Shown in pieces: positions 1-64,000 of a DNA stretch of 64,000 bases. A program made the translations under genes and the position numbers. Each line of letters opens with the position of its first letter. The stretch's first letter is position 1. This DNA is from Allobaculum sp. Allo2. GTDB lineage: Bacteria > Bacillota_I > Bacilli_A > Erysipelotrichales > Erysipelotrichaceae. Under the pieces are notes generated by a model, which made no database searches, was not told where the DNA came from, and worked only from the letters and a program-made list of their open reading frames with translations. The stretch is taken from NCBI RefSeq assembly GCF_022701175.1, contig NZ_CP078088.1:1922001-1986000 (forward strand), in the 5' to 3' direction.

Positions 1-1
1 G

Positions 2-850
2 CTTTCTGCCTGTGCAAAAGAGCATCAGCTGTTTTCGCCGGCCATCGTAGTCATTTCCGGAACGGCCGCTTTATACGATCCGCCCAGGCATTTGCGCGTC
101 GGGCTTTGCGGATCGGACGCTCTCAATCAGAAGCTGAAAGATCTTCTCCCCGCTTCTGTGCAGTATCAGCAGCTGCTCAAAGTCCGCTATCACGATCTGC
201 CTTTGCCAGACGATCTGTTTGATTCAGGTCTGCCGCAGTGGATCGTTTTGACCAGCGCGCACGGCATTCATGTCCTCATGCGCGAATTTCAGCGCCTGCA
301 CATCGATCATAGGAAACTGGCCAATACCCGGTTTGCGCTGATCGGACGCCAGAGCGCCAGAGTTCTCGAATCGTACGGGATTTTCGCCGACCTTGTCGCA
401 TCGCCTTCCTCCAGTCAATCCCTTCTTGAAACCCTCAAGCCCGAACTCGCTGAGGGAGATCGCGTTTTCCTCGCACAAAGCCGGCAGGCCATTGATGTTC
501 TCTCCAGAGGACTGCAGGAAATTTCTTCGATTACTGTGCTAGAACATCCGCTCTATGAAGTGACTTTTGAAAGTTCGAGCATGGATTTTCTCCCGGCAAA
601 AGTAAAAGACGATTCACCGGCCTGGAAAGAGCTTCTCCAGACGGATGTGCTCGCCGTTTCCAGCCGGGAATGTGCCAAAGCCGTCCTGCGCGATCATCTG
701 CTCGACCGTACAAAATGTATTGTTGCCATTTCGAAAGAAGTTGCCGATATTCTGGAAAATGAACGCAGTAAGAGAGCGATCGATCTTCGCATTGCCGAAA
801 CGCCAGATGCACACGGCATGGCCGAAGCCATTGAAACGCTGCTTCCCTGA
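2..850 (+). CDS. cobA-hemD: Uroporphyrinogen-III methyltransferase / uroporphyrinogen-III synthase fusion (CobA-HemD), 5' partial
   Basis: The reading frame is open from the first bases of the window, so the gene starts outside it. The first ~30 residues (including FSPAIVVIS) resemble the C-terminal end of SAM-dependent uroporphyrinogen-III methyltransferases. From about base 92 a HemD-type domain follows, with IVLTSAHGI near its start and a pattern of two Rossmann-like halves of about 250 residues. The fused enzyme would close hydroxymethylbilane to uroporphyrinogen III and methylate it to precorrin-2, the route to siroheme. A TTG at 92 could be mistaken for a start, but continuous coding upstream argues against it. 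The siroheme-dependent reductase 3.7 kb downstream supports the role. HemD domains diverge strongly, so this assignment rests on layout as much as on motifs. Confidence 0.75.
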   Translation, partial: LSACAKEHQLFSPAIVVISGTAALYDPPRHLRVGLCGSDALNQKLKDLLPASVQYQQLLKVRYHDLPLPDDLFDSGLPQWIVLTSAHGIHVLMREFQRLHIDHRKLANTRFALIGRQSARVLESYGIFADLVASPSSSQSLLETLKPELAEGDRVFLAQSRQAIDVLSRGLQEISSITVLEHPLYEVTFESSSMDFLPAKVKDDSPAWKELLQTDVLAVSSRECAKAVLRDHLLDRTKCIVAISKEVADILENERSKRAIDLRIAETPDAHGMAEAIETLLP

Positions 851-903
851 CCCCATCACGTATGCAAAGACCCAAAATACGAAAACAGGAAACACGAAGA
901 CAT

Positions 904-942
904 AAAAATGCGAACAGCCAGCTTAAAGCCGTTCGCATTTTT
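904..942. terminator. Bidirectional intrinsic terminator
   Basis: A perfect 12-bp stem (904-915 with 931-942) starts with five A and ends with five T, so it can stop transcription in both directions. It separates the plus-strand CobA-HemD gene from the convergent minus-strand Nudix gene. Confidence 0.8.
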
Positions 943-1004
943 CGTGCAGTCAGAGATTTCCTCTGCCTGTTTCTTTTGAAATTTTCGTTGGAAGCCAGAC
1001 CGGA

Positions 1005-1508
1005 TCAGCTTCCGGCTTTGTGTTCGGCTTTGAGCTGTACCGGCTGCTCTTTGTCATCGTAAAAGAGAATCGGCACATACAGACCGTCTTCGATTCGATA
1101 CTGAAATTCACCGAGATGATCGTTGTCCATCGCTTCCAGCATCAGATCAAAGTCCATGACGAGTCCCTCTGGGAGTTCATCCCTCTTAAACCAGCGGTTT
1201 TCGCCTTCTTCGCTGGAAATCAGACTGCCTTCGAAGTCGTCTGAGCGAAACAGGAAAACGATATAGCGGGAATCGCCATGAGGAAACTGTTTCACGCCGA
1301 CCAGTTTCACCGTACGCAGGCGCAGCCCGGTTTCTTCGAGAACTTCCCGCTTGCAGGCGTGGACGAACGATTCGCCGTGTTCGACATGGCCGCCGGGGAA
1401 AACCCAGCCGTCCCATTCGCCTTTATTCCGTTTCTGTAAAAGAATTTCATCATTCCGTGTGAGCAGACAGATCGTCGTCAGCTCGCAAGATTCGAGTTTA
1501 TGCTTCAT
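1005..1508 (-). CDS. Nudix hydrolase (MutT-like)
   Basis: 167 residues. The full Nudix box (G-x5-E-x7-REUxEExGU) is present at about residues 39-61: GGHVEHGESF followed by REVLEETGL. The box coordinates the divalent metals used to split nucleoside diphosphate-X substrates. The N-terminal strand reads TICLLTRNDEILLQKR, as in MutT/8-oxo-dGTP diphosphatase relatives, but substrate cannot be told from the box alone. Intact frame. It lies downstream of, and on the same strand as, the iron transporter genes with a gap of about 97 bases, so it may have its own promoter. Confidence 0.9.
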   Translation of the reverse strand: MKHKLESCELTTICLLTRNDEILLQKRNKGEWDGWVFPGGHVEHGESFVHACKREVLEETGLRLRTVKLVGVKQFPHGDSRYIVFLFRSDDFEGSLISSEEGENRWFKRDELPEGLVMDFDLMLEAMDNDHLGEFQYRIEDGLYVPILFYDDKEQPVQLKAEHKAGS

Positions 1509-1604
1509 CGTTTCGTACCTCTTTTCTCTCTTTTCAAACCGGTCCTGTATAAACCGTTTGAGCCGTAAAGAAAACGTACACCCATTCCTGAAAATCGAAA
1601 AAGT

Positions 1605-2441
1605 TTATTCATCCCGTACCGTAAAGAACGTTCGATTTTCACGAAGCGGAAACAGTCTGGCTGTTCGGGTAGACGGGTCCCAGTCGTTCAGGCGGATCTC
1701 GAAAACTTCCTGTAGAAGATCGCTTTGGGCAAGTTCGATTGCGCTGCCCTGAAACACTTTCTGATGTCCATCCAGGACGAGAATTTCATCCGCATAGCGT
1801 AAAGCGAGATCAAGATCGTGCGCCACGACGACGAGAATGCGCGAAGGATCTTTCAGCATGCAGAGCAGATCCATGAGTTCAAAACGCGCGGAAGGATCGA
1901 GGTTGGCTCCCGGTTCATCCAGAAACAGACAGTGCGGGTTTTGAACGAGCACCTGTGCGATGGCCGCTTTCTGCCGTTCGCCAGCGGACACTTCATCCAG
2001 GCGATGCGTCGCCAGCGCGTCAATCGACAATGCACGCATCGCATCCTGTGCCCGTTTTGCTGCATCTTCTGACTGCATGCCGGAGAGATCTGTCTTCCCG
2101 GCTTTTTTCCAGAAACGCGAAAACCGGCTCTCTTCTCTGGCGTAATCGCCCAGTTCCACAAAGCGCTGAACGCTCATCTGCACATTGAGCGTATCGTCCG
2201 CGATTCGCCCGGTAATTCTCGCCCGTTCCATCGCAGAAAGAGGAAGGAGATTTTTCCCGTTGTACAATACGCTGCCGCTTTGCGGTTTCATCCAGCCGCC
2301 GAGAATGGAAAGCAGCGTACTTTTGCCGGAACCGTTGCGGCCGAGGATGATATACAGCTTTCCTTCTTTAAAATCGGAGGAAAAGTCTTGGATGACGACT
2401 TTGTTTCCGTAGCCGGCGCGAATATGTTCAGCTTTAAGCAT
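1605..2441 (-). CDS. Iron-complex ABC transporter ATP-binding protein (FecE/FhuC-like)
   Basis: 278 residues. Walker A is GRNGSGKST, the signature is VSAGERQ, and Walker B is CLFLDEPGANLD followed by a switch histidine region VVAHDLD. This is the cytoplasmic motor of an iron-siderophore/haem/cobalamin family importer. Its start overlaps the end of the permease gene by 8 bases, so translation is probably coupled. Order in the operon (transcribed right to left) is binding lipoprotein, permease, ATPase. The frame is intact, unlike its two partners. The substrate is inferred from family only. Confidence 0.9.
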   Translation of the reverse strand: MLKAEHIRAGYGNKVVIQDFSSDFKEGKLYIILGRNGSGKSTLLSILGGWMKPQSGSVLYNGKNLLPLSAMERARITGRIADDTLNVQMSVQRFVELGDYAREESRFSRFWKKAGKTDLSGMQSEDAAKRAQDAMRALSIDALATHRLDEVSAGERQKAAIAQVLVQNPHCLFLDEPGANLDPSARFELMDLLCMLKDPSRILVVVAHDLDLALRYADEILVLDGHQKVFQGSAIELAQSDLLQEVFEIRLNDWDPSTRTARLFPLRENRTFFTVRDE

Positions 2442-3389
2442 CCAGTTTTCTCCTTTCCAGAAGCAGATAGAGAAAATACGGACCGCCAGCCAGTGAGAGG
2501 ACCAGTCCGGCCGGCAGCTCCCACGGAAGCAAAATCCAGCGGCCGATCAGATCCGCCGCGCCGACGAGCAGTGCGCCGACCAGAACGCAAAGAAGCAGAA
2601 ACGTCTTAAACGGCAGACGATAGCGCGAAAGCCAGGCAGGGACAATGAGGCCGACAAAGCCAAGCATGCCGCAGAGCGAAACGACCCCGCACGCCAGCAG
2701 CGCGCAAAGAAACAGAAAGAAGACACTCCATTTTTCCACATTCAGACCGAGCGTCTGTGCCTGCCGGTCGCCAAGCGTAAACATTTCCAGTTCTCTGGAA
2801 AAGAGGAACACCAGAACAATTGCCGGCAAAATCAAGATGGACGCATACAGATCCTTATTTAAGGAAAGCGAAGCCAGCGATCCGATCTTAAACGAGGCAT
2901 AGCCGCTCAGCGCATCCGGGACCAGGACGGTCAGAAGATCGATCCCGGCAGAAAACAGCTGGCTGATCGCCATGCCCGCCAGCAGGATTGTCAGCCGGGA
3001 CGCTTTTCGCTTTCTGGCCAGATTGGCGACGAGAAGGCCGCACGCCAGACCGCCAAAAAGCCGAACACCGTTCCTGCGCTGAAGGAGAGCGGAAAGAGAC
3101 TGCTGCCAAGAATGGTAAAAAAGCCGACCGAGGCGTTGACGCCGATGATGTTGGCCGAGGCCAGCGGATTATGCAAAATGGTCTGGACCAAAGCGCCGGA
3201 GAGCGCGAGCGCACTTCCCGCAAGAAGAGCGCCAAGTACGCGCGGCAGACGCAGATGCAAAACGATCGAGCGCATCGATTCCTGCATCGGATCCAGCCAG
3301 CCGGCCGGACCGGCCAGTATGGAAATCACAGAAAGCCCAACCAGGAGAATGAGCGCGCCAAGCACCATTTTGCGCGGTTTACTCGCCAT
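2434..3389 (-). CDS. FecCD-family iron-complex ABC transporter permease (one apparent frameshift)
   Basis: About 318 residues after repair, strongly hydrophobic, with the FecCD pattern: an early RLPRVLGALLAGSALA segment, a central LTILLAGMAISQLF segment and a C-terminal LVGLIVPAWLSR-like segment. The frame breaks at the A5 run 3055-3059. One added base restores a continuous protein through GGLACGLLVANLARKRK, so a base-calling deletion is the simplest cause. The start chosen is MASKPRKM at 3389, which overlaps the stop of the binding lipoprotein gene by 11 bases. The permease forms the membrane channel for the ferric or other metal-chelate complex delivered by the lipoprotein. Confidence 0.85.
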
Positions 3390-4400
3390 AGACGATCGTT
3401 TCGAGATTTTCCAGAGCATCCGCCCACTTCGCGTTTGGCTTCAGGTTGTACAGCTTCTGATCGAGGACATACACTTTTCCGTTTTTAACCGCGTCCAGGT
3501 TTTTCCATGCATCGCTCTGAAACAGGGCATCGGCGATTTCCTGCGCCTGTTCGTTCGTTTTTCCCTGCGCGACATAAAAATCTGATCCGGGTTTTCTTTC
3601 GCGATGACTTCCATGGACAGCGTGTCCAGACCGTCTTCGCCAGCAATGTTTTCCGTTTTCAGATCCGCTAACATGGAGCCTAATACTGAGTTGGAAGAGC
3701 CAAGCGCCTTGATTCCCTTTCCAGTTTCGCGAAGAGCCAGAACTTTTGGCGGGTTATTGCGCTCTTTGTTTCGAATGGCTTCGATGCGTTTCTGCTGTTC
3801 GAGACCGTTCTTTTCATAGCTGCTTGTATCCCCGGTAATACGACAGAACTGTTCCAGGACGCGCAGATAGTCTTCAAAGGAAGACACATCATAGTAAACG
3901 ACAGGAATGCCGGATTCCTCCAGCAGATCCGCCATTTTCTTCTGAGAATCGTTTTTGGCACTGGCGATGACCAGGTCCGGATCGGATGAGAGCAGCGTTT
4001 CCTGCGCAATGGATTTCACATCGCCCAGATCCTGTACCTTTTCGGAATCGAGATCCAGATCAAAGGACGTCCACGTATCGTGCGCCGCTGCCGCAATCTG
4101 ATCCTTGCCGCCGGCATCCGCAAAAAGGTCCGCAAAGCTTCCGATCAGAATGGCTGCGCGCTCCGGCTTTTGAATTTCGACCTCACGGCCAAGATCGTCC
4201 TTAAGAACAATCGTCTGCTCATCCGTCTGGGTGTAAAGCGCCGAAGAGAGCGAGGACGTCTGGGAAGAAACGGAAGCATCCGCGGTTTGCGAAGAGTTCG
4301 ACGCGCAGCCGCCCAGAAGAGAAGTCACGGCGGCGCAAAGCAGAAGGCGCGAGGCTAAGGAAGATTTTAAATTCAGGTTTCGTTTTGTAATTTTGTTCAT
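3379..4400 (-). CDS. Iron-complex ABC transporter substrate-binding lipoprotein (one apparent frameshift)
   Basis: The N-terminus is a lipoprotein signal peptide with lipobox LLGGC (Cys about residue 31), followed by a Ser/Thr-rich linker. The body is a periplasmic-binding-protein type 3 (TroA-like) fold: DDLGREVEIQKP opening, SSDPDLVIASA in the first lobe, a long helix, then a second lobe near ENPDQIF. The frame breaks at the A5 run 3576-3580; one added base continues the protein through QGKTNEQAQEIADALF to a natural end at 3379. It captures the chelate outside the membrane and hands it to the FecCD permease. Confidence 0.85.
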
Positions 4401-4462
4401 AAGACAGTATTTGAATGGTGTTTTGAAAACCGGTGTAAGAAAACCGGTCTGAATCAGGAAAA

Positions 4463-4494
4463 CGCTTCGGGATCAGAATTCTGATGCCGAAGCG
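4463..4494 (-). terminator. Intrinsic terminator of the sulfite/nitrite reductase gene
   Basis: An 8-bp outer stem (CGCTTCGG with CCGAAGCG) encloses the inner palindrome ATCAGAATTCTGAT. Read on the minus strand it is followed by TTTTCCTGATT. It lies just downstream of the reductase stop and ahead of the transporter operon. Confidence 0.7.
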
Positions 4495-4516
4495 TGAGTG
4501 AAAATCAAATTGGATA

Positions 4517-6072
4517 TTAAATCAGGTAATCGGCAGCGGCTTCTTTTACTCCGTCTGGATTGGCCTTTTCCCAGGCATCATAGCCCATGCCAGAAGCTTC
4601 CACGATGCGCGCGAGATGGATCAGGAAATCCGGAATGCGATCCAACCGGAATATTGCCGAGCTCCACGCCCATTTTTCTTCGCCCTGTTCATCGTTTCCT
4701 CCGGCATAAAGCAGGAAGGTCGGAACCGGCTTCTTATCGACGACTTTCAGAGCGCCGCGGAAACCGATCTTGCCGATCTGATGGGCGGCACAGCTCGACG
4801 GGCAGCCGGAAATATGAATCTGCGGCAGAGCGTCATCGGCGACGCCGGCTTCGCTGACTTTGGCCAGAATCGTGCGCAGCAGATCCTGCGAATCGCGCAG
4901 ACCGACCTGACAGATGGACGCACCAATGCACGATTCGGACGTTTCGAACGCCGTCCGCGCCGCTTCGGATTCAATGATTTCCAGAATCTGACGGGCTTCG
5001 TTTGCAGTCAGGTTAATGATATAGGCCCCTTCGTCCGGGGACAGTCGCATTTCGACCTGATCCATATGTTCGAGAGCGCCGGACAGACGGCCGAGCGTTT
5101 CGATCGAAGGAACGCCGCCGCGCGGATGGAAGAGAACGCTGTACAGATCGCCGTTGGTCTGATGCTTCACGATGAAGGACTCTTCGAGCGGTTCGCCCTC
5201 GCCTTCCTTGTGAATGCGCAGATCTTCAAAATTGTCTACATACAGGTTCTTTTCTTCTTTGAGCTTGCGGAATTCCTTGTCGAATTCCTCGATCAGACGA
5301 TCGCGGCCAAGGCTTTCCTGCAAATAGCGGGTTCTGGCTTTGGAGCGGTTTTCGTAGTTGCCGTATTTACGGAACAGGCGGATCATCGCTTCAATGACGT
5401 ACAGAATCTTACCCGGTTCCAGGCTTTCTTTGACTTTTACGCCAAATTTAGGATTGTTTCCCAGACCGCCGGCGATATAGACATCGTAGCGGCCGTCTTC
5501 TCTGGCTACAAAGCCAAGATCGCGGAACGTCGCATGAGTGACGTTGGATTTCGAATTGGAGAACGCGACTTTCAGCTTGCGGGGCATTTTGTCCTGGTCG
5601 ATGAAATCGAGCAGGAATTCAGCAGCCGCAAGGGCATGGGGCATAACGTCAAAGTATTCTTCTTCCACGCCGCTGAGCGGAGAGCACATCACGTTGCGCG
5701 GATAGTCGCCGCCGCCTCCGTAGCAGACGATGCCGACATTGGGGCCTGCTCCATAATGTCGCAGACGGTATCGACATCGAGATCGTGCAGCTGGATGGTC
5801 TGGCATGTTGTAAAGTGCGCCATCTTGACATCGTGCTTGCGAATCATTTCAACAATAAAGCGCAGTTTTTCCGGCGTGACGCGGCCGCCGCTCATACGCA
5901 GACGCAGCATGCTTTTCTGGCCGCCGCGCTGGGCGTAGCTTCCGTATTTTCCGGAGAAGCCTTTGTATTCCTTCATATTCATCTGGTGATTGAAGAATTT
6001 TTCCGCTCCTTCGCGAAATTTCGGAACGACTTTCTTATATTCATCGTAATCGACAGGTTTTAAAACAGACAT
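4517..6072 (-). CDS. Ferredoxin-type sulfite/nitrite reductase, siroheme and [4Fe-4S] (one apparent frameshift)
   Basis: About 518 residues after repair. The N-terminal half has the ferredoxin-like NIR/SIR repeat with MLRLRMSGGRVTPEK and the siroheme-side block GGGGDYPRN. The C-terminal half carries the cluster ligands as C-x5-C (CIGASIC) and C-x3-C (CPSSC), then a second ferredoxin-like domain. These residues hold the coupled [4Fe-4S]-siroheme centre for six-electron reduction of sulfite or nitrite. The frame breaks at the G4 run 5741-5744 and is mended by one base. GAGGT lies 9 bases before the ATG at 6072. The nearby CobA-HemD gene would supply the cofactor. Sulfite versus nitrite cannot be decided by eye. 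Confidence 0.88.
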
Positions 6073-6436
6073 GGATATTTACCTCTATTCCACTTCAGTA
6101 TAATACAGTGCATTTTCTGACACCCCTTACTTGAATCACAAATCTGAGGATTTTGACGTGCGGCTGTCTCCGCCCGGCTTCGTTTTTGAAACGTGTATAT
6201 ATCCTTTGCGGTTCCTTTCCTGCTCATTTCGGATAAAAGAGCGTCTTCTCTGTTTTCTGTTCAAAATCTGGAACCTTCTATCTTCTTCCCCTTTTCTGGA
6301 CTGCGCAGGATCCGCCTTGCTTCGTTCGCACGGAGTGCCCGCTGGATTGTGGAATATCACGCTATTCCTTCCAGGCTGCGAAACATGTCCTCGTGCCTGT
6401 CCGATTCGTCGGCTCTGGCGGCTTTTGATCTTTCCG

Positions 6437-6464
6437 TTGAATCCCTTTTGGATTTCTTTATAAT
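6437..6464 (+). promoter_or_regulatory. Promoter of tRNA-Leu
   Basis: A -35 TTGAAT (6437-6442) and a perfect -10 TATAAT (6459-6464) are 16 bases apart, 10 bases before the mature tRNA start. Confidence 0.7.
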
Positions 6465-6473
6465 GAACACGTT

Positions 6474-6560
6474 GCCCGCGTGGTGAAACTGGTAGACGCA
6501 GTGGACTCAAAATCCATCGACAGCGATGTCGTGCCGGTTCGAGTCCGGCCGTGGGCACCA
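6474..6560 (+). tRNA. tRNA-Leu (anticodon CAA)
   Basis: 87 bases with encoded CCA. The acceptor stem GCCCGCG pairs with CGTGGGC (one G-U). The anticodon arm reads GGACTCAAAATCC with CAA at positions 34-36. A long variable arm (CGACAGCGATGTCG) and the T-loop GGTTCGAGTCC are typical class II features. Its 3' end faces the McrBC-like island, a usual place for island insertion. Confidence 0.95.
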
Positions 6561-6574
6561 TTTTCGAACTTCAG

Positions 6575-6595
6575 TCCCCAGATCTGGGGATTTTT
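6575..6595 (+). terminator. Terminator of tRNA-Leu
   Basis: The palindrome TCCCCAGATCTGGGGA (6575-6590) is followed by five T (6591-6595), 15 bases after the tRNA CCA. Confidence 0.75.
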
Positions 6596-6607
6596 ATGAA
6601 ACGAAAT

Positions 6608-6639
6608 AACGCGCAGATCCATACGGAAATCTGCGCGTT
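6608..6639. terminator. Hairpin between tRNA-Leu and the nuclease gene
   Basis: An 11-bp perfect stem (6608-6618 with 6629-6639) with A/T-rich flanks on both sides. It could terminate the minus-strand nuclease operon, which ends at 6725, or back up the tRNA terminator. Confidence 0.55.
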
Positions 6640-6724
6640 TTGTTATGCGGGGTGAACAATGAAATCAATCCGCTCACTTAATCGCCGCTCACTCAATCGG
6701 ATAAATCCGAATGAACTGCGTCGT

Positions 6725-8928
6725 TTAGAGGTTCTTCGTTTTTTGCGCTGTATTTTCGTCGATCCCGTTTTCCGGCTCCAGTCCGGAAAAATCGACAGAG
6801 CGATCGACCGGCTCCTCGACCGGATTATCCTGTGCCGGATCCGAATCGAGCGAAGATGGGGTCATAGGCGGGAACGCTTCCTGATCTTCCGTGGCCTCCA
6901 TCGTTTCGAAGTCTTCCTCAAACGGATCTTCGGGGTCAGCCTCATCGGGATCAAACAAAGACGCCTGCGAGAGTAGTGCCAGCGAGGCCAGCGGCGATTG
7001 CGAATCCAGATTGGCGGGAAGCAGACTGTCGCTGTCCGAAACATTTAGCGGCCGCTCGTAAATCGCTCGGGCCTTTTCGATCTGATTGGTAAAGAGACGC
7101 TGCAAAGCTTCAAACTGATCGGCCTGCCGGGTTCCCGGATATTCGTAAAGCGAAATGATTTCGACCTGCGGAAAGATCGACTCCGAATCGCGGACCAGAT
7201 CGTAAATCGAGCGGGCGATGCGCAGACGAGTCTGTACTTCCGGATTTCGTCCATTGAATACGTAAAGACCGGTAATCTGATCGTCCGGATGAATCGGCGA
7301 AATGGAAAACAGATACTTGAAGATCAGCGGGAAAATTTTCTGCTTTTTGACATCGTGCGACGTGGAGTACTTGGCATCGCCGAGAATGTAGCGGGCGCCT
7401 TTCCACTTTGGACTTTCAATGCGGAATACGTAGTCCGGCGTGTAGTACGTTCCATAGGAAGATTCTTCACTGCCCTTGATCGGCATCGAAATCGATGTGG
7501 AGCGGCCAAGGCCGGTAATCGCGCGGTCTGGATGCTTGTGGTTGTAGATGACCGGCTGATAGTAAAGCGTGATTTTCAGATCGTCCTTCTGATAAATGTA
7601 GACGTTGTTGATCTCGGTGTTCTTATAAAACGTATCGCTTTCAAACGTGTAGTTGACCCGGTACGAACGGGTGCGCTGAAAGCCGCTGCTTTCGAAAAAC
7701 TCGCCCAGCTTCGTCAGAACGTACACTTCATACATTTCCGTAATCTGCAAAAACGTTCGAACGAAGCGAAGATCGCCGACACTCACGTTTTTCCTCGCGA
7801 AGCAGCGGCTGATGCTTTCGTAAATCAGACGGTATGCGGGCAGCTGACGGAACGCCGGGGTCAGCGTCGGCGCTTTTTCAGTTCAATGAGTCTGGCCGGA
7901 ATGGCACGGGAATACACCTGATACAGATAACGGAACCCCGCGAGCAGATCCCGCAGTTCGTTTTCTGTCGAATCAAACGAGTTTTTCATGACTTCGTACA
8001 GGAAGGCCGCAGAGTTCTGCATGTTCGTGATCGTCTTGTCATGAAGAACCGACCGGGCAGGAATCAGCTTTTTCTCCCTGGCCAGTTCGGGAATCATGGC
8101 TTCAATATCGTCGCAGACACCCTTGAGAAACGAGAGAGTGACCTGATTTTCGTACACATCCGTCGTACTGAGCGTCTGATCGACGTGCGAGAGATCGGGA
8201 ATATATGTGTTCATTCCAATACGCAGACCGACGCGGGAATCGCGAACACGATGCAGGGCTTCTGGATGTCCCAGCAAATACCGCACGCTGGCCTGCATGG
8301 ACTGGCTGCTGCCGTTCTGAGAGTGAAGCGCAGCTTTTCTTGGCCGCAGGCGAATGAGCCGCCAGGACCGTTCAAAAAGCGTCGCGGTCTGCTTGAGCTG
8401 ACGGATCTTGTCTTCAAGCGAATAGTAGCCGGGCCCTTTAGATCCTTCCCGGGTATCGTAGTCTTCCCTGGTTCCGTAAAAGAGCATCGGATTGTGACGG
8501 GCAATATAGGCGCCCATGGAATTGACGGAATAGTTTTCGTCCGTCAGCGGCGTGATGACTTCGATGTAGTCGGAGTAAAACATCTGAGCCGGTCCGCTGG
8601 CGTAAGTCACCCGGATGGTAAAGCGCGCAAAGCCAAAGGCATCGGCGAAAATCGATTTCGACCGGCCGCCGGGCGCGAAGTAGAGACGGTTGGTATTGGC
8701 GTAGTAGGTGGCACTGATCGGATAGTGGTTCAGCTGAACTTCCACATGCCGTATGTAGCCGGCACGCGGAACGCTGAGCTGCGCCGAATACGATCCCGTG
8801 GCATACACCTGGGCTTTCTGCGCTTTTAACAAATAGGAGAGCGGCAGTACTTCATCGGCCGGATGCAGCGGAACTTCGATCAGTTCCGCCCGGTAGTCGT
8901 CATAAAGCCGCAGTACGCTTTCGGACAT
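6725..8928 (-). CDS. DUF2357 / PD-(D/E)XK nuclease, McrC-like partner of the AAA+ ATPase (one apparent frameshift)
   Basis: About 734 residues after repair. The N-terminal ~350 residues are a beta-rich domain, with SYSAQLSVPRAGYIRHV, of the DUF2357 type. The C-terminal third holds a PD-(D/E)XK core: TPDYVFRIE, then about 20 residues on, YILGDAKYS, giving the PD and D-x-K catalytic signature, preceded by a helix (MYEVYVLTKLGEFF) typical of these nucleases. An acidic low-complexity tail follows. The frame breaks at the T5 run 7874-7878; one base rejoins IELKK to APTLTPAFRQL. The ATG at 8928 overlaps the ATPase stop as TGATG, so the pair is translationally coupled. By analogy to McrBC it would cut nucleic acid once the ATPase has recognised its target. 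The target is unknown. Confidence 0.7.
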
Positions 8929-11523
8929 CAGCTGAAGAACTGATAGAACTGCATGGAACCGTCTCCTTTTTCCATGATTTCCTTCAGTTTTCTGCCGCAC
9001 TTAATGAGTCCGCCTGTTTCGCAGACTTTTTCATTTTTCCAGAATGGTACGGAACTGGTGCGAAGACCCGTTGATTTTCGGAAGCAGACGCTGGAGTACG
9101 GCGTAGTCGAGCGCCATCGTGCCGGCATCACTATAGGCCTCGTCTTCATCGGGTACAAACCAGCGCAGAGCGGTCAGCACGTATTTGCGCAGCGCGCTTT
9201 CCGAACGGATGGAAACCGTAAGTCCGGCTTCCTTGAACAGAGCGGCCAGCGACTGATACACGTCTTCAAGCGCGCTTGGCAGCGTCTGGCTGTCTTCCTG
9301 CGGCAGGAACACTTCGTCAAGCTGTTCGTGCGTAATCAGCGAAGAGCGGAATTCGTCTTCCAGAAGCGGTCTGGCCGGCTTGAGCAGCAGACGCTTTTCC
9401 GGCATCGTAATGACCCAGGCACGGTCCAGCAGACGGCTGCTTAACGGTTCGGTCGTGTGGTCGGACTGAATGGCAGCCGCAAAATGCAGAGTCCTCGGAA
9501 TTTCAAACGTATACGTGTCGCCCAGCGCGATCGTACCGCGGATGGCGGCGTTTTCTTCCATGGACATGAAGTCGGCCCAGTAGTATTCCATGCTCGACAG
9601 GTTGGCATCGTCGAGAAGGACGAGCGCCGGGAGCGAATCCGAGCCGCTGTTTCCGCGGCTTTCCTGATTCAGAATGCTGAGCAGATCAAACAGACGCGGA
9701 TCCGCTTTTTCAAAGGAGCGGGTCAGCGAGTTGTAAAAGCCGATCAGATCGCGGCGGCTTGACCAGCCGCGTTCGACGCTGACGGAGACAAAACGGGAGC
9801 AGTACGGAAACTGCGGATGACTTTTTCAAGTTCTGCCGGCTGATCGAGGTGAAGCGCCTGCGCCGTAACGCGGCAGATCGACGTTTTTCCAGAGCCTGGC
9901 TGACCAGTAAAGATAGTCAGGAAGCCCTGGGTCAGGCAGATGAGAATGTTCAGAATTTCATTGCGGGAATATTCCGGACGGCTTTTCTGCATCGTGAACA
10001 CCAGATAGTCCACGAGCTGTTCCTTCGAAAGGAAGGATCGCGGCATGGCCGCAATGGCGCGGGACGCCTGCTGGTAAATTTCCAGCCGTCTGGCATTTTC
10101 CAGACGGGCGGTATGTTCCATGAAGCGTTCGGAAATCATATCGTCAAATGAGATTTCCAGCGTTTTCTGGCTGGAGCGTTCGAGCAGTTCATCGAGTTTT
10201 CCCTGCAGGCCTTCCATCTGTACGTTGAGATCGGCAATGCTTTTTCACGACGCGCAATTTCTTCCTGCAAGTAGGACGATCTTGCTTCCAGGTTGGCCAC
10301 ATCCTTGCCGATATTGGCCTGCCGCAGCGCTTCCTGGAATTCTTCTTCGGCTTTGGCTTTCATGGACTTGAGCTGATCGAGCTCTTCCTGATAGCGTTCG
10401 AGCTGCTGCTTTGGCTGCAGGATTTCCAGCTCATCGACGGCTTTCTGGAGTTCTTCCTTCTGCGCCTTCAGTTCGCTGTTTTTCTGCTTGAGCTGGCTTG
10501 TAAACGTGACGTATTCCGAATACGCAGGGAGCGCTTCGACAAATTCCTCATTTTCGAGCAGCTCATGAACCATATCCATATAGTCAGGATCGTCCTTGCG
10601 GGCCTTGAACATTTCCGGAATGAGCGAGGAAAGTTCATTAAAAAGTTCGCCGTTTTTGCGGACGATTCAAAGATCGCCTGAAGCCGCTTTACCCGCTCCG
10701 CAGCCAGTGCGGCCGGAATGTCCTTGCCGCTGATCAGCGAGTTCTGGTAACTGGCCAGCAGACTCGCAAACGCGGCGGGATCGACACCGATAGTTTTCGC
10801 CGTTTTTCCCTTGATGGATGCGGTAAAGTTTTCGATCAGTTCCTCATCGGAAATGGTGTCGGTCGGACACGGTTCGATGCCTTCGCCTTCGATGCGGACA
10901 TAGCCGCGCGTCACATCGATCTGTTCCAGCGTATGGATCCGATCCGCCAGAGAAGGCGAATACAGATAGCCGGAAATAATGGAGTTTTTCTGATCAAGCG
11001 AAGGATAGATCACCAGTTCATCGAGATCTTCGTCGTAACGGACCCGAAACGGACCGACGAGCGTATTTTCGATCGGACCTGGAATCATGACCCGCATATC
11101 TTCGTTGACGTCGCGGGTATTCAAAATCACCGTTGAATCTTTACGCCAGTCCCCTTCTACGGCTTCCTGGGGCAGCGCATAGTACCAGCCCACATCTTCC
11201 ATGCGAAGAATCGATCCGGAATACTGCTTGAACACATCGAGTTTCCAGGCGGAAGGATAGACGCTCCCATCGCTTTTCAAATTTGGAATGAGCTTATCGC
11301 TCTGAAAATCAATAATGACGTCGTCTCCGTCCTGAAACAGATCGTCTAAACGCATCGATGTCGAAGAGGAAAACAGATTCAGGTTGGGATACTGCGATCC
11401 CGGAAGAATCTTCTCCACATCTTCATCGCTCAAACGAATAAATTTGTCTTTTTCATAAATGTACGTCGGATAAAAATTCACATAAAATCCGCTGGTTCGA
11501 ATTTCTCCTACATAGCGCGGCAT
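8928..11523 (-). CDS. Coiled-coil AAA+ ATPase, McrB-like (several apparent frameshifts)
   Basis: About 866 residues after repair. Residues ~1-270 are a beta-rich domain I do not recognise. Residues ~310-430 are a heptad-rich coiled coil (LKQKNSELKAQKEEL, then KAKAEEEFQEA). The AAA+ core has Walker A GQPGSGKTS, Walker B LVLLDDANLSSMEYYW and a downstream IQSDHTTEPLSSRLLDRA segment resembling the NxDETTxxFSxxxxDRA region of McrB-like NTPases. Breaks near 10650, 10245, 9790 and in the two A5 runs around 9020-9038 are each fixed by one added base. The final repair extends the C-terminus to MQFYQFF and a stop at 8928-8930, which overlaps the nuclease start. An AAAGGA site precedes the ATG at 11523. 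Likely senses and translocates or remodels the target for the nuclease. Confidence 0.7.
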
Positions 11524-11562
11524 AGTTTCATTCCTTTCCTGCCTTTCGGCTGAATTAATTTG

Positions 11563-11658
11563 ATTATAGGACCGATCCCGGCCAGATTTTACGTTAAGCC
11601 GCTGAATTCAGGGATGTTTAGAAAAATATAGAAAAGGCGCTCCCGCTTTCCCTATAAT
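11563..11658. promoter_or_regulatory. Divergent promoter region between the ATPase and the plus-strand unknown gene
   Basis: TATAAT on the minus strand (11563-11568) lies 40 bases upstream of the AAA+ ATG. TATAAT on the plus strand (11653-11658) lies upstream of the gene at 11809. No convincing -35 partner is visible for either, so both are candidates only. Confidence 0.4.
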
Positions 11659-11808
11659 TGAATCGGTCTGTCCAGTCGCTTGATATTCAGCGCAGGCAAT
11701 CTTGAATGTTTACGAATGTATTATTTCGTATTCGTTAAAATTGCGGTCGTTTAGGCAGCCGATCTGCACCGCTGCTTTAGGCGCTGGCTGGAGAAAAGAG
11801 GAAAATGC

Positions 11809-12309
11809 ATGCATTTTACATTTAAGGAAATCGAATACTACAAACCCGATGGAAAACCCGACATCTGTCTGGAATGCTTCAGCGTAATCGACCTGAATGT
11901 CTATGAACTACTTGAATTCAGCCGCGACAAAAACAAGTGCTACTACTGGGCTTTGAAAAGTCAGATTACCGGCGATGTGAAAGCCTACATCACTTCGGTC
12001 TACTACATCGACGGCGAAAACAGCCTTACCGGAAAGCCGACGTTTAAAATCGTGCACGGTTTTGAATACGAAGACCCGCGCGAATATCACTGTCCGCGCT
12101 CGGTGCTCGACCGGCTGACGCCGACCACCGATCCGCGTGCCCTGCAATGGCGGCGCAAAGCGCAGTACGCGCTCAATCAGGCAGCCCTGCTCAATCAGAA
12201 ATTTATCGAAGAACACCAGAAGGCGCAGCAGGAGCCGGATTTCTTGGTCCCTGCCCTGACTTCTTCTGTGACTGCGCTGATTGTTCAGGAAGAGAAGCTT
12301 CCCTTTTGA
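11809..12309 (+). CDS. Protein of unknown function, divergent from the ATPase-nuclease pair
   Basis: 166 residues; I do not recognise a family. It starts MHFTFKEIEYYKPDG with GAGG 7 bases upstream. The N-terminal ~110 residues are mixed and rich in aromatic residues (YYWALKSQITGDVKAYITSVYY). The last ~55 are helical and basic (WRRKAQYALNQAALLNQKF). There is no signal peptide or membrane segment. It shares an intergenic region with the AAA+ gene and is transcribed away from it, a usual place for an accessory or regulatory component. That link is inference. A small basic ORF follows 31 bases later. Confidence 0.6.
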   Translation: MHFTFKEIEYYKPDGKPDICLECFSVIDLNVYELLEFSRDKNKCYYWALKSQITGDVKAYITSVYYIDGENSLTGKPTFKIVHGFEYEDPREYHCPRSVLDRLTPTTDPRALQWRRKAQYALNQAALLNQKFIEEHQKAQQEPDFLVPALTSSVTALIVQEEKLPF

Positions 12310-12340
12310 CCGAAGCAAAACCAGATAAGGTACACGATAT

Positions 12341-12580
12341 GAAAAAGAGGAAAACCAGACATACGCTTCAACTTCCCGTTCTCTTCTCAAAACCGACGCG
12401 GTGCTGCTTCCGCGCTCCCGTCATCAGACACCGAAACGCCGTCAGGTCCTTCTTGCGCCAAGACGTCTGAAAAAAGCAAAACGGCTGCCCAGACGACCGA
12501 GCAAGGATCATCCTTCCTTTACTGCAGGCAAACCAATGCACTTTCAGGGCAATGTCCTGCTGCTGAATCTGAAATATTAA
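12341..12580 (+). CDS. Small basic protein of unknown function (one apparent frameshift)
   Basis: After adding one A in the run 12386-12389 the frame runs from an ATG with a weak AAGG site, opening MKKRKTRHTLQLPVLF, to a TAA at 12580, giving about 80 residues. It is very basic (for example PKRRQVLLAPRRLKKAKR), which hints at nucleic-acid binding. It would form a two-gene transcript with the unknown gene upstream. A strong terminator lies about 100 bases after it. No family recognised. Confidence 0.4.
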   Translation, partial: EKEENQTYASTSRSLLKTDAVLLPRSRHQTPKRRQVLLAPRRLKKAKRLPRRPSKDHPSFTAGKPMHFQGNVLLLNLKY

Positions 12581-12683
12581 GCGTACCTGTATCCTTTTCG
12601 CAATGGATTTTTGCGATTCTCTTTTCGCGACAGAGGATGACGCCTTCCGGCTGAATCCCTCCTGCCGACTCCATCCGCAGAAA

Positions 12684-12737
12684 AACCGGACTTTTCCGAT
12701 CGTTTTCGATCCGGCAGAGTCCGGTTTGTTTGTTTTT
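12684..12737 (+). terminator. Intrinsic terminator after the unknown gene pair
   Basis: The 10-bp stem AAACCGGACT / AGTCCGGTTT (12684-12693 with 12719-12728) is followed by a T-rich tract. It lies about 100 bases after the small basic ORF and just before the IS66 target site. Confidence 0.65.
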
Positions 12738-12767
12738 CTTTATGGCGATTTTGGACTGGCCGAATCG

Positions 12768-12793
12768 TAAGCGTCAAATAGAACCCGTCTAGA
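12768..12793 (+). repeat. IS66 left inverted repeat
   Basis: 26 bases beginning GTAAGCGTCAAATAGAACCC, the perfect complement of 15276-15301. It is preceded directly by the target duplication. Confidence 0.95.
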
Positions 12794-12968
12794 AATCGAG
12801 CGCAGACTCCTTCACAATTTCCGTGAAGACGTCTGCGCTCTTCTTTATAAAAACTGCTCGACCGACTGCCCAGTGGGCTGCTGGTTGAGCAGTTTGAAGG
12901 CTTTTGTCTGCGAAAAGCGTTTGGCCACGAGAAAAGGCCAGAATTTCTTCTGGCTTTTTCGGATCTCT

Positions 12969-14656
12969 CTAATTTTCTTCCCTTTCCACATACAGATCAG
13001 CCGGCAGCGTTTTCGAATATGGAAGCAGCCCCTCAACGATATGGTCCTGGAGTCCCTGTGTGGATAAAACATCCAGAACATAGACCAGATACTTTCTTGG
13101 ATCCAGGCCGTTGAGAATAGCGCTCTGCAGGATCGTGAAGCAGATGGCTGTGGCTTTGGCTCCTCTGAACGTATTGGAAAACAGGAAGTTCTTTCTGGCC
13201 ATTACGAATGGCTTCACCATTCGCTCGCACGCATTGTCATCGATTGGAGTTGCTCTGTCTTCTAAGAAAGCAGCTAATTCTTTTCGATTTTTGACGAAGT
13301 ATTCTGCAGCTTTCTTCAATTCTGACTTTGGGGCTGCGCCATCGTAGATTTTCCACATCAGGGCTTCGAGGGCTTCGAACACGGGACGGCTTTCCTTATC
13401 TCTGCGGATCTGAATCTGCTCAGGGGTTTCGTGCAGATTTTTGGCTGTCCGTTCGATTTTATAAAGCTTCTGGAACAGAGCGAGGGCTTTCAGGGTCAGG
13501 CTCAGGCCCAGGTTCTCTTCCTCCTCCAGAAACTTCGTTTTCTCTTCATCACTCAGTTTCAGATACGCTTTGTAATCCCTGCGTGTTTTGAGGTGATCCG
13601 TGAGCTTGCGTCTGGCATGCGCCATACAGAAGGCAAGCGTGGCGTCCTTATATATCCTGTGTACATCCGCTGCGTCACAGATGATTGTTCCGGAATAGTC
13701 CGGAGAAAGGAAATCCGCAAACGCCTGCTTATCTTTGCGCTCGGTGGCGTGATAAACGACCAGCTGGTGATTTTCCGCCCAGCTGGTACGGGTAACAATA
13801 ATGGTCCCCATCTTGTTGCCCCCGCTTTTCGAGCTTTCTAATACGCGTAAAGGCGTCTCATCCATATGAATGTGTCCGCTGTGTTTCAGATCTTTTACCA
13901 TGCGGTTGTATATCGACTCCAGATACTGTTCCGAAGTTTCTATTCCCCAGTTGCTCATTGTCTGTCTGGTCAGATAGAGCCCCTGCCTGTTGACATCCTG
14001 CTCCTGACGGTAGAACGGAAGGCCAAGCACGACTTTGTCGGAAATGATTTTCCCTGTCAGAGAAGGGGAAGCATAACTTCCTGGAAACAGCTTGGATGTT
14101 TCTGGCTTAGCCTGGAAAATATGTGTCTCTCCGTTTTCGTCTTCATACAAATAAACAGGGTAAATATCGCGCTGTACATACCACTGTGCAGGAACGTGAA
14201 CGATCTGGTCATAAACAACAGACTTAAGCTGGACACATTTATCTTTAACCGCTTCAAACTCTGGACCGGTCGGTTCGATGGTATTGGTGATCTTAGGAAG
14301 ATCATTGATATTGTCGTGAAGAGTTTTCTTTTGCCCTTTTGAGTCTGAACGATTTCCTCATCCTCCTGTTCTTGAGAAAGATTCTCAAGGACAGACGCTG
14401 CTTTAGAATTGGCATCAAGATGCCCTTCAGGAAGGTTCTCAAACAGAGAAGGCATTCCCTCCGAAGAAGTCCCAAACCGCTCATTCCTGCTCTTGATTCT
14501 CTTGATGAAGTTGTAATTGAACATCTCGGAAATCTGAGCGGTTATTTTGAGAAGTTCTTCTTTGGAAGCATCTTTGAACATCTCTAAAACATCTTCTTGT
14601 TTCACTCCATCCGGGCTTTGAATAAGACGGAGCAGGCTGGAGAAATCATTTTTCAT
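12969..14656 (-). CDS. tnpC: IS66 transposase TnpC (one apparent frameshift)
   Basis: About 562 residues after repair. The N-terminal part (MKNDFSSLLRLIQS onward) has a leucine-rich helical region and a basic NFIKRIKSRNERFG segment. The C-terminal part carries the DDE core: HMDETPLRVLE, then TIICDAADVHRIY, and the late acidic position in PIDDNACERMVK, all IS66 landmarks. The frame breaks at a T4 run near 14330 and one base joins KGKRK to TLHDNINDLPK. It catalyses cutting and joining of the element ends. Confidence 0.92.
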
Positions 14657-14742
14657 GCCTTAACTATATCATATAATTCCATCTATATCAATTAATATTG
14701 AATATTATAAAATTAATATTATTCTTATTTAGTATAAGCAGA

Positions 14743-15006
14743 TTATATCGAAAGGATATGCAGAATCGTCAGATCAGAGGAACAGGGAGTCGTTTTCTTG
14801 TAGACCTTTCCCGTCTCCATGTTCAGACCGTCCAGCAGCCAGTTCAGCTGCTGGGATGTGATCGACACGATCCCATCTCCTGTAATTCTCCAGTCGAAAT
14901 GTCCGGAGTTGAGAACCTTGTAGAACAGCCAGGTTCCCGTTCCGTCATAGTACAGGCACTTGATGCGGCCCTTTGAGCGATTGGTGAAGCTGAATTTTGA
15001 TTCCAT
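14743..15006 (-). CDS. tnpB: IS66 accessory protein TnpB
   Basis: 87 residues starting MESKFSFTN, with GGAGG 9 bases upstream. The central motif IKCLYYDGTGTWLFYK, followed by QQLNWLLDGL, is the IS66 Orf2 signature. It is needed for IS66 transposition, but its biochemical role is not settled. It sits between tnpA and tnpC in the usual order. Confidence 0.88.
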   Translation of the reverse strand: MESKFSFTNRSKGRIKCLYYDGTGTWLFYKVLNSGHFDWRITGDGIVSITSQQLNWLLDGLNMETGKVYKKTTPCSSDLTILHILSI

Positions 15007-15007
15007 C

Positions 15008-15229
15008 TTATTTTTCCTCCTGAATGACGACTTTGAAGAACGCCAGATCTGAAAGCTCTGGCGCCTTTTTCTGTTCAAGCTTTTCTACCGATTCGACGCA
15101 ATGAACCATGCGTCGAAAACGGGTATAGTCCAGATCTCGAGTCCGACAGAACTGTTTCATAGTCAGTTCGGGATGAAGATAGAAATCTTCGAGAAGTGTT
15201 TCCCACTTCATAAGGGTTTCGAGTTGCAT
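15008..15229 (-). CDS. tnpA: IS66 accessory protein TnpA (helix-turn-helix)
   Basis: 73 residues: KWETLLEDFYLHPELTMKQFC then YTRFRRMVH resembles the short helix-turn-helix Orf1 of IS66 elements. It ends one base before the tnpB start, consistent with coupled translation. First gene inside the right end of the element. Confidence 0.8.
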   Translation of the reverse strand: MQLETLMKWETLLEDFYLHPELTMKQFCRTRDLDYTRFRRMVHCVESVEKLEQKKAPELSDLAFFKVVIQEEK

Positions 15230-15275
15230 AAAAACCTCCGATTCAGAATAATTTTCCGAGATCGGAGGGGTGGCG

Positions 15276-15301
15276 CTAGACGGGTTCTATTTGACGCTTA
15301 C
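15276..15301 (-). repeat. IS66 right inverted repeat
   Basis: Perfect complement of 12768-12793, followed directly by the second copy of GCCGAATC. Confidence 0.95.
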
Positions 15302-15307
15302 GCCGAA

Positions 15308-16083
15308 TCAGCCAAGGAGCGTATCAAGAATCATCATCAGTACAAAGCCGCCCGAAAAGTAGAGCGTTGGCAGATTGGAATGTTCGCCCTGCACCATTTC
15401 CGGGATGAGTTCTTCCACTACCACATACAGCATCGCCCCAGCCGCAAAGCTTAAAAACCACGGAAGCAGCGGAACGATCCAGCTTTGCATGGCCAGAGTA
15501 AGCCCAGTGGCCAGCGGTTCGACAGCGCCGGAGAGCGTGCCAAACCAGAACGCCTTCCAGCGCGAATAGCCGCTGCCGTGAAGCGGCATCGAAATGATCG
15601 CGCCTTCCGGAACGTTTTGGAGGGCAATGCCAAGGGACAGTGCCAGAACTGCGGAAAACGAGATCAGATTCGTGTTCAGCATGCCAGCCAGCGTCGCTCC
15701 GACCGCCATGCCTTCCGGAATGTTATGCAGAGTGACCGCCAGAAACAGTTTCGTACGCTTTTTCAGACTCGAATGCGGGCCTTCTTCTTCCAGCGATCCC
15801 GGATGAATGTGCGGCGTAATGGCATCGAGCACAAGCAGAAAAAGAATGCCCAGCAGAAAACCGCCGGCAGCCGGCAAAAGGCCATTCTGCCCATCGGTTC
15901 ACTCTGTTCCATGGCCGGAATCAGCAATGACCATACTGAAGCGGCAGTCATTACTCCGGCCGCAATGCCGGAAAAGCAGCGATTTACCAGCTGTGAGAGC
16001 GGTTTGCGCACAAAGAAAACAAATGCTGATCCAGCAGCAGTTCCAAGCAGCGGAATAAAGGCTGCCAGCAGAATACTGTTCAT
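15308..16083 (-). CDS. ZIP-family metal transporter (one apparent frameshift)
   Basis: About 258 residues after repair, with seven to eight hydrophobic segments. The diagnostic metal-site helices are HNIPEGMAVG in helix IV and LQNVPEGAII in helix V. A histidine-bearing loop (TPHIHPGS) sits before helix IV. This is the ZupT/GufA-like branch, importing zinc, iron or manganese. The frame breaks at the A4 run 15877-15880 and one base joins GRMAF to LPAAGGFLL. The TGA lies inside the IS66 target duplication, so the protein is intact although the downstream DNA has been replaced. The start is MNSILLAA at 16083 with GGAGG upstream. Confidence 0.88.
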
Positions 16084-16109
16084 TGCAGATCCTCCATTTA
16101 TTACTGAAG

Positions 16110-16133
16110 CCGGTTCTCCACAAAACCGGCTAA
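16110..16133 (-). other. Hairpin in the leader of the ZIP gene
   Basis: AGCCGGTT pairs with AACCGGCT about 30 bases upstream of the transporter start. It is too far from a T-run in the gene direction to be a terminator there. A metal-linked leader structure is possible but nothing else supports it. Confidence 0.3.
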
Positions 16134-16213
16134 AAAGAAAAGCGGCTCCGGCAGAAAAACTGCTTTCAGTCTATCAGCGAAAGGACATTTTACCGACGGA
16201 TATGAACGGCTCG

Positions 16214-16219
16214 TATAAT
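16214..16219 (+). promoter_or_regulatory. Candidate -10 box for the membrane protein gene
   Basis: TATAAT about 145 bases before the GTG at 16365, with a weak TTTACC 19 bases upstream. The leader between them holds nothing else recognisable. Confidence 0.3.
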
Positions 16220-16364
16220 ACATTTGCCTGTCGAATGGCAGACTATTGATGAGAAAAACTTCAGAATATGTTTAGACGGACATTATCGAAAGACGCCATG
16301 ATGGATGATAAGCTCAATTCATGAGAAATGGAATTTAAAATAAATTCCAGCAAGGAGAATCCCT

Positions 16365-16894
16365 GTGAAAACAATCCATCCTGCTCCACTGCCCCGCTCT
16401 TCTTCCCTGCGGCTTTACAATCTCATTTTCCCTCTGTTTTTCTTCTTTGTAGTTCCAATCACCTGGATCTGGCCGCTGTTCATTTTCGGCAATCTGGCAA
16501 TCGACTGCGCCGTTCTCCGCTTCTGTCTTAAGCGCTTCAATCCTCGAAACTGGAAGCAGGGCTTTAAAAAGACCTGGTGGAAGGTCTGGCTGCTTGGGTA
16601 TCTGGGGACGTTCTGGGCTGCGTGATTCTGTTTGCGATTGGTTTTATTCCCTATTCCGAAACCCTCTATCCCATCGAAATGGCGGTATACTACAACCCCT
16701 GGTCCCATCCGGTTGGACTGCTTCTGGTCTGCCTGACGATTATCCTGGCAGGATTTGCGCTCTATTTTCTCGATTCCCGCCTGGCTCTTCGAAAGAGCGG
16801 GCTTTCCGTCAAAGGCAGACGGAAAGCAGCTTTGATCATCTCCATAGCGACCGCACCTTATGTGCTGCTGATTCCGACGTCTCTTTTCTTCTGA
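16365..16894 (+). CDS. Membrane protein of unknown function (one apparent frameshift)
   Basis: About 176 residues after adding one base in the G4 run near 16604-16607, which joins LLGYLG to DVLGCVILFAIGF. It starts at a GTG with AAGGAG 7 bases upstream, opening MKTIHPAPLPRSSSLRLYN. Four hydrophobic segments are visible, at about residues 17-48, 70-95, 110-130 and 150-170, with a basic stretch LALRKSGLSVKGRRK between the last two. I do not recognise a family. It is monocistronic, with convergent guaB beyond. Confidence 0.6.
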
Positions 16895-17017
16895 TCAGTC
16901 AGCCGGCTTATCACTCAGTTTTTGCAGATTTCCGCCTGTGAAATCTGCATTTTAATTTTTCCCATTTAAAAGGCAGACCGCCGGGGTCTGCCTGTCCAGT
17001 TAACAAAATGATTGGAA

Positions 17018-18530
17018 TTACATCTGCCCGGCGTCGACTTTATCATCGCGGACGAGTACGTCATGGGCACCGCCCTCAGAAATCGATACAGCCGAAACCA
17101 GGGTAACTTTCGCGTTTTTCTGGAAATCCGGGATGTTGGTAAAGCCGCAGTTGCACATGGTGTGCTTGATCTTGGAAATCGTCAGACCGACGTTGTCCGC
17201 CAGTGCGCCGGCATATGGTACGTAGGAGTCAACGCCTTCGACAAAGGACATCTTGCCTTCGCCGCCGACATCATAGCGCTGCCAGTTGCGGGCACGGGCA
17301 CTTCCTTCGCCCCAGTACTCCTTCATGTAGTTTCCGTTTACGCTTACTACTTTGTTCGGCGCTTCCTTGAAACGGGCAAAGTAGCGGCCCAGCATAACGA
17401 AGTCTGCACCAAAGGCAAGGGCGAGCGTCATGTGGTAGTCCTGAACGATACCGCCATCGGAACAGATTGGAACGTAGATTCCAGTGTTTTCGAAATATTC
17501 ATCCCGCGCTTTGGCGACTTCGATTGTCGCGGTCGCCTGCCCGCGGCCGATGCCTTTCTGCTCGCGGGTGATGCAGATGGAACCGCCGCCGATACCGATT
17601 TTAACGAAGTCCGCACCGGCTTCAGCCAGAAAGCGGAATCCGTCGCCGTCAACAACGTTGCCGGCACCGACTTTAACGGTGTCGCCGTATTTTTCGCGAA
17701 TCCATTTGATCGTATCGGCCTGCCAGCAGGAATAGCCTTCGGAAGAGTCAATAACGAGGATGTCCGCACCGGCTTCTACAAGAGCAGGAACGCGGTCCTT
17801 GTAGTCGCGGGAGTTGATGCCTGCACCAACGAGGTAGCGTTTGTGCTCATCCAGAACTTCGTTTGGGTTTTCCTTGTGCTGTTCGTAGTCCTTACGGAAA
17901 ACGAACGCTTTCAGGCGACGATCCTTGTCTACGATCGGCAGCTGGTTCAGTTTCTTGTCCCAGATGATGTCGTTCGCTTCGCCAAGCGTGAGACCTTCAT
18001 CGCCGACGATCAGCTTGTCATAGGGCGTCATGACATCCTTGACTTTCGTGTTGTCGAGATCTACGCGGGTTTCGCGGAAATCACGGGAAGTCAGAATGCC
18101 GACGAGAACGCCGTCTTTTTGCCGTTTTCCGTAACGGCCATTGTGGAATGTCCGGTCTGCTGACGGATCTGGATTACTTTGCGCAGCGTATCATCAGGAG
18201 AAACGTTCGCATCGCTGCCGGTAAATCCAGCTTTGGTGGCCTTGACCTGACGAATCATCGCAGCCTGACTTTCAATCGGCTGAGAACCGAAAATAAAGGC
18301 GACACCGCCCTCGCGAGCCAGAGCGACCGCAAGATCCGGTCCGGACACCGCCTGCATGACCGCACTGGTCAGCGGGATGTTCAGGGAAAGCGCCGGCTTT
18401 TCCCCTTTTTAAATTTCACCAGCGGCGTTTTCAGGCTGACTTTATCCGGGGTATCTTCTGGTCCGGTATAGCCTGGAACGAGAAGGTATTCCGCAAAAGT
18501 GCGGGAAGGTTCGCTGAAAAATTTTGCCAT
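17018..18530 (-). CDS. guaB: Inosine-5'-monophosphate dehydrogenase, Tritrichomonas-type (two apparent frameshifts)
   Basis: About 504 residues after repair. It starts [12 protein letters not shown] with AGGAGG 6 bases upstream. Domains: N-terminal barrel strand block ([14 protein letters not shown]), a CBS pair (MTPYDKLIV region), then the catalytic barrel with the nucleophile loop [18 protein letters not shown] and [16 protein letters not shown], and the flap region [18 protein letters not shown]. It oxidises IMP to XMP with NAD, the committed step to GTP. The loop and flap follow the divergent form known from Tritrichomonas foetus and some bacteria, not the common GPGSICTTR form. Breaks at the T5 run near 18116-18120 and near 18410 are each fixed by one base. 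Confidence 0.92.
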
Positions 18531-18630
18531 ATTGTTCCTCCTGTATGCATGCAATTCGAATGGGATTTCTGTCTGCTGGCCGACTTCGGCCAAATCTCAT
18601 TTTCTCTATTTTATGCGGATGCGCCGTCCT

Positions 18631-18665
18631 GTCAAAAAGCAGAGGCCAAACCTCTGCTTTTTGAC
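18631..18665. terminator. Strong hairpin between pullulanase and guaB
   Basis: A perfect 15-bp stem (18631-18645 with 18651-18665) closes a CCAAA loop. On the minus strand it lies downstream of the pullulanase stop and contains a T5 run, so it probably ends that transcript before guaB. Confidence 0.7.
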
Positions 18666-18798
18666 AAATTTTTCAATTTAAGAAACAAAATGAAATGCCC
18701 TTTCGCTCCTGAAAAGGACTGAAAATGGAAAGCTTTCGGGCATTATTCCGGTTTTGGCCCGACTTTCGCCCGTTTCCACTCGATTGGATCCGGCCGTC

Positions 18799-20963
18799 TT
18801 ATGCAGCTTTGGACACGGAAGCTTCAGCTTCTTCAGCCGTCTGCGGCTTTTCAAACGTCTCTTCGAGAACGACGACAGTGCCGATCGGTCCAATCTGAAT
18901 ATGACGGGCCTGTTTCTCGTTCAGATGGTTCACATCGTAGAGAACTTCCCCTTCCTTCGTCAGATCGTAATGGAACGTCTCATGCGTCGGGTTAAAGAAC
19001 AGAATCATTTTCTCGTTTTCATCCTGCGTCTGATACACGAGCACTTTCGAATCGAGATCGGATACATGAACGTTATGCATAATCGCTTCGCTACTCGTCA
19101 GACGCAGCGAAGAATGTTCGCGCCGGATTTTAACGAGTTCCTTGAATTGATCGACCATCGGCTCCATCGTATCGCGGCGATGGTAGTCGATCATGTTGTA
19201 ATGATCGGAACGATTGTACGTGTTGTCGAGATTGTTTTTGGTCCGGCCGAATTCCTGGCCGGAATGAATGAACGGAATGCCCTGCGCAAACAGAACCATC
19301 GCGTTCGCCAGAACCTGACGGCGTATGCGTTCGCTGCGCGGCATGCCTTCGCATGCCTTGCGGTTTTTATCCCAGAGGGTATGGTTGTCGTGGCATTCGA
19401 TGTAGTTGACCGCTTTAAACGGCGCATCGTATCGGCCTTCGAGAACCGATGCGCACATGACCTGCTTGGCATCATGCAGAAGGCCGAGGTTGCCTGCCGG
19501 ATAGCCGGCGTCGCTGATCTGACCCGACGAGCCGCGAATGACTTCGCGGAAGCGGTCCGAAAAATGACCGACCAGCGGCATTTTGGCCTGATTGTTCTGG
19601 GAAGCCCGGATATCGTGCGGTACAAAGCTTGGCATGTCCCAGCCTTCCCCGTAAATCATGAAATCCGGTTTGCGCTTTTTCGCTTCTTCGGCAATCGTGT
19701 TGAGCAGCGAGCAGTCCAGTACGCCCATCAGATCGAAGCGGAAGCCGTCGACATCGAAGACGTCAATCAGCTGCATGGCCGCATCGATCAGGTAGCGCCG
19801 GCTCATTTCCGGACGGGAATCGATATCGTTTCCGCAGTACGATCCGTTGGAATAATTGCCTAAGGAGTCCATCAGGAAGAAGTAATCCGGAACCATGTTT
19901 TCCAGCGCGTAGCCGTCACGGTTCCATACGTGGTTGAATACGAGATCGAGCGTGACTTTAATGCCCGCTTCATGAAGCTTCTGTACCATCTGGGCGAATT
20001 CAAGAATGCGGCGTTCCGGATCGAACGGATCGGTCGAATACGAGCCTTCCAGCGCGCGGTAGTTCGCAGGATCGTAGCCCCAGTTGTAATAGAGCGACGG
20101 ATACTCTTCGTCGACGCTGCCAAAATCCAGAACCGGCATCAGCTGTACGTGGGTAATGCCCAGTTCCCGAATATACGAAAGGCCTGTACGTTTCTGTCTG
20201 GTTGTGGCGTTTTCCTGTACAAACGCCGGGAAGGTTTTCGGATTTTCAACGCCGATTTCCTTCTGGGCGGTCATATCCCGAATGGAACATTCGTAAATGA
20301 TCGCATCGGTCTGGTGCGCCATCGGCTTTGGTTTGAAGCGTTCAGGCATTTTCAGCAAGGAGAGATCGTTGACCTGCGAGCAGCTCGTATTGACGCCGGT
20401 AAAAGATTGTACGGATCGTGGCATTCACGAATGCTGCCGTTGACGTTCATGCGATAGCGGTAAAGCTTATGCAGCAGATCGCCTTCGACGCAAACGGTCC
20501 AGCAGCCTTCTTCATCCCGTTCCATCGGGACAGCCTGCCGGTTTCCTTCTTCATCGAGTAAAACAAGTTCCGCCCAGCTGACGACGGGAGACCAGAAACG
20601 GAAAATCGTCTGCTCAGGCGTGTAGTGACAGCCAAGCGTATTCAGATCGACGGCCGGCCAGGCGTTCGCAAATTCCGGCGTCTTAACAATATGGCTGTAT
20701 TTGGCCGGTGCGGTCCGGCAGTGTCCGGAATACAGAACGTAGTCCCGTCCGATTTCCAGCGGGGCATCCACCGTACACGTATACCGAATGTGGGTAATAT
20801 TATCTGTCTTTTCCTGTATGGTCAGAGGAACAATTTCACCGTGTTCATCTTTCAGATGAAAGGTCTGACTGTTTCCCTGATAAAAATTCTTGTCTATATA
20901 AACATGGACGCAGTTATATCCATCGATATAGCATTCCAGGTTATCCTTCATTCTCATAGGCAT
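18799..20963 (-). CDS. pulA: Type I pullulanase / glycogen-debranching GH13 enzyme (one apparent frameshift)
   Basis: About 721 residues after repair. The type I pullulanase signature YNWGYDP is present. GH13 catalytic residues are visible as VDGFRFDLMG (nucleophile Asp), IYGEGWD (acid Glu) and ECHDNHTLWD (Asp). An N-terminal beta-domain (~1-110) and a CBM48-like segment (TIFRFWSPVVSWAELVLLD) precede the barrel, and a C-terminal beta domain follows. It hydrolyses alpha-1,6 branches of glycogen, pullulan or limit dextrins. There is no signal peptide, so it is cytoplasmic. The break near 20410 is just after the HDPY motif and needs one base. The start is MPMRMKDN at 20963 with AAGGAG upstream. 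Confidence 0.9.
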
Positions 20964-21783
20964 CTCCTTGCCTGTGTCACAACCCTCAGAACCGCAGAGC
21001 GGCAGAGGCTAAACGGGCTGAATTTTGTCGTTTTCAACAAAATGAAATTCAATGACTGATCATACAAGCATTGATTCCGGAAGACAAGAAGATCGATTTT
21101 CTTTTCCGCTTCTTCCCGCTTTGAACGAGAACTTATATCAATACGTAGTATTACCAAAGAAACATCGGACGTAAACACGATATTCCAAGTTAAAAATAAT
21201 GCGATTGACCCGGAATTACTTTACAGAAATCACAGATCAGTTTGTACATTTCAAACCAGGTCTTCATATGCTTTGTTAAAAATGGTCCTCAACCGACGTT
21301 TCGTACGCGCTTTCCCATCAGAATGGGATCCAGTATTTTCGAGCTGGAGTGTTCCAGACTGTCGATGGCGAGGCTTTCCTCTTCTGATCCTACCGATTTG
21401 AAGAAAAGATGTACTCCAGACACCCGTTTTTGCGCTATTAAGACATCCTCCTGCTGTCCAGCAGCGCGCTGTTTTCAAAGAAATCCTGATTTTTCTATCC
21501 AGTCTCTCCTTCTCGCTGCCGGCATTCACGAGAGCGTACGCAAACACTCTTTTCTTCATTTTGCGCGCCAAAGTACGCAAGAAAGCGCCGGCGAAATTCA
21601 GGAACGTCTGGAAAAGCAGGACGAAACGATTTCGTATGGATAAAATGACAGGGATAAGAGCCTGTCGAAAACGAGGGGCTCGCCCGATGCCCCTGCGCAG
21701 TCTGGAAAAATTCCCTTTCCAGGGCAGGTCTCCGGTACAGATTTCATACATAAGCAAAAAGAAGAAAGAGAAAAGGAGAACTC
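20964..21783. other. 820-base stretch without a convincing gene
   Basis: Open frames exist on both strands, the longest being 168 codons on the minus strand at 21251-21757, but none has recognisable motifs or a good start. The DNA could hold a degraded gene. The last 40 bases carry the AAAAGGAG site of the fumarase gene. Confidence 0.5.
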
Positions 21784-23151
21784 ATGGAATACAGAATCGA
21801 ACACGACGTTTTAGGCGAAGTCAAAGTTCCGGCGGATGCGTGCTGGATGTCCCAGACGCAGCGCTCGCTGGAAAACTTTAAAATCGGCACCGAAAAGATG
21901 CCGACTGAACTCATTGACGCCTTTGCGTATTTGAAAATGGCCTGCGCCATTGTCAATGAACGCAATCACAAAATCGATCCGGCGCAAAAAGAAGCCATCG
22001 TCGAAGTGTGTCAGGCCATTCTGAACAAAAAGCTGACCGGCGAATTTCCGCTGGCCGTCTGGCAGACCGGGTCGGGGACGCAGACCAACATGAACGTGAA
22101 CGAAGTCATCGCACATGTCGGCATGAAAAATCATCCCGGACTCTCTCTTCATCCAAACGATACAGTCAACGCGTCCCAGTCTTCCAACGATACGTTCCCG
22201 AGTGCCCTGCACATAATGGCTTCGTCCATGACGCGAAAGCTGCTTCTTCCTGCAATCGATGAATGCGTGGACGTTCTGAAACGCCTGGAAGAAGAAAACG
22301 CAGGCATTATCAAAATTGGACGGACGCACCTGCAGGATGCGACCCCGCTGTACGTTTCGAATGAAATCAGCGGCTGGCGGTCCATGCTGGAACATTCCCG
22401 CCGTCATATCGAAGCGGTTCTTCCCTTCGTCAACGAACTCGCCATCGGGGCGACCGCGGTCGGCACCGGACTCAATGCGCCGCAAACCTTTGGCGCAGAT
22501 GTCTGTGCGATTCTCGATTCCATGACCGGCATTCACTTCAAACCGGATCCCAACTATTTCCACGCCCTTACGTCCAAGGACGCCTGTTCCCTGCTTTCCG
22601 GCGCCGTCAAAGGGCTGGCGGCCAACATGATGAAAATCGTCAACGACGTCCGCTTCCTGGCCAGCGGTCCGCGCTGCGGAATTGGCGAACTGGAAATTCC
22701 AGCCAATGAACCTGGTTCTTCCATCATGCCGGGCAAAGTCAACCCGACCCAGTGCGAAGCCGTCACCATGGTGGCCGTACAGGTCATGGGCAACGATGCC
22801 GCTATCGGCTTTGCGGCCAGTCAGGGCAATTTCGAACTGAACGTCTTCATGCCCGTCATTGCCTACAACCTCAACCAGTCCATCCGCCTTCTGGCCGATG
22901 CGATCGTCTCGTTTACTCGCAACTGCCTGGAAGGACTCAAAGTCAACCGGCAGAAAACCGAGGAAAACCTCGAAAACTCGCTGATGCTCGTGACGTGCCT
23001 GAATCCGGTCATCGGCTACGAAAACGCAGGCAAGGCCGCCCGATATGCTTTCGAAAACAATCTGACGCTCAAGGAAGCGGTGCTGAAACTGGGCCTTCTC
23101 GATGAAGCCGCCTTTGACGAACTCGTTCGTCCGGAAAAAATGGTGCGCTAA
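21784..23151 (+). CDS. fumC: Class II fumarate hydratase
   Basis: 455 residues, intact. The superfamily signature GSSIMPGKVNPTQCE is present, as are the substrate-site segments TGSGTQTNMNVNEV and KIGRTHLQDATP. Catalytic His in GRTHLQD and the mobile-loop Ser in GSSIMPG are visible. A homotetramer, it interconverts fumarate and malate without an iron-sulfur cluster. AAAAGGAG lies 6 bases before the ATG. It is monocistronic, with a hairpin about 215 bases downstream. Confidence 0.96.
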   Translation: MEYRIEHDVLGEVKVPADACWMSQTQRSLENFKIGTEKMPTELIDAFAYLKMACAIVNERNHKIDPAQKEAIVEVCQAILNKKLTGEFPLAVWQTGSGTQTNMNVNEVIAHVGMKNHPGLSLHPNDTVNASQSSNDTFPSALHIMASSMTRKLLLPAIDECVDVLKRLEEENAGIIKIGRTHLQDATPLYVSNEISGWRSMLEHSRRHIEAVLPFVNELAIGATAVGTGLNAPQTFGADVCAILDSMTGIHFKPDPNYFHALTSKDACSLLSGAVKGLAANMMKIVNDVRFLASGPRCGIGELEIPANEPGSSIMPGKVNPTQCEAVTMVAVQVMGNDAAIGFAASQGNFELNVFMPVIAYNLNQSIRLLADAIVSFTRNCLEGLKVNRQKTEENLENSLMLVTCLNPVIGYENAGKAARYAFENNLTLKEAVLKLGLLDEAAFDELVRPEKMVR

Positions 23152-23364
23152 ACCATCCGATTTTCGACGCGGCTGCCCCATCTTCCAGCCCCTCAAAAAT
23201 CCAAAGGATATTCGATCCTCCAGAACGTCTTCAGCTCTGGCTTTCAGAAATAAGATCAGGTATCCAGTATGAATCGACTGTTTGTCGGAAAGCGCTGAAC
23301 GATTCAAATGGCGGGAAATGCACGAATTCGATGATAAGCTTCGTGCAAAATCAAATCTTCAGAA

Positions 23365-23407
23365 AAACGCCGGACGCAAGGCCATCAGGCCGCCGCGTCC
23401 GGCGTTT
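23365..23407. terminator. Hairpin terminator between fumC and the DUF1700 gene
   Basis: A 13-bp stem AAACGCCGGACGC / GCGTCCGGCGTTT (23365-23377 with 23395-23407) has A5 before it and a T-rich end. It lies between two convergent genes and can serve both. Confidence 0.75.
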
Positions 23408-23426
23408 CTCGTTATATTCGATTCAG

Positions 23427-23991
23427 TTATATACAATCCAGCTTTTTCTTTGTCTGGCGCATAGACTGAACAATCACCAGGGTAAGTTTCCAGAACAGCC
23501 ATCCAAGGACAAAAACGATAGCCCCCATCAAAATCGAAAGGGAAGAAATTCGATGGCACTTGCAGAATACGAGCCAATGTGAATTCCGATTTCTTTCATT
23601 TCATATCCCATGAAATGGGCTGCGAGTTTGACCACGCCCGCAAGCGGAAAAAGCGCTCCAGCTGCCATAAAGCCGATCCCGCTAAGGCCTGTAATGGGCA
23701 AAACAAACATACCGCCAAATCCTGCAAGGCTGTAAAAGCAATTACAGCACTCAGCCTACGCCAGCTAAAGCCTCTGCTTTTGGCAACAGCTTCTCCTGAA
23801 TACGCTTTAGCAAGTTCCTTAGGATTTCCCAGGCGATTAAGAATCTGTTCTGCGGACATTCCGCGGGTATGCAGTTCCAGCATTTCACTTTTGATTTCTT
23901 TTACAATGTCGGCACGTTCGCAAGCAGTCATTGGGTTCAGACTGGTGTCGATTTTTTCGAGATATTCATTCAGTGATTTTTCCAGTTCCAT
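23427..23991 (-). CDS. DUF1700 (HAAS-domain) membrane protein (two apparent frameshifts)
   Basis: About 188 residues after repair. The N-terminal ~65 residues form the helical HAAS domain (LEKSLNEYLEKID, then LNRLGNPKELAKAY). Three hydrophobic segments follow: AFYSLAGFGGMFVLP after repair, FMAAGALFPLAGVVKLAAHF, and LSILMGAIVFVLGWLFWK. Breaks near 23740 and 23545 each need one base. The family is nearly always paired with a PadR repressor, as here: this ATG lies inside the end of the PadR gene with a 26-base overlap. The role is presumed membrane stress or envelope related, by family context only. Confidence 0.82.
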
Positions 23992-24326
23992 GGTCTTTGG
24001 CTCCTTTGGTTTCCTTAATCGCGTTTTGCAGATTTTCCCATTCCTCAGACATGGCCAAAAGATATTCCATTCCTTTTCGGTAATGGAATAGTACTTTCGC
24101 GGCGGCAGCCCTCAGAACTCTCCTGCCAGAACGAGGAGATATATTCCTCTTTCATTAACCGTCTGAGCAGCGGATAAATCGTATTCTCTTTTGCGGCCAG
24201 AATCGGATACTTTTCCAGTGTGCTGATCATTTCATATCCATAGGATGGCTGCTGCTTTATCATTGCCAGAACGCAGAATTCCAGTGTCCCGCGCTTAATC
24301 TGGGATTTCCAATCCTCAATATTCAT
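23966..24326 (-). CDS. PadR-family transcriptional repressor (two apparent frameshifts)
   Basis: About 120 residues after repair. The winged helix is visible: RGTLEFCVLAMIKQQPSYGYEMIS, then AKENTIYPLLRRLMKEEYI and the wing RRKYYSITEKG. A C-terminal dimerisation helix follows (EYLLAMSEEWENLQNAIK after repair). MNIEDWKS at 24326 is preferred over an ATG 24 bases upstream because GGAG lies 9 bases before it and the palindromic operator would otherwise be inside the gene. It likely represses its own operon with DUF1700. Confidence 0.85.
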
Positions 24327-24339
24327 GTACGGTATCTCC

Positions 24340-24349
24340 TGTATATACA
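24340..24349 (-). promoter_or_regulatory. Candidate PadR operator
   Basis: The palindrome TGTATATACA sits just upstream of the padR ribosome site, with a second dyad GTAC-6-GTAC starting at 24352. AT-rich dyads at this position are usual for PadR autoregulation. Assignment by position and symmetry only. Confidence 0.45.
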
Positions 24350-24731
24350 TCGTACTACACAGTACTTAAGAAGCCGATCGTATATCAAATAATTTATTTT
24401 TAACTATATATGTATAAAACAGTCCGGCAACATCTCATCCCTTTCGCTGAATGCAAGAGAGGAAAGTCTCCTTTTCACTGCGCATTTACGAAAGACATCG
24501 CACAGAAATCAAGGACGATCGTCATAGATCCATAGATCGAAAGGGCGGCCTGAGAAGAAAGAACGCTGGTCGCAGAGATTTTCATCCCCTGGCCCGGCTG
24601 CTTTCCCTGCCGTTTCCTTTGCCAAAGAAAAACCAGATTCTCTCGCAAAGAATCTGGCCTTCGTACACATTCAAAATGGAAACGGTGCAAGTCTTCTACA
24701 GAATAGAGCTCGCCCGTATTTGATCCCGCTT
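24350..24731. other. 380-base intergenic region, padR side to cls end
   Basis: Apart from the padR promoter dyads and the cls terminator hairpin (24633-24657) I see no gene or RNA motif. Short plus-strand frames here lack ribosome sites. Confidence 0.5.
24633..24657 (-). terminator. Terminator of cardiolipin synthase
   Basis: Stem CCAGATTCT / AGAATCTGG (24633-24641 with 24649-24657) is followed on the minus strand by TTTTTCTTT, 75 bases after the cls stop. Confidence 0.8.
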
Positions 24732-26266
24732 TTAGAGCAGCGGAGAGAAAATTTTAAGGAACAGACGATACTGACGAACAAACCAGTTGGTCTCTTCAAT
24801 GGAAGAGAGCGTAATCAGTTTGGAATCACGGAAGATCTGTTCAAAATCGCGTTCGATTTCGTCAATGCAGGCGGGATCGTACATCCACATGCCACATTCG
24901 TAGTTGGTGTAGTAGGAGCGGAAGTCCATGTTGACCGTTCCGGCCAGCGCATGTCTCGAATCGACAAGCGTGACTTTTCCATGTATGAATCCTGGGGTAT
25001 ATTCATACACCTTCACGCCCTTTTTCGTAAGAATTTCGGAGTTGGCCTTGGTGACTTCATACACAATTTTCTTGTCGGGGATACCAGGAACGACAATGCG
25101 TACGTCGACACCGTTCTGTACGGCCAGCTCCAGCATGCTGACCATGTCGGAATCCAGAATCAGATACGGGGTAGTAATCCAGCATGTACGGTTGGCGGAG
25201 TTGATCAGGTTGAAATGGAATTTGCGGCCAAGCGTCTTGTCGTCGGTCGGCGAATCGAAAAACGGAATGACAAAGCCCTGATTTTTAAGCCGCGGAAACT
25301 CGCTTTCGTGCCGGATATAAAATTCATACGGCGTGTTTTCTGGCGAGTCGTAGTTCCACATCTGCAAAAACGCGATGACAAACGGTTCGACCGCCGGGCC
25401 CTCGACACAGACGCCCATGTCCTTCCAGTAGCCGAAGCGTTCAATGCGGTTTACGTATTCGTCCGCGATGTTGCTTCCGCCGGTGAAGGCGATTTTTCCA
25501 TCCACGATGATCGTCTTGCGATGGTCGCGGTTGTTCATCTGCATCGCCAGCTGCGGATGGATCGGATTAAAGGCGTGTACTTTTATTCCTTTCGCCTTCA
25601 GTCTGGCCTGAAAGTCTTCCGGAATGTTGATCAGGCAGCCAAAGTCATCGTAGATCAGACGGACATCGACGCCTTCGGCCACTTTCTGCTCCAGAACGGC
25701 GAGCAGCTCATCGAGCACGCTGCCTTCGTCGATGATGTACGTCTCGATGAAGATGTACTCTTCCGCCTTGCGAATGGCTTCCATGAAGCCTTCAAACTGC
25801 GCTTCGCCGGTCGGAAAATACCGGACGGCGGAATTGGTATAGACCGGGAAATAGCCGTTGTTCCAGGCCATGTCGGTCATTCGCCGCAGCACCGGATCCT
25901 GGATCTCGGACTGGTTGAGGGTTTTCAGATTCTGCTCCGCGTATTCCTGATAGTCCGCATAGGCCTGTCTGTCCTGAATCATCAGCGCTTTCGGAATCTT
26001 GGTACCGCCAAAGAGCAGATACAGCATGCCGCCAAAAAACGGAAGGGCCATGATCACAAAGACCCAGAGCAGTTTGGACGACGAGTCCGAATCGCGGTTG
26101 ATGACCGCAATGGAGACAACGACGCTCAGCGCGAGCATCGTATAGTAAACAGGAAGAAACTCATGGGAAAAATACGTCAGTAAAAGAAGCAGGATCAGCA
26201 GCTGAAAGGCTAAAGCCGCAGCCAGATACAGGGCTTTGGACTTTAGAATTTTCTTAAAAACTTCAC
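24732..26266 (-). CDS. cls: Cardiolipin synthase (one apparent frameshift near the start)
   Basis: About 511 residues. Two HKD phospholipase-D motifs are clear: HRKTIIVDGKIAFTGGSNIAD and HGKVTLVDSRHALAGTVNMD. Two or three N-terminal membrane segments anchor it. The evident ATG at 26138 begins within a membrane helix. Upstream, AGGAGG is followed 6 bases later by a GTG at 26266, and one base added to the nearby T5 run gives MKFFKKILKSKALYL running into the same frame, so the GTG is the likelier start. It joins two phosphatidylglycerol molecules into cardiolipin at the inner membrane face. Confidence 0.9.
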
Positions 26267-26671
26267 ACTCTGCCTCCTCTTTTCAAACATGTGAACAATT
26301 CACTATTGACTTAGTATAACAAGCTTTCCACGGAGTTTCCCTAGGGAATTCTTAAGGGATTGCTAAGAGTTCGCAAACCTCAAAAGACGCCAGACATCCA
26401 CTCATGCATCACAAAGCGCCCAAATGCCGGCATCAGCCGGCAGACCGTCAAAAATCCACTACAATATCGATGAGCGCAGTCAAAGGCCGGCGCGCCCTGC
26501 GAAAAACCTGTCTGATCAAGCCGACAGAATTGCAGAGTCTGTATACCTGATAAAAAGAAAACAGGAAAATTTTTTTCAAAAGCAGGATTCAATATCCTGT
26601 CTGATGCGAAACCTGAGTCTGGCCTTCGCGCTGCATACGGCTGCATTCAGCCCTTAACCATACACAGTACA
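26267..26671. other. Divergent intergenic region between cls and ppk1
   Basis: About 400 bases, A/T-rich near cls (a TATACT on the minus strand near 26315). It includes a small hairpin CAGGATTCAATATCCTG near 26583-26599 and a T/A-rich tract before it. No gene supported. Confidence 0.5.
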
Positions 26672-26686
26672 AGGAGTGTATCTCCT
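26672..26686 (+). promoter_or_regulatory. Ribosome binding site of ppk1 inside a hairpin
   Basis: AGGAG (26672-26676) pairs perfectly with CTCCT (26682-26686) across a TGTAT loop, and the ATG follows at once (26687). The only Shine-Dalgarno sequence is thus in a stem touching the start codon. Confidence 0.5.
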
Positions 26687-28814
26687 ATGAAAACTAAGAA
26701 ATACCCCTTTACCCAGAACCGCGAAATCAGCTGGCTGAAATTCAACCAGCGCGTTCTCGAAGAAGCTGCCGATCCGTCGGTCGAACTTCTGGAACGCATG
26801 AAATTTGCGGCGATTTTCACGTCCAACCTGGATGAGTTTTTCATGGTCCGGGCAGGATCCTTAATGGATATGTCTCTGGTCGATAACGATCAGATCGATT
26901 CAAAAGCGGCATGTCCCCTTCCGAACAGCTGCAGGCGATTTACGAAGAATCCGCCAGACTGTATAAAATGCGGGACAACGTCCTTCACAATCTGCGCAAG
27001 ACGCTTCGCGAAGTCCAGATCCAGCCGATGTCCATGAAAAATCTGAACAAGAAGCAGTCCAAGCTGATCGCGAAATATTTTGAAAGCGATCTGGCTCCGC
27101 TTCTCGCTCCGCAGATCATCGACGTTCACCATCCCTTCCCGTTTCTGATCAACAAGGAACTGTACATTTTCTTTTCGATTATCGAAAACGGAAAGACGCG
27201 CTACGGCATCGTTCCGATTCCGTCCTATTTGCCGCGCATCATTTATCTCAACGAAGAGAAACCGAATTCATGCTCGTTGAAAATGTCGTCCTCGCCTTTC
27301 TCGAAAAGATGTTTCCTAAATCCCGGATTCCCTTCAAGACGATCATTCGCGTAACCCGCAACGCGGACATCAACCTGAACAGCGCCGACATTGAAGACGA
27401 TGAAGACTATCGCTCCTACATGAAGACGATTCTCAAAAAGCGCATGCGTCTTTCTCCGATTCGTCTGGAAATCTACCGGGATACTGATCCAGCTGCAGTG
27501 GACTATCTTTGCCGGCAGCTGCATCTGTCCAAGGCGCAGGTCTTCCTGTCCAAGCGTTCCCCGCTCGATCTTTCGTACGTTTTCCCGCTGATCGACGCGC
27601 TGCCCGCGGATATTCGCAAGGCCCTTTCCTACAAGCCGTTTGTCGCCCAGACGGACCGCCGTCTGAATCCGGAAGAACCGCTCATTCCGCAGATTCTCGA
27701 TCATGACGTTCTGCTTTCCTATCCGTATCAGGACATTGATCAGTTCATCCGACTGCTTGATGAAGCGGCGACAAATCCGGACGTGCTCTCCATTTCGATC
27801 ACCATTTATCGACTGGCGAAAAACTCCAAAATTGTCCGGGCCCTCTGCCGCGCCGCGGAAAACAGCAAAAATGTCACCGTCCTGATGGAACTGCGTGCCC
27901 GCTTTGACGAACAGAACAACATTCAGGCCGCTGAACGTCTCGAAGAAAGCGGCGTCAGCGTTTTCTACGGCTTTGAAGACTACAAAGTCCACTCCAAGCT
28001 CATGCAGATTACCCTCAAATCCCGCGGAAAAATCCGTACGATCACCCAGATCGGTACCGGCAACTACAACGAGAAAACGAGCCGGCAGTACACGGATTTC
28101 TCGCTCATTACCGCGGATGAGCAGATTGGTCAGGACGCGACTGAATTTTTCAAGAACATGAACGTCGGCAACCTGGCCGGTTCGTACAAGAAGCTGATCG
28201 TTTCCCCGTTCGGTCTGAAAAACGCGATTTTACAGAAGCTGGACGAACAGATTGCGCTCGCAAAAGCCGGAAAGCCGGCCAGAGCCTGGTTCAAGATGAA
28301 CTCGCTGACCGACCTCGATCTGATCGCCAAACTGTCCGAAGCCTCTCAGGCTGGGGTCGATATTAAAATGATCGTTCGCGGCATCTGCTGCATTCTGCCC
28401 GGACTCGAAGGCTATACCGATCACATTGAAATTCACTCCGTAGTCGGCCGCTTTCTTGAACACGGACGCATTTACATCTTCGGCATCGGCGAATCGTGCG
28501 AAGTGTACATCGCTTCCGCCGATTTCATGACCCGCAACACCGAGCGCCGCGTAGAAGTCGGTGTTCCCATCGAAGATCCGCAGCTGAAAAAGGAGCTGCT
28601 CGAGTATTTTGAAACGCAGTTTAACGACAGTCTGAAAGGACGCCGTCTGCTCCCTTCCGGCTCCTATACGAAAATTTCGCCCGAAGGCGATGAGATGATC
28701 AACAGCCAGCAGGCCTTTATCGAAAAGGCGAAGGAATACAAGTACATTTCAGCTCCTGCTCCCAAAATGAGTTCCCTGTTTGCACGCCTCTTCTCGCATC
28801 ATCACAAATCCTGA
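26687..28814 (+). CDS. ppk1: Polyphosphate kinase 1 (two apparent frameshifts)
   Basis: About 709 residues after repair. The N domain ([20 protein letters not shown]), head domain ([14 protein letters not shown]), and the two PLD-like catalytic domains are in order. The phosphorylated histidine region is [15 protein letters not shown], and [18 protein letters not shown] and [17 protein letters not shown] follow as usual in PPK1. It makes inorganic polyphosphate reversibly from ATP. Breaks at the A4 run near 26908 and the A3 run near 27258 each need one base. No ppx gene is adjacent; a terminator follows directly. Confidence 0.94.
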
Positions 28815-28818
28815 AATC

Positions 28819-28843
28819 AGCCGGCTCTGGCCGGCTTTTCTGT
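28819..28843 (+). terminator. Terminator of ppk1
   Basis: AGCCGG / CCGGCT (28819-28824 with 28831-28836) with a trailing TTTTCTGTTT, five bases after the ppk1 stop. Confidence 0.7.
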
Positions 28844-29066
28844 TTGAGCTGCGATCCTGCGTTCTGCTCGATTCGGTTCGATGAAGACACGCTGTCCTCT
28901 CCAAAACGATTTGTGCAGCAAAATCCCGGACAAGGCGAATCATCTTAAGGATTACGATGCAGGCGAAAAAGGTTAATATGGTTCTTGTCACAAAAAAGCA
29001 CCGGTCCAAACCGACCGGATTCATTTAAAAACGCGCAATACGCCTTAACGAAAGGAAGACGGAAGT

Positions 29067-30292
29067 ATGAATAAAAAGATCTCTCCGAAATCAAGCGGCA
29101 GCTCAAGCCCGAAAATGAGCGCCTGATTTTAAAGGGCATTCAGGAAGCCTATGGAAAATACCGGGATGAAGAAGCCCACCTTCTCTTTACCCGCCTCATC
29201 GATCCGGAAACGCTCAGCACAGAAGAAGAAGACTTGTATTTTGAGATTTTCCGTAAAAGTCTTTCGGGAACGCCGGGCAAAAACCTGATGGAATATACGT
29301 TTGATCCCATGGATCCGCAGGCGGTCGAACTGCAGAAAACACTGTTTGACTACCGCAACGGAACCCTGCTCGAGCCGGAAGTGTTCGACCGCTATGCGTC
29401 CGAACTGATTGAAAAAGGTAATTATCGAAACAGCGTATATGTAACGGTCGGCATCTTCGAATACGCTGCACCCAATCTGAATGCGAACCGGGAAGAACTG
29501 GAAGGCAATACGACGTATCGTTTCATGATTACCGCCATCAGCGAAGCCAGACTGACCGATATCGGTCTGTTCTATTCCACAAAGGATAACTGCGTTTCCC
29601 GCAAGGTTAACGAAGAAATGCAGATCATTCCTTCCCCGCTCGACGCGTTCCTGTATCCATCCTTCAGCGAACGCGCCGCAGACGTCAACCATTTCCTTTA
29701 TCATTCCAAAACCGCGAAAAAGCCGAACATCGATCTGATTGAACAGTTTTTCCACATTCCGTTCCAGTCGACGGCACCCGAACAGGCCGACGGCTTTGCG
29801 CAGGTCATTGCGGATGTATTCCCGCAGGGACTTGATGTCAAAACGGCCATTCAGTTCCACCGCAACGTCTCCGACTTTATTCAAGAGGGAACGGAAGAAG
29901 ACGCGGTCGTCAAAGTCGATAAAGCGAGAGTGCACGATCTGCTCGATGCGTCCGGAGCAATGGCGGAAAACATGGAACATTTTGATTCCGCGTATACCCG
30001 CATTCTGGAAGATCAGGAACTGGCTGCCGTCAACCTCGTGGAAAAAGGCAAAGTCAGCCTGAAATCCCCAGCCATTACAGTCTCGATTAAGGACGATGCC
30101 CTCGATCAGGTGCAGACCCGGGTAATCGATGGAAAAAGCTGCCTCGTCATTGAAATTACCGACGAGCTGAAAATTTCTAATCTGCCCGGAACGCTCATCG
30201 AGCCGGAACCGAAAAAGGAAGTCCGCGTGATTTCACCTGAAACCGATACACCCAAAGACAATTCGGATCACGGCGACTTTTTCCAGTCCTGA
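29067..30292 (+). CDS. DUF4317-family protein (one apparent frameshift)
   Basis: About 408 residues. The ATG at 29067 is followed by MNKKDLSEIKRQLKPEN after one base is added to the A5 run near 29072. That opening is the DUF4317 start seen in many Clostridia and Erysipelotrichia. The body is soluble and acidic, with YFEIFRKSLSGTPGKNL and NSVYVTVGIFEYAAPN. The last ~25 residues are a charged tail. Function unknown. It sits alone between terminators after ppk1. Confidence 0.75.
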
Positions 30293-30317
30293 TTCAACGA
30301 ATAACAAAATGAAACAG

Positions 30318-30370
30318 AAAGAGCTCTGCGTTCGCCTTTCCTCTTTGGGAAAGCGAAGCAGAGCTCTTTT
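30318..30370. terminator. Bidirectional terminator between DUF4317 and AIM24 genes
   Basis: A 12-bp perfect stem AAAGAGCTCTGC / GCAGAGCTCTTT (30318-30329 with 30358-30369), extended inside by a partial stem. A and T runs flank it, between two convergent genes. Confidence 0.8.
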
Positions 30371-30428
30371 GAACTGGACACAGCCAGCGATCGAACTTTC
30401 CGTTTGGCAAAAAGCGATCGCTTTTGAA

Positions 30429-31104
30429 TTACTTGCTGGAAGGCAGGCAGGAAGCCACGGCTGCTGCAAGGTTGGAAAGCGGCATCGTCTGCAAAACGAC
30501 TTTGCCAGGACCGGTAATGACGGTGTTGAAGAAGCCTTCGCCGCCGAACAGTTTGTTTTTACGCCTTTAACCGTCTCCACATCGATCGAACAGGTCGAAT
30601 CGATCATTGCTACGTTTCCGGTATCGACGATCAGCTTTTCGCCTGGACGCAGCGTATACGTGTAGTCGGATCCGTCGATTTCCAGAAACACAATACCCGG
30701 ACCGGTGATCTGCTGCATGATGAACCCTTCCCCGGAGAAGAATCCGCTCATGCCCTTTTTCTGAAAGAAGGTAGAAAGCGTTACTTCCGGCGTGCTGGCC
30801 AGAAACGCCCCTTCTGCGCGACGATGGATTCGCCTGGAGCCAGAATTACCGGTGTGATGCTTCCTGGAAAGGAGGAGCCAAAGGTCACCATACCCGGAAC
30901 GTCCATTGCGGTATAGACGTTCTGGAAAATGCTTTCGCCGGTAAACATGCGGCCAAAAGCTTTCCCGAGGCTGGTTCCGCGCGTTTCCATATTCATGTTT
31001 GGTGTCATCCAGATCATGGATCCTTTTTCCGTGATCATGGATTCGTTCGTTTCAAGGTGGCAGATGACACAGGGAAAGTCACCGCCGACAATTTCATATT
31101 TCAT
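30429..31104 (-). CDS. AIM24 / TIGR00266 family protein (two apparent frameshifts)
   Basis: About 225 residues after repair. Typical elements: MKYEIVGGDFPCVICHLETNES at the start, SMIWMTPNMNMET, then a glycine-rich GSSFPGSITPVIL and the repeated FMQQITGPGIVFLEIDG-type strand pairs of this beta-prism family. Breaks near 30810 and at the T5 run near 30555 are fixed by one base each, ending VLQTMPLSNLAAAV at the TAA 30429-30431. GGGAG precedes the ATG at 31104. The molecular function is not known. Monocistronic. Confidence 0.82.
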
Positions 31105-31143
31105 ACGTATCTCCCTTTTTAACTTTGCATTGGGAATACAGAA

Positions 31144-31178
31144 AAATCCTGTTTCCTTCCGCTTCAGAAACAGGATTT
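31144..31178 (-). terminator. Terminator of the HAD phosphatase gene
   Basis: AAATCCTGTTTC / GAAACAGGATTT (31144-31155 with 31167-31178), followed on the minus strand by TTTTTC. Confidence 0.7.
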
Positions 31179-31312
31179 CATACTTTGTATAGTCAAACAA
31201 TCTATCGTTTCGCAGCCTGTACAGGTTCATCCGTTTTCCACGCAAAATGAACGATATCCCGCGAAACAAACCCGACAGGTTAAGCGAATTCTAAGAATTT
31301 TTCTGGAACACT

Positions 31313-32107
31313 TTAATGTCCGGCGTCCTGCCAGGCCTGAAGAAATTCATTCCAGTCATGGATTTCGCAGACCGTCGGATGACTCTCTTTTCGAACGGAT
31401 CGTGCTGGCGGTTGACGCGAATCCATAAGGACGGCGCGCCAAAGGCGATCGCACCGAGAATGTCCGCTTTCCACGAATCGCCGATGACCAGAATTTCATC
31501 TGGCAACAGCGTCTTGCCAAGCGCCTTGCAGGTGCGGGCGTACACTTTTGAAAATACGACAAGTCCGGTTTGGAAACGCCAAATTCGTCCGAAGTATAAA
31601 TTTCCGTAAACAGCGTATCCATTCCCGCCGCTTTCAGCCGTTTATACTGACCGCTCTGCTTGCCGTTAGTCACGATAAATAACGGCAGACCGGCTGTTTT
31701 CAAAGCTTCTAGTCCTTCGAGCGCTTTGGGCATCGGATGGTTTCCTTCATAAAGCTGATGGTGGAACGTTTCCTCAAAGCCTTCGGGTACGGTCCGCTCA
31801 AGACCAAACGCCTTGAACAGATGGACAAACCGGGTTTTGCGCATTTCATCGCGCGTCATTTCTCCCGATTCGATGTGATCCCACAGGCAGGCGTTTTCTC
31901 TTAAAAGATCGGATAGTACGCTTCCGTCCATTCGATGCCAAACTTTTGAAACGCATAAACCATCGCGTCCCGCGCGCACAGATCAAAACTCAGCAGCGTC
32001 TGATCGATATCGATCCAGACCGCCTGAATCTTTCCGTTTTTCAAAAGCGAAATCAGCCTGGACAGCGACAGGCTGGGTGTTTCTGCTCTGTTTTCCAATT
32101 CACTCAT
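31313..32107 (-). CDS. HAD-superfamily phosphatase, YjjG-like (three apparent frameshifts)
   Basis: About 265 residues after repair. HAD motif I is WIDIDQTLLSF (D-x-D-x-T), motif II is FIVTNGK, motif III falls in the GVSKPDLSYF lysine region and motif IV is VIGDSWKADILGA. The helical cap is type C1. Breaks near 31910, 31555 and 31395 each need one base; the repaired C-terminus reads ICEIHDWNEFLQAW-like and stops at 31313. YjjG relatives dephosphorylate (non-canonical) pyrimidine nucleotides; substrate here is inferred. MSELENRAE is taken as the start because the upstream DNA lacks a ribosome site. Confidence 0.85.
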
Positions 32108-32229
32108 GATTTCAGTATAAGCGCCGGCTTTGTATTTTCGCATTCGACGCTGTATTTCTCCTTCTTTCGCAAAAAGCCCTGTCGTTCCAAACAGCAAGTT
32201 GAGCCGCTGTAACCCGAGAAAAATCCATG

Positions 32230-32285
32230 AAAAAGGAGCCGATTGAACGATTCGACACGGCTGGTCGACCGTGCATACGGCTCCT
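32230..32285 (-). terminator. Terminator of the flavodoxin-like gene
   Basis: AGGAGCCG / CGGCTCCT (32234-32241 with 32278-32285) encloses a smaller GC hairpin. On the minus strand it is followed by TTTTTC. Confidence 0.6.
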
Positions 32286-32355
32286 GATTTCTGCATTCGG
32301 TTTGAAATTCATCCTTCGATCTCGAAAGGATAAACGAATTGATAAGGATGGCGAG

Positions 32356-32861
32356 TTACAGGGAGATGCCCAGACGATACACTTCCTGATAAGCCGGATG
32401 GGCGATGATGTCGCCTTTTTGCATGACATTGGATCCATAAACGATCGAAACGACACGGCTGGTCGGCAGCGAATCCGTAAAGCCGGTCAGAGAGTTCACG
32501 GCTTCTTCCATTTCCGAGCGGTTAACCGGTGCGGTCAGGAAGAAGTAGAAGTCCTTGGCGTCGAAGCCGCTGAAGTAAGGGGTCATGCGGTCGATGAATG
32601 TTTTCATCATGCCGGACATCGTATAGAAATAGACCGGAGTTGCCAGAACGATGACATCCGAATCCTGAATGAGCGATACGTACTGATCGACATCATCGGG
32701 CTGCTGGTCTTCCCGGTAAAAGTCAAAATTCTGGTCCTTCAGATTGATCCGTACAATCTGATTTTCCGGATTTTCGGAAGCGCCGCGAATGAATTCTGTG
32801 CAAAGCAGATCGCAGTTTCCGTTTTCCCGGGAGAGGAATTCACCACAATAATCTTTTTCAT
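32356..32861 (-). CDS. Flavodoxin-family NAD(P)H-dependent oxidoreductase (one apparent frameshift)
   Basis: About 168 residues. The N-terminal strand MKKIIVVNSSPGKNGNC (after one base is added to an A4 run) is the phosphate-binding loop for FMN. VIVLATPVYFYTMSGMMKTFIDR is the characteristic second FMN-contact block of iron-sulfur flavoprotein/NADPH-FMN reductases. Cysteines near the front (CDLLC) could be those that bind a cluster in ISF proteins, but the full motif is not clear. AAGGAG lies 6 bases before the ATG. Physiological partner unknown. Confidence 0.8.
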
Positions 32862-32979
32862 GCTCTTTCTCCTTTGAACCTTATATTCTATATTCATTAT
32901 AGTAAGGCAAATACGAAAACCCATTCATCATGCCTGTCTTCAAATGGGCAGACGAAGGCATGGACAAGGAGGACGGACT

Positions 32980-33078
32980 ATGCATTTTGATCGAATCCGA
33001 AAACTGAGTATCACGATTGCGCTGATCATTCTTGTGATTTTACTGGCGGTAATGTTCCGTGCCGTTTTTGAGGGATAG
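32980..33078 (+). CDS. Small single-span membrane protein, 32 residues
   Basis: ATG with GGAGG 6 bases upstream, then MHFDRIRKLS, a hydrophobic helix of about 18 residues (ITIALIILVILLAVMF) and a short RAVFEG end. N-terminal Arg/Lys and the following helix suggest a type II or N-in orientation. It has no recognised family. A terminator hairpin follows 55 bases later, consistent with a real short transcript. Confidence 0.6.
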   Translation: MHFDRIRKLSITIALIILVILLAVMFRAVFEG

Positions 33079-33133
33079 TACGGCTTTCCAGGAATGATCG
33101 AAAAAGATATGCGCCGGTTCGTCAGTTCCATAA

Positions 33134-33158
33134 AAAGCGGCAGACGCTCTGCCGCTTT
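33134..33158. terminator. Hairpin after the small membrane gene and after proA
   Basis: AAAGCGGCAG / CTGCCGCTTT (33134-33143 with 33149-33158), flanked by A5 and T3. It lies between convergent genes. Confidence 0.7.
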
Positions 33159-33248
33159 CAGGTCTCAGGAATTTTTTATACATTACATTTTCTTTTCCGT
33201 TCTGGAAAAGACCCAGTCTGCCTAAGCCATTACCTTGGCGTGGAATAA

Positions 33249-34504
33249 TCAGGGACGAATCTGACCGTCGCCGAAAATGATGTATTTGGTTGTGGTCAGC
33301 TCTTCGAGACCCATCGGACCTCTGGCATGCAGTTTCTGGGTGGAAATGCCGATTTCCGCGCCAAGACCGAATTCGTGTCCATCGGTAAAGCGCGTCGAAG
33401 CGTTGACATATACCGCGGCGGCATCGACCTGATTCAGGAATTTTCGGGCATTCGCATAGTCTCTGGTCACGATGGCTTCGGAATGGCCGGTGTTGTAGGC
33501 GTTGATATGTTCGATGGCTTCGTCCACCGAATTTACCGTCTTGACGGAAATTTCATAATCGAGATATTCCCGTCCCCAGTCTTCTTCACTCGCTTCTACG
33601 GATTTGGCATGATCGATCAGCGGCAGAAGTTCTTTCTGGGCGTGAATGAGCACCTGATGTTCCGCCAGCTTTTCTTCAAGCCTGGGAAGGAGTGCATCGA
33701 CGACATTTCTGTGCACGAGCAACGATTCCACGGCGTTGCAGACGCCGACGCGCTGCGTCTTTCCGTTAATGATGATGCGAACGGCCATATCCAAATCGGC
33801 GCTTTCATCGACATACACGTGGCAGTTGCCTGTTCCAGTTTCGATGACCGGTACGGTCGCATTTTCCACAACGGAAGCAATCAGACCGGCTCCGCCGCGC
33901 GGAATGAGGACATCCACCCAGCGCGAGCAGCGCATGAGTTCCCGGGATGCTTCACGGGAATTGTCCTTCAGCAAAGACGCCGCTTCCATAGGAAGATCAA
34001 ATGCCGCCAGACTTTCCTGGAGGACTTCCACAATCGACGCGTTGGAATTTGCGGCTTCTTTTCCGCCTTTAAGAATGACCGCGTTTCCGCTCTTGAAACA
34101 GAGCGCAAATACGTCCGCCGTAACGTTTGGTCGGGCTTCATAAATGACCGCGCAGACGCCTAAGGGAACTCTCTGTTTTCCGATCAGAAGTCCGTTCGGA
34201 CGTTTTTCATTTCCAGAACGCTGCCGACGGGATCGGGCAGATCGGCCACTTCCCGCATGCCCTGCGCAATGGATTCAATGCGTGCTGCCGAAAGCATCAG
34301 ACGATCCTGCAGCGGGAGGGGCATATTGTTTTCCCGGGCGGCTTCCAGGTCTTTCGCGTTGGCAGCAAGAATCCGATCGGTACTGGCGATCAGACGATTG
34401 GCCGCATCGAGCAGCACCTGGTTTTTTGTATTGGTATCGAGGGTATTCAGAATTCCGGCGGCGCGGTGCGCCTTTTCGCCGAGTTCATTCATCCAGTCTG
34501 TCAT
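33249..34504 (-). CDS. proA: Gamma-glutamyl phosphate reductase (one apparent frameshift)
   Basis: About 418 residues after repair. Catalytic Cys lies in [14 protein letters not shown]. The NADP-binding aldehyde dehydrogenase fold is seen in [17 protein letters not shown] and [15 protein letters not shown]. The ending [24 protein letters not shown] is typical. The break near 34195 (T5 run) joins EMK to [14 protein letters not shown] with one base. It reduces gamma-glutamyl phosphate to the semialdehyde in proline synthesis. The ATG overlaps the proB stop as ATGA. Confidence 0.95.
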
Positions 34505-35344
34505 TCGAGTTCCTCCAGAAGATCATCAAAGCCCAGTCCGGAAACCGGGTTAGCGGCGAAGAACGTGCCAAGCGGTTCTCCGGCCACAAGATGTTCGATA
34601 ATTCGAAAGTCTTTCGCGTTCGCAATAATCATGTCGCAGCCGATGGCGCCTGCAATCCGTGCCGCGTGAATTTTGGTCGTCATTCCGCCAGTACCTACTC
34701 CGCTTGAGGGGCCTTTGGCCAGCTGGCAGATTTCCTCATTCAGTTCGGCTACCTCGTCAATGAAACGGGCGTCTGGATTTCTGGACGGATCGTCGGTATA
34801 CAGCCCGTCGATATCGGAAAGCAGGACGAGCAGATCGGCTTTAACCAGCGCCGCTACAAGCGCGGAAAGCGAGTCGTTGTCGCCGATTTCAATTTCATCG
34901 GTCGCAATCGTATCGTTTTCGTTCACGATCGGAATGACGCCGAGATCAAACAGTTCTTCAAACGTATTTTTGCGTTAAAGCGGTCTTTTTCATAGCGCAT
35001 TGTGTGCTTGGTCAGAAGCAGCTGGCCGCAGTTCAGACCGTATTCCGCAAATATTTTCTGATACAGCATCATCAGCCGTGCCTGACCGACAGCGGCACAG
35101 GCTTGCTTGCGGAAACCGAATGCGGCCGCTTGGGCAGACCGAGATACTGGGAGCCGACCATGATGGCTCCCGAAGAAACTAAGACGACATCGTAGCCGGC
35201 ATTGTGCAAAGAGCAGACCTGCCGGACGAGAACGTCAAGCTTATCAAAATTTAATCGGCCGGTCTCTGGGTAAGTCAGAGAAGAAGAGCCGACTTTCACA
35301 ACAATTCGTTTCGCGTCTTTTACGCGGGTTCTTAAAGATGACAT
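34501..35344 (-). CDS. proB: Glutamate 5-kinase, short form without PUA domain (apparent frameshifts)
   Basis: About 281 residues. The N-terminal amino acid kinase strand is RIVVKVGSSSLTYPE, then VVLVSSGAIMVGSQYLGL. The middle reads QIFAEYGLNCGQLLLT after repair and the C-terminal half has NENDTIATDEIEIGDNDSLSALVA and GVGTGGMTTKIHAARIA. No PUA domain follows, unlike the E. coli enzyme. Breaks near 35090 and 34975 need one base each. There is no clear Shine-Dalgarno before the ATG at 35344. TACAAT lies 9 bases upstream, so a leaderless start is conceivable. It makes gamma-glutamyl phosphate for ProA. Confidence 0.93.
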
Positions 35345-35730
35345 GCGTTTATTGTATCCAAGTTCTAAGATGAGGCCTGAAATTTTTCAGACTTTTGAAA
35401 ATTTTGGCGCCTTTTTCTTTCACTGCAGCGAAAAACCGACAGCTGCTCACAGACCGAGGCAAGGATGGACATTAAAACACGAAAAGGATGGTTTCAAGCC
35501 GCATGCTTTTATGCCCGCAACAGGACGGGTGCAGTTTTCCTTTAGTCCTTGTCCAATGTCATTAAGTTAAAATCGTAAACCTCGCTGAAGTTCCTGCACC
35601 AGAGGAGTAGAGGGATTGTTCTAAGAAGAGGAAGCATGACGAAAAGGATAATTTTTCGTGTTCAAAAAATCACCTGATCGTCAATTAGTGTTTTATCAAA
35701 CTGTTCTACCTATATCTTTGCCTTTTCCTT
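35345..35730. other. 386-base region between proB and IS remnants
   Basis: It contains the proB upstream region and unassigned DNA running into the 3' edge of the IS4 remnant. I see no supported gene. Confidence 0.5.
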
Positions 35731-36345
35731 TTACCTTCGCGGTCGACCAGGGCGAACAGATTCTGTCTTTCGTTCCAGAAGTTTAACAAGCCCTGCTCCG
35801 GTATACGCTCCTTCATTCCAGAAGAACGATCGAGTTGCAGCCGTAAGAAAGGTAAAGTCGATTTTTCGTTCAGCCTTCCGTTTCACAGCCCGTTCCAGCT
35901 GAAGGCGAATCTTCTTCCTTTTTCAACGTGATTACGAATTCTCGAATTCATGTTGTAAATGGTCCTCTTGGCGTAGACCTCTCCAATGACCAGTTCTTTC
36001 TTCCTGCCATGAATATGTTCCAGGCCCAGCTCTCTTTTGAGGTCTCTGAAACTGATTTCGATCTGCCAGCGCAGCCGGTAGATTTCCTTCAGATCATCCG
36101 TGCTGAAGGAATCAGCAGAGAGGTTGGTAAAGAGTGTAATAAAGGACTCTTTTTCCCCGCATTTAACCTTAAATCTGACTGCTCTTCCATGGAGGGGCAG
36201 CTCCGTTACACCGTTTGAAAACTCAGGGTGTTTTGGATAAGAAGAAATGTACTTGTATGTATCCCAGTTTTTCTTAACTTTCTTATTGTTCTTGGAAGTT
36301 AAAGTTACATCAAACGGAATGTCATACTCTTCGGTTTCCGGTGTG
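35731..36345 (-). pseudogene. IS4-family transposase, C-terminal fragment
   Basis: The IS4 signature Y-x2-R-x3-E-x6-K is exact in YRLRWQIEISFRDLK, followed by RELGLEHIHGRKKELVIGE. Upstream strands of the DDE core (LPLHGRAVRFKVKCGEKE) are present, but the N-terminal catalytic half is missing. One base added near 35920 extends the C-terminus through LQLERAVKRKAERKIDF to a TAA at 35731. The 5' side is cut where the IS256 fragment begins. No terminal inverted repeats were found. Confidence 0.8.
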
Positions 36346-36712
36346 GGATGGGTATGTCAAAAATTTTGTCCTCGATATCTGAAATATCCCGGCTGCCTTT
36401 AGGAACTGCCTGTGGTTCGAATGTACCAAGGCGATCACGAGGAATACGCAGATCCAGTTCGCACTGAGAAGACCTTACCGTCTTCTCAGAATAGCCGTTG
36501 CGCCGGTTGTCCGTCGATTTAGGAGCATGCGATCCGCTGGTATAGCCGAGATGCGAGTCAAGTTCTCCCTGGAGCATCTGTTCAAGGACAGGGCCAAAGA
36601 TTTCCTTGATGAGGTCTGAGGCTTCTTTAAACGTCTTAGGCTTGTATTCCTTAACGATGGTTGAAGCAATCTGTTCCTGAAGGGTTGGTGCAGCTTTAGC
36701 TTTACGTGGCAT
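36305..36712 (-). pseudogene. IS256-family (mutator-type) transposase, N-terminal fragment
   Basis: About 115 homologous residues: LIKEIFGPVLEQMLQGELDSHLGY, RNGYSEKTVRSSQCELDLRIPRDR and EPQAVPKGSRDISDIEDKI follow IS256 transposases closely. Homology stops near 36360 and the frame then runs into IS4-fragment DNA to a stop. The catalytic DDE region is lost. It sits just beyond the last prophage gene, so an IS256 insertion and later rearrangement may have removed the prophage's distal half. Confidence 0.85.
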
Positions 36713-36793
36713 AAGTGGTCTCCTTGTATAAATTTGTCAGGCTCAAGCTGATTGTATCAGCCTGATGCCTTGATGGAATTTACACAAAAGACC

Positions 36794-37092
36794 TTACACT
36801 CTCGCTTCCGATCTCTCCTGCATTGCCTCTTTCTGGGCCTTCTCATAGTCGAAAAGCTTCTTAACGCTTGGATAGACCAGATGGCCATTCTTCTTGCGGA
36901 AGCCTGCACGATTTGTATCGAATGCGTTCTGCGCACTCCAGTAGTAGCGGTCCGCCATCTGCAGACGATGCGCACGGCATAAAGGCGGTACTCCCGCAGA
37001 TCGAGCAGGAGCACCTGTTCAATAGACTTAAAACCGAAATAGCGAAAACAGTCTACGGCAATCGAGTCCGTCAGCTCTTTCAGGCTTTTGGG
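36794..37092 (-). CDS. Tail assembly chaperone, gpT-like frameshift extension
   Basis: The frame has no usable start codon of its own. It is entered from the gpG-like gene at the heptamer C-CCA-AAA (37086-37092), reading on as SLKELTDSIAVDCF, then DLREYRLYAV, AHRLQMADRYYW and HLVYPSVKKLFDYEKAQKEA. The last two blocks match the usual gpT pattern (YELRL..A.....D.......Q, then KLFDYEKE). One added base is needed near 36965. In long-tailed phages the fused gpGT protein chaperones the tape measure protein, which is missing here. Confidence 0.65.
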
Positions 37093-37440
37093 ACCGGACT
37101 GTTCAGAAGGCCGAGTTTCTTCAGCTTTCCTTTGCAGACATTCGCTGTCGATAAAAATCGATCACTTCCGATCCGAGTTTCTCCAGATCGACTTCGCCTT
37201 CTTCGAACCATTCCGTCAGTTCGTCCTTGTTCAGACGCGGGGTCTGCCTGATGTTCAGTGCCATGATTGTGTCGATCAGCACGCGCACATCGCCCATGTC
37301 GCGGATCGAAATCACCGCATTGACCAGCCCCATTTCCATCGTTTCCCGCTGATTGTTCGGGTGCTGGTCTTCTCGATTTCGTTAAGAAAAGCGATAGACG
37401 CCTTAAGCGGGTAAAGCGTTCCATTTACATTGATTTCCAT
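37080..37440 (-). CDS. Tail assembly chaperone, gpG-like (two apparent frameshifts)
   Basis: It starts MEINVNGTLYPLKAS at 37440 with GGAG upstream. The body reads GLVNAVISIRDMGDVRVLIDTIM, then TEWFEEGEVDLEKLGSEVIDFYRQRM, as in Gram-positive phage tail chaperones of about 120 residues. One base is needed in the GGGAAA run near 37350, and one in the AAA near 37130, giving the ending KLKKLGLLNSPVPKA and a TGA at 37080. A slippery heptamer lies just before the stop. Position directly after the tail tube gene supports the role. Confidence 0.7.
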
Positions 37441-37461
37441 TTTTCTTCTCCTGCTTTGCTG

Positions 37462-37987
37462 CTATTCCGCTGCCTGAGTCGTATCGGCGAACAGATACTG
37501 TACAAGATCTTTCTGTTCCTGAGTCAGGGTCACCCATCCGGATACGCCCATGCCGTTGATCGAGTAGGTCTGAGAGAGTTCAGCGAAGTCTTCTGCTCCG
37601 GCAGACAGCTCCAGACTCGTAATGTATCCCTGATGGTAGCGGGCCTTGTACTTCTCTGCATTGGTGTCGACGCCTTTTTGGACGTGTCGACTTCCCAGAT
37701 CTCCATGAGATCGTTTTCTCCATCGCTTCGGTAAGATCATCCGCAATGCCGTCATCATTCGTTACCAGAGAGGTAACCGAAATCTCGCATTCGCCCGCTC
37801 CTGGTACACGGATCGTTCCGTCCTTTGTTGCAACGGAATCGGCGTCTTTGGAAAGGCTGCGGCTGCCTTCTATCTGAAGCGCAATTACGGCTGCGCCCTC
37901 TTCTGTGCGTTTGGAATAACGACGCACCAGGTAGATGATTTTGTCGCCCTTAACGGGATCGGCAAAACGCTGAAGATTGAAATTCAT
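37462..37987 (-). CDS. Major tail (tube) protein, with an LQRFA N-terminal tag (apparent frameshift)
   Basis: About 175 residues. It opens MNFNLQRFADP, the same tag as scaffold and capsid. Strand-rich body: KIIYLVRRYSKRTEEGAAVIALQ, then GECEISVTSLVTNDDGIADDL, as in TP901-1/SPP1-type tube proteins, and a C-terminal SGWVTLTQEQKDLVQYLFAD. The frame breaks around 37700 (ENDLMEIWEVDT is restored by one added base). AGGAGG lies upstream of the ATG at 37987. Confidence 0.72.
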
Positions 37988-37988
37988 T

Positions 37989-38387
37989 TCATTTCCTCCT
38001 GTAGTGTTTGTAGGTGAGGGTGAGAATCCCTCTGTAAAGCGGCTGGCTGGTTGTCGTATCCGGAAGATATTCCAGAGTGCAGGACGACAGGCACCAGCTG
38101 TACGTTTTTGTCTGGTCGATGCGTCGGCAGATCTGCCGGACAGCAAAAAGCAGGGAATCCACTGTCCCCCGCTGTGTTGGATCGTTATGCCATACATCAA
38201 TCGAAATGGATGTCTGACCAAAATAGGCCCCCTTCATCCGAAAATCTTCAATTTCATACCCGTCATTGAGAAAGATGAAAGGATACGGCGTGCTCTCAGG
38301 CGGCAGGAATGTATCGAAAACAATATCCGGATACGTCTTGCGCAGCAGCACAAGCAAAGCCCCGAACAGCTCCATTGCCGGGTTCAT
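37989..38387 (-). CDS. Tail completion / minor tail protein
   Basis: 132 residues. NPAMELFGALLVLLRKTYPD, then STPYPFIFLNDGYEIED and FGQTSISIDVWHND resemble the tail-terminator/completion family (DUF3168-like) found between the gp10-like protein and the tail tube gene. The ATG overlaps the previous stop as ATGA. Intact frame. Assigned mainly by position. Confidence 0.62.
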   Translation of the reverse strand: MNPAMELFGALLVLLRKTYPDIVFDTFLPPESTPYPFIFLNDGYEIEDFRMKGAYFGQTSISIDVWHNDPTQRGTVDSLLFAVRQICRRIDQTKTYSWCLSSCTLEYLPDTTTSQPLYRGILTLTYKHYRRK

Positions 38388-38751
38388 TTGGCAATCACCT
38401 TTTTCAGGTCCCGCAGAAACTTCGGCTTCTGCTCTTCAAATGCCGGTTTCATGTACGGCTGCGCAGCCATGAAGCGGGTTCCTTTTCCACATATTCGGCG
38501 TAGTCCACTTCGGCACGGACTACACCGGCCATGCCGTCCTGCTCCATGGATGGGGTGATGCTTTCCCGCAGCTGTCCATGATGGCCGCCGGGGTTGGTCT
38601 CTTCGGTCGAAACCGGGGCTTTTCTTTGAGCGCCTGCGGTCAGCTCTGCCGTATTGAGCCGGACCACCTTCTGAATAGCGCTGCGATTGGCTTTGGCCAG
38701 CAGCTTTTTCTGAAACGGCTTGAGGCCGCCGATGGTTGCATTCAGTCTCAT
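38384..38751 (-). CDS. HK97 gp10-family head-tail protein (one apparent frameshift)
   Basis: About 122 residues. MRLNATIGGLKPFQKKLL, RKAPVSTEETNPGGHHGQLRESI and RAEVDYAEYVEKGT follow the HK97 gp10 pattern. One base near 38480 continues to QPYMKPAFEEQKPKFLRDLKK and a TGA at 38384. It joins the tail tube to the connector complex. Confidence 0.78.
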
Positions 38752-39053
38752 GTCTGCACCTCCGATACGATAAACGACTCCTTGGTTCTGAGCCGGCGCC
38801 GAAAATCTACTTTGTACCGCCGCCCTCTTACCTCGATCTGATCGAACACAATGTCTGTGTGGTTCTGGATATGGATCGTCAGGCTCCCCTGCTTCAGGCT
38901 TCCATAAACCAGCTTCAGCATTTCCGCTCTGGTATCCATCACGGATGCGTACAGAGCTGTTTTTGTCTCTGCCCGGTCCTCGTAATTGCAGGTATCTGGG
39001 TTGAAATGGCCCGGATCTGAGCGGACCAGCTCGATTTTCGTGTCATATCTCAT
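38748..39053 (-). CDS. Head closure / head-tail joining protein
   Basis: 101 residues. MRYDTKIELVRSD and TALYASVMDTRAE resemble Phage_H_T_join proteins, with the terminal RRLRTKESFIVSEV. Its start overlaps the connector stop by 4 bases and its stop overlaps the gp10-like start. Function from family resemblance and position. Confidence 0.68.
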   Translation of the reverse strand: MRYDTKIELVRSDPGHFNPDTCNYEDRAETKTALYASVMDTRAEMLKLVYGSLKQGSLTIHIQNHTDIVFDQIEVRGRRYKVDFRRRLRTKESFIVSEVQT

Positions 39054-39373
39054 AAAAACCGAAGCCTCCGGATTGGGTTTTCATTCCTGGATCTCCAGTC
39101 CTGAATGTCGTCCATGAAGTCGGCAAAGTCATTGTCTTTGTAGGAAATGCTTTCGCCTTCCACGTTGTGGCTCTGCATTCCTTCGGATCCGATCCGGTTA
39201 AAGCGCCGCACAGACGCCTCAACGGCGATGTAGTTCATCTCTTCCGGTACGTCTTTGACACCAAGCAAAGAGGCCAGACGGGCTGAAGTCAGCGTAATGA
39301 CGGACTTCAGCTTTTCGTCCTGGCTTTCATCACTCAGTCCCAGGAGCGTTTTTACCTGGTCAAGCATAGACAC
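39050..39373 (-). CDS. Head-tail connector (gp6/gp15-like)
   Basis: 107 residues, helical: MLDQVKTLLGLSDESQDEKL, LTSARLASLLGVKDVP, YIAVEASVRRFNRIGSEGM. This is the usual Phage_connect_1 arrangement and sits directly after the capsid gene. Intact. Confidence 0.75.
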   Translation of the reverse strand: MSMLDQVKTLLGLSDESQDEKLKSVITLTSARLASLLGVKDVPEEMNYIAVEASVRRFNRIGSEGMQSHNVEGESISYKDNDFADFMDDIQDWRSRNENPIRRLRFL

Positions 39374-39381
39374 TGCCCCGC

Positions 39382-40334
39382 CTATGCCGTTTTCATCTTG
39401 ATTTTGACAACGGCTTTCTTGTTGTCGGCCGGGATGTACTCGCCTGCCTTGCCTGCACCCTGCAGGGCTACGCCGTCAAAGTCTTCCGACTCGATGGTCC
39501 GCGCGGTGTTGATGCCGGTGAAGGCCTTGGCAATTCCGCCGACGTAGGCATAGCAGATCTCGCCGGTCTGGAACATGGAGTCCGGCACTTCCTCGATCAG
39601 GAAGCCTTTGAACTTCACGATGCCGTTTTCATCGATGTTCACGCTGCTGTTTTTGCTTGTCGTGGCCAGAGCGCTGTCCACGATCAGGTTGTACAGATCG
39701 CTGGTGACTTTGGCATAGCGCGTGCCGACTGCCTCGATGTTGGTGAAGTATTTCGAGAGCTCGTTGAACAGTGCTTTCGGATCCGAATCAGACAGAGTTG
39801 TTGCCGATGTGGTAATCGTCTTGCCGGCAGACTGGGAAATGAACTTGCCGTGAGCTTTGTTGAACATTTCCGTTTTGGCCAGAGCCTGAAGCTCAAGACG
39901 GTCGGCAATGGCCTGTTCCAGGCTGTTGTTGACGGTGTGTCGGTCGATTCCCTCATGAAAGTTCCATCCCCATGTGTATTCGACATCCTCGTCTTCATAC
40001 GTAATTTCCGTACGGTTTCCAAAGCGGTTCGAGTTTCCTGTGCCAGTCTTGAATGCTTTGGTATCCGTCTTGTCGTAGCCGGTACCAATCGCCACCGGAA
40101 TATCACAGGTCTTTACGCTGAATGCTTTCTTGTTGAAAGCGACGCCATCAAGCGCCTCCAGGCCGCCGACAAAGAAGTCATTGAAGTATGACTTTTGGCA
40201 AAGACTGCGGGCAGCAGCTCTTTAAACTGCATGCCGTAAGTGCGAACGCCTTTTTCATTGTTTGCGCCTGTCGGTGTGGTTGTCGTACTAGTTCCATCAC
40301 CTTCCGCAAAGCGCTGAAGTTTAAATTCGTTCAT
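39382..40334 (-). CDS. Major capsid protein, with an LQRFA N-terminal tag (one apparent frameshift)
   Basis: About 317 residues. It opens MNEFKLQRFAEG, followed by a Thr-rich linker. The body has FNDFFVGGLEALDGVAF after repair near 40190, WGWNFHEGIDRHTVNN (the backbone helix region), LADRLELQALAKTEMFN-like helices and LLIEEVPDSMFQTGEICYAY-type strands, with KAVVKIKMKTA at the end. HK97-fold capsid related to SPP1-type phages, by position and pattern. The short tag before the linker is a candidate cleavage site for the Prp-like protease. Confidence 0.82.
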
Positions 40335-40342
40335 GGTTCCTC

Positions 40343-40912
40343 CTATTTCCATTTGTCCAGTTTCTTCTGGAACGGACTGACAGGCTCGTGATTGATGGAT
40401 GTTCCAAAAGGCGTAGAACCGGTTGCTCTTGCCTTTTCGCCTGCCTGTCTTTCTGCCTGAAGCAGTGCCGCCATCTTCTGAATGTTGGCGTTCGTGTCTT
40501 CGGCATCCTTGCCTACAACGAAATCGAGTACATCGTTGGACACAGTCAGCTTGTAGTCTTTCGAAAAGATCTCTGCAGCGCTCTTTCTCAGTTCCGCCTG
40601 CTTCTGTGCCTGTTCCAGTTTGGCCACCTGCTCTTTGAGGCTCTGCGCCTCTTTCTGAGCCTGCTCCAGTTCATAGGCGCGTTTCTGGTCCGCGTTCATC
40701 TTCGCCAGCTTCTCGCCTTCCTTACGGGCATCATCAACGGCTTTATCCCGATCAGCCGCCCACTTAGCGAATTTTGCGCTGATGATCTTGTCCAGATCAG
40801 CGTCTGTATACTTGGCAGCTTCGCCTTTTGGCCCTTCTGCCGGTTTGCCCTGCTCATTTGCCGGGGCGTTGTCTGCTTCGTCAGCAAAACGCTGAAGATT
40901 CAGTTTTTCCAT
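40343..40912 (-). CDS. Scaffold protein (DUF4355), with an LQRFA N-terminal tag
   Basis: 189 residues, intact. The N-terminus is MEKLNLQRFADE. A long helical, Glu/Lys/Gln/Ala-rich middle (KEAQSLKEQVAKLEQAQKQ) is the scaffold coiled coil, and ends in FGTSINHEPVSPFQKKLDKW. It shapes the procapsid and is removed before packaging. The first ten residues match the L27-type Prp substrate pattern LNLQxFA with Arg at x. Confidence 0.85.
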   Translation of the reverse strand: MEKLNLQRFADEADNAPANEQGKPAEGPKGEAAKYTDADLDKIISAKFAKWAADRDKAVDDARKEGEKLAKMNADQKRAYELEQAQKEAQSLKEQVAKLEQAQKQAELRKSAAEIFSKDYKLTVSNDVLDFVVGKDAEDTNANIQKMAALLQAERQAGEKARATGSTPFGTSINHEPVSPFQKKLDKWK

Positions 40913-40999
40913 GATGTTCCTCCCGGTTTAACGTCATGTCGGACGATTCTTCCAGAGCTTTTAATGCCGTCCCTGCCTGGGCATAGAAAAAGCGGACCG

Positions 41000-41317
41000 T
41001 TAAGCCCGCCCAATCTTCAGTTGAACATATTGGGGATAGGCCTGTTCAAGAGCCTCAATACCTGTGAGAAAGAAGTTCAGATAATCCCTTGCTTCCTCCT
41101 CTTCCCTCCCTCTGATGATCGGATCAGGGGTGATCTTAATTACAGATACTTTTTCATTCTCTGTAATGGCTTTGACTACACACTTCGGCAGAGCTCTTTT
41201 GAGCGTTTCATACAGGGTAGAAACCGCGGCGCATACGATATCCGATCCGGCTGGTGCATAGCCCGCATGACCTTCAATCGAGATGTAGGAGCGCAGATCT
41301 GTTTTAACAGTGATCAT
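41000..41317 (-). CDS. Prp-like cysteine protease (phage-encoded)
   Basis: 105 residues from MITVKTDLRSY. The diagnostic block GHAGYAPAGSDIVCAAVSTL carries the catalytic His (GHAGY) and Cys (DIVCAAVS) of the Prp family. Prp in staphylococci cuts the N-terminal LNLQFFA-type extension of ribosomal protein L27, and host Prp also trims scaffold and capsid of some phages. This prophage encodes its own copy next to three proteins carrying the tag, so it is probably the prohead maturation protease. It overlaps the preceding small membrane gene by 14 bases. Confidence 0.85.
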   Translation of the reverse strand: MITVKTDLRSYISIEGHAGYAPAGSDIVCAAVSTLYETLKRALPKCVVKAITENEKVSVIKITPDPIIRGREEEEARDYLNFFLTGIEALEQAYPQYVQLKIGRA

Positions 41318-41474
41318 TGTTAGAGCTCTCTTTGGCAGCCTGGCGGAGCACTTCAGCGTGGATACAGTCAATTCTGATCCGTTCTTCAGCTTCCTCGGTC
41401 AATCCGCAGGCAAATTCAAAGAGAAGGAATGCGTAGATCAGAACGATCAGTAGGAAGAGCAAGAATTCAGTCAT
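41304..41474 (-). CDS. Small N-anchored membrane protein
   Basis: 56 residues. GGAGG upstream of ATG. MTEFLLFLLIVLIYAFLLFEFAC is a membrane segment, then an acidic amphipathic tail. Its start overlaps the previous gene's stop and its stop overlaps the Prp start. No family recognised. Confidence 0.6.
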   Translation of the reverse strand: MTEFLLFLLIVLIYAFLLFEFACGLTEEAEERIRIDCIHAEVLRQAAKESSNNDHC

Positions 41475-41619
41475 TGCATTCCTCCCACAGCATTTTGAAA
41501 AACTGCCATATCCAACGCAATGCGATCACCACACCTCCAATGAGAAAAGCAGCTGCAAGCAGCGCCAACGATCCGCCAAGCAAGCAGATGACGATTCGGT
41601 TCAATACTTCTTCTGTCAT
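41467..41619 (-). CDS. Small membrane protein
   Basis: 50 residues from MTEEVLNRIVI, with a single hydrophobic helix of about 25 residues (CLLGGSLALLAAAFLIGGVV) and the end WQFFKMLWEECND. A longer reading from 41712 is unlikely because it overlaps the upstream gene and lacks a ribosome site. Confidence 0.55.
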   Translation of the reverse strand: MTEEVLNRIVICLLGGSLALLAAAFLIGGVVIALRWIWQFFKMLWEECND

Positions 41620-41621
41620 TT

Positions 41622-41807
41622 TTACTCCATGACCTTGCGGATCGCCAGGATCGCCGCAAAGATCACAACGATTGCTAGCGGGATCCAAATAGGTGCCAGC
41701 ACCCACCACCATGACCAGGTAATATATCCGGTCAGTTTAAGCACAACAAAAGCGATGGTAAGCAGCCCGCAAAAGCCGATCCCACCGCTCTGTTTGTTAT
41801 CGTTCAT
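41622..41807 (-). CDS. Small two-span membrane protein
   Basis: 61 residues: MNDNKQSGGIG then two hydrophobic helices (FCGLLTIAFVVLKLTGYI and WWWVLAPIWIPLAIVVIFAAILA) and a short basic end. Two adjacent tiny membrane genes look holin-like in form, but position inside the head module and absence of a lysin weaken that idea. Starts inside the previous gene. Confidence 0.5.
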   Translation of the reverse strand: MNDNKQSGGIGFCGLLTIAFVVLKLTGYITWSWWWVLAPIWIPLAIVVIFAAILAIRKVME

Positions 41808-42096
41808 TTTTTCTCCTTTCGGGAATCTCGATTTCGCCGCTCATCAGTTTAGGCAGCAGATAGTCTCTCATCTGTGCCAGCATTTCATTCTCTAAGTTGT
41901 TGAGCAGCACGACTCTGTTTACCCACATCTGCATAAACTGGGTAAAAATTTCGGGAAGAACTTCCTTGCTTTTGAATCGGATGGTAAGTTCTCGGCTTCT
42001 GGTAAATGTTAAATAGTCTTCCGATTCCAACTTGATCCCAGACAACTTCTGAATCATGTTCGCTACTTCATCGCTGTTTTTTTCTGCTGTTCCCAT
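41797..42096 (-). CDS. Small protein resembling the C-terminal end of type I specificity subunits
   Basis: 99 residues from an ATG with AAGGA 4-5 bases upstream. The ending LLNNLENEMLAQMRDYLLPKLMSGEIEI closely follows the L-x2-LR-x-LLPKLMSGEI tail of HsdS proteins. The first half (TFTRSRELTIRFKSKEVLPE) is not recognised. It follows the adenine methyltransferase, overlapping it by 34 bases. It could be a structural partner of the methyltransferase, but without target-recognition domains. Confidence 0.6.
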   Translation of the reverse strand: MGTAEKNSDEVANMIQKLSGIKLESEDYLTFTRSRELTIRFKSKEVLPEIFTQFMQMWVNRVVLLNNLENEMLAQMRDYLLPKLMSGEIEIPERRKNER

Positions 42097-43201
42097 AAAT
42101 CCTTCTCAAAACCTAGTTCTTTAGCCAGCGTTTCGTTGATGGTCAGTTTGCAGGCGTTTTTCTGTCTGACAATAGAGTTATAGCGTTCTGCAATCCATTC
42201 CAGTTTGGTCTGCTCCTGTTCGTCTGGATCTGTATTCAGATAAAGACCGGGCGAAAGACGGCAATCATTCTTTATCAGTAAATCAGCGCTCCGAAAAGTC
42301 GAAAAATCAGTATCCAGACGGTAATTGACAGCCTTCGTGATGTTTTCGATTGCTTGATCATTCAGAACGTTCAGTTCTTTGCGATAGATCCGCCCGGTAT
42401 GCGATGTTCCTCCGTACTGTCCTCTCTGCTCACGAACTTCTTTTGAAGCCAGCCTTGAGGCATCAATCAGCATCACGTGATCAGCGGGTTCATGAGAGAG
42501 AACCAGAACACAGACAGGAATTGATGTAGAAAGAAACATTTTTCAGGGCATTTGATGACAGCCTTCAGGCGCCCGGATTGAAGAAGCGAACGAACAACGC
42601 TTTTATCCTTCGTCTCGTTGAGAATTCCCGCCGGGAGAATCACTGCGGCTCTTCTTGCCGTTCGATCGAGCGCAGACAATACAAATGACCAGTTACCCGT
42701 ATTTGCGGGCGGCCAAAGGCTTGCGGGCTGGATGTTAAAAGGCGGATTCGAGATAGCCCCGTCCGCCTTTGTCTGATCTGTCAGAAAGGTCAGTGCGTCA
42801 GCCTGGACAACTTCAGCATCCAGTCCATGAACCGCATAGTTGAATCGAAGGCAGGCCGCTGCTTTTGGATCCAGCTCGATTGCTTTGATCTTTGTGTCTG
42901 GATCAGCATAGAGAGAAAGAGATCCGGTTCCTGCGCACAGATCAACAAGCGTCCTGCATGGTCCGACAAGATGTAGCAGAAGCTTTGAAAGCGAAGGCGG
43001 CGTATAGTCCTGTTTCAGCCCTTCCCGATCCGCCAGATAGTACTGATAGAATTCACGGATCCAATCCCGATCTGTTCCGAACTCTTCCTGGTACCTTTCG
43101 ATCAGATCCGAACTGCTGCGATTCAGAATCTCTGGTACTTCTTCGACTTTATCGGTTTCCAGCATACGCAGGAATCTGTCTTTGAATTCCAGAAGTTCCA
43201 T
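42063..43201 (-). CDS. N6-adenine DNA methyltransferase, HsdM-like (one apparent frameshift)
   Basis: About 380 residues after repair. SAM motif I is VDLCAGTGSLSLYAD; catalytic motif IV is NPPF in DGAISNPPFNIQP; AAVILPAGILNETKDKSVVRSLL and IKCPEKMFLSTSIPVCVLVLS are usual N6_Mtase segments. One base near 42535 joins the two halves. A front segment ending KQDYTPPSLSKLLLHLV is the HsdM-type lead-in. AGGAGGG precedes the ATG. No restriction subunit is present, so it is probably an orphan phage methylase (anti-restriction or packaging-linked). Confidence 0.82.
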
Positions 43202-43246
43202 CTGTTACCCTCCTTTCGAGCAAAAGAAAAGAGCCGGTTAGCGGCT

Positions 43247-45172
43247 CTAATATGCAACTCCATTCATAAATTCAGTGTAGTAAACGTTCTGGCCAATTTC
43301 TCGAAGTTCATCCAATAACTCTTCATATCCATTTGGTGCATTAGACTTTAAATGATTTGGACGAGAATAGTCGAACCAGGGCTTCAGCAATTCGTAGAGC
43401 TCATCTTCTTTCGCCTTAGCAACCACGTATTCATCTTTTTCAAGTAATTTTCTTTCTTCGAATTTGCTCATATCGTCCTCCACTAAGTAAAAGGTCCTCA
43501 ATTCAGTATATACTTCATCATACTTTCCCAAACCAAGTGTTTTTGCAGAATAAGCACTAATATTTTCTAAATCGTACTTTGGGAGATATTTTAAGACCTT
43601 TTCTTCAGCATATCGATGCCGATAGGAAAAATATTCGTTTCTGGTTTCTTGAGTAATCTCACAGATCTTCTCCCGATATTCTTTAGCATCTTTCCAGTGA
43701 AACAGCTCGTGAATCATCGTCACGTCCAGGTTATGCGGCATTAAGGATTTGTCATTAGGATCAAGCTCAAAGGCAGTTTTATTCGTCAGATAATAACCTA
43801 GTTTTAAAACGTCCTGTACCGGATCGTAAGCCGCCAATGCTCCTGTACTAAGTGTTGTATCGTTGACAATGATTATTTTTGTGTTCCCCAAATCGCTTAG
43901 GCCGTGAGCCTTCATGGCCGTCTGAACCGCTTTATTGACCTCATGTACCTGTCGCGATTTAACATGAACGCCTTCTTCTACATACCAGTTTTTCGTTCTT
44001 CAATTGGATAGGCTTTTCGCTCTTCTCGAAAATTCGTTGTAAACGTTTCAGGCTGTTCTGCATTTAAACTAACAGTCTTATATTCCTGCTCCTCCTGATG
44101 CGCTTTGAATTCAATTTCATGGTTCTGCGCTTCCCACTCTTCCCACGTCAGTGCGTCCTCGTCGTCCTCATGCTCTTCCATATAGTCGCACCATTCATCG
44201 AACGCAGCCTCATCAAAGTCCTTATCGCCGTCTTCGTCTCTGGCTTCATACGGGGCAATGGAGCAGCGGCAGTTTGGATGCATTGGCGGAGCGTTCTCGC
44301 CGGATGCCAGTCGTGGCAGCGGGAAGTGCTCCCCGTTGATTGCCTGGCATTCTTTGCAGCAGTCTGGATTGGCAATGATTTGGAACTCATCAAATCCACA
44401 GGCCTTAAACGAATCCAGGGATGCCTGAACTCTCACCCGGCTCAGCTCCGTCGAAATGAGCCTCTGGCACTCTCGGGTTGTTTTCCCCGTTGCCTTTTTA
44501 GCTCTCTGGTGAACGGTGCCGCACCCTTTCCCAGAATCAAACAGTCCTGAAGCGCTTTGTTCAGGACTTTTTTAGTTTCGCCTGCTGGGTGCCCCAGATC
44601 CGATCGGAGAAGGTCGCTCCATGGAAGGACGCGTGAGCGATGGTGCTTACGTGCTTCAGGTTGGTAAGTACCGTATCGCCCAGAATGCCGGCCTGTCTTG
44701 TGTAGGTCTGCAGGATGCGGTCATTGAGAGCGTCCTCAACGACGCTGCAGGCTTTGCGCTGGGCGTTGGCAATCCGCAGGCTGATCTGGCGCTTGAGCAT
44801 ATCCAGACGGGCAATCTTCATGGCGGTGTTGTAGCGCTTCATGTCCTGATCGGCTTGCTGGGTGAAGTAGCTTTTGGCTGCGTCATGCGCCCACGTTCCC
44901 GCCGCCATGTCTTTTGCTGCATCTTCACAGTAGCGTTTGGCCAGACGGAAATAGTAGCGGATATCGGTCCGATCCAGATACTGCTTCGCCAGGGCATAGG
45001 TCAGGCCGTTTTCATCAGCGTACTTCTGATAGAACACCGCAATCTGTTCGCTGATTTCATCGTTCATCGTCTGATAGATGTCCTGCAGCTTCTGGTGCCA
45101 CTGCACATTGTTTGCCTGGCACTCCTTCGTCCAGTCGTCTTCCCGCTCCTGCCAGTACTTACTGGAGGCCAT
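43247..45172 (-). CDS. MuF-type minor head protein fused to an HExxH domain (three apparent frameshifts)
   Basis: About 642 residues after repair. Residues ~1-300 are SPP1 gp7-like: helical front (LAKRYCEDAAKDMAAGTWAHD), then RECQRLISTELSRVR (MuF R-x4-TE block), and the metal-like site CCKECQAINGEHFPLPRL and MHPNCRCSIAPYE. An acidic linker follows (~360-410). One A added to the A4 run near 43980 carries the frame through NWYVEEGVHVKSRQVHEV into ~250 more residues with VTMIHELFHWKDAKEYREK, an HExxH zinc-site motif. The other breaks are near 44563 and 44535. It overlaps the portal stop by 14 bases. MuF proteins with enzymatic tails are known as phage-carried polymorphic toxins; whether this is one is inference. 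Confidence 0.7.
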
Positions 45173-46547
45173 AACCGCCCTCCGTCTCTTCCAGGCTGTC
45201 TTCCTCTTCCGGGGTCACAGACGGGTGAGAATCGAAGTCCATGAGCGGCTGAGGCTCCTGTTCCTGTTCGATTTTCTCAAGCTCTGCCTTCGGATCCGAC
45301 ACGATCGAGAGTAATGAGAGCTGTGTTTCATGGGAGACGATGCCGGACAGCTGTGCAGCTGTCTGTGCCTCTTCCAGGCGATTCTTGGGAAGGTTGCGGC
45401 TTGTTGTTACCTGCAGTTCCTTCCATGTGTTCTCATCGCTGACGTTGGTCTTGAGAGTCGCCCAGATCTTGTAGCGCTTGCGCAGGCTCTTCTCAATCTT
45501 GCGATCAAAGCCGGATGCCAGATTGCTCATCGCCTGCAGTTTGTAAGCCAGGGCGGTTCCGCTTGAGGCATTGCCAAAGCTTTCATCGCTGATGTTGGCC
45601 ACCATCGAGATCTGGTAGATCTGCCGATCCAGACGGTCCAGCAGATTTTCCTGCGTGGAGTCAGCTGTCGGCTTGGCCATGAAATCAACCTGCGTGCCCG
45701 TCGTATCGCCATAGATTGGCAGGTTGATGATCCGGTTCTCACGGATCCGTTTCACTTCTTCATCGTCGATATCCACGCCGATCAGCTTCATGTAAGCTTC
45801 GGCGAAGGCGTCAACGTCATTGGCTTTTTCACCGATTGCTCGGTTATAGGCTTCGATCAGGCCGGTGACGTTCTCATACAGACCAAGGCGCTGACGGTTC
45901 ATCAGATACTCGACAACCGGAATCAGTCCGTATGGATTGTCAAGCGTTTCAATGAACTTTCCTTTGTCGAAGCGAATGATCTGATCTCTGGTCAGCACTT
46001 CGCCAAACAGTTCGCCCTGGCTGCCTTCAATCTCATGAACGGCATAGCGAACCGCAAACAAGGCTCTGTTCCGGACTGTATCGTCGTAAACGATAAAAAG
46101 CTCCTTCGGCGTGCAGACTGTCATTCTGGTCTTTGCTTCCTCGTCCTGGTAGAGGTACTCGAAAGCATGGCCATAAATGCAGACATCCTGAAAGAGCTCG
46201 TATTCATGATCAGACAGTTCATTTTCGTTCTGAAATTCGCGCATGGCTTCGGCTACCGTATCATCTGGATGGCTTTCCTTGATTGGAATGCCGTAGGCGT
46301 ATCCCAGAAACGTTTCTGTGATGTAGCGCGGGTAATTGATCGCCAGCCGGTTATCGGGCTTCCAGTCCGGCTTATCTGGCTGCTGATAAATGCTGTGGAA
46401 GCCTTTGTACATTTCTTCAAGGTACTTGTAGCGCTGCATCCGGCTGGCATGCTTGTCGATGAACCGCTTGACCAGCGCATAGTCAAGGTTCACATCTGTC
46501 TCGCAAATCAGAGGTTCCGGAAGCTGATATGGTCTTTTGGTACTCAT
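45159..46547 (-). CDS. Portal protein (SPP1 gp6-like)
   Basis: 462 residues, intact. Recognisable blocks: YLEEMYKGFHSIYQQ, NRLAINYPRYITETFLGYAYG, FGNASSGTALAYKLQAMSNLA (portal stem/wing) and the polar C-terminal tail ending EEDSLEETEGGYG. It forms the dodecameric ring through which DNA is packed. Separated by 0-1 bases from the terminase. Confidence 0.92.
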   Translation of the reverse strand: MSTKRPYQLPEPLICETDVNLDYALVKRFIDKHASRMQRYKYLEEMYKGFHSIYQQPDKPDWKPDNRLAINYPRYITETFLGYAYGIPIKESHPDDTVAEAMREFQNENELSDHEYELFQDVCIYGHAFEYLYQDEEAKTRMTVCTPKELFIVYDDTVRNRALFAVRYAVHEIEGSQGELFGEVLTRDQIIRFDKGKFIETLDNPYGLIPVVEYLMNRQRLGLYENVTGLIEAYNRAIGEKANDVDAFAEAYMKLIGVDIDDEEVKRIRENRIINLPIYGDTTGTQVDFMAKPTADSTQENLLDRLDRQIYQISMVANISDESFGNASSGTALAYKLQAMSNLASGFDRKIEKSLRKRYKIWATLKTNVSDENTWKELQVTTSRNLPKNRLEEAQTAAQLSGIVSHETQLSLLSIVSDPKAELEKIEQEQEPQPLMDFDSHPSVTPEEEDSLEETEGGYGLQ

Positions 46548-47812
46548 TTAGAATCCTCCTTTGATCGAACGAACCTTCACAGATCCGCGCTGGATGGGCT
46601 CCATCGCATAGCGCATGGCGTCCATCAAATGGTTGAAATCATCGATTGGCTTGTTGATCGAATTGCCAAACTTGTCTTTGTCCCACTGGTAGTTCTGAAT
46701 CTCCGTGATGAAGTTCACGCAGCGCGGCTTGATGATGATCTCGTAGTCCTGGATAAACTGAACGCCGGCTCGTATGGAGTCGGCGCCTTTTTCGATCCGT
46801 TGATTTTCAAGCCCAGACGGGCAAGCTCATAGATTGACTTTGGATCTGCGCAGTCGGCGACGATCCGGTTCTTGCAATATCCCAGAGCCTCGATCCGCTC
46901 ATAGATCCGGCTGTTGGTCATGCCCTTTTCGTAGATCTCATCCCACACCCAGAGTTTTCGATTTGCCTTGTCAGCGAAGCCCACGAAAAAGCGGTTGGAT
47001 CGTTGGTAAAACCAAAGTCCAGACCGCTTACGGTGACTGCGTCTCCAATGTCGGTAATTTCAAAATCCCGAATGTGGAAGTTCTCATAAACGAGACCATC
47101 CACGATTCCCCAGTTGCCCAATCCGGCAACCTCATAGCGCCTCGGATTGCGCTTTTTCATGTCTTCAAGCAGCTGTAAATCGTCGTCATCCAGCCATTCG
47201 TTGCAAAGGTAGTTTGTGGTAAGGGCAAGGATGTTTTCGCTCTCAGGAGCGTCAAAAATCGCTTTTGAGCCAATGATGCTCATTCCACGGGTTGAATGTT
47301 ATCGTCCATTGCTTCCAGAGTCCGTCAGGCAGTTCGCCTCGGATCGACTCATCCAGCGTGCTGAAATCTTCTTCGCTGGTCAGCTCGTAGGCTTCTTCGA
47401 TCCATCCCCAGCAAAGAGATCCAACAGGCACTGTGATCGACGTAACCTTCAGCGGATCGTCCAGGCCACGGAAAAGAATCTTCTGCCCGGTAGGCTTGTA
47501 TGTGGCCTCCAGAGGCGACAGCTTGAATTCCCAGAAGCGGGAGCACTTCAGACGCTGACAGGCCCACTGCAGATCCGTAAAACAGCTGTCTTTGAGCGTT
47601 CTGTACGTCTTGCGGACAACCAGCAGGTTGGATCCCGGGTGCTTCATCAGGTTGTAGATGAACCAGAGCGCCGTCGTCTTGGACTTCTTGGACGCTCGGC
47701 TGCCTTTGACAACCCGGTAGCGACCTTTGAAATTCCAGAACGTCTTATAGCCTTTTCCGACAATGTCCGGCAGGTAGATCTTCTCAGTCTTCAAGATCGC
47801 TTTCTCCTGCAA
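46548..47812 (-). CDS. terL: Terminase large subunit (three apparent frameshifts)
   Basis: About 422 residues after repair. ATPase part: GRYRVVKGSRASKKSKTTALW (Walker A-like), CWGWIEEAYEL (Walker B), ITFNPWNEHHWLK. Nuclease part: SGLDFGFTNDPTAFF, IVADCADPKSIYELARLG and DDFNHLMDAMRYAME, with the expected Asp residues. Breaks near 47285, 46990 and 46790 each need one base. Stop at 46548-46550 touches the portal start. It cuts and pumps phage DNA with ATP. Confidence 0.9.
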
Positions 47813-48203
47813 AGACAGGCGTAGCGACTTCCATTTCGACTTTGTCCTTGAACATGCCGTACGCCTTGCCGATCAGCTCAAGCGCCCGGATGCGATCCTG
47901 CGTTTTGGATTTAACCTCTTTGATGTCGCCATCCATCGTCAGCAGCTGATCCGTTGTTTCTTCGCGCCCGATCGCTGTCAGACGCTCCATGACCTCCTTG
48001 GCATCCATGGTCTTTTCGTCGTGGATCTTAGCCAGGGCAACGTTAATGTATTCGTTGACGCTAACATTTCCTAACAGCCTTGCAGCTGCAGCACCTGCAA
48101 CGTCAGTGCTCTTCACGTTCTTATAAACAGCCAGGTAGGCCTGAGTGGCGTTCAGACCGTTGGCTAAGTATTCATCGCAGAACTGTTTCTGTTTTTCAGT
48201 CAT
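47784..48203 (-). CDS. terS: Terminase small subunit
   Basis: 139 residues, Terminase_2 pattern: TEKQKQFCDEYLANGLNATQAYL, then RLLGNVSVNEYI and a coiled C-terminal (RIRALELIGKAYGMFKDK). Intact. It recognises the pac/cos site and loads the large subunit, whose start it overlaps by 29 bases. Confidence 0.92.
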   Translation of the reverse strand: MTEKQKQFCDEYLANGLNATQAYLAVYKNVKSTDVAGAAAARLLGNVSVNEYINVALAKIHDEKTMDAKEVMERLTAIGREETTDQLLTMDGDIKEVKSKTQDRIRALELIGKAYGMFKDKVEMEVATPVFAGESDLED

Positions 48204-48332
48204 CTCTCAGACCTCCTTTCTTCTCAAAACGTACCCGATCCCGTCACTGCATGAAAAAATTGTTCACAGCCGCTTCGGGCCTGCGGTATCAGAGAAAGAA
48301 ATCGGACGGTTCGGATACGCATTTCAGAAGAC

Positions 48333-48399
48333 GGCGGCAAGCCAGGACTTGAACCCGGATCTCCCCTCAGAGGGCTCTACGCTTGAGCTACTAGCCGCC
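48333..48399 (-). tRNA. tRNA-like sequence, anticodon arm too short
   Basis: 67 bases. A GGCGGC/GCCGCC closing stem, a D-arm GCTC-loop-GAGC and a normal T-arm (CCGGG-TTCAAGT-CCTGG) are clear. Between the D and T arms only about 15 bases remain, against some 23 in a normal tRNA, with CCTC-TGA-GGGG. It may have lost bases in the C/G runs during sequencing, like so many genes here, or be a decayed phage tRNA. No anticodon can be stated. Confidence 0.35.
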
Positions 48400-48402
48400 A
48401 TA

Positions 48403-48490
48403 TGGCGCCGGATGGAAGATTCGAACTCCCGGACCCTCTCGGATCCTCTGTTTTCAAGACAGCTGCCTTAAACCACTCGGCCAATCCGGC
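48403..48490 (-). tRNA. tRNA-Ser (anticodon TGA), inside the prophage
   Basis: 88 bases with encoded CCA. Acceptor GCCGGAT / ATCCGGC, anticodon loop CTTGAAA giving TGA, a long variable arm GGATCCGAGAGGGTCC and T-loop GAGTTCGAATC. It lies between the late activator gene and the terminase. A complete class II tRNA. Confidence 0.92.
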
Positions 48491-48567
48491 AAAGAAAAGC
48501 CGCCCATTTCTGGACGACTTTCAACACTATCATTTTAGCACCTTGAATCGTGTGCGTTGTGCACAGT

Positions 48568-49014
48568 TTAGAGCAATCCGCTTGCCACCGCCAGAGATGG
48601 CGGAATCTTTTCAAGACATCTGATAATCCGCATCCTTACTCCTGAGGCTGTATACCCGATCTCCTGACCGATCTCCCAATAACGCTTACCCTCGATATAT
48701 GCAGCCTGCAGGATTGGCTGGCTTTCGCTCTCGATCATGCCGATGAACCTCTCGATCTGTGCGGCCTGCAGGCGATACTGTGCGGCTTTACGCTCTGCCT
48801 CAAGCTGATCCGAGAAGATCTCAAGATAGGCCGATTCCTTAGGTCTTCCGGATCCGCCTGGCTCGTGGCTGTAGCCGATTGCTCCAGGCGTCGCCAGATC
48901 TTCGTACTTGGCCTGAAGCATTAGTGCCTCGCGGTCCTTTTCGCGGGCCATAGCCAGCAGATCAGAGTAGGATTCAAGTCGCCGTTTTACCGATCGTACT
49001 TCGTATGCGTTCAA
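48568..49014 (-). CDS. ArpU/DUF1492-like late transcription activator
   Basis: 148 residues from a TTG start with GAGGAGG upstream. An N-terminal helical coiled part (VRSVKRRLESYSDLLAMAREKD) leads to a sigma-region-4-like helix-turn-helix (AAYIEGKRYWEIGQEIGYTASGVRMRIIRCL). Placement just before the terminase is where ArpU/RinA-type regulators switch on packaging and structural genes. Confidence 0.75.
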   Translation of the reverse strand: MNAYEVRSVKRRLESYSDLLAMAREKDREALMLQAKYEDLATPGAIGYSHEPGGSGRPKESAYLEIFSDQLEAERKAAQYRLQAAQIERFIGMIESESQPILQAAYIEGKRYWEIGQEIGYTASGVRMRIIRCLEKIPPSLAVASGLL

Positions 49015-49029
49015 TGCTGTTGCCTCCTC

Positions 49030-49391
49030 TCAGACGCGAGTCCAATGATATCCGCCTGCCGTGAGATGCGAGTTTTCAGGAAGCGAAGCTCTGCACAGCG
49101 AACTGCGACTAGCTCCTGTTTTCGCGGATCCCTCTCTAAGAGACTTGAAAACTTCTCCAGTCTCGACGCACTTGACTTTGACTTTCACGCGCGGTGAGCG
49201 CCTCGACAGTCTTTGGATCTTATCCTCTGGATTGACGTACTCCCAGTGAAGGCCTCCGGCTGTTCCTCCGTTGGCCAGAGCCGAAAAAGATCAGAAATCC
49301 CCATTTCGTCCATGGCGATCGAAGTAGAATCAAACTCGGTCCCCGTTTCGACACAGCGGACAGGGCGCGGACGCGATCCTCCTTTTTTCAT
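49030..49391 (-). CDS. Stand-alone tandem NUMOD1-like DNA-binding protein (one apparent frameshift)
   Basis: About 120 residues after one base is added near 49250. Two repeats are visible: RCVETGTEFDSTSIAMDEMG ... GGLHWEYV and KCVETGEVFKSLREGSAKTG ... GGYHWTRV. The pattern CVETGxxFxSxxxAxxxxGxSxxxLxR...AGGxHWxxV is the NUMOD1 module known from the DNA-binding end of homing endonucleases. No GIY-YIG or HNH nuclease is attached here. Likely starts at MKKGGSRPRP, 49391. Role unknown. Confidence 0.6.
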
Positions 49392-49530
49392 CAAGCATGT
49401 CGGTTGCGGCGGCATAAGCGAGTTCCCCAGATGTCACGCGAGAAACAACCTTATCATCAAGAAGTACTACCCAGTCTCTGTACGCAAGCCGCTTTACGAC
49501 TACCCTGTCGGTATTTTTAGTAGCTTTCAT
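49330..49530 (-). CDS. Small phage protein of unknown function
   Basis: 66 residues, GGAGG upstream of ATG. MKATKNTDRVVVKRLAYRDW, then VTSGELAYAAATDMLDEKRR resembles the small YxxA-type phage proteins but is not assigned. It overlaps the NUMOD1-like gene start. The CPLC pair near the end could be part of a metal knuckle but only two Cys are present. Confidence 0.5.
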   Translation of the reverse strand: MKATKNTDRVVVKRLAYRDWVVLLDDKVVSRVTSGELAYAAATDMLDEKRRIASAPCPLCRNGDRV

Positions 49531-49533
49531 CTC

Positions 49534-49695
49534 TCACTCCGCCTCCTGGTCGAGAAGACTCGTCCAGTTCCAGATCTTCCGATTCCATCGATGCGCCGCG
49601 TCAAGCGCCGCCATTTCCGTCTTGAAGATGCCCACGATTTCTTCATCTTCGATTACAACAAATCGATCTCCATATGCTTCGATTGCCATTCTCAT
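49534..49695 (-). CDS. Small phage protein of unknown function
   Basis: 53 residues starting MRMAIEAYGDRFVVIEDEE, ending WNWTSLLDQEAE, with AAGGAA directly before the ATG. Shares the pattern of a strand-rich front and HRWN helix with the neighbouring 66-residue protein, so the two may be related by duplication. Confidence 0.45.
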   Translation of the reverse strand: MRMAIEAYGDRFVVIEDEEIVGIFKTEMAALDAAHRWNRKIWNWTSLLDQEAE

Positions 49696-49864
49696 TTCCT
49701 TCTTCCTCCAAGTCGTCTTCAATCACGTCAAGCGTGTTCGGATCGATCTTCGTCGATCTGTATCCGTGCGATTCCCGATGCGTGATCCATGTACCGCTGA
49801 GATCCACCGTCAGCTCTTCGCCTCTGACGGTCTTGCCGCTCATAGACGTTCCTTCGTAGATCAT
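49643..49864 (-). CDS. Small phage protein of unknown function
   Basis: 73 residues from MIYEGTSMSGKTVRG, whose ATG overlaps the RusA stop as ATGA. GTWITHRESHGYRSTKID and an acidic EDDLEEEGNE tail. It overlaps the next gene by about 50 bases. No family recognised. Confidence 0.5.
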   Translation of the reverse strand: MIYEGTSMSGKTVRGEELTVDLSGTWITHRESHGYRSTKIDPNTLDVIEDDLEEEGNENGNRSIWRSICCNRR

Positions 49865-50283
49865 TCTTCGATTCTCCAGTCTTCGCACCGTCCGCCAAGC
49901 TCTTCAAGGTTGATCACGATTCCAGGCTCATCAACCCAAAGCTTTTTACCAGTCTCGATCACGACCTGTGCATCGTCTTCCCAAAACTGCAGCTCGCTCA
50001 TCACGTCCTTCAGAGTTTTCATCATGTTGTCTGTATCCGGACGAGTCAGCTTGTATGTGAAGAGCAGCTTTTTCGTTGGGGCTTTAAATCCCCATGTCAC
50101 CTGCAGGAGGACAGGACCCATGATAGGTGCTTTCGGTTTATTCGGTTCGAGTGCTGTCTTCAGCTTTCGTTCCCATTGCTTGAGCTGCGGTGTCTTGTAA
50201 GTGCCGCCTGTCCGTTTGTATCGAGTACCGCTCTGATGTGTCACCCGGTCAGGCTGACCAGGCAGCCAAATTGAAATTCTCAT
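49861..50283 (-). CDS. rusA: RusA-type Holliday junction resolvase
   Basis: 140 residues. The RusA core LTRPDTDNMMKTLKDVMSEL, then FWEDDAQVVIETGKKLW gives the catalytic Asp set (RPDxDN and DD). The N-terminal WLPGQPDRVTHQS and the helical middle fit the family. It resolves branched phage DNA before packaging. Intact. Confidence 0.9.
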   Translation of the reverse strand: MRISIWLPGQPDRVTHQSGTRYKRTGGTYKTPQLKQWERKLKTALEPNKPKAPIMGPVLLQVTWGFKAPTKKLLFTYKLTRPDTDNMMKTLKDVMSELQFWEDDAQVVIETGKKLWVDEPGIVINLEELGGRCEDWRIEE

Positions 50284-50414
50284 GATTTTTCTCTCTTGTG
50301 CTTTTCTGCGCTCGGTCCTGACAGTCCCTTGTCCCGTCCGGCGGCTTCAGCCAGACGGTTAGGGACTTGGGACCTGTCAGGGTGGGACTGGGACTCATAC
50401 CCCTTTAGGGGTAG

Positions 50415-50556
50415 GAAAATCCCACCCCTAGGACTTTCTGATTTTTCAGAAAATCCCACCCTGTTTTTTCGAGGGTAGGACTAACGTAATTTCAGGAAAA
50501 TCCCACCTAAAATTACGTTAGCTAGGACTTTCTGATTTTTCAGAAAATCCCACCCT
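50415..50556. repeat. Iteron-like cluster with inverted repeats, candidate prophage replication origin
   Basis: Four copies of GAAAATCCCACC lie at 50415, 50449, 50496 and 50543 (spacing 34, 47 and 47 bases). Two lie within a 35-bp perfect direct repeat (50428-50462 and 50522-50556) that also holds a TTCTGA/TCAGAA hairpin. A 12-bp inverted repeat CTAACGTAATTT / AAATTACGTTAG (50481-50492 with 50510-50521) sits between. The cluster overlaps the end of the primase-helicase gene. Confidence 0.7.
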
Positions 50557-52585
50557 CGTAACCTGCCCGTCATTTCGGAGGTATTGGTCTGTGTTTTCGT
50601 TCAAAAACTGTCTAATTCTTTTTCTGCTGAGCCCTGTTTCTTCCTCGATATCTTTCATTTGAGCTGACCCAGACTCTTCGATGAGGTCATCAACTGTTCT
50701 TTTGATGGCCTTATCCGTATCAATCTTCTTAGCTGCTTTTCCGTCTTCAGCCTTGTTAAGGGGCGTCTTTTCACTGTCTCCACGCAGTGCTTGGAACTCT
50801 TCATCTGAGTCCCATACGTGAATGGGGTAGTTGAACCAGACGTTGAACGGCGGCTTGCTTTCGAAGTTTCTGAGGGTCATTTCTACCCGCAGGCCGGTCG
50901 CTTTCATCCATGACTGGTCCCCTTCTGGGCGGCCTTTTTCTTTCGAATGGCCTCCGGGACGAAGAGAAAATCAAGGTCAATGGCTGCGTCTACATCGCGT
51001 CCGATGACGCCAGATCCGGACCCTCTATCAAGCGCCCGCTTGCCGTACTGGCTGCCTTTCGCGTGATGATGGGCGTACACCAAATTGGCTCCGGTTTCTT
51101 TGCAAAGCCGGTCAAACTCTCTTAACATCTCGTTTACGTCCTTAGCCGCATTTTCATCGCCAGCCTGGATCTTGTAGATCGGATCGACGATGTAGAAATC
51201 TGGCGGGTTGGCCATGCTTTTGTGGCGCTTTATGATGCTGTCCACCATGGACTTTGTAGTCACCGATGAGCCTCGAAGATTCCAGATTGAGACGTTTTCC
51301 ACGCCGTCCATGCTGGACCGCCTGAGCGCCTTCCATACGTCCATGACCCTCACAGCGCTGTTCTCTTTGGTCAACTCAAGATTGATGTAGACGGCTCTTT
51401 GCTTTGCACATTGGAAGCGCCCCATCCACCATGAGCCCGTGCCTAGAGCCACCAGCAGCTGGATCAGCGCGAAACTTTTGCCGGCTTTCGACGGTCCTGT
51501 GAGCACCAGCTTTTCGCCTCTCCGCAGCACGCCTCTGATGGTCTCCGGCGGCAGTTCTGGCGGATCTTTAAAGATATCCGCCAGTGATTCATACTCCGGC
51601 AGGCTGTCGATCTGGACGTTTTCAGCCCACTCCTGGTAGCTCCTCTTACCGATATTGACCGACAGCAAAGACTGCTGTTTGTCGCCTCGTTCGCATCCAG
51701 CCAGTCTAGTCAGTCTGGAAGGATTCTTGTTTTGACTATCGAGGACAAGCCCCTGATCGGTGCAGGCTTTGAAAATGACTCTTACCCGCTCCGCGTACTC
51801 CGCCGCGTTCTGGGCGTCTACCTTCACCAGAGCATGAGCGCTTTTACTGCCGGACAGTGTGAGCGTCGTGATTGGCAGCTCAAGCCGCTTGTAGATCTCA
51901 ATTTGTTTATCCAAAGGCATCGAATCCGACTCAACCAGGACGTGCTTGAACTTGGTTGTGTTCTCGTTTTTACACCCTTTCCGTCCATCGGATTGAGCCG
52001 CAACCATACACCTGCCTGCTTATTTCTGTCACCAATGAAACTGTCAAGGCCGCCCTTCAGGAAATCGAGAATCTGGGAAAGCGAGTAAGAAAAACCTTTA
52101 TTTCCCGGCACCCACTTTCCACGGTCTTCTTTATAGATCGCTTTAGTGACGATATTGACCTGGTCATCCGGGTCAAAAAGCGCTTGCAGCTGAAGACGTG
52201 CTTGTTCTGCCGGATCAGCAACCATCGGCTTTGTAGGATCGATAGTTATCTGATAGTTCTCAAGAGCGTACTCTTCGCCTTCCTCCAAGCTCAGAAAAGA
52301 GATGGCGGCATTGTCTGGCGTTTTCTTGGACTGCCATCCGCCCTTCTTTGCCAGGTGAGTGATCGTTGCTCCGGTAGTGCCAGAGCTGTTAAATGTGTTC
52401 CATTTCAGTTCACATTCGCCGTCTTTATAGCGATCATCTGCGCGCGACCAGCTGTCCCAGATGTTCACCGGCAGGTCCTCCGCTTTGATGGCCATGCCGA
52501 CCTCGACCCACTCCGAGTAGCTGAGAGCTGCGGGATCAATATAGGCCAGCATGTCTTTGATCAATGCTTCTTTGTCGATTGCCAT
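50518..52585 (-). CDS. Phage primase-helicase, RepA/AAA_25 type (two apparent frameshifts)
   Basis: About 690 residues after repair. N-terminal PriCT-like block: LSYSEWVEVGMAIKAED, then WDSWSRADDRYKDGECE. A middle part with SGSKSAHALVKVD (primase-like). The RecA-like core has Walker A LVLTGPSKAGKSFALIQL, and Walker B YIVDPIYK. The C-terminal extension RVEMTLRNFESKPPFNVWF is typical of RepA-like phage ATPases. Breaks near 51960 and 50905 need one base each. It would open and prime phage DNA; the iteron cluster overlaps its 3' end. Confidence 0.82.
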
Positions 52586-54279
52586 CTATTCTAACCTACC
52601 AATTGATTGCTGTATGCACTCTTGTCTGCCATCCACTCTGCGGCGCTGGCGTGCGGCTTTAGATCTCATAGAGAGCGGAACATAGTCGGCAGGCCTTCCA
52701 AAGCTGTAAGGTACCCGCCAGCCGTTTTGCGCGATCTCATCGATCAATTTGGAAGCCTCACTGAACTGCCATTCGCCGACACGCTGGAATCCTTTGCGTT
52801 CCAACATCCGAATCTGCTTTGGTGTCGTGAGCCCTGCTTCTCTGCGCTTCTGAAGCTTGTCCAGAATGAGACGCGCTTTTCCGCATGTCTCTACCTCATC
52901 CGGGTTGATGCCCCATTTTTCCAAAGATGCCTTTTGCTTGTCGGTCATCGGCTTGAGCTCCCATGCAAATGTCTCTTCGTAGCTGGCCAAATCATTTGAA
53001 CTGATGGACATCTCCCACTGAAGCGGGTCCACAAATTTTGATTTTCTGGTTTTCAGCTCTCGCAGATGCTCAGCCAGAGCCGCTTCACGCTGCCGAACTA
53101 CGTCAGACTCTGCCTCAACCTCAAGCTCCTGAATGTCTAAACCTTCGATGAGCATGGGATCGTCCGCTTTGTCTTCAAGGATCTCAGTCATCCTTTTCTG
53201 AACCTTTGCATCATCTGAGATCAGATGGGCAGGATGGCAGAGCTCCATGCGTTCCGAGTGCCAAAGGAAATCAAGAAGCAGCACATACTCTTTACAAGGT
53301 GCCAGACGGGTGCCACGGCCTACGATCTGGGTATAGAGTGCGCGGATCTTGGTCGGTCTGAGGCAGATCACGCAGTCAATTGATGGACAGTCAAAGCCCT
53401 CCGTCAGCAGCATCGAGTTGCACAGGACGTTGGTTTTGCCTTCCTCAAAATCTCTAAGCTTACGCTGTCTGGCCTCCGGGAAATCAGTCCCGGAAATCTC
53501 TTCCGCGTGGAACCCTTTGCGGTTAAGAATCTCTTTGAACTTTCTGCTGGTTGCGATCAGAGGCAGAAAAGCGATGGTTTTCCGGTCTCTGCAGTACTCC
53601 GTCATTTTGTCGGCGATGGCCTCAAGGTACGGATCCAGCGCCTCTCAAGCTCTCCGGCTGAAAAATCGCCACTGCTTTGAGATACGCCACTGATGTCGAT
53701 GTCGAGTGGGATCGTTAATGCTCTAATTTTTGAGAGATATCCATCGCGGATCCCCTGAGCGATGGAATATTCAAAAGCGATCGAATCAAAGACTTTTCCA
53801 AGATTTCGCTTGTCGCCTCTGTCTGGCGTAGCGGTTACGCCCAGAATTTTTGCCTGATCGAAGTGCTCTAACACTCTTTGATAGCCGTCAGAGAGGGTAT
53901 GATGGGCCTCATCGATTACGATGGTGTCAAAGTAATTTCTGCGAAACTTTGAAAGTCTTTTGGGAGATTGAAGTGTCTGGACAGAGCCGACAACTACGGG
54001 CGTTGCCGGCTCATCCAGACAGCTGAACTCTGCCTTTTCAAGGGCTGTATCGAGTCCAGTCGTTTTCTTGAGCTTGTCGGATGCTTGATCCAGCAGCTCT
54101 TTTCTGTGAGCAAGAATCAGGACCTTTTCGCCGTTTTCTACTAACCGTTTGATTACGTTGCAGAAAACGATAGTTTTGCCTAGGCCAGTAGCCAGGACTA
54201 AAAGCGTTTTGCGATGGCCCTGCTCCCACTCTTGGAAAATCGATTCAACCGCTTGCTTTTGATACGGTCTCAGCTCCAT
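52586..54279 (-). CDS. SF2 DEAD/DEAH-box helicase (one apparent frameshift)
   Basis: About 565 residues after repair. Motif I LVLATGLGKTIV, motif II DEAH (TIVIDEAHHTL), motif III VTATPDRGDK, and motif VI QIVGRGTRLAP, with YQKQAVESIFQEW as the Q-like lead. The C-terminal part is RecG/UvsW-like only in outline. The break near 53640 needs one base. Part of the replication/recombination block. Confidence 0.9.
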
Positions 54280-54285
54280 GGATCA

Positions 54286-54833
54286 TTACCATTTGGTAGT
54301 ACCGCTATTCCAGGTTGTTGATGTAGCAGCTGGATTCTGCGCCTGCCATGCTGGCTGTACTGACTGTACTGGCTGAATTGCCACACTTGCCTGGTAATGG
54401 TATTTCTGTTTTTCGGCTTCGACGTTTTCAGGGAAAATGAATGTCATACCCTGCCAGTCTCCACCGTTATTCATTTTTTTGTTTCGAGTTTCATCCATCC
54501 TTTGTGACCAATAAAACTACTCCATTTAGCCTTCACTTTTCCATTTGGTCCTACAGGCTCGCCAAGCGCCCTGAACAAAGATGCGATGCGCTGTTGGTTA
54601 TATTTGGTGTCGAGCAGCTTAAATGTTTCTTTTCTCTGTTCTGTATGGCCATCAGGCATATACACGAGCATGTCAACAATGCCTGTCGGATAGGTGTTTG
54701 GATCGTAGTCGGTCGGCTCGTGCTGTCCATTTGTAACTCCCTGATACTTGAACTCGTAGAGCCCATCAGGAAGTGCAGAAGAAGCGGAGACTTCTTCTCC
54801 CTCGGTAAGTGAAATAAAAGTATTGTTTTCCAT
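54286..54833 (-). CDS. DUF669-family phage protein (one apparent frameshift)
   Basis: About 182 residues after repair. The front reads MENNTFISLTEGEEVSASSAL and GLYEFKYQGVTNG; the middle RIASLFRALGEPVGPNG and WSSFIGHKGWMKL. One base in the A7 run joins LETKK to MNNGGDWQGMTFIFPEN. The Pro/Gln/Ala-rich tail is disordered. DUF669 proteins accompany Sak4-like ATPases in phage recombination operons; a ssDNA-handling role is inferred. Confidence 0.78.
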
Positions 54834-54858
54834 TTTTCTTTTCTCCTTTATTTGTCAT

Positions 54859-55944
54859 TTAGAAAGGCAGGTCATCGCTGTCGATGCTGAGCATTTTCTC
54901 CTCTTCTGGGGTCCGGCGGGACAGGATCGCCTGGCTAAGCCCAGCCCACTGAGCGATCAACACCTGCTCAATGAAATCCGCTGGATATGCAGTCATTTCG
55001 ACATGCTGACCGCCAAAGAAAGGCTGTCTGTCTACTGCCGTTTCAAGCTCCTGCGCGGTGATGCCTGTCTGCTCCATCAGCTCACAGAGTGTCTGAAACG
55101 ATGTCATGGCCTGCGGCTGTGGCGCTGACGTTGGCTGAATCGATGCAGGCGCTGGCGATGGTGTCGGTGTGGGGGTTGGTGAAGGCGCCGGATCAGGGGT
55201 GCCCAAACACTTCGAGATCAGATCGATGAGCGGCTGCGGAAGCTGTTTGTTTTCAAATGGCATTTCACTGGGCAGATCCCAGCGGTTTTTCCGTCCCACA
55301 TGGCGGAATGTTCAGTCTGGATGATCCGTCCGCCTGTTCCTGTAGCTCTGAACTTTTCGCCCTTTTATCGGTCTGAATGACGATATCGTCGAACTTAAGG
55401 AAGAAAACTCCGTCAGCCCACTCTTTGAGTGCCGCTGAAGTTTTGTTCTGGAGCTTGAGCTGATATCTGTCCCAGGCTCCCTGTTCATCTGGTGCCGTGA
55501 ACGGCTTGATAGTAGAGTGGGCGGTGATCAGAATGATCACTCCCATCTCTTCAATTTCTGTCAGTTCGTCCAGAAACTCACGGAATGCTTTATCTAGGAT
55601 GTTGTAAGACTTTCCGTGATCGTTCTGGCCTCCAAGACTGTCCCAATGATTGTTGATACAAAGATCTTTCAAAAGCGGCTTTCCAGCCAGTCAGCGGTAT
55701 CAATGACAAGGGTGTCACCTGGAAGTTCACGTTTAAACTGTTCGATCTGGCCTTTAATTGCCGCCCAAGACTTCGGGCGCGGGTAGTACTGACGATCCTG
55801 CAGACTGTCGATCCATTTGGTCGATCCTTCACAGTCGATAAACCATGGACGAGGGAAAAGACTTGCAAAAGTTGTTTTCCCGACTCCTTCTTGGCCAAAA
55901 ACGACCATGGCAAACGGATTTTTACCATTTGATATCTCCTCCAT
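54859..55944 (-). CDS. Sak4-like RecA-fold ATPase (two apparent frameshifts)
   Basis: About 362 residues after repair. Walker A FGQEGVGKTTFASLF at about residue 16, then TLVIDTADWLES (Walker B) and ILITAHSTIKPF. The C-terminal half has a Pro/Thr-rich linker and LMEQTGITAQELETAV. Breaks near 55672 and 55298 each need one base. AAA_24/Sak4-type proteins pair with DUF669 and annealing or SMC-like partners in phage recombination. Its ATG overlaps the ATPase upstream by 23 bases. Confidence 0.8.
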
Positions 55945-57225
55945 TCCATGCGGGATGAGCTGGCGTCGGCTGAGCTTTAGCGACTGTCACCACTGTTCCA
56001 TCTTCGATGATGATTGAGCACTCATCCCCGGTTGAAACTCGTGTGGCGATCGCCTGCAGACCCTCAGCTTCAAGCCACTGGCCAAACTCTTCCATGGTCT
56101 GCTGATCCATCTGTTCGAGCTTGTCCAGGAGGACGAAGCCGCAGTTTGGATTCATTGCTCTGCAGATTGCTGCTGAGACTTTCAGCTGATCCGAGCCGCT
56201 CATGTTGTCCCAGCGCCGCCCTTTGTAGAGAATCTCGCCGTTTTCAACAGTCAGATCCGGCAGCGGAAGCGATGCAGATCTAAGCAGATCTAGTCGCTTT
56301 GCCCGGATCTGATCAATGTCATTGGACAGCGTCTGATACTGAAGGACGAGATCTTCGGCTTCTTTGAGCGCTTCCGATCTGCTGCGATTTGTGCGGATCT
56401 GCTGATTCTTTGAGTCAATTTCACGGAGGTTTTTCTCCAGTTCTTCCGTACTCTCGTCATACAGATCGAGCGCGTCACGTCTGGCCATTTCCAAGTCAGA
56501 AAGAAGTTTTGAGAGATCCGCCTTTGCTCGTTCAAGCGCCTGCTCTGCATCAGCAACGTTCTGCTGATACCTAGGGAGCAGCTGCTCGTACTTGCTTACG
56601 TTCTGGCGCTTGCGTGCGTTGTCCGCATTCTTAAGCAGGATCTCCTGCTGACGCTGAATCAGATCGGCGGCGCTGAGCTCAACTTCTCCTACTCCAGGGA
56701 ACTGCGGCATTTCTTCAGCGTGAGCTTTTTGGCTCGTGCCTGACGGCCGACCCATGTCCGCTGATCAAATAGTTCCTTTTCTTCTTTTTCCATCTGTGTA
56801 AGCTGATCGCCTACGCCGATAATGGAAAGCAGATACTCCGCTTTTTCTTTGGAAGTAGCTTCCATGAAGCGCGGAATGTTCAGCGCCATTTCTCCGATAA
56901 GAGAGTCCAAGATTTTCTGGCCAGATTTCTGACCAGTCGGATCTGTGACCTTGAGGTCAGAATTTTTGCCTTTGCGCTCAACGATCAAGCCGTTGCTGAG
57001 CGTGATCTTGATTTCTGGATCTTGTACGGATCCAGCGCGATGGGGATCTGAAGGTTTCAGCTTGTTGCCGCCAAGCCCCCAGGCGATTGCATCAAGAACT
57101 GATGTTTTGCCCTGATTGTTTCGCCCGCCGATGATGGTCAGTCCATTCGGTGACGGCTCAAGCTGTACTGCTTTGATCCGCTTAACGTTTTCTGCTTCAA
57201 AGCTGGTGATTTTTACTGTCATCAC
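55922..57225 (-). CDS. SMC/SbcC-like AAA ATPase (one apparent frameshift)
   Basis: About 434 residues after repair. Walker A GGRNNQGKTSVLDAI in the N-terminal half, a Q-loop region, then a coiled coil (~180-310: LLKNADNARKRQNVSKYEQLL, LSKLLSDLEMARRD) and the C-terminal signature GSDQLKVSAAICRAM with Walker B CGFVLLDKLEQMD. The break near 56750 needs one base. A DNA-end-processing or recombination helper that heads the early operon. Confidence 0.85.
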
Positions 57226-57235
57226 TGTTTCCTTT

Positions 57236-57400
57236 CTATTCGTAGATGAATACGAGGCAGATCAGCTGCCAAATCCATCTAACAATTACAATCACGCCGA
57301 CGATTTCGAGGGCGTATCTAACGAGCTCACCGACCGTCATGCTGTCGTTCTCGACTCGGTCGGCGAAGTTCTCGCAGAACCGGATGATTTTCTCTTTCAT
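57236..57400 (-). CDS. Small membrane protein, early prophage
   Basis: 54 residues, too short for usual calls. AGGAGG precedes the ATG. MKEKIIRFCENFADRVENDS, then a C-terminal hydrophobic segment (YALEIVGVIVIVRWIWQLICLVF). The same IWQ-type helix also appears in a small gene at 41467. Function unknown. Confidence 0.55.
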   Translation of the reverse strand: MKEKIIRFCENFADRVENDSMTVGELVRYALEIVGVIVIVRWIWQLICLVFIYE

Positions 57401-57412
57401 GCGTCCTCCTTC

Positions 57413-57622
57413 CTATGTCGATGCTCTCCAGCGCTTGATTGCGCCCTGGAGCTGAAACGCTTTGATGATTTCGTCGGTCAGGTATCCGAGTTCTGTTTTG
57501 CGAACTCCCTGCTCTTTAAGCTTCTTGTTTACTGTCGGCTTTGATCGGCCAATCAGCAGGCAGACTTCTTTGGTTTTCAGGTATGGCTGGTCAAGAATTG
57601 CCAGTCGCTCTTCGTTGGTCAT
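57413..57622 (-). CDS. Helix-turn-helix DNA-binding protein
   Basis: 69 residues. QPYLKTKEVCLLIGRSKPTVNKKLKEQG is a MerR/excisionase-like helix-turn-helix, then YLTDEIIKAFQL. Sits downstream of Cro. May act as excisionase or early regulator. Intact. Confidence 0.7.
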   Translation of the reverse strand: MTNEERLAILDQPYLKTKEVCLLIGRSKPTVNKKLKEQGVRKTELGYLTDEIIKAFQLQGAIKRWRAST

Positions 57623-57654
57623 CTCTTCTCCTATTTGCTTATATGCATTTTCTA

Positions 57655-57990
57655 TTGCCTTTACGCAATATTGAGGTCAAAAAATTTCGCACGCTTCTTT
57701 CGCAGTCAGGCCAAGTGTATCGATGATAATTCTGATTTCATTTCGGGTGAAATCGCTCTTTCCGGACTTTTTCCGTGAATATGTCGATTCATCAATTCCG
57801 AGAGCGTCAGCCATCTTGCTTGATGTATACCCTTTTCGTTTGGCCAGATAATCAAGTTTTAAGCTGTCCATTTGATCGTCTCCTTTCATGTCTAAAACTA
57901 AGTGAAGCATCTTCAGTATAATTTGCCTTTACGCAATTTACAAGGCCTATCCGCAAGTTATTGGCGAATACGTAAATTTACTAGCGTTTA
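57655..57990. promoter_or_regulatory. Lysogeny-switch operators
   Basis: The motif TTGCCTTTACGCAAT occurs at about 57656-57670 (before the HTH gene) and again at about 57924-57938 (between cro and cI). Further variants of TTTACGCAAT and GTAAA occur at 57960-58005 in the same cro-cI gap. These dyad-like repeats are the expected binding sites of the cI and Cro pair. Confidence 0.65.
57677..57871 (-). CDS. Cro-like repressor
   Basis: 64 residues from MDSLKLDYLAKRKGYT (AAAGGAG upstream), preferred over a longer start that lacks a ribosome site. XRE helix-turn-helix: YLAKRKGYTSSKMADALGID, STYSRKKSGKSDFT. Divergent from cI across the operator region. Confidence 0.8.
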   Translation of the reverse strand: MDSLKLDYLAKRKGYTSSKMADALGIDESTYSRKKSGKSDFTRNEIRIIIDTLGLTAKEACEIF

Positions 57991-58035
57991 CGCAATCCCA
58001 TTGTGTAAACTGATAGACAAATGAAGGAGGTAATT

Positions 58036-58371
58036 ATGAATATTGGAGAGTATTTGCGCGCTCGCCGAGAAGAAAAGCGACTGACCATATCAAAAGTAGC
58101 AGAATACGTTGGAGTCAGCGAAAGTACAGTTTCTCGCTGGGAACGCGGAATGATCGGCGAAATGGGCAGAACAAAAATTGCGAAACTATCAGAAATACTG
58201 GAAATCTCACCAGCAATAATCGTTGGTTTTGATGATTTCTCTAAATCAAGTAAAACAGTTCAAACGCAGTCATTTGCTGGCAATGTAACCATAGCGAACG
58301 GATCAATCAATCAGAATTTGCAAATGTCTGATCACGAACTATTAAAAAGATATTTGAGCAGAACAACTTAA
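58036..58371 (+). CDS. cI-like XRE repressor
   Basis: 111 residues. The ATG at 58036 has AAGGAGGT 5 bases upstream; the earlier ATG at 58021 lies before that site. YLRARREEKRLTISKVAEYVGVSESTVSRWERG is a clear XRE helix-turn-helix. The C-terminal part is a polar linker and a short helix with no peptidase domain, so it is not a self-cleaving LexA-type repressor. It would maintain lysogeny. Confidence 0.85.
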   Translation: MNIGEYLRARREEKRLTISKVAEYVGVSESTVSRWERGMIGEMGRTKIAKLSEILEISPAIIVGFDDFSKSSKTVQTQSFAGNVTIANGSINQNLQMSDHELLKRYLSRTT

Positions 58372-58462
58372 TTATCGAATTACTTAGAAAATAAAAAATT
58401 CCCTGAAGTGCTGGCCACACTACAGGGAAAGTATCCAATCGCGACGAAAGGACATTGATATT

Positions 58463-59541
58463 ATGGCAATTCAAAAGAGAAGTTCAAAGGCAAGATGCGT
58501 TATCGCTTCAGGACGTACTACGATACTCCAGACGGTATCCATCGCCAGAAAAACTCAAAGTGGTACGATTCAAAGAAAGAAGCTGAAGCAGCAGAAAGAG
58601 AATTTTTAAGTCAGCCAGTCCAGGCTGAAAAGAAGGGCAAGACTTTCTCTAAATTGATGGATGCGTGGATCCTGGAAGGTGGGAGAGATAATACTGCCGC
58701 AACCAGAGATGATAAGCGCCGGATCCTGACTCTGTATTGCCAGTCAATCATGGATAAGAACGTTTTCACTATTACACCAGCGGACATTCGAAGCATTTTG
58801 GAAGATGAGCACTTCATCACTCTTTCGAGCTACCGGAAGAACAAGCTCTACACCGATCTGAACGGATGCCTGGAGTACGGCTGTGTCCATTGGGGGTTGC
58901 CAAGGAACCCGTTAAAGGGATTTCCACGATTCAAGGAAACAACGAAAGAAAAGCTGAAAGAAGTTGAGATTCTTGATCGTCACCAGTTCGCGGAGTTTCT
59001 TGGAGCAATTCCGGATAATCATCAGATCTACCGCGATCTGTTCTTCTGGCTGTACTGGACAGGTATGAGAGCGAACGAAGCGATGTCTCTGACGTTCTCA
59101 GATATCCAGCGAGGCCGCGCTAAAGTCTGGCGGCAGTGGGATAAAGATACAAGCGAATTCAAGCAGCTGAAGACCAAAGGAAGTGTGCGGGCTGTTCAGC
59201 TCGACGATGATCTTCTCGATGTCGTCGATCGGATCCGGGAACATTACGAAACCTTCGTACACTTTTCCGAAGACTGGTTCATCTTCGGCGGACCTCGTCA
59301 GCTTGCTTACACAACTGTACAGCGAATCAAGAACAAAGCGCTTGATGATGCAGGCCTGCCAAGAGTCAAGATTCACAGTTTCAGACACTCTCATGCGTCC
59401 AATCTGATCGACGCTGGAGTTCCGCTTTTCAAGATTTCGAAGCGTCTTGGGCACTCTTCAGTGTCGATGACAACGGACATTTATGGGCACCTTTTGCATG
59501 AAGAAGACGACGATATCATGAACGCCCTCAAGTTCAAATAA
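58463..59541 (+). CDS. int: Tyrosine-recombinase integrase (one apparent frameshift near the start)
   Basis: About 359 residues. The true start is probably MAIQKRSSKGKMRYRF at 58463 after one G is added to a GG run, since the evident ATG at 58495 falls inside the arm-binding domain. The SAM-like core-binding domain follows. Catalytic set: Arg in WTGMRANEAM, HSFRHSHAS (H-x-x-R), LGHSSVSMTTDIYGHL (His and Tyr nucleophile). It faces tRNA-Pro, the likely attachment site. Confidence 0.92.
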
Positions 59542-59576
59542 GACATTTTTAAGACATTGGACTAATCAAAATAAAA

Positions 59577-59597
59577 AGCCCCTTATATAAAGGGGCT
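59577..59597 (-). terminator. Terminator of tRNA-Pro
   Basis: AGCCCCTT / AAGGGGCT (59577-59584 with 59590-59597), followed on the minus strand by TTTTTATTTTG. It lies between the integrase stop and the tRNA 3' end. Confidence 0.75.
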
Positions 59598-59606
59598 GAA
59601 TATTCG

Positions 59607-59683
59607 TGGTCAGGATGGCGGGATTTGAACCCGCGCTCTCTTGGTCCCGAACCAAGCACTTTACCAAACTAAGCTACATCCTG
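59607..59683 (-). tRNA. tRNA-Pro (anticodon CGG)
   Basis: 77 bases with discriminator A and encoded CCA. Acceptor CAGGATG / CATCCTG, anticodon loop TTCGGGA (CGG), T-loop GGTTCAAATCC. The 3' end faces the integrase, as expected for a tRNA-targeting phage; the core attachment site is probably within the 3' part. Confidence 0.93.
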
Positions 59684-59696
59684 TCGTGCGTGATTT

Positions 59697-59724
59697 ATAT
59701 TATCACTTTATTTTGAAAAGGCAA
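59697..59724 (-). promoter_or_regulatory. Promoter of tRNA-Pro
   Basis: -35 TTGCCT (59719-59724) and -10 TAATAT (59697-59702) with a 16-base spacer on the minus strand, about 14 bases before the tRNA. Confidence 0.55.
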
Positions 59725-60130
59725 TGAATTGATCCAGAATTTTTCACTTTCCAGTTAGACGATTTTAACCTAAGTCATTCCATCCAGACATTAGCATTCC
59801 AGTTAGCCAGGAGGTATTCGAGAACATACAAGTTTGGACTGACAGACCAGACAACAATACAACAATATCGAGATAACACATGTTCATTCCTTCCAAATCT
59901 GTCAGTGCTCGCTCCATTCAGTTCACTGTCTTTTCCAGGAAACCCGAACATTTTCCCTTTTCACCCTCCCTGCCCTTCCGGCAATTCAGACCGCGTTAAG
60001 TCTTCGCATATGACGAATCGTATGCGGATTTTGCTTCTTTTGAAAGAATGATGTGATCTTTTACTATTGTCGTTATTACTTTGAATTGTAACTGTTAACT
60101 AAATGGAAGATCCCGGAAAGGAAGAAAAAT
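59725..60130. other. 406-base intergenic region
   Basis: A/T-rich DNA with no supported gene. A stem CGCATA-10-TATGCG near 60006-60027 is followed by a T-rich stretch. Two copies of TTCCAGTTAG occur near 59749 and 59794. The last 15 bases hold the GGAAAGGAAG site of the following lipoprotein. Confidence 0.45.
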
Positions 60131-61066
60131 ATGAAGAACAGCTACAGATTCAGGGGCATCTGCCTGATCAGCGTCATGGCTCTGTCAGGATGTGCTCAGA
60201 CTTCTTCAGCCGATCAGCAGGAGCGTCCCGCCCAGAATGAAGACAGCCTCCTTGCCGCCAGTCAAAGTGAAGAAAGCTCCTTTTCAAATCCTTTTGAAAG
60301 CACAGGGCGGTCACAAAGTACAGTGGACTGGCAAATCGGCCGCTATGAAGTTCAAAAATCTCTGTAAGCCTATTCCGACTTTAAAGACGGGAAAGGGTTT
60401 GGTGTAATCATGCCTACCTATTCCGGAGGCGACATGGTCGATATCGTGAAATTTGTTTCCGAAGGCAACTCTGTCTGGGCACAGACGAAGGAAGACTTCT
60501 GGATCTGTACAAGCGATGCCGGAGGGACGTACCTGATGAGCTGGACAGACGAAGATGAGGTTCGCCAGAACATGATGGATCGAATCGGCGGTGTCTAGCA
60601 CGGCAATCAGGCGGAATGGGTCTTCCGTGATAATGAAGTGGAAGTGACTCTTGATGACAGCAATGGTTTCCACTCTGGCGAACGGGACAGTACCCTGTGG
60701 AGCATTCGGGATGAGAACTCCATCTATTTTCGAGATGTCATTTTTAACACTACCACCCTGCCCGATGGCGATCTGCTGCTTGAAGAAACGCAGGGAATTA
60801 ACACCTTTCGTCTAAGAAGAAACCTTCCCGATCCTGGCACAAATATTCTGACCAGCGATCTCGAAGGATATTCCGAACCCGATCTGGCATCGGATACAGA
60901 CAGCGGTCTGAAATTTCCAGCAGGCGCTTCCGTTCTGCTTGCGGCTTTCACTGTAGACCTGGACGGCAATCTCTGGGGATACTGCTACACTCCAGGTACA
61001 TTCACCCCTGAGGTATGGCTGCTTTGTCAGGAAGCGAATGGATACTGGAATATCCGTGGACGATAG
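60131..61066 (+). pseudogene. Lipoprotein gene with two in-frame stop codons
   Basis: A lipoprotein signal (LISVMALSGC, Cys about residue 21) and a Ser/Glu-rich linker, then a beta-rich body. The same frame is coding-like from start to end and is interrupted by TAA at 60365-60367 and TAG at 60596-60598. Downstream parts (VSEGNSVWAQTKEDFWICTS, then LDDSNGFHSGERDSTLWSI) keep sense content. Unlike almost every other break in this window these are substitutions, not missing bases. Function unknown; a surface lipoprotein. Confidence 0.65.
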
Positions 61067-61075
61067 AAAGGAAAA

Positions 61076-62621
61076 ATGCAGAAAATGAAGCGAATGAAAA
61101 AGCGGTACTGCTCATGATGGTTCTGACGATGACTGGATGTACTTCAGCAAAACCAAAAGATACTTCTGCTCAGCCAGAGGAACAGCAGTCTTTCACGCAG
61201 CCGACAGCGAGCGCAGAAGAAAATTCGAATAAAACGGTTTTTGCTGCTAAAGCAGATTTGGGAAAACTGGATGAACATCCCAAACGCTTTCAGGATCAGG
61301 GATGGATTATCAAAAAGGACGGTCTGTATGGATAAGTCGATCAGAATGGAGAAACCGTCGTCGACTGTCAGTACAAAAATATGCAGTATTTCACCGGCCC
61401 AATTTTTCTCATATTGAATCCCGTCTTCTGATCAATGACGACGATTGGGATCACTCCGCCCTGCTTCCTACAGCGCTGCCGCCAGAAGGCGCGTTTGGAG
61501 GAGGCGGCACGGCCCAGACGCAGCGCTACTATCTGACAGACGACCACAGCGTCATTCTCAGAGATTATACGGGGCTCTGCTCAGTTCTCCGACCTTCGCG
61601 CCGTCTGCGATGATGCGTCTCCGTATGGATGGTACAGAAGTGGAGGATGAAGCCAGCTCAGAATACTACCTATGGCTGCCGGAATTCGATCAGATCAGCG
61701 GGCCGTACAGTCCAGACCAGGCACTCTGTCTGGGTCAGGAAACAACAGCGAGCGGACAGTCAACCGCCTATATAAGACAGGAATTATCGAATCTGCTTTG
61801 CATTCACGCCGGTCAAGAGTATATGCTGCTCAATGCCCGCGTAAATAAGGCCGTCCTTGGCTTTGACCAGGGCGACTTTGTGGACTTCGATGCCATTGCC
61901 GGCAAAACCGGCGAAACCTGGTATTTGTTTGATGAAAATCTTGATCCGATCTATTGCGCCGACATTGAGAGCGGCGCTATGCCGATCGGTTCCAATGTTC
62001 CGATTCTCCAAAACGGAACCTGGCAGCTTGTGGATCTTAATGAGCTGCAGAATGCCAGTTATTCCAGCACTAAAGAACCCGAAATCGTAGAGCCCTATTT
62101 TGAAAAAAGAACCAGACAGCACTTGCCGGTTATCTGACCAATTACGATATGACGATACGCAGCCAGCCTGACCGTTCTTCCGCAGACACAGGTCTCTGCA
62201 GGGCAGGACATTATCTTCTTGTTCAGGAAACCTCGCAGGCCAAAGACGGATCGTTATGGGGCAAACTCTGGGATGGTCGGTATATCTGTCTGCAGGATGA
62301 TGAGTATATGTACGCGCGCCAGTGGATCTGACGTGTTCCGATACGAGCACTTTTGAAGAACGTTTTGAGGATATTATTATCGACCACTATATGTGGCTGA
62401 ACGAACCTTCTGGATTCTATTCCTGTATCACAGATGTTCAGCAGAACGGCCCTGTATTCACCTGTACCCTTCGTTATTCGGACGGTGAGGAAGAAGTCGC
62501 AAGGCGCAAAGCAGCCGGCCTCATGGTCTCCGCAAACGTTGCCGTGATGGACGTGTATGTCAACGTTTCAACCGGTGCTGTGAGCGATTCACTGCATCAG
62601 GATGACTGGAACTTCAAATAA
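61076..62621 (+). pseudogene. Lipoprotein with WG-type and SH3-like segments, one in-frame stop and several apparent frameshifts
   Basis: Start MQKMKRMKKAVLLMMVLTMTGC after one base is added near 61100: a lipobox MTGC. A WG-repeat-like unit follows: KKDGLYG*VDQNGETVV, with TAA at 61333-61335, in frame on both sides. Then EYYLWLPEFDQISGPYSPDQA and TWYLFDENLDPIYCADIES. A C-terminal SH3-like part has DMTIRSQPDRSSADTGL and WGKLWDGRYICLQDDEYM, then a last module ending DVYVNVSTGAVSDSLHQ. It is not translatable as one protein without recoding or repair. Probably a decaying or error-ridden surface lipoprotein. Confidence 0.5.
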
Positions 62622-62636
62622 AAGCCAATCCAGCCG

Positions 62637-62670
62637 GAGTTCGGATTTTGCAGATCCGAACTTCGTTTTT
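62637..62670 (+). terminator. Terminator after the lipoprotein pair
   Basis: GTTCGGAT / ATCCGAAC (62639-62646 with 62654-62661) followed by CTTCGTTTTT, 18 bases after the last stop. Confidence 0.65.
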
Positions 62671-62862
62671 CCTTGTCCTGTCTTTCGTTAAAAACAAAAA
62701 AACGGATGAATGGAAAGCGTAAAGGCAGCAAGAACGGCCAAACGAGGCCCTCAGCTGCTGCATTTACTGTTTTCATTCATCCGACTTTCTCAGAACGACA
62801 GGCTTGTGCAGCTGTGTCCAGCGAAAGAAAGCGCAAATTTCTAAGTAAGAATTCGCGGAAGA

Positions 62863-63395
62863 TTATGGCTTCAGCGCACTGAACTGATCCATGAGAAATT
62901 TCTTGGTGGTTACGGAATTGGTGAAGGCCGCATAGATGCATTTGCCCTGCTGACGAATCAGCCAGCTGGTTTCCGGCATGGCAATCCAAACTTCCTGAAT
63001 ATGCTCCCCTTCTTTTGAAAGCTCATAGGCGCTTTCTTCTTTTGGAAGGAGATACGCAAACGCTTTGCCGGCGGCTTCTTCGTCCGCAAACCAGGCGCAG
63101 ACAATCCCCATTTTTCACCTTGTTCGGTAGAGTACTGCCCCATAGTCAGGTTTGTGGGGGTACTATCTCCAAAAATCGAGGTGCTGCCTGGCTGTCCGAC
63201 TTCCACATACCATTCGGCATTGGAAAGTATGGAATTCAGGGTGTTCTGATCCAGGACCGGAACAAGATCGGCTTTTGCGACCGATACGGACGAAACCGAA
63301 GATTGGGAAGAAAGAGAAGATGAACGATCCGAATGAGAAGAACAGCCGCCAAGAACGAGCAGACCGCCTAAGAGGCATACGGGAATTCGTTTCAT
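62863..63395 (-). CDS. Ser-rich lipoprotein of unknown function (one apparent frameshift)
   Basis: About 177 residues from MKRIPVCLL with AGGAGG upstream. Lipobox LVLGGC, then a Ser-rich linker (SSLSSQSSVSSVSV). The body after repair near 63115 reads MGIVCAWFADEEAAGKAFAYLL and EEVWIAMPETSWLIRQQGKC-like segments, with a final MDQFSALKP. No family recognised. Outward facing by its signal. Convergent with the preceding pair. Confidence 0.65.
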
Positions 63396-64000
63396 TTTCT
63401 TTCCTCCTTTCACACTGAGATGCCAACAGGGTTTGCGAACCCCTGAAAGCGGGAATAGTTTTTATACCCCGTTTTCTTTTCGAAAAGCGGGCCTCACCTA
63501 TTTTATAGAATTTCTTTAAGAAAATCATCCTATCCGTTTTTCCGGTCCTGACCAGGCTCCTTACATTCTGTTTGCATCCTGGCAGAACGTTTAAAATACA
63601 GATCTCTTCATTAAAGGGATACAAATTCATTCCCTTCCTTTTCTCCTTGCAAACACCATTTCTAAGCCTCTTACGCGTCTTTATTTCGTCTGAATTGTGC
63701 TGCCGTCCCCGGATCTGATAAAGCATCGGATCCCGCATAAATCGGGAAATACGAATCCGTTTTCTGCAAATTTCCAGATTTCATTTTAAAGGTGAGGTAT
63801 ACGCGCTAGATTAATACCATATTCATTTTTTGATTCCAATCCATTCATTTTTTGATTCCAATCCGCAATAAGAGAGGTCACTCGTCTTTTGGCGGAACTT
63901 CTGGAGGTTTTATGATTGAGCTTCAAATCCAGCTTCTTGCCTTTTGCTGATCGGGTATTTTCTGGGAAAGCGAAAGATCATTTCCCGATCTGGTGCGACG
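63396..64000. other. 605-base right-hand end without a supported gene
   Basis: It contains the lipoprotein upstream region, the 22-bp tandem repeat below and a run of AT-rich DNA. Open frames lack ribosome sites. A gene could begin beyond the edge. Confidence 0.5.
63821..63864. repeat. Two-copy 22-bp tandem direct repeat
   Basis: Two exact copies of a 22-base unit (ATTCATTTTTTGATTCCAAT plus CC) at 63821-63842 and 63843-63864. It could be a protein-binding or slippage-prone site. Nothing else is near it. Confidence 0.85.

What the first reader, a model, noticed from the sequence alone, without database searches (positions are those of the whole stretch)
6725..11523. Coiled-coil AAA+ ATPase and DUF2357/PD-(D/E)XK nuclease as a coupled two-gene conflict system beside tRNA-Leu
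The ATPase has Walker A, Walker B, a long heptad-rich segment and an SDHTTE...DRA element; the nuclease has PD and D-x-K motifs in the right order. Their stop and start overlap as TGATG. The layout (McrB-like sensor plus McrC-like effector) follows type IV restriction logic, and the coiled coil recalls the CoCoNuT-type McrBC variants, but the N-terminal ~270 residues of the ATPase are unrecognised and could set the specificity. tRNA-Leu on its flank fits an island. The gene pair reads as fully functional once single missing bases are added.
Basis: partly seen in the sequence, partly recalled or inferred. Interest (0 to 1): 0.75.

Follow-up and report, generated by a model that had tools for sequence, protein, structure and literature searches.

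The report
McrBC-like motor and nuclease pair
This is a two-gene bacterial defence-type machine, a distant relative of the McrBC enzyme that cuts foreign DNA, in which the two contacting catalytic residues of the motor have both been replaced, a pairing not seen in any of its sampled relatives.

Summary
A coiled-coil AAA+ gene and a PD-(D/E)XK nuclease gene lie head to tail at 6725-11523 (-) with a TGATG overlap. They are read in seven frame pieces because this assembly is indel-rich: the neighbouring housekeeping gene IMPDH is broken in the same way. Intact pairs exist in two species of the genus. The pair is a divergent McrB/McrC. The nuclease carries PDDEXK_7, its family carries DUF2357, and a homologue's predicted structure matches McrC best of the PDB chains compared. 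The ATPase belongs to a well-supported clade of two-gene McrBC relatives, mostly coiled-coil, on plasmids, prophages and chromosomes, whose other members carry the NxD signature of the branch that contains CoCoNuTs. The tRNA-Leu claim needs correction: the pair sits beside tRNA-Leu(CAA) in most of the genus, with no att repeat, so it is not a recent island. The unexpected point is that all three species with a readable ATPase replace Walker B Glu by Asp and sensor-1 Asn by Gln. In E. coli McrB those two side chains touch and position the catalytic water. About 30 distinct relatives keep Glu and Asn. I rate it a new variant of a known kind.

The parts
8928..11523 (-). McrB-like coiled-coil AAA+ protein gene (read in five frame pieces in this assembly)
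   Evidence: tblastn with the intact 884-aa G001 orthologue; PDC-M26A hit on the AAA pieces; tree
11194..11523 (-). N-terminal OB-fold-like domain, residues 1-110 (tentative)
   Evidence: AlphaFold2 model, mean pLDDT 81.8; best VIA match exosome OB/S1 subunit 8r1o_I Z 6.3, 3.0 A over 81 residues; Lin28 cold shock domain Z 4.3
10858..11193 (-). second, beta-rich domain with the invariant GP of a 'GPF' motif (residues ~111-222); fold not identified
   Evidence: (G157 P158 invariant)
10149..10525 (-). coiled-coil segment
   Evidence: heptad scoring
9882..9905 (-). Walker A GQPGSGKT
   Evidence: alignment
9592..9624 (-). Walker B LVLLDDANLSS, with Asp in place of the catalytic Glu
9448..9471 (-). 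signature/sensor-1 loop IQSDHTTE, with Gln in place of Asn
6725..8928 (-). McrC-like nuclease gene (two frame pieces)
   Evidence: PDDEXK_7 E=3e-5; tblastn with G001; DUF2357 in family members; AlphaFold2 model of homologue L038 closest to McrC
8146..8160 (-). DVYEN motif in the DUF2357-like region, nearly invariant Glu-Asn in the family
7364..7438 (-). PD ... D-A-K nuclease active-site motif
   Evidence: P, D, D and K invariant among the ten homologues of A5; coordinates
8926..8930 (-). TGATG stop/start overlap of the two genes
   Evidence: one-base overlap also in G001, G002 and E. coli mcrB/mcrC
6474..6560 (+). tRNA-Leu(CAA) flanking the pair
   Evidence: ARAGORN; also beside the pair in G002 and G004

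Best explanation
A two-gene modification- or structure-dependent restriction machine of the McrBC kind. The first protein forms an AAA+ nucleotide-driven ring that carries, in front of the motor, a beta-rich sensor region (probably an OB-fold nucleic-acid binder plus a second domain) on a long coiled coil. The second protein docks through its DUF2357 (McrC) region onto the ring, stimulates nucleotide turnover, and cuts nucleic acid with its PD-(D/E)XK domain. The pair belongs with the NxD branch of McrBC that includes the coiled-coil 'CoCoNuT' systems, and lies closest in architecture to the two-gene Type I forms. In this genus the two residues that jointly hold the catalytic water have changed together (Walker B Glu to Asp, sensor-1 Asn to Gln), most simply a length-compensating swap that retunes hydrolysis. 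Shown here: gene pair, domains, family, conservation, the substitutions. Inferred from family knowledge: ring assembly, stimulation by the partner, cleavage, anti-phage role. Unknown: what is recognised, and whether GTP or ATP is used.
For: The pair is found as neighbours in same-genus genomes, plasmids of Acinetobacter, Klebsiella and Citrobacter and a Chlorohelix plasmid, Lachnospiraceae, Alteromonas and prophage/viral contigs. The nuclease hits PDDEXK_7, its family hits DUF2357, and McrC chains are the top three structural matches of the L038 model (Z 9.8, 9.3, 9.2). The ATPase profile aligns to E. coli McrB (E 5e-7). The AAA-domain tree gives a clade of 15 two-gene forms with support 97/100. 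Relatives carry NxD, the signature of the CoCoNuT-containing branch (PMC11090510). The Asn-Glu contact and its catalytic role in McrB are from PMC6624300 and PMC7680126. The pair is under purifying constraint (dN 0.28-0.68; dS 1.3-2.7, near saturation).
Against: No experiment exists for this lineage. The genus lacks the signature Asn that defines McrB GTPases and the Walker B Glu, both reported essential in E. coli or Thermococcus McrB when mutated to Ala, so the motor may not hydrolyse nucleotide in the known way. Full-length Foldseek on both models gave no E below 0.001. The structural match of the nuclease has high rmsd (11.7-16.6 A, domain arrangement). Conserved chromosomal position in the genus would also fit a domesticated role.
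Confidence: 0.75

Rival explanations
1. In this genus the motor is a nucleotide-binding switch that no longer hydrolyses (or hydrolyses very slowly); the double substitution disables turnover and the complex works by binding-triggered nuclease release.
For: Both water-positioning residues are altered in all three species; Ala mutants of either abolish GTPase activity in McrB (PMC7680126); Walker A and the rest of the AAA core stay intact.
Against: Asp and Gln keep the acid and the amide; Walker B motifs D[D/E] occur in AAA+ proteins generally (PMC7680126). The length changes are opposite, which suggests compensation rather than loss.
Confidence: 0.2
2. A domesticated, non-defence role: the pair was fixed in the genus ancestor and now serves a cell process, as reported for the McrB-family protein PcdA in Staphylococcus aureus.
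For: Conserved position beside tRNA-Leu in G000, G002, G004 and the same chromosomal neighbourhood in G001; precedent PMC10602043 (title and abstract).
Against: Much faster divergence (35-64% identity by piece) than the neighbouring IMPDH (90-94%); close relatives travel on prophages and plasmids; the nuclease active site is retained; not found in G003, a 66% complete genome.
Confidence: 0.12
3. A sub-case of the best explanation, not exclusive with it: an RNA-targeting CoCoNuT, in which the OB-like sensor recognises RNA and the complex cuts RNA as a suicidal last line of defence.
For: NxD-branch family with coiled coil, OB-like N-terminal domain (best match an RNA exosome OB subunit), and a McrC partner with an extra N-terminal beta domain, as described for Type I CoCoNuT (PMC11090510).
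Against: OB matches are weak (Z 6.3 or less). OB folds also bind DNA. No HEPN or other RNase was noticed next to the pair, and PD-(D/E)XK domains are usually DNases.
Confidence: 0.3
4. A decayed pseudogene pair.
For: Five frame breaks in the window copy.
Against: A similar density of breaks in the housekeeping gene IMPDH and in ZIP; no internal stops in any piece; intact orthologues in G001 and G002; dN well below dS.
Confidence: 0.04

Closest known systems
E. coli K-12 / Thermococcus McrBC (Type IV restriction)
   Same: Two genes with one-base overlap (E. coli); AAA+ motor followed by DUF2357 + PD-(D/E)XK partner; nuclease ends in the same D-A-K-Y motif; McrC is the best structural match
   Different: No 5-methylcytosine (DUF3578/ADAM) domain seen; long coiled coil and OB-like N terminus instead; NxD-type loop rather than NxxD, and in this genus QxD with Walker B DD; partner has an extra N-terminal beta domain
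Type I CoCoNuT systems (PMC11090510), above all the two-gene I-A and I-C
   Same: NxD-branch motor with coiled coil N-terminal to the AAA domain; CnuB + CnuC only; OB-like N terminus (tentative); partner with N-terminal beta domain, DUF2357 and intact PD-(D/E)XK
   Different: No helical insert between Walker B and the signature loop (spacing 37-39 versus 112 in the I-A-like Klebsiella pair L019/L020); signature Asn replaced; no typed Type I-B or I-C reference could be placed in the tree
PADLOC PDC-M26 (candidate system)
   Same: ATPase scores against PDC-M26A (E 7e-22 for G001)
   Different: PDC-M26A/B models fit the I-A-like pair (1107 and 1427 bits for L019); the focal nuclease does not hit PDC-M26B

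Membership tests
McrBC (Type IV restriction), broad family | AAA+ motor gene followed by DUF2357-containing McrC partner | tested here: met
   Gene order in window, G001, G002 and distant loci; DUF2357 above cut-off in L038, sub-threshold in G001, undetected in the window piece
McrBC (Type IV restriction), broad family | PD-(D/E)XK nuclease with intact PD and D-x-K | tested here: met
   PDDEXK_7 E 3e-5 on the window protein; invariant P, D, D and K among the A5 homologues
McrBC (Type IV restriction), broad family | McrC fold of the partner | tested here: met
   Homologue L038 model: 7vsr_M Z 9.8 (11.7 A, 259 aligned), 6hz4_M Z 9.3, 6ut6_G Z 9.2; done on L038, not on the window protein
McrB GTPase (strict) | Nx(xx)D signature loop with Asn and Walker B Glu | tested here: not met
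   Window, G001 and G002 have QxD and DD; all other relatives whose motifs were read have NxD and DE
CoCoNuT Type I | NxD-branch GTPase domain by phylogeny | tested here: inconclusive
   Focal sequences nest in a 15-member clade whose other members carry NxD; no typed Type I-B/I-C reference was available
CoCoNuT Type I | long coiled coil fused N-terminal to the AAA domain | tested here: met
CoCoNuT Type I | cold-shock/OB domain at the N terminus of CnuB | tested here: inconclusive
   OB-like model, Z 6.3 at best
CoCoNuT Type I | Ig-like beta-sandwich at the N terminus of CnuC | tested here: inconclusive
   Residues 1-113 of the L038 model are nearly all beta, but that part was not matched separately
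CoCoNuT Type I-A | helical insert between Walker B and signature loop | tested here: not met
   spacing 37-39 residues versus 112 in L019/L020
CoCoNuT / McrBC function | anti-phage or anti-plasmid activity | not testable with these tools
   no experiment

The most novel reading that the evidence does not exclude
A lineage of McrB-like motors in which the two contacting catalytic residues have swapped lengths together (Walker B Glu to Asp, sensor-1 Asn to Gln), giving a working but re-engineered active site, possibly with changed nucleotide choice or partner dependence, in place of the asparagine thought to be strictly required in this family.
Probability: 0.45. Interest if true: 0.55.

Novelty: new variant of a known kind. 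Interest (0 to 1): 0.42.

Why it matters
The pair shows that a two-gene coiled-coil McrBC lineage, missed by the candidate-system model PDC-M26 on its nuclease side, is spread over plasmids, prophages and chromosomes of several phyla. The genus-specific double substitution is a natural experiment on how McrB-type motors position the catalytic water: it predicts that the single changes harm and the double change restores turnover, which is directly testable in relatives that keep Glu and Asn.

Tried and rejected
A genome-contig scan with the window nuclease alone found no relative; an alignment of ATPases was needed. A DUF2357 family search of the own genome found nothing, but its controls were silent too, so it shows no absence. 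The nuclease alignment was not conserved enough for a pattern scan. Recent-island reading: no second copy of the tRNA-Leu 3' end in the window, and the same arrangement in other species, so rejected as a recent event. Pseudogene reading: rejected because IMPDH is broken in the same way. Foldseek against PDB and viral models gave no significant hit for the N-terminal model, and the VIA list shows mostly OB-like matches at Z 6.3 or below, so the second domain (residues ~111-222) stays unidentified; no YTH/EVE match was listed, which is not evidence of absence. Literature search for PDC-M26 found nothing.

Full report
What is there. The two genes lie on the minus strand, ATPase 11523-8928 and nuclease 8928-6725, sharing one base in TGATG. 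Reading the six frames and aligning to the intact same-genus proteins shows the ATPase in five frame pieces and the nuclease in two, with no stop inside any piece. The breaks belong to the assembly: IMPDH, 94% identical to its G001 orthologue, is in three frames and the ZIP-type transporter in two in the same window, and the 2.73 Mb one-contig genome is scored 58% complete. G001 has the pair intact (884 and 654 aa), as does G002 (869 and 767 aa), each with a one-base overlap. dN is 0.28-0.68 against dS of 1.3-2.7 (near saturation, so the ratios are rough), which is purifying constraint; IMPDH is far slower at dN 0.04-0.07.

What the proteins are. The ATPase has an N-terminal region, a coiled coil (residues 348-476 in G001; E. 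coli McrB has none) and an AAA+ core. PADLOC's PDC-M26A hits the core. The profile of its closest relatives aligns to E. coli McrB over the AAA domain (E 5e-7). The nuclease hits PDDEXK_7 (E 3e-5 in the window, 4e-6 in G001). DUF2357 is found in 6 of 10 family members, best E 6e-10, but not in the window protein itself. An AlphaFold2 model of the homologue L038 (mean pLDDT 80) has McrC as its three best structural matches, Z 9.2-9.8 across residues 115-601, although the rmsd is large because the domain arrangement differs. Residues 1-113 of that model are an additional, nearly all-beta region. P, D, D and K of the nuclease active site are invariant among the ten homologues of A5 and present in the window at 7438 and 7381.

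The N-terminal region. Folded alone from the window's own sequence with ten homologues (mean pLDDT 81.8), residues 1-110 form a small barrel. Its best matches are OB-fold/S1 subunits of RNA exosomes (Z 6.3, 3.0 A over 81 residues), followed among others by the Lin28 cold shock domain and ssDNA-binding OB folds (Z 4-5). All are below 8, so an OB fold is a reasonable but unproven reading. Residues ~111-222 are a second beta-rich domain with an invariant Gly-Pro ('GPF') that I could not identify.

Relatives. Scans of plasmids, genomes and viral contigs found the pair side by side in Acinetobacter, Klebsiella and Citrobacter plasmids, Chlorohelix, Lachnospiraceae, Alteromonas, a proteobacterial MAG and several prophage-like contigs. 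L035 has tRNA-Leu(CAA) and what looks like an integrase directly upstream of the pair; L038 sits behind a gene that looks like a tape measure (my reading of the sequence, not searched). In a tree of AAA domains, 15 two-gene forms, mostly coiled-coil, make a clade with support 97/100, and the focal genus groups with L030, L038 and L023 (100/99). The I-A-like Klebsiella pair, an EVE fusion and methyltransferase-neighboured forms fall outside.

The active site. In every other relative whose motifs could be read (about 30 distinct sequences) Walker B reads D-E and the signature loop N-x-D. The window, G001 and G002 alone read D-D and Q-x-D. In E. coli McrB the Asn333 side chain contacts the Walker B Glu280, and the two act on the catalytic water; Ala mutants of the equivalent residues abolish turnover in Thermococcus McrB (PMC6624300, PMC7680126). 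The CoCoNuT census calls the NxD motif strictly conserved in that branch and the Asn strictly required (PMC11090510). The two changes are opposite in side-chain length, so compensation is the simplest reading. They occur on one branch, and the nested position of the genus shows they are derived; with one branch the coupling itself cannot be tested statistically. Whether turnover survives is unknown.

The locus. Window order is FhuB/FhuD-like genes, sulfite-reductase-like gene, tRNA-Leu(CAA), pair, then an IS66-like transposase, ZIP and IMPDH. G001 has the same order, with about 13.5 kb including transposase-like genes between tRNA-Leu and the nuclease. G002 has IMPDH, pair, tRNA-Leu; a G004 contig has the nuclease end next to tRNA-Leu. 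In G003 (66% complete) the pair was not found and the neighbour of IMPDH differs. No second copy of the tRNA 3' end is in the window. The pair is therefore an old resident beside tRNA-Leu, though it may originally have arrived as an island.

How it most likely works. By homology: the motor assembles as a ring, the McrC-like partner docks and stimulates hydrolysis, and the partner's nuclease cuts when the sensor domains find a target. Shown here are the parts, their order, their conservation and the family. Inferred are assembly, stimulation, cleavage and defence. Target (DNA or RNA, modified or not) and nucleotide are open.

Verdict. Novelty: new variant of a known kind. Interest 0.42.

Noticed in passing
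window 38000-59700: A prophage: major head protein 39382-40095, minor head protein 43978-44436, portal 45159-46547, helicase 52586-53605, SbcC-like ATPase piece 56689-57225, integrase 58495-59541 next to tRNA-Pro(CGG) 59607-59683. Several of its genes look split into frames too.
   Followed up: partly
window 12969-14656: IS66-like transposase (by eye), itself in two frames, between the pair and the ZIP transporter; an unassigned 166-aa ORF at 11809-12309 (no PHROG hit) sits between them.
   Followed up: partly
window 15308-18530: ZIP-type transporter and IMPDH split into two and three frames while 60-94% identical to intact G001 proteins: assembly-wide indels.
   Followed up: yes
L016 1226-7392 and L015 1108-3829: More distant AAA relatives with membrane-anchored-looking N termini; in L016 a signal-peptidase-like gene follows, resembling the 'CoCoPALM' systems named in PMC11090510.
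   Followed up: no
L035 1906-7938: A pair of this family directly behind tRNA-Leu(CAA) and an integrase-like gene: the same tRNA species as in the window, in an unrelated host. Possibly coincidence, possibly a shared kind of insertion site.
   Followed up: partly
L013 5735-13131 and L018 1-8743: Related McrBC pairs next to DNA methyltransferase genes; L018's motor carries an EVE domain.
   Followed up: no
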